DNA of 44,223 nucleotides from Bacillus sp. (in: firmicutes) (GTDB taxonomy: Bacteria; Bacillota; Bacilli; Bacillales; Bacillaceae), in contig JAPSLL010000031.1 in the NCBI GenBank assembly GCA_031180805.1, positions 2,022 to 46,244 on the forward strand. The letters run 5' to 3'. Positions 1 to 44,223 of this stretch are shown here, piece by piece (the first letter of the stretch is position 1; every line of letters begins with the position of its first letter). The notes beneath the pieces are model-generated. The model was not told the origin of the DNA and made no database searches. It saw only the letters and a list, made by a program, of their open reading frames with translations. A program made the translations under genes and the position numbers.

Positions 1-1845
1 TTTCCTTCAGATTATCGTCAGGTTTGGAAAAAGGATCAAATCTTTTTAGGTTGCTTGGGCCAATGGATTACACCTGAGTCAATATTTGAACGGTTACCTT
101 TTTATGATAATGAAAAAGAACTAGTTGTAACCGCAGACGCGATTATCGATAATCGAAAAGAATTATTTGAACGGTTACAAATTGTTAATCCACCTGGAAA
201 GAAAATAACTGATAGTGAGTTGATTTTACATTCATATATGAAGTGGGGGGAAGATGCCCCCAAATATATAATTGGTGATTTTGCCTTTATGATTTGGGAT
301 ATGAAAAAACAAACTATATTCGGAGCCCGTGATATATCTGGGGTAAGAACACTATATTATGTTACCGATGAAAGGAAAAGTAGGTTTGCATTTTCAACAC
401 TTATTAAGCCCTTATTCTCACTTCCTTATGTAAAGAAGCAACCAAATGAACAATGGTTAGCTGAATTTCTTGCTATTGATTCTATGGTAGATAGTACAGA
501 TTCATCAACAACTCCATATAAGTATATTCAGCAAGTACCACCGGGACATTCTATCATAGTCAATTCAGAAAGAATAAAGATTATAAAATATGGAAGCTTA
601 CTCCCAGATGATTCCATTAAATTTAAATCTGATGGAGAATATGAGGAAGCTTTTAAGGAGATATTTCAGGAAGCTGTGAATGTTAGATTACGTACCTTTC
701 GGAATGTTGGTTCACAACTAAGTGGTGGTCTAGATTCAGGTGCTGTTGTTAGCTTTGCCTCTCCAATACTAGCTAATCAAAATAAACCATTGCATACATT
801 TAGTTATATTCCTAAAGAAGGTTTTGTCGATTGGACACCAAAATGGGCTGTACCTAATGAAACTCCTTTTATTAAGGCGACAGTGAACTATGTTGGAAAT
901 ATTCATGATAAATTATTAAATTTTACTGGAAGAGATTCTTATACAGAAATAGATGAATGGCTCGAGATGATAGAAATACCCTATAAATTTTTTGAAAATA
1001 CGTTTTGGATTAGGGGAATCTACGAAAAAGCACAAGAAAATAATATCGGAGTTTTATTAACAGGGGCGAGGGGGAATTTTTCAATCTCATATGGTCCAGG
1101 ATTAGATTATTATAGTTTATTACTAAAAAAATTTAATTTTATTAAACTTTATAATGAAATTCGTTTATTTAGTCATAATCGAAATATTAGTAAGAAAAGA
1201 TTAATATCTTTGATTACCCACAGAGCATTACCAAAACGAAAAGGCAGCTACGGACAAAATAATTCTCGTTTACCTCAATTAATTAATCATAGTTTTGCAG
1301 AAAGAAGTCAAGCTTTTTTGAAATTAAAAAATAATGGTGTCGGGAAGGAGTTTAATTCATTTGAGACACGGAGAAATCATTTTGAACAAACATATTTTTG
1401 GAATAAGAGTGGGGTAGTTGGAACGAAACTATCACTTAGGTATGGAACTTTAGAAAGAGATCCTACGAATGATCCGAGAATAATTAAATTTTGTTTAGCG
1501 ATTCCAGTTGATCAATATATAAAACATGGGATAGATCGCTCTCTCATTAGAAGAGTGACAAAAGATAGATTACCAGATGAAGTCAGATTAAGTCAAAATA
1601 TTCGAGGTATGCAAAGTGCTGATTGGATAGAGCGAATGTTACCTGTTAAGGAAGAAATATTAAATGAAATACATAACGTTATTTCTGACTCAATGACAAA
1701 GGAATACCTCAACATTGATGTCATGAAATTAGCGGTACAAAAATTAAAGGAAAAGCCACTAACGGAGCTTGCCGCAGATTCTCATGTAAAAGTAGCTATG
1801 CGAGGATTAATTTTTCACCGGTTTATGAAGAAGGAATTTATTTAA
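1..1845 (+). CDS. Lasso peptide macrolactam synthetase (C protein, asparagine synthetase B-like), 5'-truncated
   Basis: ATP-dependent cyclase expected to activate the ring acidic side chain of the precursor and join it to the core N-terminus. The frame is open from base 1 with no start or ribosome site; the TTG at 55 is internal because the codons before it (ending IFLGCLGQW) look like ordinary cyclase sequence. The true start therefore lies left of the window. The N-terminal part resembles a glutaminase-like domain (ADAIIDNRKELFERL, GDFAFMIWD, GARDISGVRTLYY). The C-terminal part is an ATP-pyrophosphatase domain with the loop SGGLDSG encoded at 721-741, and a later PTNDPRIIKFC segment typical of lasso cyclases. 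The precursor gene follows 24 bases after the stop. The asparagine synthetase family is certain; the lasso role rests on the neighbours. Confidence 0.93.
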   Translation, partial: FPSDYRQVWKKDQIFLGCLGQWITPESIFERLPFYDNEKELVVTADAIIDNRKELFERLQIVNPPGKKITDSELILHSYMKWGEDAPKYIIGDFAFMIWDMKKQTIFGARDISGVRTLYYVTDERKSRFAFSTLIKPLFSLPYVKKQPNEQWLAEFLAIDSMVDSTDSSTTPYKYIQQVPPGHSIIVNSERIKIIKYGSLLPDDSIKFKSDGEYEEAFKEIFQEAVNVRLRTFRNVGSQLSGGLDSGAVVSFASPILANQNKPLHTFSYIPKEGFVDWTPKWAVPNETPFIKATVNYVGNIHDKLLNFTGRDSYTEIDEWLEMIEIPYKFFENTFWIRGIYEKAQENNIGVLLTGARGNFSISYGPGLDYYSLLLKKFNFIKLYNEIRLFSHNRNISKKRLISLITHRALPKRKGSYGQNNSRLPQLINHSFAERSQAFLKLKNNGVGKEFNSFETRRNHFEQTYFWNKSGVVGTKLSLRYGTLERDPTNDPRIIKFCLAIPVDQYIKHGIDRSLIRRVTKDRLPDEVRLSQNIRGMQSADWIERMLPVKEEILNEIHNVISDSMTKEYLNIDVMKLAVQKLKEKPLTELAADSHVKVAMRGLIFHRFMKKEFI

Positions 1846-1869
1846 GGAATTGAAAGGGGGTGGAAAACG

Positions 1870-2010
1870 ATGAAGCAATTAAAAGTGCAATGGGAAAAGC
1901 CGACATTAGAAATTCTTGAAGTTAGTCATACTTATGGGGGAAAAGGTACTACACAAGTTGATACAGTAACGACCCATGATTTTGACATTTGGGATCCTCC
2001 TGTAAGCTAA
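1870..2010 (+). CDS. Lasso peptide precursor (A gene), 46 aa
   Basis: This short gene begins at an ATG behind GAAAGGGGG (1851-1859). The leader (residues 1-22) ends EKPTLEILEVSHTY. It fits the Firmicute lasso leader pattern aromatic-x-x-P-x-L-x-x-L with W8 in the aromatic position, and has the conserved Thr at -2 (T21). The predicted core is residues 23-46: it starts GGKGTTQVD, has an aromatic and acidic tail (DFDIWD) and ends PPVS. G1 to D9 gives the classical nine-residue macrolactam ring. The C-terminal Ser matches the phosphorylation site of paeninodin-type peptides, and a kinase gene follows. The cleavage point, ring and modification are inferred from family rules. A hairpin at 2023-2064 follows the stop. 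Confidence 0.9.
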   Translation: MKQLKVQWEKPTLEILEVSHTYGGKGTTQVDTVTTHDFDIWDPPVS

Positions 2011-2022
2011 CATCTTTTATTG

Positions 2023-2064
2023 AGTTCCTCATGTAAAATGAAAGAAAATTTTATATGAGGAACT
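2023..2064 (+). other. Strong hairpin after the precursor gene
   Basis: A 17-bp stem (2023-2039 with 2048-2064, one G-U pair) closes an 8-base loop. It is followed by TAAAAATTG rather than a T-run, so it is a poor intrinsic terminator. It may protect the 3' end of an abundant precursor transcript or partly separate it from the downstream tailoring genes. Confidence 0.65.
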
Positions 2065-2146
2065 TAAAAATTGAACAAAGTACATATGCCCCTACCATTA
2101 TCCACTAACCTCTTTTGTTAATTAATATTATATTTCCTCCTACTTA

Positions 2147-2175
2147 TTGACACATTTAATAAAAAATGGTAATTT
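2147..2175 (+). promoter_or_regulatory. Predicted sigma-A promoter for the lasso kinase-to-exporter operon
   Basis: The -35 box TTGACA (2147-2152) is a perfect match. A 17-base spacer separates it from the -10 box TAATTT (2170-2175). It points to the kinase gene at 2310, leaving a leader of about 130 bases. The precursor and tailoring/export genes could thus be transcribed separately. A SinR-type operator starts 12 bases after the -10 box. Confidence 0.6.
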
Positions 2176-2187
2176 GAATCTATGGTT

Positions 2188-2203
2188 GTTCTTTATAGAG
2201 AAT
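2188..2203 (+). promoter_or_regulatory. SinR-type operator dyad
   Basis: GTTCTTTATAGAGAAT contains an exact SinR half-site (GTTCTYT) and an inverted partner with one mismatch. It covers roughly +6 to +22 relative to the predicted promoter, a position suited to repression. A SinR homologue is encoded at 8744-9076. Confidence 0.6.
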
Positions 2204-2260
2204 AAAATAAGTGGAATTCCATAATATTATTCTTGATAATTAAAATATTACTAATATTTC

Positions 2261-2276
2261 GTTCATTATAATGAAC
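2261..2276 (+). promoter_or_regulatory. Perfect 16-bp palindrome, SinR-like operator
   Basis: GTTCATTATAATGAAC is a perfect palindrome in the leader of the kinase gene, 73 bases downstream of the dyad at 2188. Each half differs from GTTCTYT at one base. It closely resembles the dyad at 8680-8695, which shares its first ten bases. Confidence 0.5.
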
Positions 2277-2309
2277 TCGTAGTGTGTCGTTTACAAAGGG
2301 GGGGGTATT

Positions 2310-3245
2310 GTGAAGCAAGTGGATAGACTGAAATTATACTTTGCATTTGGTCTAACATTTAGTAGTGAAATTGACTTTCCAGAACTAATAAATATAGAAA
2401 CTAGTCGGTATATCGATGTAACAATAAAGGAAGAGGATTTAACAGAAAAATGGTTAGAATACGGGGATTCAGATAAAGTTTATGTTATTAAAGAAAAATT
2501 TTGGCTCTTTAAAGTACCTAACGTTGCTATTTATTGTATTCAAGAAGGAAAACAAATAATAGTTTCTCCTCTTTCAGAAGAAAGGAAAGACTTAATTCGA
2601 CTTTATCTATTAGGTACATGTATGGGGGCATTATTAATGCAACGAAGAATTCTTCCCTTACATGGTAGTGCAATTGAGATTAACGGCAAAGCGTACGCAA
2701 TAGTTGGGGATTCTGGTGCAGGAAAATCAACAACTGCAGCTGCTTTTTTAAGGCAAGGATATCGTTTTATTAGTGATGATGTAATTCCGGTTTCTCTTAA
2801 TGATAGAAATGTGCCTATTGTTTGTGCGGCCTATCCTCAGCAAAAGCTGTGGCAAGAAAGTATTAATGAGTTTGGAATGGACTCCAAATTATATCGTCCT
2901 ATATTTGAAAGAGAAAAGAAGTATGCAATCCCAGTAAGCGAGCAGTTTGTAGATAATCCCTTGCCATTAGCAGGTATTATAGAACTTGTAAAAAAAGAAG
3001 ACGAGAAATTAGGAATCTACCAAATACATAAACTAGAGAGATTGCAAACAATATTTAATCATACATACCGGAACTTTTTTATTTTACCAGCAGGTTTGTT
3101 GCAATGGCATTTTCATACCTCTACAACCATATGTGAAGCTGTTAAGCTTTTTAGAATCCAACGTCCACCGCAAAGGTTTACAGCCTATGATTTAACAGAA
3201 ATGATTATATCGACATGTAATGAGGAGGAAATAATATATGGGTGA
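2310..3245 (+). CDS. Lasso peptide kinase, HPr kinase/phosphorylase-like (K protein)
   Basis: Predicted to phosphorylate the C-terminal Ser of the precursor, as established for paeninodin-type systems. The 311-residue protein starts at GTG behind a strong AAAGGGGGGG site. It has a variable N-terminal region, then the HprK-like core: His118 in PLHGS, the P-loop GDSGAGKST (residues 133-141) and an acidic pair in FISDDVIPV. No phosphocarrier-regulation domains are present, so it is a stand-alone kinase fold. It overlaps the next gene by 8 bases. The substrate is inferred from the family and from the terminal Ser of the precursor. Confidence 0.88.
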   Translation: MKQVDRLKLYFAFGLTFSSEIDFPELINIETSRYIDVTIKEEDLTEKWLEYGDSDKVYVIKEKFWLFKVPNVAIYCIQEGKQIIVSPLSEERKDLIRLYLLGTCMGALLMQRRILPLHGSAIEINGKAYAIVGDSGAGKSTTAAAFLRQGYRFISDDVIPVSLNDRNVPIVCAAYPQQKLWQESINEFGMDSKLYRPIFEREKKYAIPVSEQFVDNPLPLAGIIELVKKEDEKLGIYQIHKLERLQTIFNHTYRNFFILPAGLLQWHFHTSTTICEAVKLFRIQRPPQRFTAYDLTEMIISTCNEEEIIYG

Positions 3246-3537
3246 CATATTTGAAGGAGCCTTTTATATAAAGCAAAAAGAAGGAAATATTGTAAGTGAT
3301 ATGGATGGAGAAAAGGTAATGTTAAGCATTTCAAATGGGAAATATTATAATTTGGGGAAAATTGGAGGAGTAATTTGGGACTTAATTGAAAAACCAATTT
3401 CTTATCTTGAGCTAGTAGACTTTTTAGTAAGTAATTATGAGGTCGACAGAGGAGAATGTGAGCAACAGGTACTATCATTTCTAGAATCCCTTAAGAAAGA
3501 AGAATTAATTGAAATAAAAGAAGGGAAATTAATGTGA
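3238..3537 (+). CDS. Lasso peptide B1 protein (PqqD-like RiPP recognition element)
   Basis: Small PqqD-family protein (99 aa) expected to bind the precursor leader and deliver it to the B2 protease. The sequence has the usual layout: an N-terminal beta region (MDGEKVMLSISNGKYYNL), the segment GGVIWDLIEKPISYLELVDFL, and a helical C-terminus with LESLKKEELI. The ATG lies behind AATGAGGAGGAAAT inside the end of the kinase gene (8-base overlap). Its own stop overlaps the GTG of the B2 gene, so the three genes are probably translationally coupled. B1 and B2 being separate genes is the normal arrangement in Firmicutes. Confidence 0.9.
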   Translation: MGDIFEGAFYIKQKEGNIVSDMDGEKVMLSISNGKYYNLGKIGGVIWDLIEKPISYLELVDFLVSNYEVDRGECEQQVLSFLESLKKEELIEIKEGKLM

Positions 3538-4037
3538 AATTCACCAAAATAATGAGATGGAGACTTTTTGGAAAGTTGAGAATTTTGATTGCAATGGATT
3601 GGAAGATGAAATGTCTTTTAGTAGAATCCTATTTTTATTTAGCGATTGGATGGTATTTAAAAAGGTTACCATTTTCGAATGTGGCACCTACTCTAGGACT
3701 TCAAATGGATGAAACAACCTATTTACCTATGCCGAATAGAAAAAAGGAATTATTAAAAATATCCCAAGCAATTCGGATTATGAACAGGTACACCTTTTGG
3801 GAAAGTCAATGTTTAGTTCAGGCATTTGCTGCGATGAAAATGTTAGAAAGACGAGGAATAGAAAGTACGCTCTATCTTGGTACAGCAAGAGAGGAAAACG
3901 GAAAGTTAATTGCCCATGCTTGGCTGCGAAGCGGGCCTTATATTGTTACAGGCTTTGAAGGGAAAAATAAGTTCACGATAGTAGGGAAATTCGCCAAAAA
4001 AATTGGAGGCAAGGATTGTGGAGAAATTTCAACTTGA
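3534..4037 (+). CDS. Lasso peptide B2 leader protease (transglutaminase-like)
   Basis: Cysteine protease predicted to cut the leader after Tyr22 of the precursor. It is 167 aa and starts at GTG overlapping the B1 stop. The family signatures are Cys93 in FWESQCLVQAFAA and His128 in LIAHAWLRSGPY, the Cys-His pair of the transglutaminase-like fold; a third catalytic residue is not obvious by eye. The N-terminal half (SYFYLAIGWYLKRLPF) is hydrophobic, as in other B2 proteins. Its 3' end overlaps the next gene by 20 bases. Confidence 0.9.
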   Translation: MKFTKIMRWRLFGKLRILIAMDWKMKCLLVESYFYLAIGWYLKRLPFSNVAPTLGLQMDETTYLPMPNRKKELLKISQAIRIMNRYTFWESQCLVQAFAAMKMLERRGIESTLYLGTAREENGKLIAHAWLRSGPYIVTGFEGKNKFTIVGKFAKKIGGKDCGEIST

Positions 4038-5190
4038 TATTGCAAGCATCCCAAATGAGCTTAATGTTATTTTACAGATTTTAAGGAATCAAAATAGCTA
4101 TAGTCCTATTAAAACAAGAACATTATCCTCTCTCCATTGGAAAAGCTTTGTAAGACAGGCTAAACACCATCGTGTTTTTCCAGTATTATACAAAAAAATT
4201 AAAGACGTTGATCAATTTATAGTTCCAAAAGAGATAAAACAAGAATTAGAAATTGAATACCGAAAAAGTACATTTATGATGCTTAAATTAAGCGCGGAGA
4301 TAGACTTAATAAATCGACTCTTTTCTGAAGAAGCTATTAAGGTATTATTTTTAAAGGGTCCTGTCATTGCCCATGATCTGTATGGTGATATTTCACTACG
4401 TACCTCAAGTGATTTGGATTTTCTTGTTCAGATAAAAGATCTTCAGAAAGCTGAAAAAATTTTAATTGAATTGGGCTATATAAAAAATGATTATATTAAG
4501 TCTGTCCTAAATGATTGGAAGTGGAGGCATCATCATCTTGCGTTTTATCATCCCCAAAAGAGAATAAAACTTGAAATTCATTGGAGGTTAAATCCAGGAC
4601 CAAATGCTGAGCAAAGTTTTGATGATTTATGGAAAAGAAAAAGAAAAAGTAACTTAATGAACACAAATGTCTTTTATTTAGGGAAGGAAGATTTGTTTGT
4701 CTTTTTAATATCACATGGGTCTCGTCATGGTTGGTCAAGACTTAGGTGGCTTCTGGATATTCATTTTCTATTACATAAAGATATTGACTGGAATTTCGTA
4801 AAGCATCTTTTACGTAAGTATCAGTTAACACACATAGCGGGTCAGGCACTTCTGCTAACAAATTCTCTATTACATACTAAGTATCCACATGAAATCAAGT
4901 TTTTAGTTAATAAAAGACGTTCTCGTAAATTAGCACAAGATGCAATTTTCTATCTTGAAAGAATGGTTAACCTTCATACAGAACCTCTACCAGAAGAAGT
5001 GGCAGCCTACCATTCGAAGCATTTGTTTTCATTAAAGTCAATTAATCAAAAGCTACTATTTATATTAAGCCTACTATTTCCTTTTTCAGAAGATGCGGAA
5101 ACGTTACCATTACCAAAAAGGATGCACTTTCTTTATTTTCCTTTACGTCCTTTTTTATGTGCTTGGCGAAGAGCTAGGAAGCATGTATAA
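4018..5190 (+). CDS. Nucleotidyltransferase-fold lasso tailoring protein
   Basis: The protein (390 aa) resembles the uncharacterised nucleotidyltransferase family often found in lasso and other RiPP clusters. The core reads LFLKGPVIAHDLYGD then SSDLDFLV, the latter giving the acidic metal-binding pair, followed by ERMV and other helical regions. GTG at 4018 is the better start because GGAGG at 4005-4009 sits 8 bases before it; the TTG at 4003 has no room for a site. In the related pseudomycoidin cluster a protein of this type is reported to add hexoses to the phosphorylated C-terminal Ser. A similar role here is inference. Confidence 0.82.
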   Translation: MEKFQLDIASIPNELNVILQILRNQNSYSPIKTRTLSSLHWKSFVRQAKHHRVFPVLYKKIKDVDQFIVPKEIKQELEIEYRKSTFMMLKLSAEIDLINRLFSEEAIKVLFLKGPVIAHDLYGDISLRTSSDLDFLVQIKDLQKAEKILIELGYIKNDYIKSVLNDWKWRHHHLAFYHPQKRIKLEIHWRLNPGPNAEQSFDDLWKRKRKSNLMNTNVFYLGKEDLFVFLISHGSRHGWSRLRWLLDIHFLLHKDIDWNFVKHLLRKYQLTHIAGQALLLTNSLLHTKYPHEIKFLVNKRRSRKLAQDAIFYLERMVNLHTEPLPEEVAAYHSKHLFSLKSINQKLLFILSLLFPFSEDAETLPLPKRMHFLYFPLRPFLCAWRRARKHV

Positions 5191-5208
5191 CCCTAGGAGG
5201 AACAAGCA

Positions 5209-7002
5209 ATGTCAGATCTTTTTTATTTTTTAAGGCAAATCCAGTCGTTTGCAGGAAAGAAATTATATATTAACTTTTTTGCAATGGTATGTATTAGTTT
5301 GTTAGACGGTGTTGGAATTTTGCTATTAATTCCAATGATTAGCATGAGTGGTGTAATTGAGGTCGAATCAAGTGGACAATCCGTCTTAAGCCTTTTTTCA
5401 TTTCTACAAAATGTTCCAACTGAAGTCGGCATAGTGGTTATTTTATGTTTGTATTTACTCATTGTCATTAGTCATAACTTGTTCCAACGAATGATTACTG
5501 TACAAAATGCTAAAATACAGCATGGGTTTCTTCGATATTTACGTGTTGAAACATATCGTGCTATTTTGCAAGCGAATTGGGATTTTTTTATAAAAAATAG
5601 AAAATCAGATCTTATCAATATATTAACAACTGAAATCGTTCGAACAAGCTCAGGTACCCAATCGTTTCTTCAATTTATGTCATCTCTTATTTTCACGTTG
5701 ATCCAAATTAGTCTAGCTTTTTTCCTTTCTCCAACAATTACTTTATTTGTTTTACTTTGTGGAATCATTTTATTAGTGTTGAATCGGAAGTTTTTAAAAA
5801 CTTCTATTGCACTTGGTCAGCGGAACTATCATTTAGGAAAAGAGCATTTAGCTGGAATAACAGAACAAATTAACGGCATTAAGGATGTAAAAAGCAATAC
5901 GTTAGAACAGTCAAGAATTGACTGGTATCAAATGATCACAAAACAAATATTAAAAGAGCAGGTAGATTATACAAAGCTGAAAATGAAAACACAATTTTAT
6001 TATCGAACTGCAAGTTCAATTTTTCTCGTAATCTTTATTTATTTTGCAATAAATCTTTTTCATGCACAAGTAGCGCAGTTAATGATGATTGTTTTAATTT
6101 TTTCTAGATTATGGCCGAGAGTTGCTGGGATACAAGGGTCTTTAGAACAAATGGCAACGATTCTACCTGCATTTAAAGCAGTAAAATCGATGCAAAATCA
6201 ATGTTATGAGGCAAAAGAAATAAATTTAGAAAATTTTAACGAGATTAAGCCTCTAGAAATTACCCAGGAAATGGTTTGTGAGCAGGTTTCTTTCCGCTAC
6301 CATCCTACATCTGAATTTGCGCTAAAAAATATTAATCTTACAATTCCGGTTAATAAAATGACTGCAGTTGTCGGCCGTTCAGGGGCAGGAAAAAGCACGC
6401 TAATTGATTTGCTAATGGGATTGAATTATCCAGAAAAAGGTAATATCGTCATTGATGGGATTCCTTTAACAAGCGACATGGTTATTGCCTTAAGAAAATC
6501 TGTAAGTTATGTACCTCAGGAACCTTTCCTTTTTAATGCTAGCATTCGGGAAAATTTATTACTTTTAGTACCTGATGCATCTGAGGAAAGTATTTGGCAT
6601 GCATTAAATTTTGCCTCTGCAGCTGAATTTGTGAGAAAGCTTCCACAAGGGTTAGATACACGTATAGGTGATCGTGGTATTAAATTATCTGGAGGAGAAC
6701 GGCAGCGTATCGTATTAGCCCGCGCTATACTTCGAAAACCATCGATTCTTGTTCTGGATGAAGCTACAAGTGCACTAGATGTTGAAAATGAAGCGAAAAT
6801 TCAACAATCTATTGAAAGATTGAAGGGAAGGATGACAATTATTGTAATCGCCCATCGCTTATCTACAATTCGCCATGCTGACCAGGTAATTGTTTTAGAT
6901 GAAGGTGTTATTGTACAAAAGGGGCAATACCGACAATTGGCGAAGGACAAACGAAGCGTTTTTGGACATTTAGTTAGTAATCAATTAGAGGCCAATTATT
7001 AA
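5209..7002 (+). CDS. ABC transporter, permease fused to ATPase (lasso exporter, D protein)
   Basis: A 597-aa half-transporter expected to export the mature peptide and so confer immunity. The N-terminal half has about six membrane segments (for example FFAMVCISLLDGVGILLLIPM and IVVILCLYLLIVI). The C-terminal nucleotide-binding domain has Walker A GRSGAGKST, a Q-loop VPQEPFLF, the signature LSGGERQR, Walker B ILVLDEATS and the switch His in IAHRLS. There is no N-terminal C39 peptidase domain, consistent with leader removal by B2. Start ATG with AGGAGGAA eight bases upstream; 18 bases after the tailoring gene. Confidence 0.93.
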   Translation: MSDLFYFLRQIQSFAGKKLYINFFAMVCISLLDGVGILLLIPMISMSGVIEVESSGQSVLSLFSFLQNVPTEVGIVVILCLYLLIVISHNLFQRMITVQNAKIQHGFLRYLRVETYRAILQANWDFFIKNRKSDLINILTTEIVRTSSGTQSFLQFMSSLIFTLIQISLAFFLSPTITLFVLLCGIILLVLNRKFLKTSIALGQRNYHLGKEHLAGITEQINGIKDVKSNTLEQSRIDWYQMITKQILKEQVDYTKLKMKTQFYYRTASSIFLVIFIYFAINLFHAQVAQLMMIVLIFSRLWPRVAGIQGSLEQMATILPAFKAVKSMQNQCYEAKEINLENFNEIKPLEITQEMVCEQVSFRYHPTSEFALKNINLTIPVNKMTAVVGRSGAGKSTLIDLLMGLNYPEKGNIVIDGIPLTSDMVIALRKSVSYVPQEPFLFNASIRENLLLLVPDASEESIWHALNFASAAEFVRKLPQGLDTRIGDRGIKLSGGERQRIVLARAILRKPSILVLDEATSALDVENEAKIQQSIERLKGRMTIIVIAHRLSTIRHADQVIVLDEGVIVQKGQYRQLAKDKRSVFGHLVSNQLEANY

Positions 7003-7044
7003 TTATTGACTCTTTTGATCTACTGATTATAAGGAGTTTTGCTC

Positions 7045-8004
7045 TTGAAAAGACCTATTAAGTACTGGATTCTAACTATCTTTATGTTCGTGACGTTTTT
7101 TCTTATTGTATATACAATTTGGGATAATAATCGAATTATTGTCACCGAAGAGGAAGTTTTTATTAAAGATTTACCTGAAGAATTAGAGGGGTTTACAATA
7201 TTGCAAATTTCTGATTTACATGAAAAAGAATTTGGGAAGAATCAGAGAAAATTGATTAAATTAGTTAATTCTTTACAATATGATTCGCTCGTAATAACAG
7301 GGGATTTATTAACTAATCAAAATAGTGAAAATTATGATCCGATTTATATGTTATTGGAAGGGATTCGAAATAAGGAGCATGCTTTATTTGTTCCAGGAAA
7401 TACTGATCCTGTTAGTAGCATAAGCATTAGTAAAGGTAGAAGTGAAAAACACGAATTTATTCAAGGATTGGAATCTCGAGGAATAAAATTAGTGGATTCT
7501 GTTTACACAATTACAAAAGGGGATTCAAATGTTTACTTTGTGGATTTTAAAAAGTCTTTGCAGGTTAAGAATAAAATGAGTGGGATAGGGGGGATTGGAG
7601 ACTTACAATTAGCACGAAATGATGTGTCGATTTTAAGCAATATAACAGAACAAGATGTGCTTATTGGATTGACACATTATCCAATTGTTGATATCCAAAT
7701 TGACCAAATCAAATCAAATCCCAATATGAAGTTTCATAATTTTGATTTAATTATGGCAGGACATTATCATGGTGGACAAATAAGATTACCTTTTGTTGGC
7801 GCATTATTTGTACCAGAGCCATATTATAAACATGGCGGTTTATTTCCTCCATCAGACCGAGTAAAAGGACTATGGGAATATCGGCAAACTAAACAATATG
7901 TTAGTGCAGGATTAGGAAGTAGTAAAGCGATCTCCTTTTTAGGATTCCGCTTATTTAATACTCCAGAAATAAATTTAATCAGCTTTAAAAATAGACGTGA
8001 GTAA
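7045..8004 (+). CDS. Membrane-anchored metallophosphoesterase (YkuE/YaeI type)
   Basis: Calcineurin-like phosphoesterase, 319 aa. One N-terminal membrane segment (YWILTIFMFVTFFLIVYTIW) should place the domain outside the membrane. Metal-ligand motifs appear in order: ISDLHEKEFG, ITGDLL, PGNTDP, LTHYP and AGHYHGGQI. TTG at 7045 is preferred over TTG at 7039 because AAGGAG (7031-7036) is then correctly spaced. It lies 42 bases after the exporter with no terminator between, so it is probably cotranscribed with the lasso genes. The normal substrate is unknown. Removing phosphate from the peptide or an envelope lipid is possible but unproven. Convergent with the next gene. Confidence 0.8.
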   Translation: MKRPIKYWILTIFMFVTFFLIVYTIWDNNRIIVTEEEVFIKDLPEELEGFTILQISDLHEKEFGKNQRKLIKLVNSLQYDSLVITGDLLTNQNSENYDPIYMLLEGIRNKEHALFVPGNTDPVSSISISKGRSEKHEFIQGLESRGIKLVDSVYTITKGDSNVYFVDFKKSLQVKNKMSGIGGIGDLQLARNDVSILSNITEQDVLIGLTHYPIVDIQIDQIKSNPNMKFHNFDLIMAGHYHGGQIRLPFVGALFVPEPYYKHGGLFPPSDRVKGLWEYRQTKQYVSAGLGSSKAISFLGFRLFNTPEINLISFKNRRE

Positions 8005-8018
8005 TACAATGATACTTT

Positions 8019-8486
8019 TTAAATGGAAGTTAACCTTTTTTTAAATTTATTTTTAAATCGGATATAAATTTTAATTGTTTTGGAAAGAAGTGGGAACGTG
8101 GTGATGAAATAACCCCAAAGTATCGCTTTTAAATCATTTAAATATACCTTCTTTTTCTTTTTATCAATTGTAATAAGCTTACCGATTATTAGATTTATTT
8201 CAATTGGACCAACACTTTTGGAATTTAAATCACCTTTTAAGAATACATATTTTGGATTCGTTTTATCAATGTATAATAAACGGTGTGTTAGCAATTGACC
8301 AGAGGGTGTATAGTAAAGAAGTATATCACCCCGTTTAACTGTTTTTAGATCAAATTTAGTATATCTGCAAATATTTCCTTCTTTTATAAATGGATACATC
8401 GACATACTTGATGCTGGAAGATCCATCCAGCCGTATATTTTAATTGTATGGAGCAACAAATCGATCGTGTCTTGATTAAATTGCAT
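8019..8486 (-). CDS. S26-type signal-peptidase-like protein (SipW-related)
   Basis: A 155-aa protein with the ER-type signal peptidase layout: nucleophile Ser in SSMSMYPFIKEG, KRGDILLYY, a Ser-His-type His in LLTHRLLYID and an Asp in FLKGDLNSKSVGP. It lacks the N-terminal membrane anchor of SipW; one weak hydrophobic stretch (ILWGYFITTFPLL) is near the C-terminus. In B. subtilis sipW lies next to sinR, in a tapA-sipW-tasA operon. Here there is no tasA or tapA, and the gene runs in the same direction as sinR. It could be a SipW remnant or an S26 peptidase recruited to the lasso locus. Two SinR-like sites precede it. Confidence 0.75.
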   Translation of the reverse strand: MQFNQDTIDLLLHTIKIYGWMDLPASSMSMYPFIKEGNICRYTKFDLKTVKRGDILLYYTPSGQLLTHRLLYIDKTNPKYVFLKGDLNSKSVGPIEINLIIGKLITIDKKKKKVYLNDLKAILWGYFITTFPLLSKTIKIYIRFKNKFKKRLTSI

Positions 8487-8548
8487 GAGTCACCAACCTT
8501 TACTTCCTTCTTCCAACTATAACTTTTCAATAAATCAGAAATGTATTA

Positions 8549-8564
8549 GCGCTTTATAAAGAAC
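8549..8564 (-). promoter_or_regulatory. SinR-type site upstream of the signal-peptidase-like gene
   Basis: On the minus strand this reads GTTCTTTATAAAGCGC, beginning with an exact GTTCTYT half-site and sharing GTTCTTTATA with the operator at 2188. It lies about 65 bases before the start codon. A weak -35/-10 pair (TTATTT, 16 bases, TAATAC) would place it in the promoter spacer. Confidence 0.45.
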
Positions 8565-8679
8565 AAATAAATTGAAGGTTTAGCTTTCTTTTTCTATAGT
8601 AAGTATAACGATTGTAGTACTTGCTGAAAAGAAATAAAAAGTGACAGGAAAATATCTATTTTGACAATTTTAAAGAATA

Positions 8680-8695
8680 GTTCATTATAGAGAAC
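8680..8695 (-). promoter_or_regulatory. SinR-type operator dyad between sinR and the signal-peptidase-like gene
   Basis: On the minus strand GTTCTCTATAATGAAC holds an exact GTTCTYT half-site and an inverted partner with one mismatch. It differs at only two positions from the palindrome at 2261-2276. TATAAT inside it could be a -10 box on the minus strand. Confidence 0.55.
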
Positions 8696-8702
8696 GTATA
8701 AA

Positions 8703-8734
8703 GAGCATAATTAGTGAAATTTCACCAATTATGC
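8703..8734 (-). terminator. Hairpin terminator after sinR
   Basis: A long, nearly symmetrical hairpin: GCATAATT pairs with AATTATGC, extended by GTGAAA/TTTCAC. It lies ten bases after the sinR stop and is followed on the minus strand by the T-rich CTCTTTATA. It should separate sinR from the next gene. Confidence 0.6.
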
Positions 8735-8743
8735 TTATGTACA

Positions 8744-9076
8744 TTATTTATTTGTATCATTCTTAAGCTTCCATTTATTAAATTCTAAGAACTCCCGAAA
8801 TTGTTCTTTAGATACACCGGATTTCATGGCATCTTGCACTAATTTCGTCCATTCATAGTCTAGTTCATTTGAGTCATTTTCATTTTCATCTAGAAGCACA
8901 TTTACAGACACTCCTAGCACTGCAGAAACTTTTTCTAAAAATTGAACAGAAGGGTTGGATTGGAGATTGCGTTCAATGGAACTAAGATAAGATTTTGCAA
9001 CTCCTGCTCTTTCTGCTAGTTCAGATAATGATAAATTTTTCTGTGTCCGATATTTTTTTATTCTAGGACCAATCAC
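8744..9076 (-). CDS. sinR: Biofilm master repressor SinR
   Basis: DNA-binding repressor of matrix genes, 110 aa, full length for the family (111 in B. subtilis). Residues 1-66 are an XRE-type helix-turn-helix domain (KNLSLSELAERAGVAKSYLSSIERNLQSNPSVQFLEKVSAVLGVSV), almost identical to SinR in the recognition helix. The C-terminal hook (LDYEWTKLVQDAMKSGVSKEQFREFLEFNKW) is the tetramerisation and SinI-binding part. The start is GTG with AAGGTGA upstream. sinI lies immediately upstream in the same orientation. SinR binds GTTCTYT, and several such sites occur in this window. Confidence 0.95.
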   Translation of the reverse strand: MIGPRIKKYRTQKNLSLSELAERAGVAKSYLSSIERNLQSNPSVQFLEKVSAVLGVSVNVLLDENENDSNELDYEWTKLVQDAMKSGVSKEQFREFLEFNKWKLKNDTNK

Positions 9077-9175
9077 GTCAAGTCACCTTCCTTTTTGTTA
9101 GTTACAGTATAACATATAAAGAAGGAAAGGTTTTATATGGAGAACAGATTAAGTAAAAAATTATATCAAATAGTT

Positions 9176-9322
9176 CTATTTAGAAGGGTGTTCTGCTTTT
9201 GAAAAAAACTCTTTTATTTCCTCGATACTAATTCCTAGCTCGAGAGCTTCTAAAATCATTTCAACCCATTCACGGTCTAATTGTCCATCCTTTTTAATTT
9301 TATCAATAAGCTCACTATTCAA
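9176..9322 (-). CDS. sinI: SinR antagonist SinI
   Basis: A 48-aa gene with a TTG start behind a strong AGGAGGGG site. The central segment DREWVEMILEALELGISIEEIKEFF is the SinI helical hook, which mirrors the SinR C-terminus (EWTKLVQDAMKSGVSKEQFREFL) and binds SinR to remove it from DNA. The stop lies 99 bases before the sinR start, as in a sinI-sinR operon. The leader holds a c-di-GMP-I riboswitch whose aptamer ends about 30 bases before the start codon, with a Spo0A box further upstream. Confidence 0.9.
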   Translation of the reverse strand: MNSELIDKIKKDGQLDREWVEMILEALELGISIEEIKEFFSKAEHPSK

Positions 9323-9350
9323 TATGTACCCCTCCTAAAATACTTTGATG

Positions 9351-9437
9351 TATTCCAGGCAGTCCAGCCGTCATAGTATGTACGATACATTAGACCTGTG
9401 ACTTTGCGTCCCAATTTTTCAATAGGTTTGCCTTTAT
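9351..9437 (-). ncRNA. c-di-GMP-I riboswitch (GEMM-I aptamer) in the sinI leader
   Basis: Read on the minus strand (9437 to 9351), the conserved GEMM-I elements appear in order: AAAGGCAAACC, a short stem capped by a GAAA tetraloop, GGGACGCAAAG, the tetraloop-receptor arm CACAGGTCTAA, a variable hairpin (TGTATCGTACATA), then ATGACGGCTGGACTGCC closing P1 with GGCA. The 3' end lies 28 bases before the sinI start. A small AATAC/GTATT hairpin precedes AGGAGGGG, so control may act at ribosome binding rather than at a clear terminator. Whether c-di-GMP turns sinI on or off cannot be read from the sequence. Confidence 0.9.
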
Positions 9438-9663
9438 CTGTTCATATTAACGTTTTCATTATATAAATCAAAAGTCCTCTGTAGTAATAGACTTTTTGAC
9501 TACAATCTCTATTATAAAAATTAATTTTCAGAATGTTTGTTGATTGATGTCGATGGAGTGAAATTTTATTATTCTTCGTCATTTGTAATCTATTTGTAAT
9601 AATACATAGGTATTTATACTCAAAATAACGCTAAAAATCAGTTATTGTTATGGTGATTTAAGG

Positions 9664-9678
9664 AATCTTTAAAAGAAC
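9664..9678 (-). promoter_or_regulatory. SinR-like site upstream of sinI
   Basis: On the minus strand GTTCTTTTAAAGATT begins with an exact GTTCTYT half-site followed by a degenerate inverted partner. It lies between yqhG and the sinI riboswitch, so SinR feedback on sinI is possible. A single half-site can occur by chance. Confidence 0.35.
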
Positions 9679-9711
9679 TTAAAGTAACCTTCTATAAGGA
9701 ATGTTGAATGT

Positions 9712-9718
9712 TGTCGAA
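9712..9718. promoter_or_regulatory. Spo0A box upstream of sinI
   Basis: TGTCGAA is an exact 0A-box core. In B. subtilis sinI transcription is controlled by phosphorylated Spo0A, so the position between yqhG and sinI is what the family context predicts. It is about 390 bases from the sinI start, rather far, because the riboswitch leader intervenes. I could not assign the sinI -35/-10 boxes. Confidence 0.45.
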
Positions 9719-9774
9719 GAACAGGGAATTTTGTTATTACGAATGATTTTCAATGTTTTGTCTGGTTAAACAAA

Positions 9775-9805
9775 GAAAAAATAGCAATTGGAAGTCCAAC
9801 TGCTA
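9775..9805 (-). terminator. Intrinsic terminator after yqhG
   Basis: On the minus strand TAGCAGTTGG, a 4-base loop, then CCAATTGCTA followed by TTTTTT. The ten-base stem lies just after the yqhG stop. Confidence 0.85.
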
Positions 9806-9812
9806 CTTGAAG

Positions 9813-10613
9813 TTACTTAAAAATAGCATTTTGAGTTAGAAAGAAGATCCCGCCGTTTTGGATATTAATATGAATATGTGGTTCATATAGTTCACGTAAT
9901 GCTTCTTTTTCTAATGTATAACAATCTGGCTTTTCCTCAATGTCCTCATAAAAATGATCTAGCAGCTTTAGGTCATCTTCCCACCTTTTTCTCGCTGAAT
10001 CAGCCCATGAATGATCCTGACTTTTAACATATTGTTCAATGAATTGTTCAATTCTTTTTAACCCACTTTGTGGTTTGATTAATGGAGTCATTGTAAAACA
10101 AAAGTCAGGTATTTTTGGTGTTAGTTTAAGTTTTTCTAATTTCTCTTGGAAACCCTCTACAAGTGTCCCACTAACTAAATGTAGACCAATTGAATGAATT
10201 TCGTCTTTTTTCATATCACACTGATAGGAAACGATGATATTTACACTGATCCAGGGTTGTAAAGCAATGTTTCCGTTATTTACATGTTCAACTTTTTCGT
10301 ATAAGCGGATAAAGCTACCTAACCGTTTTGTTGCTTGAAAGATTTGATGAAGCCGTGGTGAGCCAAAATGCATAAATTCACCCTTTAAATCGGGAGGTGC
10401 TTTTTGTTTATCTGTAATAAATGTTAGTTTCATTGGGTTAGGTATACCGTTTGTTTTTTCAAGGTAATGCCAATAGAATGGACGATTCATTAGCTCCTTA
10501 TCCATTTCTATCGTAAGTTGCACTGTTAAGTAACCAGGGTTATTTTCTATTAGTTCACAGGAGTTAGCATTGAAAAAACTTTCAAGAAAGCTGTGTATCT
10601 TTTGTTGTTCCAT
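9813..10613 (-). CDS. yqhG: Conserved hypothetical protein YqhG
   Basis: A 266-aa soluble protein of the Bacillus YqhG family, recognised by sequence and by its position between yqhH and sinI. No catalytic motif is visible. The N-terminus (IHSFLESFFNANSCELIENNPGYLTVQLTIEMDKELMNRPFYWHYLE) and several PHI and LHLVSG segments are family features. The product starts at ATG, 22 bases downstream of yqhH on the minus strand, so the two form an operon. Its link to the helicase is unexplained. A terminator follows the stop. Confidence 0.85.
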   Translation of the reverse strand: MEQQKIHSFLESFFNANSCELIENNPGYLTVQLTIEMDKELMNRPFYWHYLEKTNGIPNPMKLTFITDKQKAPPDLKGEFMHFGSPRLHQIFQATKRLGSFIRLYEKVEHVNNGNIALQPWISVNIIVSYQCDMKKDEIHSIGLHLVSGTLVEGFQEKLEKLKLTPKIPDFCFTMTPLIKPQSGLKRIEQFIEQYVKSQDHSWADSARKRWEDDLKLLDHFYEDIEEKPDCYTLEKEALRELYEPHIHINIQNGGIFFLTQNAIFK

Positions 10614-10635
10614 CTAAATTACCCACCTCTTCCAA

Positions 10636-12315
10636 TCAAGTTGCTTTACGTTTTTGCTCTTCTTGTGATTTTTGAGCAAAATCTAATATTGATGCTAAGT
10701 TTTCCATTTTAATTTTCATTTCACCATCAGATTTTGAGTGGTACATAATTTCCTGAACATGCTCCTCAAAATTTTTTATTTCTAACCTTGTTAGAATTTC
10801 ATCTAACTCTCCAATTACTTTTTCAAATAAATGAATTTTTTCATATAATAGTTTTAAAATATGCTCTTCTACAGTATTCTTCGTTGCCATATTGTAAATG
10901 TGTACGTCATGTTCTTGACCTAAACGGTGTATACGTCCAATTCTTTGTTCGAGTCTCATTGGGTTCCATGGGAGATCGTAATTTATGATATGGTGACAGA
11001 ACTGTAAATTTATTCCTTCACCACCTGCCTCTGTAGCTATTAACACTTGAACTTGATTTTTAAATAAATCTTTCATCCAATCTTTTTTGCCGCGTTTGAA
11101 TCCTCCACGAAACGGAACAGATGTTATTCCATTTTGTTTCAGAAACCATTGTAAATAAAATTGTGTTGCTCGATATTCGGTAAAGATTATAACCTTATCA
11201 TTTATTTTTTTTATTAGTTCAACAACTTTAAGGGCTTTTGAATTTTGGGTGACACCGTCAATCGCAAGCATAATATTTTTTATTACATCATTCGGTAAGA
11301 CATTTTCAGCTTCTTCAGAGCGATCAAGCATTTTCTTCAATGTCATATAAACCGCTTCTCGGCTGCTGCATGCTTCACGCTGAAGTGTCATAATTGAAAA
11401 GGCAAAAGCTGAAAATTGTTTAGAATGACGCAATGATGTAATGGTGTCATATAGTCGTTGTTCAGTCTCTGAAAAATGAATAGGGACGGTTTCAACATGT
11501 CGTTTTGGCCAATCGATTCCAGTATCCCCGCGGCGGTTTCGAATCATGACCTTGTCGATAAGCTCTCGCAAGTGTTCATGGTCTTCAAGAGAGCGTTCTT
11601 TTGCTGAGAACACTTCACTAAAGTAAGATTCATTTCCTAAATGCCCAGGCTTTAAGAGTGAAACAAGGTTGAAAATTTCTTCAATTCTATTCTGGACAGG
11701 TGTTGCTGTTAAAAGTAAGCAATATTTCTTTTTTAAATTTTGTACAAATTCATAGTTTTTGGTTTTGTTATTTTTCAACTTATGTGCCTCATCAATAATA
11801 ATTAAATCATATGGTTGTTCAGTGACAATTTCACGATGAGGACTACGCTTTGCTGTATCGATCGATGAAACAACGACATCGCATGATTCCCATACATAGC
11901 TTTTTTTTTGTTCAACAGCAGGGATAAAAAATTTTTCATTCAGTTCTTTTGCCCATTGGGAAACAAGTGATGCTGGAACTAAAATTAATACTTTTTTGAC
12001 AAGTCCACGAATCATATATTCTTTTAAAATTAATCCTGCTTCAATTGTTTTACCTAAACCAACTTCATCTGCTAGAATAGCTTTTCCGTTCATTTTCTCC
12101 ACTACTCTTTGTGCGACCTCTAATTGATGTGGTAAAGGTGTAAAATTTGGTAGATGCTTTGGTGCCTGCAAGCCAGTAAATGAAGGGACAACTGTTTGTT
12201 GTTGGACCTCATATGCTAGCTTATAAAGGTCCCAGTTTGCCCAAGGTCCATCACTATTTAACTTTGTGAAAAATTCTTCCTGCCAGCTTGAATCAAAGTT
12301 AATCTTTACATTCAT
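10636..12315 (-). CDS. yqhH: SNF2-family DEAD/DEAH helicase-like ATPase YqhH
   Basis: A 559-aa RapA/HepA-like translocase. Motifs in order: LADEVGLGKTIEAGLIL (Walker A region), LILVPASLVSQW, IIIDEAHKLKN (DEAH), LLTATPVQN, then the second RecA lobe with KVIIFTEYRATQ, ATEAGGEGINLQ and LEQRIGRIHRLGQ with its arginine fingers. The ATG at 12315 (MNVKINF) matches the family N-terminus and has GAAAGGA upstream; an ATG at 12360 would add 15 residues and has no site. It probably acts on RNA polymerase or nucleic acid, but its role in Bacillus is not established. First gene of yqhH-yqhG. Confidence 0.9.
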   Translation of the reverse strand: MNVKINFDSSWQEEFFTKLNSDGPWANWDLYKLAYEVQQQTVVPSFTGLQAPKHLPNFTPLPHQLEVAQRVVEKMNGKAILADEVGLGKTIEAGLILKEYMIRGLVKKVLILVPASLVSQWAKELNEKFFIPAVEQKKSYVWESCDVVVSSIDTAKRSPHREIVTEQPYDLIIIDEAHKLKNNKTKNYEFVQNLKKKYCLLLTATPVQNRIEEIFNLVSLLKPGHLGNESYFSEVFSAKERSLEDHEHLRELIDKVMIRNRRGDTGIDWPKRHVETVPIHFSETEQRLYDTITSLRHSKQFSAFAFSIMTLQREACSSREAVYMTLKKMLDRSEEAENVLPNDVIKNIMLAIDGVTQNSKALKVVELIKKINDKVIIFTEYRATQFYLQWFLKQNGITSVPFRGGFKRGKKDWMKDLFKNQVQVLIATEAGGEGINLQFCHHIINYDLPWNPMRLEQRIGRIHRLGQEHDVHIYNMATKNTVEEHILKLLYEKIHLFEKVIGELDEILTRLEIKNFEEHVQEIMYHSKSDGEMKIKMENLASILDFAQKSQEEQKRKAT

Positions 12316-12639
12316 ATTAATGACAATCCTTTCATCGGTTGAAGCTAGTATTTTTAGCATCGCTTGAAGTGATATCCGAAAGTCTTTTTTTGATTTTCAT
12401 AGTATATCCAAAATTAATAATTATATGTGTAGATTAGACTTTCCGAACATCTAAGAAATCATGTATTGCTGAAATACCTTTTCAAATACATAAAGGATGT
12501 TTAGCTTTTCTTGACGAATTCCCCAATTTCTTTAAAGAATATGACTAGTTTTTAGAAGCTTTGTCGTCTTGAAGGAATTTGCTAGTTGCTACGAAGAATT
12601 AAGTAAATAAAGTAAATAGATAAAGGGTTGGTGGAGAGA

Positions 12640-13317
12640 ATGACAACAAAGTATGTAACAATTTCTAAAGCTGCTTCATTGATAGGGGAAAAAGTATTTA
12701 TCTTGAAAAGTTGGGAGAATGAATTTTCAGAGTTTTTAACAATAGAAAGGGATAGTAACAATTCAAGATTAGTGTCTGCAGAAAATATTGAAATGTTTAG
12801 GAAAATTAAATCATTTAAAGATAACCATCTTGATACGATGACAATTAAGCAATTACTGAAGAAGCAAACAGCTATACATCATGCCGAAAGTCAATCTACC
12901 GAAGATAATGATGAATTAAAAAATTCTCTTAATAGGATTTCCGACTTTATAGAATCATCAGAAGTCAAGGAGTTACTCAATATAAATGATCGACTATCTA
13001 AACTAGAAGCAACTATCATTGAGGCTGTTCAACAAAAGATAGTCGACACGGCGAAATTACAAACTGAAGTTGCTAGAATTGAGTTTTCGGATATACAGGA
13101 AATGATTACGAGTTTATCTATTACTTCAAAGGAAGAGCGTGAACTATATAAAGAGGCGATTCGCCAAGAGCGGGAAATTATATTGAAGAAAACAGATGAA
13201 CGTGAGGAAAGATTTTTAGCGTTTTTAAAACAATATCAAGATAGACAAGTTCGCAATAAACAAGAACAGAAATCTGGTATAGCTATGTTAAAGCAACTTA
13301 TTGGCTTTGCAAAATAA
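12640..13317 (+). CDS. MerR-like DNA-binding protein with C-terminal coiled coil
   Basis: A 225-aa protein of unknown role. Residues 1-70 look like a MerR-type winged helix (TISKAASLIGEKVFILKSWENEF, then SRLVSAENIEMFRKIKSFK). The remainder is rich in Glu, Lys and Gln with heptad character (DRLSKLEATIIEAVQQ). It ends in an EREIILKKTDEREERFLAFLKQYQ segment like the DUF3967 tail of other Bacillus MerR-like proteins. There is no ligand-binding Cys pattern. Starts at 12628 (TTG) and 12631 (GTG) are also possible; ATG 12640 has GGTGGAGAG close by. It lies where B. subtilis has gcvT-gcvPA-gcvPB. It may act in chromosome organisation or plasmid-like functions. Confidence 0.7.
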   Translation: MTTKYVTISKAASLIGEKVFILKSWENEFSEFLTIERDSNNSRLVSAENIEMFRKIKSFKDNHLDTMTIKQLLKKQTAIHHAESQSTEDNDELKNSLNRISDFIESSEVKELLNINDRLSKLEATIIEAVQQKIVDTAKLQTEVARIEFSDIQEMITSLSITSKEERELYKEAIRQEREIILKKTDEREERFLAFLKQYQDRQVRNKQEQKSGIAMLKQLIGFAK

Positions 13318-13343
13318 TTCGTTTAAATATCCTTGAATAAAGC

Positions 13344-13395
13344 AAAAAAAGCAATCTCTATATCATCAAAATGATGAGAGAGTTTGCTTTTTTTT
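13344..13395. terminator. Bidirectional terminator between the MerR-like gene and yqhL
   Basis: AAAGCAA pairs with TTGCTTT, CTCT with AGAG and ATCAT with ATGAT around a short A-rich loop. A-run and T-run flanks allow it to serve both convergent genes. Confidence 0.85.
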
Positions 13396-13396
13396 G

Positions 13397-13783
13397 TTAG
13401 TTTTTCTTTTTGATCTTCCCTGTCCAACCTTTAAAGCCACTTTTTAGACAGTTAAGATCAGTGTAGCCCTTTTTTCTTAGCATTTGAGCTGCTCGACCGC
13501 TTCGTACTGTGTTTTGACAATATAAGTATACAGGCTGGTCTTGTCTTATTTCTTTGTAACGCTGACGAAGCTGGGAAAGAGGGATGTTTCTTGCTCCTAA
13601 AATATGGCCAGCATCAAATTCATTAGGTTCCCGAACATCAATTAATTGTGCTTTACGATATCCAGCACGAAATTCCTCTTCTGTTAACTGTTTCATTATT
13701 TTTCTTTGATAGAAAAAGGTAAACACAGCATAACCAATTAGCGCTAATGCTAAAATGATAAGAATCCAAGTTGAAATTGACAA
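13397..13783 (-). CDS. yqhL: Membrane-anchored rhodanese-like sulfurtransferase YqhL
   Basis: A 128-aa protein with an N-terminal membrane segment (ISTWILIILALALIGYAVFTFF) followed by one rhodanese domain facing the cytoplasm. The domain shows LIDVREPNEFDAGHILGARNIPL and the active-site loop YLYCQNTVRSGRAA with its Cys. Single-domain rhodaneses carry sulfur as persulfide; the partner is unknown. TTG start with AAAGGGAG upstream. It is divergent from lipM, as in B. subtilis. Confidence 0.9.
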   Translation of the reverse strand: MSISTWILIILALALIGYAVFTFFYQRKIMKQLTEEEFRAGYRKAQLIDVREPNEFDAGHILGARNIPLSQLRQRYKEIRQDQPVYLYCQNTVRSGRAAQMLRKKGYTDLNCLKSGFKGWTGKIKKKN

Positions 13784-13831
13784 TTTTTTCGCTCCCTTTA
13801 TGTTGTAATCTCATTTTCGTTATAAAAAAAT

Positions 13832-13847
13832 AAGTTCTTAGGAACTT
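13832..13847. promoter_or_regulatory. Short inverted repeat between divergent yqhL and lipM
   Basis: AAGTTCTTAGGAACTT is a 6-bp inverted repeat with a 4-base centre in the 192-base divergent promoter region. It could be an operator, but the factor is not recognised. It is not a LexA site, because the half-site order is reversed. Confidence 0.25.
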
Positions 13848-13975
13848 TTATAGACTTTTATTATTATATAAGAGCTTCACTAAAATGTCATTAGCTAATG
13901 ATGCAATATTATTTTCTTCTTTTTGAAGTTCTGCTAGACTAAAATAGAAAATTTTTTGTGAAGAAGGGTTACAAT

Positions 13976-14812
13976 ATGGCAAAAGAAGTATGGCGATTTA
14001 TTGATTCGGGTAACTGCTCTCCAACCTTTAATATGGCATTAGACGAAGCGTTGCTAGATTGGCATAGTGAAGGGAAAATACCTCCCACAATCCGATTTTA
14101 TGGATGGGCTCCTGCAACATTATCTATTGGTTATTTTCAAAAAGTTGAGAAGGAAATTAATTTAGAAGCAGTTAAAAAATATGGATTAGGCTTTGTAAGA
14201 CGCCCAACAGGTGGAAGAGGGGTTCTCCACGATAAAGAGCTTACATATAGTGTCATCGTATCTGAGGAACATCCAGATATGCCAAAAACAGTTACTGAGG
14301 CATATCGAGTTATCTCAGAAGGTATATTAGAAGGTTTTAAAAATCTCGGATTAGATGCATATTTTTCTATTCCTCGGACTGATGAGGAAAAACAAGGTTT
14401 GAAATCACCTCGTTCAGCAGTATGTTTTGATGCCCCTTCATGGTATGAGCTTGTTGTTGAGGGAAGAAAGGTTGCTGGGAGTGCGCAAACGCGACAAAAA
14501 GGTGTTATCTTACAACACGGCTCAATTCTGCTGGACTTAGATGAAGATATGCTTTTCGATTTATTTAAATATCCGAATGATCGTGTAAGAGAAAGAATGC
14601 AACGTGCTTTCAAAGATAAGGCGGTTGCCGCAAATTCCTTACGAGAAAAGCCGGTAACCATTACAGAAGCAAAAGAAGCGTTTAAAAAAGGTTTTGAAAA
14701 AGGTTTAAACATTGAGTTAGAACCTTATGAGCTTACAAAGGAAGAAATTATAGTAGTAGAAAAAATTGCTAAAGAAAAATATGAGACGGATGAATGGAAT
14801 TATAAAAGATGA
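13976..14812 (+). CDS. lipM: Octanoyltransferase LipM (octanoyl-ACP:GcvH)
   Basis: Transfers octanoate from acyl carrier protein to GcvH, the first step of lipoate assembly in Bacillus. Starting at ATG 13976 (AGAAGGG site seven bases upstream) gives 278 aa, the same as B. subtilis LipM; a GTG at 13958 would add six residues. The catalytic Cys falls at residue 150 in [14 protein letters not shown]. The conserved Lys is in [12 protein letters not shown], and [18 protein letters not shown] forms the lipoyl-pocket loop. The glycine cleavage operon is missing from its usual place upstream, but GcvH is still required for lipoate relay. Confidence 0.95.
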
Positions 14813-14818
14813 GCGATA

Positions 14819-14850
14819 ATGCGCAATCTGAATGGTTGCGCATTTCTCTT
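14819..14850 (+). terminator. Intrinsic terminator after lipM
   Basis: ATGCGCAA (14819-14826) pairs with TTGCGCAT (14836-14843) around a nine-base loop, then TTCTCTT. Confidence 0.7.
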
Positions 14851-15180
14851 GCGAACATCCGTTCCCTTTGTTATACTATTAGCAAATGATTAGGTGAAAC
14901 TAAAAATTTGTCAAATTTAGAATCGATTGCAAACAATATAATCAAACAAGAAAATACAACCATTCATATTTAAGGGATATTGTCCAACAGTATACTAAAT
15001 CAGATAAAAATTATTCGACAAACACGAAAGAAAACCTATAAAAGAGTAGTGTTTTAGATATTTTAGTTTGTGCAAGAGACAAAATCCTTCAAAAAATGCA
15101 TTTTTCGACATGTAATCTAATAATAACTCATTATTTCTTATGTTTTTAATGAGTTATTAATTTGACAAATTACTAGTTAG
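14851..15180. other. Long AT-rich region upstream of nrdJ
   Basis: No gene is supported here. The only clear structure is a perfect 13-bp inverted repeat (15121-15133 with 15147-15159). No cobalamin riboswitch B12-box was seen, although the downstream enzyme depends on cobalamin. Confidence 0.5.
15121..15159. repeat. Perfect 13-bp inverted repeat upstream of nrdJ
   Basis: TAATAACTCATTA (15121-15133) and TAATGAGTTATTA (15147-15159) are exact inverted copies separated by 13 bases. No T-run follows, so it is a poor terminator. It may be a regulator site or a weak RNA structure. Confidence 0.6.
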
Positions 15181-15238
15181 TTGAACTGAAAACTATATAT
15201 AGTATTATGTTTAAAAAAACAGATACTATATATTGAAT
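15181..15238 (+). promoter_or_regulatory. nrdJ promoter with two NrdR boxes
   Basis: Two sites match the NrdR core CWATATATWG exactly: CTATATATAG (15193-15202) and CTATATATTG (15226-15235), 33 bases apart and thus near three helical turns. A candidate promoter is TTGAAC (15181-15186), 16 bases, TATTAT (15203-15208), with box 1 in the spacer. NrdR is the universal repressor of ribonucleotide reductase genes; its gene is outside this window. Confidence 0.8.
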
Positions 15239-15305
15239 TGTTTAATGCGATGTGATAAATTTAATCAGAAGATTTAATAGAGAGATAGAACAAGGAGTTG
15301 TTACA

Positions 15306-16094
15306 ATGACTGTTGTTACAGAGCAAAAGATGGAACTAAATGTAGAAAAGTTAAATAAAGATATTTCTGCATTTCCACAAGTCCATCCTATAACAGATGA
15401 TATGAAGTTGACCCATAAAGGTGTATCAAGGCTAGTTATGCTTGATCGTTATACGTTTAAGGATACAGAGAAGATTACATTATCTGAAGGGGATTTTGTT
15501 GTTTTAACAATAAAAGAGGATCCTAAGTTTCCTGCACGTGGACTTGGATATATTAAAGAAATTGATTGGGAAACGAAAACGGCAAGTGTACTAGTTGAAG
15601 AAGAGTATCGCCACTCACTAGATAATCCTGAGGAAGTTGAAACAGGAATTGTGAAACGCTCTTTAGACGTCATTGAAAAACCACTTGAAATCTATTACGA
15701 ACAAATTGCAAAACGTAATGCGACAGGATTGGCATCGGTAGAAAAAACGGAAGCAAAGCGTAAAGAATGGTTTGAAAAGTTTTATCAAGAGCTAGTGAAT
15801 TTGAATTTTATCCCAGCTGGACGTGTCTTATATGGAGCTGGGGCAGGAACAGATGTGACGTATTTTAACTGTTATGTTATGCCATTTGTAAAAGACTCTC
15901 GTGAAGGAATTTCCGAACATCGTAAACAAGTAATGGAGATTATGAGTCGTGGTGGTGGAGTTGGAACAAATGGTTCAACATTGCGTCCACGAAATACACT
16001 TGCACGTGGTGTAAATGGTAAATCGTCTGGTTCGGTATCTTGGTTAGATGATATTGCTAAATTAACACATCTTGTTGAGCAAGGTGGTTCCCGT
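15306..16094 (+). CDS. nrdJ: Class II (adenosylcobalamin) ribonucleotide reductase NrdJ, exon 1
   Basis: N-terminal 263 residues of the B12-dependent reductase that makes deoxyribonucleotides. ATG 15306 has CAAGGAG eight bases upstream; the ATG at 15252 lacks a site. This exon holds the N-terminal region and the start of the catalytic barrel: NFIPAGRVLYGAGAGTDVTYFNCYVMP, then SRGGGVGTNGSTLRPR and HLVEQGGSR. It ends on a complete CGT codon at 16094 and a TAA follows at once in the unspliced RNA. The product continues at 16448 with RGAQMIMLADWHPD, restoring the conserved GGSRRGAQM motif. Confidence 0.93.
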
Positions 16095-16447
16095 TAAATC
16101 TTAAATCCACACGGCGGGAATAAAATCTCGTGAATTGCTGGAACACCCTAAAGATTCATCAACCACAACGTGACTGGCAACAGTGACCGTGAAGGTTTGA
16201 AAATGATGAATATAATTAATGGGCAATCAGCAGCGAAGCATCTTAGGAAACTAAGATGAACGTTCAGAGACTATCGAAAGTACCTACGTTTGTACAATAA
16301 GGTATGAGTAGATCAAAAGAAGAAATTCTTTTGAGGTACGAGACAGGGAGTGAATATTCCTTGATGATATAGTCCGAACTCATGTGAAAGCATGAGAGTT
16401 AGGCAGAAATGACCTAACCCCTCTAAAGAATGAGGAGTAACAAATTG
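16095..16447 (+). ncRNA. Group I self-splicing intron in nrdJ (353 nt, no ORF)
   Basis: Conserved core elements appear in order: P (AATTGCTGGAA, 16133-16143), Q (AATCAGCAGCG, 16225-16235), R (GTTCAGAGACTATCG, 16262-16276) and S (GATATAGTCCGAAC, 16366-16379). P7 forms from GACTAT (16269-16274) and ATAGTC (16369-16374). P1 pairs exon TTCCCGT (16088-16094) with GCGGGAA (16114-16120), giving the obligatory U-G pair at the splice site. P10 pairs exon CGTG (16448-16451) with CACG (16110-16113). P9-type hairpins are at 16379-16396 and 16398-16418. The last intron base is G. Splicing joins codons in phase 0. No homing endonuclease is encoded. Confidence 0.95.
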
Positions 16448-18214
16448 CGTGGTGCACAGATGATTATGCTTGCAGATTGGCATCCGGATATCATCGAATT
16501 TATTATTTCAAAAATGCAAAATCCTAGAATTTTGCGCTATTTAATTGAAAATACAAAAGATGAAGCAATTAAGAAATATGCCCAAGATAAACTAAAGTTT
16601 ACCCCGTTAACTCAACAAGAAATCGATATGTATCAGGGTATTGTTAATTACAAACAAATACCTGGAACTGGTGGATTCAGTGAAAAAATCATTAAAGAAG
16701 CGGAATTAAAGCTTCGTACGGGTGGAACATATAGTGTTCATAATCCAGAGTTTTTAACTGGGGCTAATATTTCAGTTACTTTAACAAAAGATTTTATGGA
16801 TGCTGTTGAAAAGGATGCTGAGTATGAACTACGTTTCCCAGACGTAGAAAGCTACGATGAAGAGAATATGAAAGCCTACAATGAAAATTGGTATAAAGTC
16901 GGAGATGTTCGTGAATGGGAAAAGCAAGGATATAAAGTTCGTACGTATCGTAAAATTAGAGCAAGAGATTTGTGGAATCTAATCAACATATGTGCAACGT
17001 ATTCTGCAGAACCAGGAATTTTCTTTATTGATAATGCGAATGATATGACAAATGCAAAAGCATATGGTCAACAGGTTGTAGCAACGAATCCATGTGGTGA
17101 ACAACCACTTGCTCCATATTCTGTTTGTAATTTAGCAGCGGTAAATTTAGCTGAAATGGCGAATAAGGAAACAAAGACTGTAGATTTTGAAAAATTAAGA
17201 AAAACAGTTGAAATCGGAGTTCGCATGCAGGATAACGTCATTGATGCAACACCTTATTTTTTACCTGAAAACAAACACCAAGCACTTGGTGAACGTCGTG
17301 TAGGTTTAGGTGTAATGGGGTTACATGACCTACTTATTTACTGTGAGACGGAATATGGTTCTGAAAAAGGTAATGAGTTAGTTGATAAAGTATTTGAGAC
17401 AATCGCGACAACTGCTTATCGTGCTTCTATTGAATTAGCGAAAGAAAAAGGTAGTTTTCCTTTCTTAGTCGGTGAAGAAGGGGAGACAACACGTCTTCGT
17501 GAAGCATTTACTCAAACTGGATTTATGAGTAAGATGCCTGAAGATATTCGTGAAGGTGTTAAACAATATGGTATTCGTAACTCTCATTTGTTAACAGTTG
17601 CTCCAACAGGTTCTACAGGAACTATGGTTGGCGTGTCAACAGGATTAGAGCCATATTTTTCATTCTCATATTTCAGAAGCGGTAGATTAGGGAAATTTAT
17701 TGAAGTAAAAGCAGATATTGTACAAGAATATTTAGATCGACATCCTGAAGCTGATCCAAATAACTTACCATCATTTTTTGTATCTGCAATGGAATTAGCT
17801 CCTGAAGCGCATGCCGATGTACAATGTGTAATTCAGCGTTGGATTGATAGCTCGATTAGTAAGACGGTAAATGCTCCTAAAGGATATACTGTTGACCAAG
17901 TTGAAAAAGTATATGAGAGATTATACAAAGGTGGAGCTAAAGGTGGTACCGTTTATGTTGACGGTAGCCGAGACACACAAGTATTAACATTAAAGGCAGA
18001 AGAAAATACATTTGACGATGTCGAAGATGTTGACACTAAGGAAAAAGGGAAGGTTGTATTAGTAGATACAATCAATGACCTTCGTTCCACTGATGTTACA
18101 ATCGGTAATGAAGTAGGGAATACATGTCCGGTTTGTCGAGAAGGTACAGTCGAGGATTTAGGCGGATGTAATACTTGTACTAGTTGTGGTGCCCAATTAA
18201 AGTGTGGCTTATAA
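16448..18214 (+). CDS. nrdJ: Class II ribonucleotide reductase NrdJ, exon 2
   Basis: C-terminal 588 residues of NrdJ; the spliced protein is 851 aa. It holds the active-site loop ATNPCGEQPLAPYSVCNLAAVNL with the catalytic Cys, a phosphate-binding loop APTGSTGTMVGVSTG, and a C-terminal zinc-ribbon-like tail with Cys in CPVCREG, CNTCTSCG and LKCGL that may re-reduce the active site. The ATG at 16430 is intronic, so it is not a genuine start. A strong terminator follows. nrdJ is monocistronic here and convergent with nothing. Confidence 0.93.
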   Translation, partial: RGAQMIMLADWHPDIIEFIISKMQNPRILRYLIENTKDEAIKKYAQDKLKFTPLTQQEIDMYQGIVNYKQIPGTGGFSEKIIKEAELKLRTGGTYSVHNPEFLTGANISVTLTKDFMDAVEKDAEYELRFPDVESYDEENMKAYNENWYKVGDVREWEKQGYKVRTYRKIRARDLWNLINICATYSAEPGIFFIDNANDMTNAKAYGQQVVATNPCGEQPLAPYSVCNLAAVNLAEMANKETKTVDFEKLRKTVEIGVRMQDNVIDATPYFLPENKHQALGERRVGLGVMGLHDLLIYCETEYGSEKGNELVDKVFETIATTAYRASIELAKEKGSFPFLVGEEGETTRLREAFTQTGFMSKMPEDIREGVKQYGIRNSHLLTVAPTGSTGTMVGVSTGLEPYFSFSYFRSGRLGKFIEVKADIVQEYLDRHPEADPNNLPSFFVSAMELAPEAHADVQCVIQRWIDSSISKTVNAPKGYTVDQVEKVYERLYKGGAKGGTVYVDGSRDTQVLTLKAEENTFDDVEDVDTKEKGKVVLVDTINDLRSTDVTIGNEVGNTCPVCREGTVEDLGGCNTCTSCGAQLKCGL

Positions 18215-18226
18215 ATCTTGATTTTA

Positions 18227-18256
18227 GGGAGTCTGACATCGTCAGACTCCTTTTTC
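18227..18256 (+). terminator. Intrinsic terminator after nrdJ
   Basis: Perfect ten-base stem GGAGTCTGAC/GTCAGACTCC (18228-18237 with 18241-18250), three-base loop, then TTTTT. Confidence 0.95.
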
Positions 18257-18466
18257 AGAAGGAAATTGAAATATCAAACTTCTTTGTATTTAGGTTTAAT
18301 GATCTTGTAAGCAGCTTTTAAAAAGGTTGAAGGACAAGGGCAGCAACAATCTTGAGCCACATAATTAACTAAAGGCTATTAAGCTTTTCTTCCTTGTCAT
18401 GCACTCATTTCTCATGTAAAATTAATTTGATTTCGTTTAAAGACGGCGCAATTTGGAGGGAACTTT

Positions 18467-18883
18467 ATGCCAACACCAAGTATGGAAGATTATATAGAAC
18501 AAATTTATTTATTAATTGAAGATAAAGGATATGCACGTGTTTCAGATATTGCTGAAGCTTTGGCAGTTCACCCCTCCTCTGTTACAAAAATGGTTCAAAA
18601 ATTAGATAAAGATGAATATTTAATTTATGAAAAATACCGTGGACTTGTGTTAACAAACAAAGGCAAAAAGACAGGTAAAAGACTCGTTTATCGTCATGAC
18701 CTTCTCGAACAATTTTTAAGAATCATAGGGGTAGATGAGGATAAAATATATAATGATGTTGAGGGAATAGAGCATCACTTAAGCTGGAATGCGATTGATC
18801 GAATTGGAGATCTTGTCCAGTTTTTCGAAGAAGATGAACAAAGAGTTGCGACATTGCGGAATATACAAAAAAGTGATGAATAG
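18467..18883 (+). CDS. mntR: Manganese-responsive transcriptional repressor MntR
   Basis: DtxR-family regulator, 138 aa, that represses manganese uptake genes when Mn is sufficient. An N-terminal winged helix ([28 protein letters not shown]) is followed by the dimerisation domain. All six known metal ligands are present at the B. subtilis positions: Asp8, Glu11, His77, Glu99, Glu102 and His103. ATG with TTGGAGGGA upstream. It stands alone between two terminators. Confidence 0.97.
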
Positions 18884-18890
18884 GATATGG

Positions 18891-18928
18891 GAAGAGAGGA
18901 TATGTTAATAAACTTATCCTCTCTTTTT
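18891..18928 (+). terminator. Intrinsic terminator after mntR
   Basis: AAGAGAGGAT (18891-18900) pairs with ATCCTCTCTT (18915-18924) and is followed by a T-run. Confidence 0.9.
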
Positions 18929-18975
18929 ATTTAACTCTTTTCTAAAATAGTATATGTTTTATTAAACATTGTAAA

Positions 18976-19081
18976 GGTTGATTTGAGCGTAAGCGTGAGA
19001 CTCCTGAAGGATGGGTGGGATAGGTTTATGTTGAGCTTGTATCCACCCGCGGAAAGCAAGCACTGCACGAGGAAATCAACC
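18976..19081. repeat. 106-bp Bacillus-type intergenic repeat
   Basis: Bounded by a perfect 9-bp terminal inverted repeat, GGTTGATTT (18976-18984) and AAATCAACC (19073-19081). Internal phrases GCGTGAGACTCCTG and CACCCGCGGAAAGCAAGCA match a palindromic, GC-rich repeat widespread between genes in Bacillaceae genomes. This copy is decayed in its middle. It encodes no protein. Confidence 0.75.
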
Positions 19082-19251
19082 AAAACGATTATTTCAAAGC
19101 CTCAAGTTACAATAATACTTGAAATAGGAAAAGGTAGGTGTATACAAGAGCAGTAGCTTAAATAGTTTAAGGTTTTCTCATTTTCAACAGGTCTAAATTG
19201 CTTTCTCTGTTCTTACACTATTATAGGAAGATGTGTGGGAGGGGAGAGAAA

Positions 19252-20145
19252 ATGTATATAGACGGTGTGTTTTCTGGAGGAGGAATTAAAGGTTTTGCTC
19301 TAATTGGAGCATTCAAAGCAATTGAAATGAAAGGATTTAAATTCAAAAGATTGGCTGGAACTAGTGCAGGTTCAATTATTTCTGCATTTGTAATAGCTGG
19401 ATATACTCCTGATGAAATATTAGAGATGATGGAAGAAATTGATTTGAAAATGTTTCTAGATGAAAGGAAATCGTTAATTCCTTTTTCGCTTACAAAATGG
19501 CTCTCATTATATTGGAACTTAGGCTTATATAAAGGGAATAAGCTTGAGGAATGGCTTGTTATGAAATTAAAAGATAAAGGGATTGTTACATTTGCAGATA
19601 TACCAAAAGGTTCATTTAGGGTAATAGCTTCAGATTTAACGAACGGTAGATTAATAGTTCTCCCAGATGACCTCCATAAATATGGTATCCATCCGGAATC
19701 ATTTTCAGTCGCAAGAGCAGTAAGGATGAGTTGTAGCTTACCGTATTTTTTTGAACCAGTTCGATTAGCTTCATCTACAGGAACAAATATTATTGTCGAT
19801 GGAGGAGTATTAAGTAATTTTCCTATTTGGCTTTTTCAACAAGATAAAAAGACAAATAAAACGAAATCGAGGCCAGTACTTGGAATTAAATTGAGCATGA
19901 AAGAAACTGAACGCCCAAAACGAAAAATAAATAATGCTATCGAATTGTTTAGTGCACTTTTTGAAACAATGAAGGATGCTCATGATAGCCGTCATATTTC
20001 AAGTAGGCATGAAAAGGATATTATCTTTATCCCGGTGGATGATATTGTGACGACAGAATTTTCATTAGATGAAGAAAAAAAACTAGCTCTAATTGAGCTA
20101 GGTGAAAAACGAACAATCGAATTTTTAAAAACATGGTCGTATTAA
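19252..20145 (+). CDS. yqhO: Patatin-like phospholipase family protein YqhO
   Basis: A 297-aa serine hydrolase of the patatin family. The oxyanion loop is GVFSGGGIKGFALIGA, the nucleophile elbow is AGTSAGSI, and the catalytic Asp is in IVDGGVLSNFP, giving a Ser-Asp dyad. ATG 19252 lies behind GGGAGGGGAG; a TTG at 19198 would add 18 residues without a site. Probably acts on phospholipid; the substrate is unknown. Its stop overlaps yqhP by four bases on the opposite strand. Confidence 0.92.
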   Translation: MYIDGVFSGGGIKGFALIGAFKAIEMKGFKFKRLAGTSAGSIISAFVIAGYTPDEILEMMEEIDLKMFLDERKSLIPFSLTKWLSLYWNLGLYKGNKLEEWLVMKLKDKGIVTFADIPKGSFRVIASDLTNGRLIVLPDDLHKYGIHPESFSVARAVRMSCSLPYFFEPVRLASSTGTNIIVDGGVLSNFPIWLFQQDKKTNKTKSRPVLGIKLSMKETERPKRKINNAIELFSALFETMKDAHDSRHISSRHEKDIIFIPVDDIVTTEFSLDEEKKLALIELGEKRTIEFLKTWSY

Positions 20146-20510
20146 AGGTGTGCTCTATTTTTCTTTTTACCCTTTTTTCCCTCGATAACAGTTAGATGTG
20201 TTGACTGTTTTTTCTTTTTTATTGCAGAGGCTTTTGTCTGTTTTTTTGCCTGAGAAAAACTCCGAATATTTGATGGGCGATTCCCCTTGTCATTGAATCG
20301 TTTTTTAGATTGTTTTGCAGCTCTCAGATATGAAGCATATTCCTTACCCATTCTTTTCCTCATAAAAAGACGGTAAACGAGATAAATGATTATCGCAAGG
20401 ATTGCCATAAATGCGATTTGTCTAAATAACCAAAAAGGGTTGGAAATTATTCCAATTACTCCTAAAATGAGAATTGCTACAATGATACCTTTCATGATTT
20501 TTTGATTCAT
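20142..20510 (-). CDS. yqhP: Small membrane protein YqhP
   Basis: A 122-aa protein with two adjacent N-terminal membrane segments (IMKGIIVAILILGVIGIISN and QIAFMAILAIIIYLVYRLF) and a highly basic cytoplasmic tail (KKRFNDKGNRPSNIRSFSQ, then several Lys runs). It matches the YqhP/SA1362 family in layout and in position, convergent with yqhO. No enzymatic motif; function unknown. Confidence 0.85.
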   Translation of the reverse strand: MNQKIMKGIIVAILILGVIGIISNPFWLFRQIAFMAILAIIIYLVYRLFMRKRMGKEYASYLRAAKQSKKRFNDKGNRPSNIRSFSQAKKQTKASAIKKKKQSTHLTVIEGKKGKKKNRAHL

Positions 20511-21197
20511 TTTACCACCTCCTATAAGTTACCAATCCACATTAAACCTTACGAAACAAAAATAATTGGAGTAGCTTGCTACAGTAATTCCAACCGTTTT
20601 AAGAAAAAGGGATTCCACTTTTTGTTAAGAAGGTATTGTCTTTTTATTATCTAAGTTTTTACCAACCCTTATAGCATAAATCCATGGCGGAAAACTGTAT
20701 TTTATTACAGGATCCTAATTAAAAAACTTCTAAAGTATTTCCTTTTGCAGAAAGGACTTTTTCTAGGATAGTAAAAAAAATCCATTTTACAAAAATTGTA
20801 ACTGACATACTTTATATATATGCTATTAGGAGTGATGATTTGAAAGCGTATTCCAAAAGGAATCACCTTTTATCGATGTGAAAATTTCTTATATGTTGCA
20901 AAAATACTAAATGGATAGCTTGAAAAATACTTATTATTATATCCAATCTAATTTGAATAAGTTTTGATTTATTCTTTTACTTCTATCATACAGAACTTTC
21001 TCAAAAACCTCTAGAGCTTTTAGAACAGGTCATGTAGCTATTAATATATGAACCAAACAGCTCATCCTTTGACAAAATTAATAATATCATTATACCCATG
21101 GATATTTCTGCTAGTCATTGTTATGAAAAAAATCTTAAAAAAGTTAAAAACATGTCTTCTTTAAAAATGGACATATTATAAATGGAGGTGTCCAAAC
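20511..21197. other. 687-base gene-poor region between yqhP and yqhR
   Basis: No credible gene is seen. In B. subtilis yqhQ (DUF1385) lies here; it is absent. The yqhP ribosome site (AGGAGG on the minus strand) is at the left edge. A weak promoter-like pair, TTGTAA, 17 bases, TATGCT around 20797-20825, leads only to a 13-codon frame that starts TTG behind AGGAG. The AT-rich, stop-filled sequence looks like decayed or purely regulatory DNA. Confidence 0.5.
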
Positions 21198-21731
21198 ATG
21201 GCAGAAGACAAAGAATCAAAAGAACATATTGACAAGGATGACAAGAGGTTAGAGCAAAATAACATAGAGCCTAAAATGTCACAAGTAAGCAAAGTCGTTA
21301 CAACAGGGTTGTTTGGCGGGATTTTATGGAGTTTCATTGCTTATATTGCATTTGTATTAAATTTTATTGAAATTAGTCCAAAGCTTATTTTACAACCGAT
21401 TGCTTTAGGTAGTTGGAAAAATCATACTCTTGGTGAGTTTATTGGCATTATCCTTATAGGCTTAATTTCTATCGGTGTTGCATTTGTTTATTATGCTGTA
21501 TTTAAGCGATTTCGTTCGATGTGGATAGGGATTTTATATGGTGCAATCTTATGGGGGATCGTTTTTTTTATCCTTAATCCGATGTTTCCCGATTTAAAAG
21601 AAATTTTCGAATTGTCGAGAGGTACAATCGTAACTTCCGTTTGCATTTATATACTGTATGGGTTATTTGTTGGGTATTCAATTTCCTTTGATTATAATGA
21701 ATTAACAACTGCTGATAAGAGCATAAAATGA
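21198..21731 (+). CDS. yqhR: Conserved membrane protein YqhR
   Basis: A 177-aa membrane protein with a charged N-terminus (about 35 residues) and four predicted membrane segments (GLFGGILWSFIAYIAFVL, FIGIILIGLISIGVAFVYYA, MWIGILYGAILWGIVFFIL, VTSVCIYILYGLFVGYSI). Recognised as YqhR by length, layout and position before aroQ. ATG with AATGGAGGTG upstream. No function is known. Confidence 0.88.
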   Translation: MAEDKESKEHIDKDDKRLEQNNIEPKMSQVSKVVTTGLFGGILWSFIAYIAFVLNFIEISPKLILQPIALGSWKNHTLGEFIGIILIGLISIGVAFVYYAVFKRFRSMWIGILYGAILWGIVFFILNPMFPDLKEIFELSRGTIVTSVCIYILYGLFVGYSISFDYNELTTADKSIK

Positions 21732-21761
21732 AATCATAGTACCTTACTGTAGAGATATGAT

Positions 21762-21792
21762 AGAATGTTCATAAACTGAACATTCTTTTTTC
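21762..21792 (+). terminator. Intrinsic terminator after yqhR
   Basis: AGAATGTTCA (21762-21771) pairs with TGAACATTCT (21777-21786) and TTTTT follows. Confidence 0.9.
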
Positions 21793-21827
21793 TAGTTAAA
21801 TATACTTTTTGGAATGAGGTGAGAAAA

Positions 21828-22271
21828 TTGGAATTTTTAGTGCTTAATGGACCAAATTTAAACCTGTTAGGGCTAAGGGAGCCAGGAATATACGGTTCGA
21901 AGACTTTAACAGATCTAGAACAGGATTTACTGGCATTTGCTGAAAATGAGCAAATAGAAATCGTTTGTTTCCAATCTAATCATGAAGGTGATTTAATCGA
22001 CGCGATTCATGAAGCTGTGAATCAATACGATGGAATCGTGATAAATCCAGGAGCTTTTACACATTATAGTTATGCAATTCGTGATGCTATTGCAAGTATT
22101 CAATTACCTGTAATTGAAGTACATATTTCAAATGTTCATACTCGTGAAGAATTTCGTCATACATCTGTTACAGCACCTGTTACAATGGGACAGATTATTG
22201 GGTTAGGCTTTATAGGATATATCCTTGCTATACGAGCATTAATGGATAAAGTAGGAGGGAAACAAGGATGA
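21828..22271 (+). CDS. aroQ: Type II 3-dehydroquinate dehydratase
   Basis: Converts 3-dehydroquinate to 3-dehydroshikimate in the shikimate pathway. The 147-aa length is typical of the type II dodecameric enzyme. Motifs: [20 protein letters not shown] with the active-site Tyr, [33 protein letters not shown] with the catalytic His region, [18 protein letters not shown] 21828 fits the GAGGTGA site; a GTG at 21819 lies within that site. Overlaps yqhT by four bases (ATGA). Confidence 0.95.
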
Positions 22272-23329
22272 AATTAGATAAGATTCGTAATCGGTTTAAA
22301 GAGCTATCGATTGATGGCTTGTTAATTACAAGTGAATATAATCGTAGATACATGACAGGCTTTACTGGAACTTCAGGGATTGCTTTAATTTCAGAAGATA
22401 AAGCCGTTTTTATGACAGATTTTCGCTACACTGAGCAGGCGGCAAAGCAAGTAAAAGAATATGAAATTGTTCAGCATACAGGCCCCTTAAGTGAAGAGGT
22501 TGCTCAGCTTGTAAGTAAGTTAGGGATAAAAAAGCTTGGCTTTGAGCAGGATCATCTTACATATCAGGAGTATTCAAACTATAAAAAGGTGTTAAATTCA
22601 GTTGAATTTATTCCTGTATCAGGAGCTGTAGAAAAGTTACGCTTGATTAAGTCTCCAGCAGAGATTAAGATATTAAAGGAAGCAGCAGAGATTGCAGATG
22701 CAGCATATAAACATATTTTAACTTTTGTAAAACCTGGAGTAAGGGAAATTGACGTATCAAATGAGCTTGAATTTTTTATGAGAAAAAATGGAGCTGTATC
22801 TTCGTCCTTTGATATCATCGTTGCATCTGGTTATCGTTCCGCATTACCGCACGGTGTGGCGAGTGAAAAGGAAATCGAAAAAGGCGATTTTGTTACGTTA
22901 GATTTTGGTGCATACTACAAAGGATATTGTTCAGATATTACGAGAACATTTGCTGTTGGGCAGCCAAGTGATGAATTGAAAAAGATTTATTCAATCGTCC
23001 TTGAGGCACAACTCCGTGGGATGAATGGTATTAAACCAGGTTTGACAGGGAAAGAGGCAGATGCTTTAACTCGCGATTATATTCTTGAGCATGGTTATGG
23101 AGAATATTTTGGTCATTCAACAGGACATGGTCTTGGTATGGAAGTTCATGAAGGGCCAGCATTGTCTTATCGCTCAGACACTATTCTTCAACCAGGTATG
23201 GTTGTAACAGTTGAACCGGGTATCTATATTCCAGAGCTTGGTGGAGTAAGAATAGAGGATGATACAGTTATTACGGAAAATGGCAATGAATCATTAACAC
23301 ATTCTTCAAAAGAATTAATTATTTTATAA
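22268..23329 (+). CDS. yqhT: Xaa-Pro aminopeptidase-type metallopeptidase YqhT
   Basis: M24-family 'pita-bread' peptidase, 353 aa, predicted to remove N-terminal residues before proline. The five metal ligands are visible: two Asp in [18 protein letters not shown], His in [15 protein letters not shown], Glu in [10 protein letters not shown] and Glu in GGVRIEDD. The N-terminal creatinase-like domain covers residues 1-130. Translationally coupled to aroQ and upstream of efp, an order conserved across Bacilli. EF-P relieves stalling at prolines, so this gene pair makes functional sense. Confidence 0.95.
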
Positions 23330-23438
23330 TCGGTAGGGAAGACTTGTTCTTTACATATAAATTTTATTAAATGAAGTGTAGACAAGATATTTGTTTCATT
23401 TCAAATCCCTTATTTAAGCTATTAGGAGGACTTTTTTC

Positions 23439-23996
23439 ATGATTTCAGTAAATGATTTTCGTACAGGTTTAACAATTGAGGTGGATAATGGCATTTGGCG
23501 TGTAATGGATTTCCAACACGTTAAACCTGGAAAAGGAGCTGCATTTGTTCGCTCAAAACTTCGTAATCTTCGCACAGGAGCAGTTCAAGAAAAAACATTC
23601 CGTGCAGGTGAAAAAGTAGCTAAAGCACAAATTGAAACACGTAGAATGCAATATTTATATGCAAATGGTGATCAACATGCTTTCATGGATACTGAAACAT
23701 ATGACCAAATCGAACTTTCTTCATCTCAAATTGAATATGAATTAAAGTTTTTAAAGGAAAATATGGAAGTGCAAATCATCATGTTTGGTACAGAAACATT
23801 AGGGGTTGAATTGCCAAATACAGTTGAATTAGAAGTTGTTGACACAGAACCAGGTATTAAAGGTGATACTGCTTCAGGTGGAACAAAACCTGCAACATTA
23901 GAAACAGGATTAACTGTACAAGTGCCATTCTTTATAAACCAAGGGGATCGCCTTATTATCAATACAAGTGAAGCATCTTACGTTTCAAGAGCATAA
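23439..23996 (+). CDS. efp: Elongation factor P
   Basis: Rescues ribosomes stalled on polyproline. 185 aa with the usual three beta domains. The modification site is Lys32 in [10 protein letters not shown]; in B. subtilis this Lys carries a 5-aminopentanol group. The OB-fold domains follow, ending in [28 protein letters not shown] with a strong TAGGAGGAC site. 109 bases after yqhT. Confidence 0.98.
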
Positions 23997-24031
23997 TATA
24001 AATTTCCATTATAGTCTCATTAAATAAGTTT

Positions 24032-24075
24032 AAAAGCGGTTATTGAAGATTTTTCCTTCATTAACCGCTTTTAAT
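24032..24075 (+). terminator. Intrinsic terminator after efp
   Basis: AAAAGCGGTTA with TGAAG pairs with CTTCA and TAACCGCTTTT around a short T-rich loop. Confidence 0.85.
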
Positions 24076-24149
24076 TTTAAGGAATTATGTTTGGAAGCAG
24101 AAAGCAATATTAATAACAAATTAAATTAGTTGTACAGACCTATAAAACG

Positions 24150-24425
24150 TTGAAAGTTTTTGCTGAAGGGTGTAGATTCATTCTTAATATAGAACGATTA
24201 TTAGAGATAATAAAATGGAACTTACGAGGAACAATTACTCGATTATTAAGTAAACATTCAAAAAATATTTGGTTAACTCATATTTTTTATATATTACTTT
24301 TTTTCAGATCAACTTTTGCTCCGAAATTTCCAATTTTAATCTTTCCTTGGTTATTACTCATGTATATAGTAGCTTCTTACATTATAAATATAATTTATAA
24401 TCCCATCAAAAGTTTTGTTGATTAA
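24150..24425 (+). CDS. Possible small membrane protein, unrecognised
   Basis: A 91-codon frame starting at TTG with no ribosome site at the right distance. It has a basic N-terminus and two hydrophobic stretches (WLTHIFYILLFF and FPILIFPWLLLMYIVASYIINIIY). It sits between two good terminators, which favours a separate transcription unit, and a weak promoter-like pair (TTGGAA, 17 bases, TAACAA) lies upstream. The lack of ATG/GTG and of a ribosome site argues against it. A chance frame in AT-rich DNA remains possible. Confidence 0.3.
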   Translation: MKVFAEGCRFILNIERLLEIIKWNLRGTITRLLSKHSKNIWLTHIFYILLFFRSTFAPKFPILIFPWLLLMYIVASYIINIIYNPIKSFVD

Positions 24426-24473
24426 ATATTACAACTGAAATAGGAAAATTTAATAGATGCTAAAACGGTATAA

Positions 24474-24519
24474 GAAAAAGGGAGATTTGATTTCATTTCA
24501 TCTCCTTTTTTCTTTTTTT
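24474..24519. terminator. Hairpin terminator upstream of yqhV
   Basis: AAAAAGGGAGAT pairs with ATCTCCTTTTTT around a 13-base loop and is followed by a long T-run. Confidence 0.8.
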
Positions 24520-24612
24520 AATTTAGCAAATATTAAATGTTTCTATAACCTTCATTGTCTAAAAACCTTTTCTACTGCATATGTTGTACAAACAGTTATT
24601 TAGGAGGTAGTT

Positions 24613-24894
24613 ATGAGACGATTGTTTTCACATATTGATTCGACTGTATTAACTATGGCAGGCTTACGTTTTTTGTCTGCATCAATTGAATTAACAGCAG
24701 CGATTTTAATGTTAGTAGTTAATGATGTAAAAAAGGCAGTCACAATAAATTCATTATTGGCTATCGTTGGTCCTGTGATTTTTATTGTCACAATGACAAT
24801 CGGAATCTTTCAAATTGCAGATCAGTTATCATATGCAAAGTTACTATTTATCGGTCTAGGTGTCTTTTTCATCCTTTTTGGTATTTATAAATAA
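24613..24894 (+). CDS. yqhV: Small membrane protein YqhV
   Basis: A 93-aa DUF2619-type protein with three predicted membrane segments (LRFLSASIELTAAILML, INSLLAIVGPVIFIVTMTIGIF, LLFIGLGVFFILFGIY). It matches YqhV by length, sequence style and its conserved position just before spoIIIAA. ATG with TAGGAGG upstream. Function unknown. Confidence 0.88.
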   Translation: MRRLFSHIDSTVLTMAGLRFLSASIELTAAILMLVVNDVKKAVTINSLLAIVGPVIFIVTMTIGIFQIADQLSYAKLLFIGLGVFFILFGIYK

Positions 24895-24940
24895 AGAAGA
24901 AGCGAAGATAGAAACGATAAAAAGGATAGAACAAATGAGT

Positions 24941-24968
24941 CATGAATGTGGTCAAGCTTGCATACATT
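24941..24968 (+). promoter_or_regulatory. Sigma-E-like promoter of the spoIIIA operon
   Basis: The -10 element CATACATT (24961-24968) is close to the sigma-E consensus CATACAMT. CATGAAT (24941-24947) is a plausible -35 with a 13-base spacer. The operon is known to be sigma-E controlled in B. subtilis. The spoIIIAA start codon follows 34 bases later. Confidence 0.6.
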
Positions 24969-25002
24969 GAAAGTAATGAACAGGAATTTAGGGGGAAGCG
25001 AC

Positions 25003-25920
25003 ATGAAGGAAATTATCGAGATGCTTCCAGAATCTATTAGTTATCAAATCAAGCTGCTCCATCCCAAAAGTATGTCCCGCATTGAAGAAATCCGCATTCG
25101 TATTATGAAAAGAGTAGAGGTAATAATTGCTGGAAAGCCCATATACCTTTCGTATGAAGTCACATATGATGACACAATAAATTTGTTGAATGAATTAAGC
25201 AACTATTCAATTTATACGTTGGAAGAGGAATTAAGGAAGGGATATATAACCGTTAAAGGTGGGCACCGAGTTGGTCTTTCTGGAAGGGTCATCACAGAAA
25301 ATGGACGAGTTAAGGCAATTAGAGATGTAACATCGTTTAATATTCGAATAGCAAAAGAAAGAATAGGTATTTCGGAAAGGTATATTCCATATCTATATGA
25401 TGGGAATTGGTTGAATACATTGATAATTGGACCACCACAAACTGGTAAGACAACACTCCTAAGAGATTTTGCAAGAGTAATAAGTACCGGTTATAAGCAG
25501 ATTGAAGCAAAGAAAGTATGCATCGTTGATGAGCGATCTGAAATTGCAGGATGTGTCCAAGGCGTTCCTCAACATCAATTTGGTGAAAGAGTAGATGTTC
25601 TTGATGCGTGTCCAAAGGCAGAAGGAATGATGATGATGATTCGATCCATGAGTCCTGACGTTTTAATTGTGGATGAGATTGGAACGAAGGAGGATGCTGT
25701 CGCAGTAATGGAAGCTGTTCATGCAGGAGTACAACTGTTGGTTTCAGTTCATGGTCATCATGCAAGTGAATTGAAAAATCGTCCCTCTTTAAAAATGCTA
25801 TTTGAAGCAAAGGTTTTTGATAGATTTTTAGAGTTATCACGAAAAGATGGACCTGGAACAGTTCAGCAAATTCTTGATCAAAATGGTAGAGATTTTACAT
25901 TGGAAAGAAGAGTGCGTTAA
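25003..25920 (+). CDS. spoIIIAA: Stage III sporulation protein AA, secretion-type ATPase
   Basis: ATPase on the mother-cell side of the SpoIIIA-SpoIIQ channel ('feeding tube'), related to type II/IV secretion ATPases. 305 aa from ATG 25003 (AGGGGGAAG site). Walker A is IIGPPQTGKTTLLRD, Walker B VLIVDEIGTKED, and the His-box region LVSVHGHHASE. An upstream GTG at 24946 would put 19 extra residues over the sigma-E promoter and is rejected. Its stop abuts the spoIIIAB start. Confidence 0.97.
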   Translation: MKEIIEMLPESISYQIKLLHPKSMSRIEEIRIRIMKRVEVIIAGKPIYLSYEVTYDDTINLLNELSNYSIYTLEEELRKGYITVKGGHRVGLSGRVITENGRVKAIRDVTSFNIRIAKERIGISERYIPYLYDGNWLNTLIIGPPQTGKTTLLRDFARVISTGYKQIEAKKVCIVDERSEIAGCVQGVPQHQFGERVDVLDACPKAEGMMMMIRSMSPDVLIVDEIGTKEDAVAVMEAVHAGVQLLVSVHGHHASELKNRPSLKMLFEAKVFDRFLELSRKDGPGTVQQILDQNGRDFTLERRVR

Positions 25921-26436
25921 ATGGTGAAATTAATTGGAGCTTTTCTCATCATTATAACAACGACATGGGCTGGGTTTGAAGCTGCTAAACATTTAAGTCA
26001 ACGAACAAGACAACTTAGACAATTAAAAGTTGCGTTTCAATCCCTTGAGGCTGAGATTATGTATGGACACACTTCGTTAATTGTTGCTTCACAAAATATT
26101 TCGAAGCAAATGCCAAAGCCGTTATCTACATTTTTTGAACAATTCTCTAAAAAGCTCCTTAAAGGGCGTACAAACGTAAAGGATGCCTGGGAAGAATCTC
26201 TTAAAGAAATATGGCGTTCTACAGCATTAAAGCAAGGCGAATATGAAGTTCTTAAGCAATTTGGTGAAACACTTGGTAAGCATGACCGCATTTCTCAGCA
26301 AAAACATATAAAGCTGGCACTTACACATCTTGAACGAGAAGAAATGGATGCAGTTGATCGGCAAAATAGGTATGAAAAAATGGTGAAAAGTTTAGGTGTT
26401 CTATCTGGTCTACTCTTAGTGATTTTATTGATGTAG
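25921..26436 (+). CDS. spoIIIAB: Stage III sporulation protein AB
   Basis: 171-aa membrane protein of the SpoIIIA complex, similar to type II secretion GspF-like platform components. One membrane segment at each end (LIGAFLIIITTTWAGFEAA and LGVLSGLLLVILLM), with a helical middle including AFQSLEAEIMYG. Starts at ATG one base after the spoIIIAA stop. Confidence 0.95.
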   Translation: MVKLIGAFLIIITTTWAGFEAAKHLSQRTRQLRQLKVAFQSLEAEIMYGHTSLIVASQNISKQMPKPLSTFFEQFSKKLLKGRTNVKDAWEESLKEIWRSTALKQGEYEVLKQFGETLGKHDRISQQKHIKLALTHLEREEMDAVDRQNRYEKMVKSLGVLSGLLLVILLM

Positions 26437-26457
26437 TAGTTGAAGGGAGTTATAGCA

Positions 26458-26664
26458 ATGGGCGTTGATATAAATACGATCTTTCAAATTGCCGGGATAG
26501 GAATCGTCGTTGCATTCCTTCACACAATTTTAGATCAAATGGGTAAAAAGGAATATGCGCAATGGGTAACCCTTATAGGTTTTATTTACATATTATTTAT
26601 GGTTGCCTCCATTGTTGATGATTTATTCCAAAAGATTAAATCAGTCTTTCTTTTTCAAGGATAA
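26458..26664 (+). CDS. spoIIIAC: Stage III sporulation protein AC
   Basis: Tiny two-helix membrane protein of the SpoIIIA complex. ATG 26458 with GAAGGGAG gives 68 aa, exactly the B. subtilis length; a TTG at 26440 would add six residues without a site. Membrane segments: IFQIAGIGIVVAFLHTIL and WVTLIGFIYILFMVASIV. Confidence 0.95.
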   Translation: MGVDINTIFQIAGIGIVVAFLHTILDQMGKKEYAQWVTLIGFIYILFMVASIVDDLFQKIKSVFLFQG

Positions 26665-26678
26665 GGGGGTGGCTTCTT

Positions 26679-27065
26679 ATCGAAATTATACAAATTGTTG
26701 GATTAGGACTAATTGCCACCTTTCTCGCTCTCATCATAAAAGAACAAAAGCCAACGTTTGCCTATTTACTTGTCGTTTTCGTAGGCTGTGTCATTTTTTT
26801 ATTTTTAATTGATAAAGTATATGAAATCATCCGAATGGTGGAAAGAATCGCAGCAAATGCAAATGTAAATCTTATATACGTAGAAACTATCTTAAAAATA
26901 ATTGGGATTGCCTATATAGCAGAGTTTGGTGCACAAATAACGAAAGATGCTGGACAAGGTGCGATTGCATCAAAGATTGAATTAGGAGGTAAAATCCTCA
27001 TTTTGACAATGGCAATTCCGATTTTAACCGTCATTATCGAAACGATACTTAGCATGATTCCTTGA
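26679..27065 (+). CDS. spoIIIAD: Stage III sporulation protein AD, apparent non-canonical start
   Basis: The family N-terminus EIIQIVGLGLIATFLALIIKE is encoded in frame from 26682, well upstream of the first ATG in the frame (26835). No ATG, GTG or TTG lies in frame near the site AAGGGGGTG (26663-26671). The ATC at 26679 sits seven bases after that site and is the best guess for initiation, giving 128 aa (133 in B. subtilis). Several membrane segments (VVFVGCVIFLFLI, ILILTMAIPILTVIIETIL) and YVETILKIIGIAYIAEFGAQ follow. Alternatives: a rare start codon, a CTT start at 26673/26676, or a base error. Confidence 0.85.
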   Translation: MEIIQIVGLGLIATFLALIIKEQKPTFAYLLVVFVGCVIFLFLIDKVYEIIRMVERIAANANVNLIYVETILKIIGIAYIAEFGAQITKDAGQGAIASKIELGGKILILTMAIPILTVIIETILSMIP

Positions 27066-27108
27066 ACTTGAATGATTTTCAGTTTTGTATACTGTTGGAG
27101 GTGTATAA

Positions 27109-28317
27109 ATGCGTTTCTCTCTCTTTTCTATTGTACTCGTTCTATTTCTAGTAAACCCAATAAATGTACAAGCTAATGAAACACCCCAACCTCAATCTCA
27201 ACAAAATGAAGAGCCAGCATCTATTGACCCAAGCGCGATTGTAGAGGAACAAGTTGAAAAACTTGAAATTAGTGATATTAAGACGTATTGGGATCGAGTT
27301 ATGACAGAATACGGAGGTTTTTTGCCAGAGAGTCAAAAGGGAAGCCTTCTTCAATTTTTAAGTGGAGAAAAAGAATTAAGTATCCAAGAATGGCTAAAAG
27401 CATTTTTAAAATACTTATTTCATGAACTTATCGCAAATGGAAAACTATTAGGAACTTTAATTCTTTTAACAGTCTTTAGCATGCTTTTACAGCTTTTACA
27501 AAACGCATTTAATCAAAGTACGGTTAGTAAAGTGGCTTATGCGCTTGTTTATATGGTATTGATTATTATTGCATTAAATAGCTTTCACGTCGCTATTCAG
27601 TATACAAATGAGGCGATACATGCTATGACGAACTTCATCCTTGCGTTAATTCCCCTATTGTTAGCACTAATGGCATCTTCTGGCGGTATTGCATCTGCAG
27701 CGTTTTTTCATCCAGTTATCATATTTTTAATGAACACAAGTGGGTTGTTAATAAGTAATATTGTTCTCCCTTTACTATTTTTAGCGGCGCTGTTAAATAT
27801 TGTTAGCACACTTACAGATCAATATAAAGTTACTCAGCTTGCAGGACTTTTGCGAAATATTAGCATAGGCCTGTTAGCATCATTTTTAACGATATTTTTA
27901 GGGGTTATTTCTGTTCAAGGCGCATCTGCAGCTGTAACGGATGGTATAACGATCCGGACCGCAAAATTCATAACAGGAAACTTTATCCCTGTACTAGGTA
28001 GGATGTTTACCGATGCAACAGATACGGTTATTAGTGCCTCAATTTTATTAAAAAACACTGTTGGAGTAATCGGAGTTGCTATTCTCCTAATTATTGTTGC
28101 ATTTCCAGCAATCAAAGTACTGTCTCTTGCTTTTATATATAAATTTGCAGCATCGATTCTGCAGCCGTTAGGTGGGGGACCAGTAATTGCGTGTTTAGAC
28201 ATTATTAGTAAAAGTGTCATTTATATTTTTGCAGCACTAGCTATCGTCTCATTAATGTTCTTTCTTTGTCTAACTGTTATCATTGCTGCCGGAAATTTAA
28301 CGATTATGATGCGTTAG
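27109..28317 (+). CDS. spoIIIAE: Stage III sporulation protein AE
   Basis: Polytopic membrane permease-like subunit of the SpoIIIA channel, 402 aa. A signal-like N-terminus (SLFSIVLVLFLVNPINVQA) precedes an extracytoplasmic stretch and about seven membrane segments (LLGTLILLTVFSMLLQLL, ALVYMVLIIIALNSF, FILALIPLLLALMASSGG and others). ATG with TTGGAGGTG upstream. Confidence 0.96.
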   Translation: MRFSLFSIVLVLFLVNPINVQANETPQPQSQQNEEPASIDPSAIVEEQVEKLEISDIKTYWDRVMTEYGGFLPESQKGSLLQFLSGEKELSIQEWLKAFLKYLFHELIANGKLLGTLILLTVFSMLLQLLQNAFNQSTVSKVAYALVYMVLIIIALNSFHVAIQYTNEAIHAMTNFILALIPLLLALMASSGGIASAAFFHPVIIFLMNTSGLLISNIVLPLLFLAALLNIVSTLTDQYKVTQLAGLLRNISIGLLASFLTIFLGVISVQGASAAVTDGITIRTAKFITGNFIPVLGRMFTDATDTVISASILLKNTVGVIGVAILLIIVAFPAIKVLSLAFIYKFAASILQPLGGGPVIACLDIISKSVIYIFAALAIVSLMFFLCLTVIIAAGNLTIMMR

Positions 28318-28362
28318 AATAAAATGATTTAATGATTTTTTGCTATATCAAAGGAGGGGGAT

Positions 28363-29016
28363 ATGTTGGCATTTTTAACAGAGTGGATTACTAATATCAT
28401 CGTATTTATTTTATTGGCAGTCATTATTGATTTGTTATTGCCCAACTCTACAATGCAGAAATACGCGAAAATGGTCATTAGTCTACTACTAATCATTGTC
28501 ATCATTAATCCCATCTTTCGGATATTTACATCAGATATGAATGATGTTCTTGAGCAATTTCAAGTAAATAATTCAGCATCTACAGAATCTGATATAAAAA
28601 ATTCAATGGAATTTCAGAAAAAAGAAATACAAGCTTCACAACGTGCATATATTTTAGAACAAATGGCTGTCCAAATGAAAACGATGGCAGAAGAGGAGCT
28701 GGTGAAAAGATATGATGTAACAATTGATAAGATCCTTCTTTCTGAATCAAAACAGGCAGATCAAATTCATTCTCAAAAAGATCTAACACAAATCGAAGTA
28801 TTACTAAAGGAAAATGCAGAGGAAACAGTAGATGGAGAAGCAATAGAAACAGTTCAACCAGTAACAATTGATACAACAAAAGAATTAGAAACAGATGTAG
28901 AGCAGTCAAAAATTAGTCCAAATGAAGTGACAGCATTCCTTGCTGAAATTTGGGAAGTAGAAGAAGAAAAAATCACACTACTACTGGAAGGAGGGGAGGA
29001 GTCATTAGATGAGTAA
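28363..29016 (+). CDS. spoIIIAF: Stage III sporulation protein AF
   Basis: 217-aa ring-forming component of the channel. Two N-terminal membrane segments (WITNIIVFILLAVIIDLLL and MVISLLLIIVIINPIFRIF) are followed by an extracytoplasmic, acid-rich domain. ATG with AAAGGAGGGGG upstream. Overlaps spoIIIAG by eight bases. Confidence 0.95.
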   Translation: MLAFLTEWITNIIVFILLAVIIDLLLPNSTMQKYAKMVISLLLIIVIINPIFRIFTSDMNDVLEQFQVNNSASTESDIKNSMEFQKKEIQASQRAYILEQMAVQMKTMAEEELVKRYDVTIDKILLSESKQADQIHSQKDLTQIEVLLKENAEETVDGEAIETVQPVTIDTTKELETDVEQSKISPNEVTAFLAEIWEVEEEKITLLLEGGEESLDE

Positions 29017-29653
29017 TAAAGAAGGCTTTCTTCACAAGCTAAAGTCTATTCTTGGCCAATCTGATTCTAAAAAACCATCTAAATATCATTATTTTATTCT
29101 AGTATTTGTACTAGGTGTTGCCATTATGATTGTTAGCAATCTATTTTCGCCTGATAAAACGGTAAACAATACATTACCTGCTTCTACAGCTGAGAAAGAG
29201 GATACAACTGAAGTTTTTAAACATTCCCAAACGGAAACGACAGGAACCGGCTCCATCTCTGAGTACGAGGAAGAATATGAAAGTCAGCTGAAAGACGTAC
29301 TTGAAACGATAGAGGGCGTAGGGAAAGTATCGGTTGTAGTAAATGTTGATTCAACAGCTCAAAAAATAGTTGAAAAAAATAGTGTTTCTCAGAGTCAGGT
29401 TACAAAGGAAACAGATCGTGATGGGGGTAAAAGGGAAGTAGAAGATCAATCGATTGATGAACAAGTTGTTATCATCCATGATGGAGAAAAAGAGGCGCCA
29501 ATTGTTGTACAAACAAAGAAACCAGAAATACGTGGTGTCCTAATTGTTGCTGCTGGAGCTGACAACATTCACATAAAAAAAACAATAATAGATTCTGTTA
29601 CACGTGTGCTAGGAGTGCCTAGTCATCGTGTAGCGGTAGCATCGAAAAAATGA
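29009..29653 (+). CDS. spoIIIAG: Stage III sporulation protein AG
   Basis: 214-aa ring protein of the channel in the intermembrane space. Membrane anchor YFILVFVLGVAIMIVSNLF (about residues 28-46), then a linker and the ring-building motif domain with LKDVLETIEGVGKVSVVVNVDST and RGVLIVAAGADN. ATG with AAGGAGGGGAGGAG inside the spoIIIAF end. Confidence 0.96.
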   Translation: MSNKEGFLHKLKSILGQSDSKKPSKYHYFILVFVLGVAIMIVSNLFSPDKTVNNTLPASTAEKEDTTEVFKHSQTETTGTGSISEYEEEYESQLKDVLETIEGVGKVSVVVNVDSTAQKIVEKNSVSQSQVTKETDRDGGKREVEDQSIDEQVVIIHDGEKEAPIVVQTKKPEIRGVLIVAAGADNIHIKKTIIDSVTRVLGVPSHRVAVASKK

Positions 29654-29667
29654 AGGAGGATGAATAG

Positions 29668-30378
29668 ATGATGTTAAAGAAACAAACGGTTTGGTTATTG
29701 ACAATGTTAAGTTTAGTGGTGGTACTATCAGTTTACTATGTTACTTCTCCTGATGGTGGGTCTAGCAATATTGTCATGACAGAAGAAGAAAAAGAAACAA
29801 CTGAAAATACTACTCAAGAAACAGCTGATAATACAGCCAAAGAGGAAGCAACAAAAGAAAAAACTGCTCAAGAGAATTTAGAAGTTGCGGAAGAAACAAA
29901 GGATAAAGCATCTACTGAAAACAAGGAATCTGCTGAAGCAGAAGAGGGTAACAAAGAGGATACCGCTTCAAATACAGAAGTGAAAACAGAAGAGTTTGAA
30001 GACGGTGGAACAGTTACTTCAAGTGTTACTAGTGAAGAACTATTTGAAGAATTACGTATGCAGCTTGATGATGACAGAAGCAAATTAAAAGAGCAATTAG
30101 AAACAACGTTAGCAAGCAGTGAAGTTTCTGCAGAAGAAAAAAGTGAAGCAAAAGATGAAATGGAAGCATTAGATGAAGCAGCACGCAAGGAAGCAATTCT
30201 AGAAACTTTAATCAAATCTGAAGGATATGAGGATGCATTAGTACGTGCAGAAGGAAATAATGTGAAAATTACTGTAAAGGCATCAAAAGAGCATGATAAA
30301 TCGTCTGCTAATAAAATTATGATGCTTGTAAAGGATGAAATAGAGAATATGAATGAAGTAGTTGTAACATTTAAATAA
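29668..30378 (+). CDS. spoIIIAH: Stage III sporulation protein AH
   Basis: 236-aa mother-cell partner of forespore SpoIIQ. One membrane anchor (VWLLTMLSLVVVLSVYYVTS), a long acidic Thr/Glu-rich linker (about residues 30-115), then the C-terminal ring domain (SEELFEELRMQLDDDRSKLKEQ to NEVVVTFK). The linker looks longer than in B. subtilis SpoIIIAH (218 aa). ATG at 29668 or 29671; GGAGGATGAATAG upstream. Last gene of the operon. Confidence 0.95.
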   Translation: MMLKKQTVWLLTMLSLVVVLSVYYVTSPDGGSSNIVMTEEEKETTENTTQETADNTAKEEATKEKTAQENLEVAEETKDKASTENKESAEAEEGNKEDTASNTEVKTEEFEDGGTVTSSVTSEELFEELRMQLDDDRSKLKEQLETTLASSEVSAEEKSEAKDEMEALDEAARKEAILETLIKSEGYEDALVRAEGNNVKITVKASKEHDKSSANKIMMLVKDEIENMNEVVVTFK

Positions 30379-30393
30379 CATTTAAAGATTTTT

Positions 30394-30424
30394 GGTCAAT
30401 CCTTTGGTGGATTGACCTTTTTAT
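30394..30424 (+). terminator. Intrinsic terminator of the spoIIIA operon
   Basis: GGTCAATCC (30394-30402) pairs with GGATTGACC (30409-30417) and TTTTTAT follows. Confidence 0.92.
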
Positions 30425-30605
30425 ATTATTATTTTACATAGTAAGATGAGTAATTGAGTGAAAATGCTTGCAACAAATTTTAAAGGAGATTAATATCATT
30501 CACACTCCTAAATGTGAAAAAAATTTAGTGTGGGTATATAATGAAAAAATATAGGAATAACAAGTATTTTATCCTTGGTTTAGAAGGCGGAGTTAATAGT
30601 AATGG

Positions 30606-30635
30606 TTGAATTTCTTATATAACTTATCGTAAGAT
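30606..30635 (+). promoter_or_regulatory. Weak promoter candidate for accB
   Basis: TTGAAT (30606-30611), 18 bases, TAAGAT (30630-30635). It lies about 90 bases before the accB start in a region of about 300 bases otherwise without genes. Confidence 0.35.
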
Positions 30636-30725
30636 GTAATTATGAGACTAACTTTTAGTACTAGATTATAAATTTTACGATCATGTTTACTCATGCATGA
30701 TCATATGATTAAGGGGTGCCTAAGC

Positions 30726-31223
30726 ATGCTAAAAATACAAGAAATTAGAGAAATTATTAAACTTATTGATCAATCTTCTATTCATGAATTTTCATTTGAA
30801 CACGAGGGTTCAAAGTTAAAATTAAAAAAACAACAACAAGAAGTTGAAACGATTGTTCGCAATGTAGTTTCTTCACCAGTACAGGAAGCAATCCAACCCC
30901 AAGTTGTGCAAAATCAAGCACCGATTGTTGAGACTCCTGTCCAAGAATCAGTAGGTGAATCTACGAAGGCTGATACATCAAATTTACATAAAATTGTATC
31001 CCCAATGGTTGGGACATTTTATTCAGCATCTTCACCTGAAGCTGGAAACTATGTTGAAGTAGGTTCGAAGGTTACAAATGATACAGTTGTTTGTATTGTA
31101 GAGGCTATGAAGTTATTTAATGAAATAGAAGCAGAAGTGAAGGGTGAAATCGTTGAAGTTCTTGTTCAAAATGGACAACTTGTAGAGTACGGTCAACCTT
31201 TATTCCTTGTAAAGCCAGAGTAA
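30726..31223 (+). CDS. accB: Biotin carboxyl carrier protein of acetyl-CoA carboxylase
   Basis: Carries biotin between the carboxylase and transferase partners in the first step of fatty acid synthesis. From ATG 30726 (AAGGGGTG site) it is 165 aa. An N-terminal helical region and a flexible Gln/Pro/Val linker (residues 45-80) lead to the biotinyl domain, with biotin-Lys129 in [11 protein letters not shown] start at 30693 would add 11 residues without a site. Operon with accC. Confidence 0.96.
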
Positions 31224-31237
31224 GGAGCTATTAAATC

Positions 31238-32590
31238 ATGATAAAGAAACTATTAATCGCTAATCGAGGAGAAATAGCTGTTCGAATTATTCGAGCATGT
31301 AAAGAACTTGATATAGAAACGGTTGCTGTTTTTTCGGAAGCAGATAGAGAGGCCTTACATGTCCAGCTTGCAGATGAAGCATACTGTATTGGACCTACAT
31401 CTTCAAGAGATAGCTATTTAAATTTTACGAATATTATTAGTGTAGCAATGTTAACTGGCAGTGATGCAATCCACCCAGGCTATGGATTTTTAGCGGAAAA
31501 TGCTGATTTTGCTGAACTATGTAAAGAGTGCAATATTATCTTTGTTGGACCTAGTGCTGATGCAATATCGAAGATGGGAACAAAAGATGTTGCAAGGGAA
31601 ACAATGCGTGAAGCTGGAGTGCCAATTGTACCTGGCTCACGAGGAATTATCGAAAATGTCGATCAAGCAAAGCAATTGGCTAATGACATGGGCTATCCTG
31701 TAATTATAAAAGCTACAGCTGGTGGTGGCGGAAAGGGCATCCGCGTTGCTCATGATGAAGAAGCATTAATTAAAGGAATAGAAATTACTCAACAGGAAGC
31801 TGCTACAGCATTTGGAAATCCAGGTGTTTATATTGAAAAATATATAGAAGATTTTCGTCACGTCGAAATTCAAGTATTAGCAGATTCCTTTGGAAATGTT
31901 ATTCACTTAGGTGAACGTGATTGCTCTATTCAACGACGTCTGCAAAAGTTATTAGAAGAAACTCCATCCCCTGCCTTAGATGAATCAATTCGTAAGCAAA
32001 TGGGGGAAGCTGCTGTTAAGGCAGCTGCAGCTGTTAATTATACTGGTGCAGGTACAGTTGAATTTATTTTTGACCATATCAATAAGAAATTTTATTTCAT
32101 GGAAATGAATACTCGAATTCAAGTAGAACATCCGGTTACTGAGATGGTAACAGGTATTGATTTAATTAAAGAGCAAATTAGAGTTGCTTCTGGAGAAAAG
32201 TTAACAGTTACACAAGATGAAGTTGTTTTTAATGGTTGGGCTATTGAATGTCGAATAAATGCTGAAAATCCTGATAAGAATTTTATGCCTTCTCCAGGGA
32301 AAATAGAGATGTACTTGCCGCCTGGCGGTCTAGGTGTTAGAGTAGATTCAGCGGCATATCCTGGATATTCTATTCCACCGTTTTATGACTCAATGATTGC
32401 TAAACTGATTACATATGGTGCGACTAGAGAAGAAGCGATTTCTCGAATGAAGCGTGCTTTAAGTGAATTTGTTATTGAAGGTGTTTCTACAACAATTCCG
32501 TTTCATTTAAGACTTCTTGAGCATGAAAAATTTGTTTCAGGTGATTTTAACACGAAATTTTTAGAAATGTATAAGGTCATGGATTCATAA
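31238..32590 (+). CDS. accC: Biotin carboxylase subunit of acetyl-CoA carboxylase
   Basis: ATP-grasp enzyme that carboxylates biotin on AccB. 450 aa, the normal length. Motifs: [34 protein letters not shown]-binding [30 protein letters not shown], and [23 protein letters not shown] with catalytic residues. ATG with TAAGGAGC upstream; 14 bases after accB. Confidence 0.98.
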
Positions 32591-32612
32591 AATTAATTGG
32601 AGGTGCTGACTT

Positions 32613-33023
32613 TTGAAAGAAACCAATAATGTTTTAGAAATGAATCAAGATTATAATGGTTTAGGTAAAGTGGAGATTGCTCCTGAAGTCATCGAGGTCA
32701 TTGCTGGTATTGCAGCATCGGAAATTGAGGGAGTTGCCTCAATGAGAGGGAATTTTGCTGCAGGTGTTGCTGAAAGACTTGGGAAAAAAAATCACGGTAA
32801 AGGTGTAAAAGTTGACTTATCCGAAGAAGGGATCATTATTGATGTATACTGTATAATGATTTTCGGTGTATCAATCCCTTCGGTTGCTCAAAAAATACAA
32901 GATAATATTCGTCAAGCATTACTTAACATGACTGCTTTAGAAGTGAACGAGGTTAACATTCATGTTGTTGGTGTACAGTTTGAATCAAAAACACAAGAAA
33001 CAGAAGTAGATCAAGAAATGTAA
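32613..33023 (+). CDS. yqhY: Asp23/Gls24 family protein YqhY
   Basis: 136-aa alkaline-shock (Asp23) family protein. Motifs: GKVEIAPEVIEVIAGIAASEIEGVASMRG and VDVYCIMIFGVSIPSVAQKIQ. In Bacillus it is always linked to accBC; its loss in B. subtilis selects suppressors in acetyl-CoA carboxylase genes, so a role in tuning that enzyme is likely. TTG start with TTGGAGGTG. 22 bases after accC, then a terminator. Confidence 0.94.
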   Translation: MKETNNVLEMNQDYNGLGKVEIAPEVIEVIAGIAASEIEGVASMRGNFAAGVAERLGKKNHGKGVKVDLSEEGIIIDVYCIMIFGVSIPSVAQKIQDNIRQALLNMTALEVNEVNIHVVGVQFESKTQETEVDQEM

Positions 33024-33072
33024 TTTTTGTTGATGAGTTTGTTTATACTCGTCTACTCTAGGGTGAAAGATA

Positions 33073-33104
33073 AAACCAGAGGGTTCATTCCCTTTGGTTT
33101 TTTT
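33073..33104 (+). terminator. Intrinsic terminator of accBC-yqhY
   Basis: AAACCAGAGGG pairs with CCCTTTGGTTT around TTCATT and is followed by a T-run. Confidence 0.9.
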
Positions 33105-33246
33105 AAATATATCGATAAATGTAAAATTATCTTTGTTAAAGAATCGTAGGTCTGGTTATATTGATAATAAAGGATTGCGAAAAATTACGAATGTTTAAAA
33201 CGATGTAGGTGCTTTTTATTCGGAAAATACATAAAAAAAGTGATAT

Positions 33247-33280
33247 TTTACATGAATCTAACCAGTAGTTATGGTATGAT
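33247..33280 (+). promoter_or_regulatory. Promoter candidate for nusB-folD
   Basis: TTTACA (33247-33252), 17 bases, TATGGT (33270-33275); an alternative -10 TATGAT overlaps at 33275-33280. Nothing else is recognised in the roughly 300-base gap before nusB. Confidence 0.45.
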
Positions 33281-33330
33281 CACGTTATGACATTCGAGAT
33301 AATTTCTATATATTAAAGGAGCAAGAAAGA

Positions 33331-33723
33331 ATGAAACGTAGAACAGCGAGAGAAAAGGCACTTCAGGCATTATTCCAAGTAAATGTAAGCAAAACTGATC
33401 CAAATGAAGCAATCGAACATGCGTTGGATGAGCAAAAGTCTGATCAATTTATGGAAGCTCTTGTTTTTGGCACAATTGAGCATGAAAAGGAACTTGATGA
33501 GCAAATAACTCCACATCTTGTGAATTGGACAATCGATCGATTAGCAAATATTGATAAAACTATATTACGTATGGCTGTTTACGAATTAAAGTATGAACAC
33601 GATATCCCAGCGAATGTCACACTAGATGAGGCAGTTGAATTGGCTAAAGCCTTTGGAGATGAACAATCAAGTAAATTTATCAATGGTGTTCTTTCTAAAA
33701 TAAAAAAAGACATAGAAAATTGA
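33331..33723 (+). CDS. nusB: Transcription antitermination factor NusB
   Basis: All-helical RNA-binding factor (130 aa) that with NusE binds boxA in rRNA leader transcripts. Motifs: KRRTAREKALQALFQVN, IDRLANIDKTILRMAVYELKYE, NVTLDEAVELAKAFGDEQSSKFINGVLSKI. ATG with AAAGGAGC. First gene before folD, as in other Bacilli. Confidence 0.97.
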   Translation: MKRRTAREKALQALFQVNVSKTDPNEAIEHALDEQKSDQFMEALVFGTIEHEKELDEQITPHLVNWTIDRLANIDKTILRMAVYELKYEHDIPANVTLDEAVELAKAFGDEQSSKFINGVLSKIKKDIEN

Positions 33724-33744
33724 TATTTAGAGGAGGAAATAGGT

Positions 33745-34602
33745 ATGGTTGCAACAATTATTGATGGAAAACAATTATCACAACAAAAGAGAAGTGAACT
33801 AGCTAAGGAAGTGGAGCAGATAAAAGCAAAAGGATTACTGCCTAAGCTTGTTGTTATCTTAGTTGGGGATAATCCTGCATCAGTTTCATATATTCGGGGA
33901 AAGCAAAAAGCGTCTGAAGAAATTGGAGTTGGCTTTAAATTAGAGCATTTTCCTTCAACCTTAACTGAAAAAGAGCTTCTAGATGTTATTGAAAGCTATA
34001 ATAATAATGATGAATATCATGGAATATTAGTTCAACTACCTTTACCTGATCATATCAATGAAACAGCTGTTGTTGAAAAGATTTCACCTTTAAAGGATGT
34101 TGATGGTTTCCATCCAATTAACATTGGTCGAATGATGACAGGGCAAGAAACATTTCTACCATGTACACCAGCAGGTATTGTTGAGATGATTAAATCTGTG
34201 GGTGTAGAAATCGCTGGTAAAAATGTAGTAGTTGTCGGTAGAAGTAATATTGTTGGTAAACCTGTTGGACAGCTTCTTTTAAATGAGCATGCAACGGTAA
34301 CATATTGTCATTCCAAAACAAATAATTTATCTTCGTATACTAAGGAAGCGGATATCCTTGTCGCTGCAGTTGGACGAGCTAACTTTATTAAAGGCTCTGA
34401 TATAAAAGAAGGTGCAGTTGTTATCGATGTAGGTGTGAATAGACTTGATAATGGTAAATTATGTGGTGATGTAGTATTTGATGAAGCAAAAGAGATTGCA
34501 AGCTACGTAACACCAGTTCCAGGTGGGGTTGGTCCGATGACAATTACAATGTTAGCACATAATACTGTTCAGTCTGCTAAGCAATTCCTGAATAGAAAAT
34601 AA
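33745..34602 (+). CDS. folD: Bifunctional methylenetetrahydrofolate dehydrogenase/cyclohydrolase
   Basis: Interconverts 5,10-methylene- and 10-formyl-tetrahydrofolate for purine and formyl-Met synthesis. 285 aa. Motifs: VGDNPASVSYIRGKQKA with catalytic Tyr and Lys, QLPLPDH, VDGFHPINIGRM, VVGRSNIVGKPVGQLLL for NADP, and TPVPGGVGPMTITML. ATG with AGAGGAGG. 21 bases after nusB. Confidence 0.98.
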   Translation: MVATIIDGKQLSQQKRSELAKEVEQIKAKGLLPKLVVILVGDNPASVSYIRGKQKASEEIGVGFKLEHFPSTLTEKELLDVIESYNNNDEYHGILVQLPLPDHINETAVVEKISPLKDVDGFHPINIGRMMTGQETFLPCTPAGIVEMIKSVGVEIAGKNVVVVGRSNIVGKPVGQLLLNEHATVTYCHSKTNNLSSYTKEADILVAAVGRANFIKGSDIKEGAVVIDVGVNRLDNGKLCGDVVFDEAKEIASYVTPVPGGVGPMTITMLAHNTVQSAKQFLNRK

Positions 34603-34643
34603 ACCTCTTGTACGTTTAAGTGGAAAAAGCCATATGATGTTGT

Positions 34644-34668
34644 GGACGGGGTAACTGCTCCGTCCTTT
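34644..34668 (+). terminator. Intrinsic terminator after folD
   Basis: GGACGGGG (34644-34651) pairs with CTCCGTCC (34658-34665), followed by a short T-run TTT. Confidence 0.7.
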
Positions 34669-34707
34669 CCTTCATTAGGTAATAGAACGGAATAAGGAGG
34701 TTGTTTT

Positions 34708-36060
34708 ATGAGCGAATTAAAATATGTAACAGTTACAGCATTAACGAAGTATATAAAGCGAAAATTTGATGTTGATCCTCACTTATCGGATATTTGGATA
34801 AAAGGGGAACTTTCTAATTTTAATCTGCATAGCCGGGGACATATGTATTTTACTCTTAAGGATGAAAAGGCAAGAATCCAGGCTGTAATGTTTGCTGGGG
34901 CTAACAAGTCTTTAAAATTCAAACCCGGAAATGGAATGAAGGTTTTAATTAGAGGGGAAATAACGGTTTATGAACAAAGTGGAGGGTATCAAGTATATGT
35001 TAAAGAAATGCAGCCTGATGGAATTGGCAGCCTTTATTTAGCATATGAAGAATTAAAAAACACTTTGCAAAAGGAAGGGTTATTTGATCCGATTCATAAA
35101 AAACCGATACCAAAGTTTCCTAATCAAGTAGGAGTTATTACATCTCCAACTGGTGCAGCCATCAGAGATATAATGACAACAATTCATCGACGTTACCCAC
35201 TAGCAAAAATAATTCTTATTCCAGCTCTTGTACAAGGAGCTCATGCAAAAGAGTCGATCGTAAAAGCGCTAAAACATGCAAATCAAATAGAGGAAATAGA
35301 TGTTTTAATTGTTGGCCGTGGTGGCGGATCTATTGAGGAGCTTTGGGCATTTAATGAAGAAATTGTTGCAAGAGAAATATTTGCTTCTTCTGTTCCTATT
35401 ATTTCTGCCGTTGGTCATGAAACAGATTTTACCATTGCAGACTTTGTCGCAGATTTGCGGGCTCCTACGCCTACAGGAGCTGCCGAAATGGCTGTACCCC
35501 ACTTTTCAGAATTGTTAGATCGCCTTTTAGATAGGAAGAATAGATTAAAAAGAACGATGCAAGAAAAAGTCTCCTCAAAAAAGGAAAGATTAAAACACTT
35601 TCAAACTTCCTATGCGTTTCGATATCCAAAACAATTATATTTACAAAAGGAGCAGCAGCTAGATATAATAGTTGAACGACTTCTTAAGGATGGACAAAGG
35701 GCCATTTCATCTAAAAAAGACGCCTATGCAGGCATTAATAATCGTTTGAAGAACGTACATCCTAAAGAGCGAATTAACCGGTCAAAGGATGCGTATGGTA
35801 CATTAGTAAATTTATTAAATCGAGAAATGAAAGCAGTTTTAACAGAAAAAGATGCTCAATTTCAACAAATGATAGCAAAATTAAGTGCTTTAAGTCCTTT
35901 AAAGGTTATGGAACGCGGTTATAGCCTTGTCTATCAGGATGATAAGCTGATAAAAAGTGTAGACCAATTAAAAATTGATCAACAGATAAAGGTTCAATTT
36001 ATGGATGGAAAAATTGACTGTCAAGTAAAGGGAATAGAGGAGCGAACTGTTAATGAGTAA
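34708..36060 (+). CDS. xseA: Exodeoxyribonuclease VII large subunit
   Basis: Catalytic subunit of a single-strand DNA exonuclease. 450 aa. An N-terminal OB-fold ([25 protein letters not shown]) precedes the nuclease domain with [51 protein letters not shown], then a long coiled coil. ATG with AAGGAGG. Overlaps xseB by eight bases. Confidence 0.97.
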
Positions 36061-36298
36061 AGAAAATCAATCTGAAATTAGCTTTGAAGCAGCTATGCAG
36101 CAATTAGAAGAAATTGTTGGTAAATTAGAAGAAGGCGATGTACCGTTAGAAAAAGCTATCGAATATTTTCAAAAAGGAATGGAACTTTCTAAAATATGTA
36201 ATGATAAGTTGCAACATGTTGAAAAACAAATGGATTATATTTTACGCGAAGATGGAGAGTTAAAGCCATTTGAACTTCAGGAGGAAGATAAATCTTGA
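36053..36298 (+). CDS. xseB: Exodeoxyribonuclease VII small subunit
   Basis: 81-aa helical subunit that binds the XseA coiled coil. Motif: [36 protein letters not shown], diagnostic for XseB. Starts within xseA and overlaps ispA by four bases, so the three genes are coupled. Confidence 0.97.
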
Positions 36299-37179
36299 AG
36301 ATGAAATTAAGTGATTTTTTAGATCAGAGTAAAGAGAAAATTGAAGTGGCGATGTCAAGTTATGTTGAGAGCCTAAACACTCCAGATTTGTTAAAAGATG
36401 CAATGCTTTATTCATTAGAAGCTGGAGGAAAAAGGCTGCGTCCTATCCTTGTATTAGCTTTGCTACATACTTATAATAAACCCGAAGATATTGGGATTTC
36501 TACAGCTTGTGCAGTAGAAATGATTCACACTTATTCGCTTATACATGATGATTTACCATGTATGGATGATGATGATTTACGACGAGGTAAGCCTACTAAC
36601 CACAAGGTATTCGGTGAAGCAATGGCTGTACTTGCTGGTGATGGGTTGCTTACCCAAAGCTTTTCATTAATTGTCAATGATTTGAAACCTTCACCAGAGA
36701 AAAGGCTTCGGATTATTTCTGAATTAGTATATGCTGCTGGTGTAGAAGGAATGGTTGGAGGGCAAGTAGCGGATATGGAGGGGGAAGCTAAAAGTCTTTC
36801 CTTAGAACAATTACAATATATTCATGAACATAAAACAGCAAAGCTTCTAGGCTTCTCAATTGTTGCAGGAGCTATTTTAGCTGATGCACCTGAAGATGAT
36901 ATTGAGAAATTAAGAACATTTGCTTATCATCTTGGAATTGCTTTTCAAATACGTGATGACATTTTAGATATAGAGGGACAGCAAGAACTAATTGGTAAAC
37001 CAATTGGTTCAGATATTTTAAATGAAAAAACAACATATCCATCAATCTTAACAATCGATGGTGCTAAAGAAAAACTAGATAGTCATATTAAAGAAGCAAA
37101 ATCGTTATTAAACAGCTTATCTGTAAAATCAAGTTTGTTAATAGAGATTTGTGATTTAATTGCAACGCGTAATCATTAA
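36295..37179 (+). CDS. ispA: Farnesyl diphosphate synthase
   Basis: Prenyltransferase that makes farnesyl diphosphate for undecaprenol, heme O and menaquinone side chains. 294 aa. First Asp-rich motif [16 protein letters not shown]; second QIRDDILD; also [13 protein letters not shown] and HKTAKLL. TTG 36295 fits the AGGAGG site better than ATG 36301. Confidence 0.97.
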
Positions 37180-37193
37180 TTTAAAATAAAATG

Positions 37194-37238
37194 AGGAACA
37201 AAACCGTTTCCGTTTGGCAGCGGTTTTTGTTCTATAAA
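37194..37238 (+). terminator. Intrinsic terminator after ispA
   Basis: GAACAAAACCG and CGGTTTTTGTTC form the stem, with an internal GTTTCC/GGCAG region and T-rich end. Confidence 0.75.
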
Positions 37239-37431
37239 TAGGCTAAAGTCTGAATATATATTGTCACCACTGATATTATATGGTAAGTTTTTTTTCTACA
37301 CGTAAAAGAAACCAAAAACAATTATTCGTTTTCAATAAATGAAGTTTACGATAAAATAAATAGATAAGACTAGTAATAATAGATCAAATACGTATTATAG
37401 AATCAAACTGAACCGAAAGTGAGTGATCCAT

Positions 37432-39333
37432 TTGGATCTTCTATCAATAAAAAACCCGCGTTTTCTAAAAAAATTATCAAATAATGAGCTTGAACAGTTA
37501 AGCGCAGAGATCCGTCAATTTTTAATCAATAAACTTTCTGAAACAGGTGGACATATTGGGCCAAACCTTGGTGTTGTTGAGCTAACAATAGCTTTACATA
37601 AAGTTTTCGATAGCCCAAAGGATAAATTTATTTGGGATGTTGGTCACCAATCATATGTTCATAAAATTTTAACTGGTCGTGCAAAAGAATTTGATACATT
37701 ACGTCAATATAAAGGGTTATGTGGATTCCCGAAGAGAAATGAATCAGAACATGATGTGTGGGAAACAGGCCATAGTTCTACTTCCTTGTCAGCGGCTATG
37801 GGAATGGCGATTGCTCGGGATATCAAAAAAACAAAAGAACATATTATACCAATAATTGGCGATGGTGCCCTAACGGGTGGTATGGCTTTAGAAGCATTGA
37901 ATCATATTGGTGATGAGAAGAAGGATATGATTGTAGTCCTTAATGATAATGAAATGTCAATTGCGCCAAATGTAGGTGCATTGCATAATGTTTTAGGTCG
38001 ATTACGAACTGCTGGAAAATATCATTGGGTTAAGGATGAACTCGAATATTTATTAAAGAAAATTCCTGCCGTAGGTGGAAAATTAGCATCAACTGCTGAA
38101 AGATTAAAGGATAGCTTAAAATATATGCTTGTCTCAGGTGTGTTTTTTGAGGAATTAGGATTTACCTATTTAGGTCCAGTTGACGGGCATAATTATGAAG
38201 ATTTATTTGAAAATCTCCAATATGCAAAAAAAACAAAAGGACCAGTACTTCTACATGTTATTACAAAAAAAGGGAAAGGATATCAGCCTGCTGAGACTGA
38301 TAAAGTTGGTACTTGGCATGGAACAGGTCCATATAAGATAGAAACAGGTGATTTTGTTAAACCTAAAGTAGTAGGTCCAGCTTGGAGTAAACTTGTTAGT
38401 GAAACAGTCAGAAAGCTAGCACGTGAAGATAAGCGTATTGTTGCTATTACGCCAGCTATGCCTGTTGGTTCTAAGCTTGAAGGATTTGCTGAAGAGTTCC
38501 CTGATCGCATGTTTGATGTTGGGATTGCTGAACAGCATGCTACAACGTTAGCAGCTGGCTTGGCGACGCAAAATATGAAGCCATTCTTAGCGATTTACTC
38601 GACTTTCCTACAACGTGCATATGACCAAGTTTTACATGATATATGTCGTCAAAACTTAAATGTATTTATCGGAATCGATCGAGCTGGACTTGTTGGTGCA
38701 GATGGAGAGACACATCAAGGTGTGTTTGATATTGCCTTTTTAAGACATATTCCAAACATGGTACTGATGATGGCCAAAGATGAAAATGAAGGGCAACATT
38801 TAGTTAATACTGCTCTTAAATATGATGATGGACCGATTGCTTTGCGCTATGCTCGTGGAAATGGACTTGGTGTAAAGATGGATGAAGAGCTAAAAGAAAT
38901 CCCTATCGGTACATGGGAAATTCTAAGAGATGGCACAGATGCTGTGATTTTAACCTTTGGTCCAACGATTGAGATGGCATTAGAAGCAGCAGATAGAATG
39001 GCAAAACGTGGACTATCCATTCGTGTTGTTAATGCACGATTTATAAAGCCAATGGATGAAAAAATGCTACATGAAATCTTTTCAGAGGGTATTCCTGTAT
39101 TAACGATTGAAGAGGCTATATTACAAGGTGGTTTTGGTAGTGCAGTCTTAGAATTTGCTCAAGAAAACGATTATGTTCAAGCATTGATTTCTCGAATCGG
39201 AATTCCGGATCGATTCATTGAACATGGCAGTGTTTCGAAATTGTTAGAGGAAATTGGCATGACAACAGAAAATGTCATTGAAACATTAACATCAATGATT
39301 CCGACAAAGGAGAAAAGAGTATTAAAATCATGA
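37432..39333 (+). CDS. dxs: 1-deoxy-D-xylulose-5-phosphate synthase
   Basis: Thiamine-diphosphate enzyme that condenses pyruvate and glyceraldehyde 3-phosphate, first step of the MEP isoprenoid pathway. TTG 37432 gives MDLLSIKNP, the usual family start, and 633 aa, as in B. subtilis; GTG 37423 would add three residues. Motifs: [15 protein letters not shown]-type segment, [28 protein letters not shown] (ThDP), DVGIAEQHA. Overlaps tlyA by four bases. Confidence 0.97.
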
Positions 39334-40151
39334 GTAATAGCAAAAAGGAAAGATTAGATATCCTATTAGTCGAGAACGGCTTATTTGAATCGAGAGAAAA
39401 GGCAAAAAGAGCGATTATGGCTGGGATTGTATATGGTAATGAAGAACGACTTGATAAACCAGGAGAAAAGGTTTCCCGCGATCTTGTTCTTACGATTAAA
39501 GGTAATACGTTACCTTATGTAAGTAGAGGTGGATTAAAGCTAGAAAAAGCATTGAAAGTATTTGATGTGAATGTAGCTGATAAGATTATGATTGATATTG
39601 GCTCCTCTACAGGTGGTTTTACAGATTGCGCTCTTCAAAATGGTGTAAAACTTTCATATGCAGTGGATGTTGGGTACAATCAATTAGCTTGGAAGCTTAG
39701 ACAGGACGAACGTGTTGTTGTAATGGAACGAACTAATTTTCGCTACTCAACACCTGCAGATTTTAATAAAGGTCTACCTGAATTCGCTTCTATAGATGTT
39801 TCCTTTATTTCCTTGAAACTAATCTTACCGGCGCTTAAAACAATCCTTATTCCACATAGTGATGTTGTTGCATTAGTGAAACCGCAGTTCGAGGCAGGTA
39901 GGGAATTAGTTGGGAAAAAGGGGATAGTTCGCGATCCAAAAGTCCATGAACAAGTTTTACAGGACATCATTCGATTTTCGATGTCAGAGGGATATGATTT
40001 TGTAAACTTATCATTTTCTCCAATTACTGGCGGTGACGGTAATATTGAATTTCTTTTACATTTACGCTGGGAAGGGACTAAAGAAGGCGGGAGAGACCTT
40101 TCTTCTAAGACACCAAGTGTAATTGTTGAGGAAGCACATAACCAATTGTAA
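39330..40151 (+). CDS. tlyA: TlyA-family rRNA 2'-O-methyltransferase (YqxC)
   Basis: 273-aa protein with an N-terminal S4 RNA-binding domain ([25 protein letters not shown]) and an FtsJ-like SAM-binding domain ([46 protein letters not shown]). The family modifies 16S/23S rRNA cytidines; which base is modified here is unknown. ATGA overlap with dxs. Confidence 0.93.
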
Positions 40152-40153
40152 AA

Positions 40154-40187
40154 CAGGGGAATAGCATTAGCTATTCTCCTGTTTTTT
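40154..40187 (+). terminator. Intrinsic terminator after tlyA
   Basis: CAGGGGAATAGC pairs with GCTATTCTCCTG around ATTA, then TTTTTT. Confidence 0.95.
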
Positions 40188-40212
40188 ATCAATTAATGTG
40201 AAAAATATCTGG

Positions 40213-40245
40213 ATATTCATGCAAATTATGATACATATTCATGCA
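40213..40245. promoter_or_regulatory. Direct repeats resembling ARG boxes upstream of ahrC
   Basis: ATATTCATGCA occurs exactly at 40213-40223 and 40235-40245, 22 bases (two helical turns) apart. The reverse strand gives CATGAATA, the first half of the AhrC/ArgR box. Further CATGCA/TGCATG copies lie near 40272 and 40350. Suggests autoregulation of ahrC. Confidence 0.45.
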
Positions 40246-40383
40246 TTATAACTGTCCATACTATAGATAATTTTATGCATGATTAACGGTGTTGAATATG
40301 ATAAAACTGTACTTTTATTGGTTTTTCATATAAGATGTAGGGTATAAACATGCAAAATGCATCGTTGATAAAGGGGTGCTGAA

Positions 40384-40833
40384 ATGAATAAAGGGCAACG
40401 TCATATTAAAATTAGAGATATAATTTCAAACAATGATATTGAAACTCAAGATGAATTAGTGGATTTATTAAAGGAAATGGGCTTTAATGTTACACAGGCG
40501 ACTGTATCTCGAGATATTAAGGAACTTCATCTCGTAAAAGTACCTATGCTTGATGGGCGATACAAATATAGCCTTCCTGCAGATCAAAGATTTAATCCAT
40601 TACAAAAATTAAAACGTGCATTAATGGATGCATTTGTTAAAATAGATTCAGCAGGGCACATGATTGTTATGAAAACTCTACCGGGCAATGCAAATGCGAT
40701 TGGTGCATTAATTGATAATTTAGATTGGGAAGAAGTATTAGGAACTATCTGTGGGGATGATACAATATTAATTATTTGTCGTACTTCAGAGGATACGGAA
40801 ACGATCTCAAAACGATTTTTGGATATGTTATAA
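40384..40833 (+). CDS. ahrC: Arginine repressor AhrC/ArgR
   Basis: 149-aa hexameric regulator that represses arginine synthesis and activates catabolism with arginine bound. N-terminal winged helix ([46 protein letters not shown]), then the arginine-binding domain ([27 protein letters not shown]). ATG with AAAGGGGTG. Precedes recN as in B. subtilis. Confidence 0.97.
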
Positions 40834-40887
40834 CAAAAATGCCATTTGCAAATATATGAAAATTTTTAATAAGAGGTGTGATTCTGT

Positions 40888-42588
40888 TTGTTAGCGGAAT
40901 TATCAATAAAAAACTTTGCCATTATTGAATCCTTATCGATTTCATTTGAAAAAGGTCTTACAGTTTTAACAGGAGAAACAGGTGCAGGGAAATCCATTAT
41001 TATCGATGCTATTCACTTATTAGCAGGTGGAAGAGGTTCTGCAGAATTTATTCGTTATGGTGAAAAACGAGCAGAGCTTGAAGGGTTATTTCTTATTGAT
41101 GAATTAGACCATCCTGTTTATACGAAGTGCGAGGAACTTGGGATTGATGTTAATGATGGAATGATCATACTTAGACGAGACTTAACTACGTCAGGTAAAA
41201 GTATATGCAGAATTAATGGCAAGCTTGTAACGATTGCCATATTACGGGAAGTAGGACAATATTTAGTCGATATTCACGGACAGCATGATAATCAAGAACT
41301 GATGAATGATGAAAATCATTTGAAATTGCTTGATCAATATGGTGGACAAAAAATAACTAAGGCACTAGAAGGTTATTTAGAAATATATAAACAATATGAT
41401 ACACTTCGAAAAAAAATTACTCAGCTTTCAGAGAATGAACAAGAAATGGCTCATCGTTTAGATTTGCTACAATTTCAATTAGATGAAATTACAAATGCAA
41501 ACTTGCAACCAAAAGAGGATGAACTGTTACAGGAAGAAAAAATTCAAATCTCAAATTTTGAAAAAATTTATGAATCACTTAACAATAGCTATAATTCATT
41601 ACATGGTGAGCATCGTGGTTTGGATTGGGTTGGACATGCTATGAGTAACTTAGAAGAAATAGCTTCAATAAATACCAATTTAAAGGAATTATCTGAAGTT
41701 ATTTCAAATGCATATTATCAACTTGAAGATTTGTCATATCAAGTGCGAAATGAATTAGAGTCATTAGAGTTTGACCCAGAAAGACTAAATTATGTTGAAA
41801 GTCGTTTAAATGAAATAAACCATCTTAAACGAAAATATGGTCAATCTGTAGAGGAAATTTTAATTTATTCTGCAAAAATTGAAGAGGAATTAGATACGAT
41901 TAAAAATCGTGATAATCATCTGAATAAATTACAAAAAGAACTTGATTCGGTGTTAAAGGATTTAATTATTGAGGCAAATAATTTAACGATTATTCGAAAG
42001 AAATTAGCGAATGTATTAACAGAAGAAATTCATAAAGAATTAAAAGAGCTCTATATGGATAAAACAACCTTCGAGGTTAAGTTTTACACAAAGCATCTGT
42101 CAGATACTGAACAAAAATTCACATCAACTGGAATTGACATTGTTGAATTTTATTTATCAACAAATCCAGGAGAACCATTAAAGCCATTAAATAAAACTGC
42201 CTCAGGTGGAGAGCTTTCTAGAATTATGTTAGCAATGAAAAGTATTTTTTCACAGCATCAAGGAATTACGTCAATTATATTTGATGAGGTTGATACTGGT
42301 GTAAGTGGTCGAGTTGCACAGGCGATAGCTGAAAAAATATATCGTGTTTCAAACGGTTCGCAGGTGTTATGTATTACCCACCTACCTCAAGTTGCTGCAA
42401 TGGCTGATACACATCTTTATATTGCAAAGGAAATTAAAGATGGGCGAACAAAAACAAGTGTGAAGCCTTTGGCGGAGACTGAAAAAATAAAAGAGATTGG
42501 ACGAATGATTGCTGGAGCTCAAGTAACTGAGCTTTCAAAGGAACATGCTAAGGAACTACTTGAATTAGCAAATACATCAAAACGTTAA
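40888..42588 (+). CDS. recN: DNA repair ATPase RecN
   Basis: SMC-like protein acting at DNA double-strand breaks. 566 aa. Walker A GETGAGKSIIIDAIHLLAGG; a short antiparallel coiled coil between about 160 and 370; C-terminal ASGGELSRIMLAMK signature and IIFDEVDTGVSGRVAQAI (Walker B), ITHLPQVAAMA. TTG start with AAGAGGTGTG. No clear LexA box was found in the 54-base gap after ahrC. Confidence 0.97.
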   Translation: MLAELSIKNFAIIESLSISFEKGLTVLTGETGAGKSIIIDAIHLLAGGRGSAEFIRYGEKRAELEGLFLIDELDHPVYTKCEELGIDVNDGMIILRRDLTTSGKSICRINGKLVTIAILREVGQYLVDIHGQHDNQELMNDENHLKLLDQYGGQKITKALEGYLEIYKQYDTLRKKITQLSENEQEMAHRLDLLQFQLDEITNANLQPKEDELLQEEKIQISNFEKIYESLNNSYNSLHGEHRGLDWVGHAMSNLEEIASINTNLKELSEVISNAYYQLEDLSYQVRNELESLEFDPERLNYVESRLNEINHLKRKYGQSVEEILIYSAKIEEELDTIKNRDNHLNKLQKELDSVLKDLIIEANNLTIIRKKLANVLTEEIHKELKELYMDKTTFEVKFYTKHLSDTEQKFTSTGIDIVEFYLSTNPGEPLKPLNKTASGGELSRIMLAMKSIFSQHQGITSIIFDEVDTGVSGRVAQAIAEKIYRVSNGSQVLCITHLPQVAAMADTHLYIAKEIKDGRTKTSVKPLAETEKIKEIGRMIAGAQVTELSKEHAKELLELANTSKR

Positions 42589-42613
42589 AAGCTGCCATTA
42601 GGCGGCTTTTTTT
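42588..42613 (+). terminator. Intrinsic terminator after recN
   Basis: AAGCTGCC pairs with GGCGGCTT (one G-U pair) around ATTA, then a T-run. Confidence 0.9.
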
Positions 42614-42798
42614 AATATTATTTTGGAATTTTTCTAATTATAATATAACGAGGCAAAACAATAAATATACATGATACTTAAAAGAAAACCTTTAATTTTC
42701 TTATGTTTCCTGTTATAAATCATCACGCAAAAGGCTAAATTAAAACTGTAGCCATATATAGTTGTGGTGTGTGTTAGGAGCGAGGAGAGTGAAGGTTT

Positions 42799-44091
42799 TT
42801 GCAGACAGATAAAATGAGAAAAATAATTGGTGTAATTCTCCTTGTTTCACTTATGGGTTTAGGATTTGTTAAAGAAGTTAAGGAATACGTTAAATTACCG
42901 AATCAAATCTCAGTATTTGAATCACAAGTAGCAAGCGTACAAAGTTCAATACCCGCTAATTCCTCTGAAGAAGTAAAAGAGGCGTTTACAGTTCAGAAAA
43001 ATAGTGATGGTAAAACAATTGATGTTCACGGAAAAAAAGCGGGTGAAGGAGAAGTTGTTTTTGACTTAGCTGGCTTTCCTGTGAAAAAAATTGGTGTTAA
43101 TGTCTTACCGGATTTTAAGGTCATACCTGGTGGGCAATCAATAGGAGTAAAACTAAATACTCTTGGCGTATTGGTGGTTGGTCATCACCAAGTAAATACT
43201 TCAGAAGGAAAGAAATCACCTGGAGAACTAGCTGGTGTACAGGTTGGTGACATAATCACAAACATTAATGGACAAAAAATTGAGCAAATGAGTGATGTGA
43301 CACCGTTTATCCAAGACTCGGGTAAAACGGGCAAACCTCTCGAGTTAGTTTTGAAAAGAGAAAATAGTGAAGTAAAGACAAAATTATATCCTTTAAAAGA
43401 TGAAAATGATAGTTCCTATAGAATTGGTTTATATATTAGAGACTCAGCAGCAGGTATAGGAACGATGACGTTTTATGATCCTAAATCAAAAAAATATGGG
43501 GCTTTAGGACATGTTATTTCTGATATGGATACGAAAAAACCAATTGTTGTTGACGATGGGCAAATAGTTCGCTCGACAGTAACTTCTATCGAAAAGGGGA
43601 GCAATGGAAATCCAGGTGAGAAGCTAGCGAGGTTTTCGGGTGATCGACAAGTAATTGGAAATATTACACGAAATAGCCCATTTGGTATTTTTGGCGAGCT
43701 ACATCAAGATATAAAGAACGGGCTTATTGATAAAGCTTTACCAATTGCTCTTTCAAATGAAGTAAAAGAAGGTCCAGCCAAAATCTTAACTGTCGTTGAA
43801 AACGACAAGGTGGAAGAATTTGATGTAGAAGTAGTAAGCTCTGTTCCGCAAAAATTTCCTGCAACAAAAGGAATGGTTATTAAAATCACAGATAAAAGGC
43901 TTTTAGAAAAAACCGGTGGAATTGTACAGGGAATGAGCGGTAGTCCAATTATTCAAAATGGAAAAGTAATTGGAGCTGTAACACATGTTTTTGTTAATGA
44001 CCCGACAAGCGGATATGGCGTTCATATCGAATGGATGTTAAATGAAGCAGGTATCGATATTTATGAAAAACAACAACAGAAGGTAAGTTGA
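42799..44091 (+). CDS. spoIVB: SpoIVB sporulation signalling serine peptidase
   Basis: Forespore-made protease that cleaves SpoIVFA and so triggers pro-sigma-K processing in the mother cell. 430 aa: N-terminal membrane anchor ([16 protein letters not shown]), PDZ domain ([23 protein letters not shown]), then the SA-family peptidase domain with His in [11 protein letters not shown] and Ser in [14 protein letters not shown] start; GAGGAG and GAAGG upstream. Expected to lie just before spo0A, which is outside the window. Confidence 0.96.
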
Positions 44092-44098
44092 ATAAAGG

Positions 44099-44127
44099 CT
44101 GTCAAGAGTTATTCTTGACAGTTTTTT
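44099..44127 (+). terminator. Intrinsic terminator after spoIVB
   Basis: CTGTCAAGA (44099-44107) pairs with TCTTGACAG (44113-44121), then TTTTTT. Confidence 0.95.
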
Positions 44128-44182
44128 ATTTTTCAGCTTTCAATTTCTTTTATTGTTATGTAAAATAAAGAAGTAAAGATTA

Positions 44183-44215
44183 TTCGACAAAAGCACTTTT
44201 ATAAAATCTGTCAAA
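44183..44215. promoter_or_regulatory. Spo0A boxes near the right edge (expected spo0A promoter)
   Basis: TTCGACA (44183-44189) is an exact 0A box on the minus strand; TGTCAAA (44209-44215) differs from it at one base. Autoregulatory 0A boxes precede spo0A in Bacilli, and spo0A normally follows spoIVB, but the gene itself is outside the window. Confidence 0.55.
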
Positions 44216-44223
44216 TAGCATAT

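Follow-up and report, generated by a model that had tools for sequence, protein, structure and literature searches.

The window analysed here (44,223 nucleotides of a Bacillus sp. contig, JAPSLL010000031.1, positions 2,022 to 46,244) carries a sinI-sinR locus on its minus strand, with a riboswitch aptamer in the sinI leader. Read 5' to 3' on that strand, the locus comprises:

9813..10613 (-), yqhG, a conserved neighbour upstream of the sinI unit (PF11079, E 2e-124)
9779..9808 (-), terminator-like stem after yqhG, parting it from the sinI unit (1 found, 0.1 expected)
9712..9718 (-), Spo0A-box-like TTCGACA upstream of the leader (exact motif match)
9355..9442 (-), c-di-GMP-I (GEMM-I) riboswitch aptamer (RF01051, 80.7 bits, E 1.9e-14)
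9438..9440 (-), 5' strand of P1 (CAG; located by reading the sequence), a helix of 3 bp in this genome
9358..9359 (-), C92-C93 in Vc2 numbering (from the sequence); the anti-SD hairpin starts at C92
9334..9359 (-), expression platform hairpin CCUGGAAUAC-AUCAAA-GUAUUUUAGG (10/10 pairs)
9331..9336 (-), Shine-Dalgarno (SD) sequence AGGAGG of sinI, 8 nt before the TTG start (from the sequence)
9176..9322 (-), sinI, 48 aa, TTG start (ORF; PF08671 42.3 bits, cut-off 31.4)
8744..9076 (-), sinR, 110 aa, GTG start (HTH_3 and SinI domain PF08671; 1b0n_A)

SinI/SinR is a textbook case of a biofilm switch, known mostly from work on B. subtilis. The 48-codon ORF after the aptamer, named sinI in an earlier sequence-only reading of this DNA, does encode a SinI domain scoring above the PF08671 cut-off, and the surrounding arrangement is that of SinI/SinR, with PF08671 in both proteins, HTH_3 in SinR, and sinR next after sinI. 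The sinR protein matches SinR chain 1b0n_A over residues 1-104 (E 4.9e-43); the window SinI matches chain 1b0n_B with E 6.9e-05, ranking behind two designed repeat chains. Elsewhere in the window a group I intron (RF00028, 68.9 bits, 16061-16396 (+)) lies between ORFs 15252-16097 and 16430-18214, which we take to resemble a cobalamin-dependent ribonucleotide reductase gene split in two.

Upstream of the leader, the motif TTCGACA, which we take to be a Spo0A box, is found exactly in 17 of 18 riboswitch-sinI loci of the window's genus, approximately 265-295 nt before the aptamer GGC, with 18 sites in all where mononucleotide shuffles give 0.56. Conservation of this box indicates that sinI transcription probably also depends on Spo0A, in which case sinI would answer to two inputs, and suggests a division in which Spo0A sets sinI transcription and c-di-GMP sets its translation. 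SinR boxes upstream of sinI, searched for as GTTCTYT (the motif we assume for them), gave no signal (2 found, 2.0 expected), and sigma-70 promoter sites for sinI numbered 4 on both strands against 4.3 expected, so that no call is possible.

The window's own genome has 13 GGDEF matches, 12 EAL matches (11 above cut-off) and two PF12389 (TasA-like) genes; genes for the signal and for the matrix are therefore both present. A GGDEF-EAL domain pair lies about 5 kb from the two PF12389 genes (G000:C42:95407-102693). A further c-di-GMP-I riboswitch (L008, G000:C60:58630-58710) is situated approximately 1 kb upstream of another GGDEF-EAL pair (59764-60993), an arrangement that suggests feedback. Three tandem pairs of c-di-GMP-I riboswitches occur on contigs C59, C67 and C92 (L003-L007, L009), every aptamer of which precedes a terminator-like stem as judged by eye.

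The c-di-GMP-I aptamer of the sinI leader

The sequence-only reading had placed a GEMM-I aptamer on the minus strand and proposed the RF01051 covariance model as a check. In a cmscan of the whole window that model matches 9355-9442(-) over its full length (1-87/87), scoring 80.7 bits (gathering score 35), and all of the aptamer motifs named in that reading fall within the aligned stretch. Its measurements needed adjustment: the gap from aptamer to sinI, given as 28 bases, is 32 (Rfam match end at 9355 to start codon at 9322), or 35 when counted from the last conserved aptamer C (9358), and its interval of 9176-9437 covers sinI but omits the first 5 nt of the aptamer match.

Contact numbering here follows Vc2, and the choice of which window C equals C92 is, like the exact numbering of the contacts, our assumption. 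The window aptamer contains the contact motifs GGC, GCAAA and GCC, and the GAAA tetraloop on P2 is present in the RF01051 alignment, its receptor being judged only via the full-length match. Published accounts of c-di-GMP-I aptamers, in the parts of their text available to us, name G20, A47 and C92 as ligand contacts (PMC4744006, PMC11218506), and for Vc2 report that C92 touches the ligand and that P1 is required for binding (PMC9262584, PMC4744006). Across 67 SinI-anchored aptamers detected by covariance model, G20 is invariant and C92 is kept in 64, the other 3 having U. P1 has 3 bp in the window; among the 76 class A leaders defined below, 4 of 4 pairs form in 55, 3 in 20 and 2 in 1. Alignment A2 holds 60 of 88 distinct aptamers, those from pattern loci having been chosen by GGCAAA and GCC, such that invariance at those letters is partly the result of selection. 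These results confirm that the sinI leader of the window bears a c-di-GMP-I aptamer, and its conserved contact bases lead us to infer that the leader would bind c-di-GMP.

Expression platform and predicted direction of switching

In the window, C92-C93 together with the 3' strand of P1 form 10/10 pairs with a segment that runs into the SD and stops after its first AGG, this being the only part of AGGAGG within the stem. The earlier suggestion of translational control, made because the ribosome site lies right after the aptamer, gains from this hairpin, which includes the start of the SD. For positions 9323-9360 the predicted folding energy is -11.1 kcal/mol (z -3.57), a stability reached by 2 of 200 dinucleotide shuffles.

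The design was followed through 105 leaders, located without regard to the hairpin and reduced to 100 distinct by removal of 5 duplicates. A folding rule assigns 76 of the 100 to class A, with the hairpin following the aptamer (70 of the 100 have 9 or 10 of 10 ungapped pairs), and 15 to class B, in which the SD can be masked by the 5' strand of P1 (e.g. CUCUCC or CCUCC), leaving 9 with neither design. The same rules applied to leaders with shuffled middles return 23% A, 10% B and 67% other; the class thresholds behind these counts were fixed after the leaders had been seen, replacing an earlier, looser rule that gave 88/100 as A. The mean U:SD energy of class B is -10.0 kcal/mol, low in part because the rule demands -6.5, and shuffles of U attain the observed values in 177 of 3000 cases for class B vs 7882 of 15200 for class A. 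The fit of own P1 partners beats all 1000 permutations (mean 3.70 of 4 vs at most 3.63).

The class A stem hardly varies, and its loop varies freely. In alignment A3, built from 57 of 60 class A references (L245, L256 and L285, with unusual hairpins, were excluded), 98.2% of stem cells are paired, partly by selection since only class A leaders are included. In the stem, 33 one-sided substitutions keep the pair, most of them by giving G-U, 10 pairs are broken and two-sided changes do not occur, compensatory change being almost absent because the anti-SD stem is nearly invariant. Concerted change is visible in L076, where AUUG, CAAU and AAUUGG replace UCAG, CUGA and UUUAGG with 9/10 pairs kept, and in L288 and L329, where UCAA occurs with UUGA.

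With P1 forced in the fold, the SD is unpaired with a mean probability of 0.74 in class A, up from 0.36 (gain >0.1 in 69/76, at most 0.1 in 7), and of 0.62 in class B, up from 0.16 (gain >0.1 in 13/15, at most 0.1 in 2), a rise that is partly built in, because a forced P1 removes pairing partners. The window leader goes from 0.39 to 0.79. The model, which has ligand, tertiary contacts and cotranscriptional timing outside it, prefers the hairpin over P1: forcing P1 costs on average 9.2 kcal/mol in class A and 6.2 in class B, and given the class A value switching has to draw on one or more of these outside factors. Unpaired probability of the SD averages 0.33 across the riboswitch leaders (n=100, 89 of them below 0.6) and 0.58 across aptamer-less sinI leaders (n=44, 22 below 0.6), the latter being the 44 of 50 loci with a usable sinI start and including at least 5 leaders of genus g2 that keep the hairpin.

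The sinI leader thus contains an anti-SD element that, judging by its pairing and modelled folds, would exclude the bound aptamer. We propose that without ligand C92-C93 and the 3' strand of P1 would pair with GUAUUUUAGG, holding the start of the sinI SD in a helix; with c-di-GMP bound, C92 would contact the ligand and P1 would close, opening the lower part of the hairpin and exposing the SD. More SinI would then titrate SinR and derepress matrix genes. In class B the 5' strand of P1 would mask the SD instead, and bound aptamer and masked SD would likewise be incompatible. Because P1 and SD masking are mutually exclusive in both classes, c-di-GMP should turn SinI translation on, and we consider it likely that this c-di-GMP-I riboswitch acts on the anti-repressor SinI as an ON switch of translation; we infer both its direction and its effect on SinR targets.

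Opposite behaviour, in which c-di-GMP binding stabilises the masked form and lowers SinI, has a precedent in Vc2, termed a translational OFF switch in the available text of PMC9262584, and a residual hairpin beside the SD does persist in the window fold with P1 forced. We nevertheless regard it as unlikely, since the masking helix uses C92 and the 3' strand of P1, so that bound aptamer and mask exclude each other, since class B leaders arrive at the same logic through the other P1 strand, and since forcing P1 cut SD exposure by more than 0.1 in only 1/76 class A and 0/15 class B leaders. It is also conceivable that the riboswitch works mainly through mRNA stability, Rho or transcription, with the hairpin as a stability or processing element. 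Transcriptional control would be the local habit, as a terminator-like stem (by eye) follows each of the genome's other eight c-di-GMP-I aptamers (8/8); the sinI platform departs from that norm, the window showing no terminator-like site in the interval from aptamer to sinI. The start codon, by the start rule used, lies 20-44 nt after C92 in 100/100 leaders and the stem ends in the SD, which together make a transcript-level mode quite improbable as the main one.

A last alternative concerns the ligand, which might be another cyclic dinucleotide such as cGAMP. GEMM-I aptamers of the cGAMP type carry A at position 20; the SinI-anchored aptamers have G there in 67/67, and the window itself is labelled RF01051. 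Such cGAMP-type aptamers do exist (pilM; available text of PMC9262584), and 19 of 37 relatives bear the clan label RF03167 (c-di-GMP-I-GGC) instead of RF01051. RF01051 outscores RF03167 at the one place compared (L046, 78.3 vs 73.3 bits), and a different ligand appears very improbable. The RF03167 label as a sign of altered ligand was rejected on that score, together with the intact contact bases; which of the two clan labels is assigned would appear to be decided by E-value.

Distribution across the order

Rfam scans of the DNA after yqhG from 100 genomes gave a c-di-GMP-I clan match in 37 of the 100 loci. A small SinI ORF adjoins yqhG in 43 of them (L051 has SinR only), and the riboswitch is present in 37 of these 43 (38 of 44 including the window), the six without it being L019 and five loci of genus g2. 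After yqhG the riboswitch is lacking in 56 of 60 loci from other families; a reading of this as absence was rejected, and the search was re-anchored on SinI, because those 56 loci have no SinI-domain ORF adjoining yqhG.

A SinI profile search found SinI-like matches in 114 of 159 genomes of the order. The resulting SinI-anchored sample (110 loci, 89 genomes and 35 families, among the matches listed) was searched with a purpose-built covariance model, R1, which detected an aptamer in 66 of the 110 loci, corresponding to 63 genomes and 26 of 35 families among the matches listed; this count includes the weak aptamer of L299 (35.7 bits), without which the families number 25. A SinR-like HTH occurs within 900 nt downstream in 30 of the 66 riboswitch loci and in none of the other 36, hence sinI genes that lack a neighbouring sinR are served by the riboswitch too, and such orphans may be controlled in the same way. 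The sinI aptamers of L122, L132 and L137 (Rossellomorea and a Bacillus sp. record) have a P3 insertion of ~40-75 nt; the long-P3 aptamers of Rossellomorea were detected with R1.

Specificity of the platform was gauged with a platform-only pattern, consisting of a class A platform with aptamer letters limited to GCC, scanned over named-species genomes. It occurs at 113 places, and in 113/113 a SinI-like ORF, by a SinI profile built from yqhG-anchored SinI only, starts 2-22 nt after the SD. The genera among 80 listed records include Metabacillus, Peribacillus, Rossellomorea, Sutcliffiella, Gracilibacillus, Sediminibacillus, Weizmannia and others. R1 detects an aptamer at 102 of these places (90/100 and 12/13), and at 99 of them it ends flush with the pattern; of the non-flush matches, L165 and L170 show both aptamer halves with a long P3 (by eye), and that of L207 lies 81 nt away. 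The 11 pattern loci without an R1 match are L123, cut by a contig end, and ten with an eroded leader of B. pumilus type (L121, L124, L144, L146, L156, L157, L166, L182, L185, L224), in which the platform is intact and the P2 hairpin is gone, GACGCAA is still legible, and GGTCTTA is so in most.

Bacillus proper (genus g2; leaders L050, L052-L055 and L341-L360) presents the hairpin without a detectable aptamer. The hairpin is recognisable upstream of sinI in 25/25 leaders, all of which match the 3' portion of the leader profile, where the hairpin lies (nhmmer E 9e-8 to 0.025); a loose hairpin pattern is matched in 24 of them, L355 carrying a variant, and a SinI-like ORF is present in all 20 of the 25 that were checked for it. 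R1 run with filters off on all 25 yielded no credible aptamer (best 9.0 bits, E 0.52), nor did an aptamer-only profile on 5 of the 25. The SinI of the g2 genome L052 is very similar to SinI chain 1b0n_B, which we take to be from B. subtilis, over all 57 residues (E 2.6e-31). In B. subtilis-like leaders the base at the C92 position is G, e.g. GGACUGGCUGAAAUAC, and the g2 leader L055 is closely similar to the B. pumilus leader L121.

In our reading, Bacillus proper has lost the aptamer and kept the platform; repeated gain in other groups would be the less simple account. On the wider proposal, that direct c-di-GMP control of SinI translation is common and probably ancestral in the order, and that the B. 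subtilis clade is the exception, having lost the aptamer and kept the anti-SD hairpin, perhaps under a new leader input, we find ourselves evenly divided.

Relation to known systems

If the proposed control is correct, c-di-GMP reaches the SinI/SinR switch in one RNA step in 26/35 sampled families (among the matches listed), combined in the window's genus with a conserved Spo0A box, and the B. subtilis-like sinI leader is a riboswitch remnant, the present role of whose hairpin is directly testable. The two anti-SD designs with the same logic would amount to a natural experiment in riboswitch evolution. The sequence-only reading knew of no such sinI wiring in B. subtilis, and a direct c-di-GMP input was likewise not encountered in the literature searched, a search whose coverage ended short of subscription journals and preprints and in which no statement was found of the anti-SD hairpin, the ON mechanism or the order-wide reach.

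The wiring itself is not wholly new, as it is already in print for one species at the annotation level. A table based on RNA-seq and Rfam lists a c-di-GMP riboswitch in the sinI 5' UTR of Bacillus methanolicus MGA3 (PMC4342826), the same wiring as in the window; in the part of that source available, the entry is an annotation without platform, sign, distribution or mechanism, whereas the present work supplies a platform and a predicted sign. In B. thuringiensis 407, overexpression of a diguanylate cyclase was accompanied by higher expression of sinI and spo0A, according to the available text of PMC7793685.

Among characterised GEMM-I riboswitches, as described in the accessible portions of the respective papers, Vc2 of Vibrio cholerae resembles the window aptamer in being translational, with P1 central to switching, but is described as an OFF switch (PMC9262584), whereas the sinI riboswitch is predicted to be ON. 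Vc1, a GEMM-I aptamer upstream of gbpA, is similar in that reporter expression drops with lowered c-di-GMP; it has no apparent anti-SD or terminator (PMC4744006), in contrast to the conserved anti-SD hairpin of the sinI leader. Bc1 and Bc2 are GEMM-I aptamers of a Bacillus relative, B. thuringiensis, and Bc2 is called an ON switch (PMC11218506). For Bc1 the platform upstream of mcpE is long and includes two terminators, and Bc2 precedes cap, whereas the window aptamer precedes sinI, a name absent from that text. In Paenibacillus, a SinR-like XRE gene has an antisense c-di-GMP-I riboswitch, which likewise ties this aptamer class to a SinR homologue; that riboswitch is antisense to the repressor, whereas the one described here is in cis, in sense orientation, to the anti-repressor (PMC9943018, available text). 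Relative to these systems, what appears to be new is that the translational platform is conserved and its sign predicted to be ON, that its distribution is wider than in the papers found, and that B. subtilis-like species have an apparent remnant of it.
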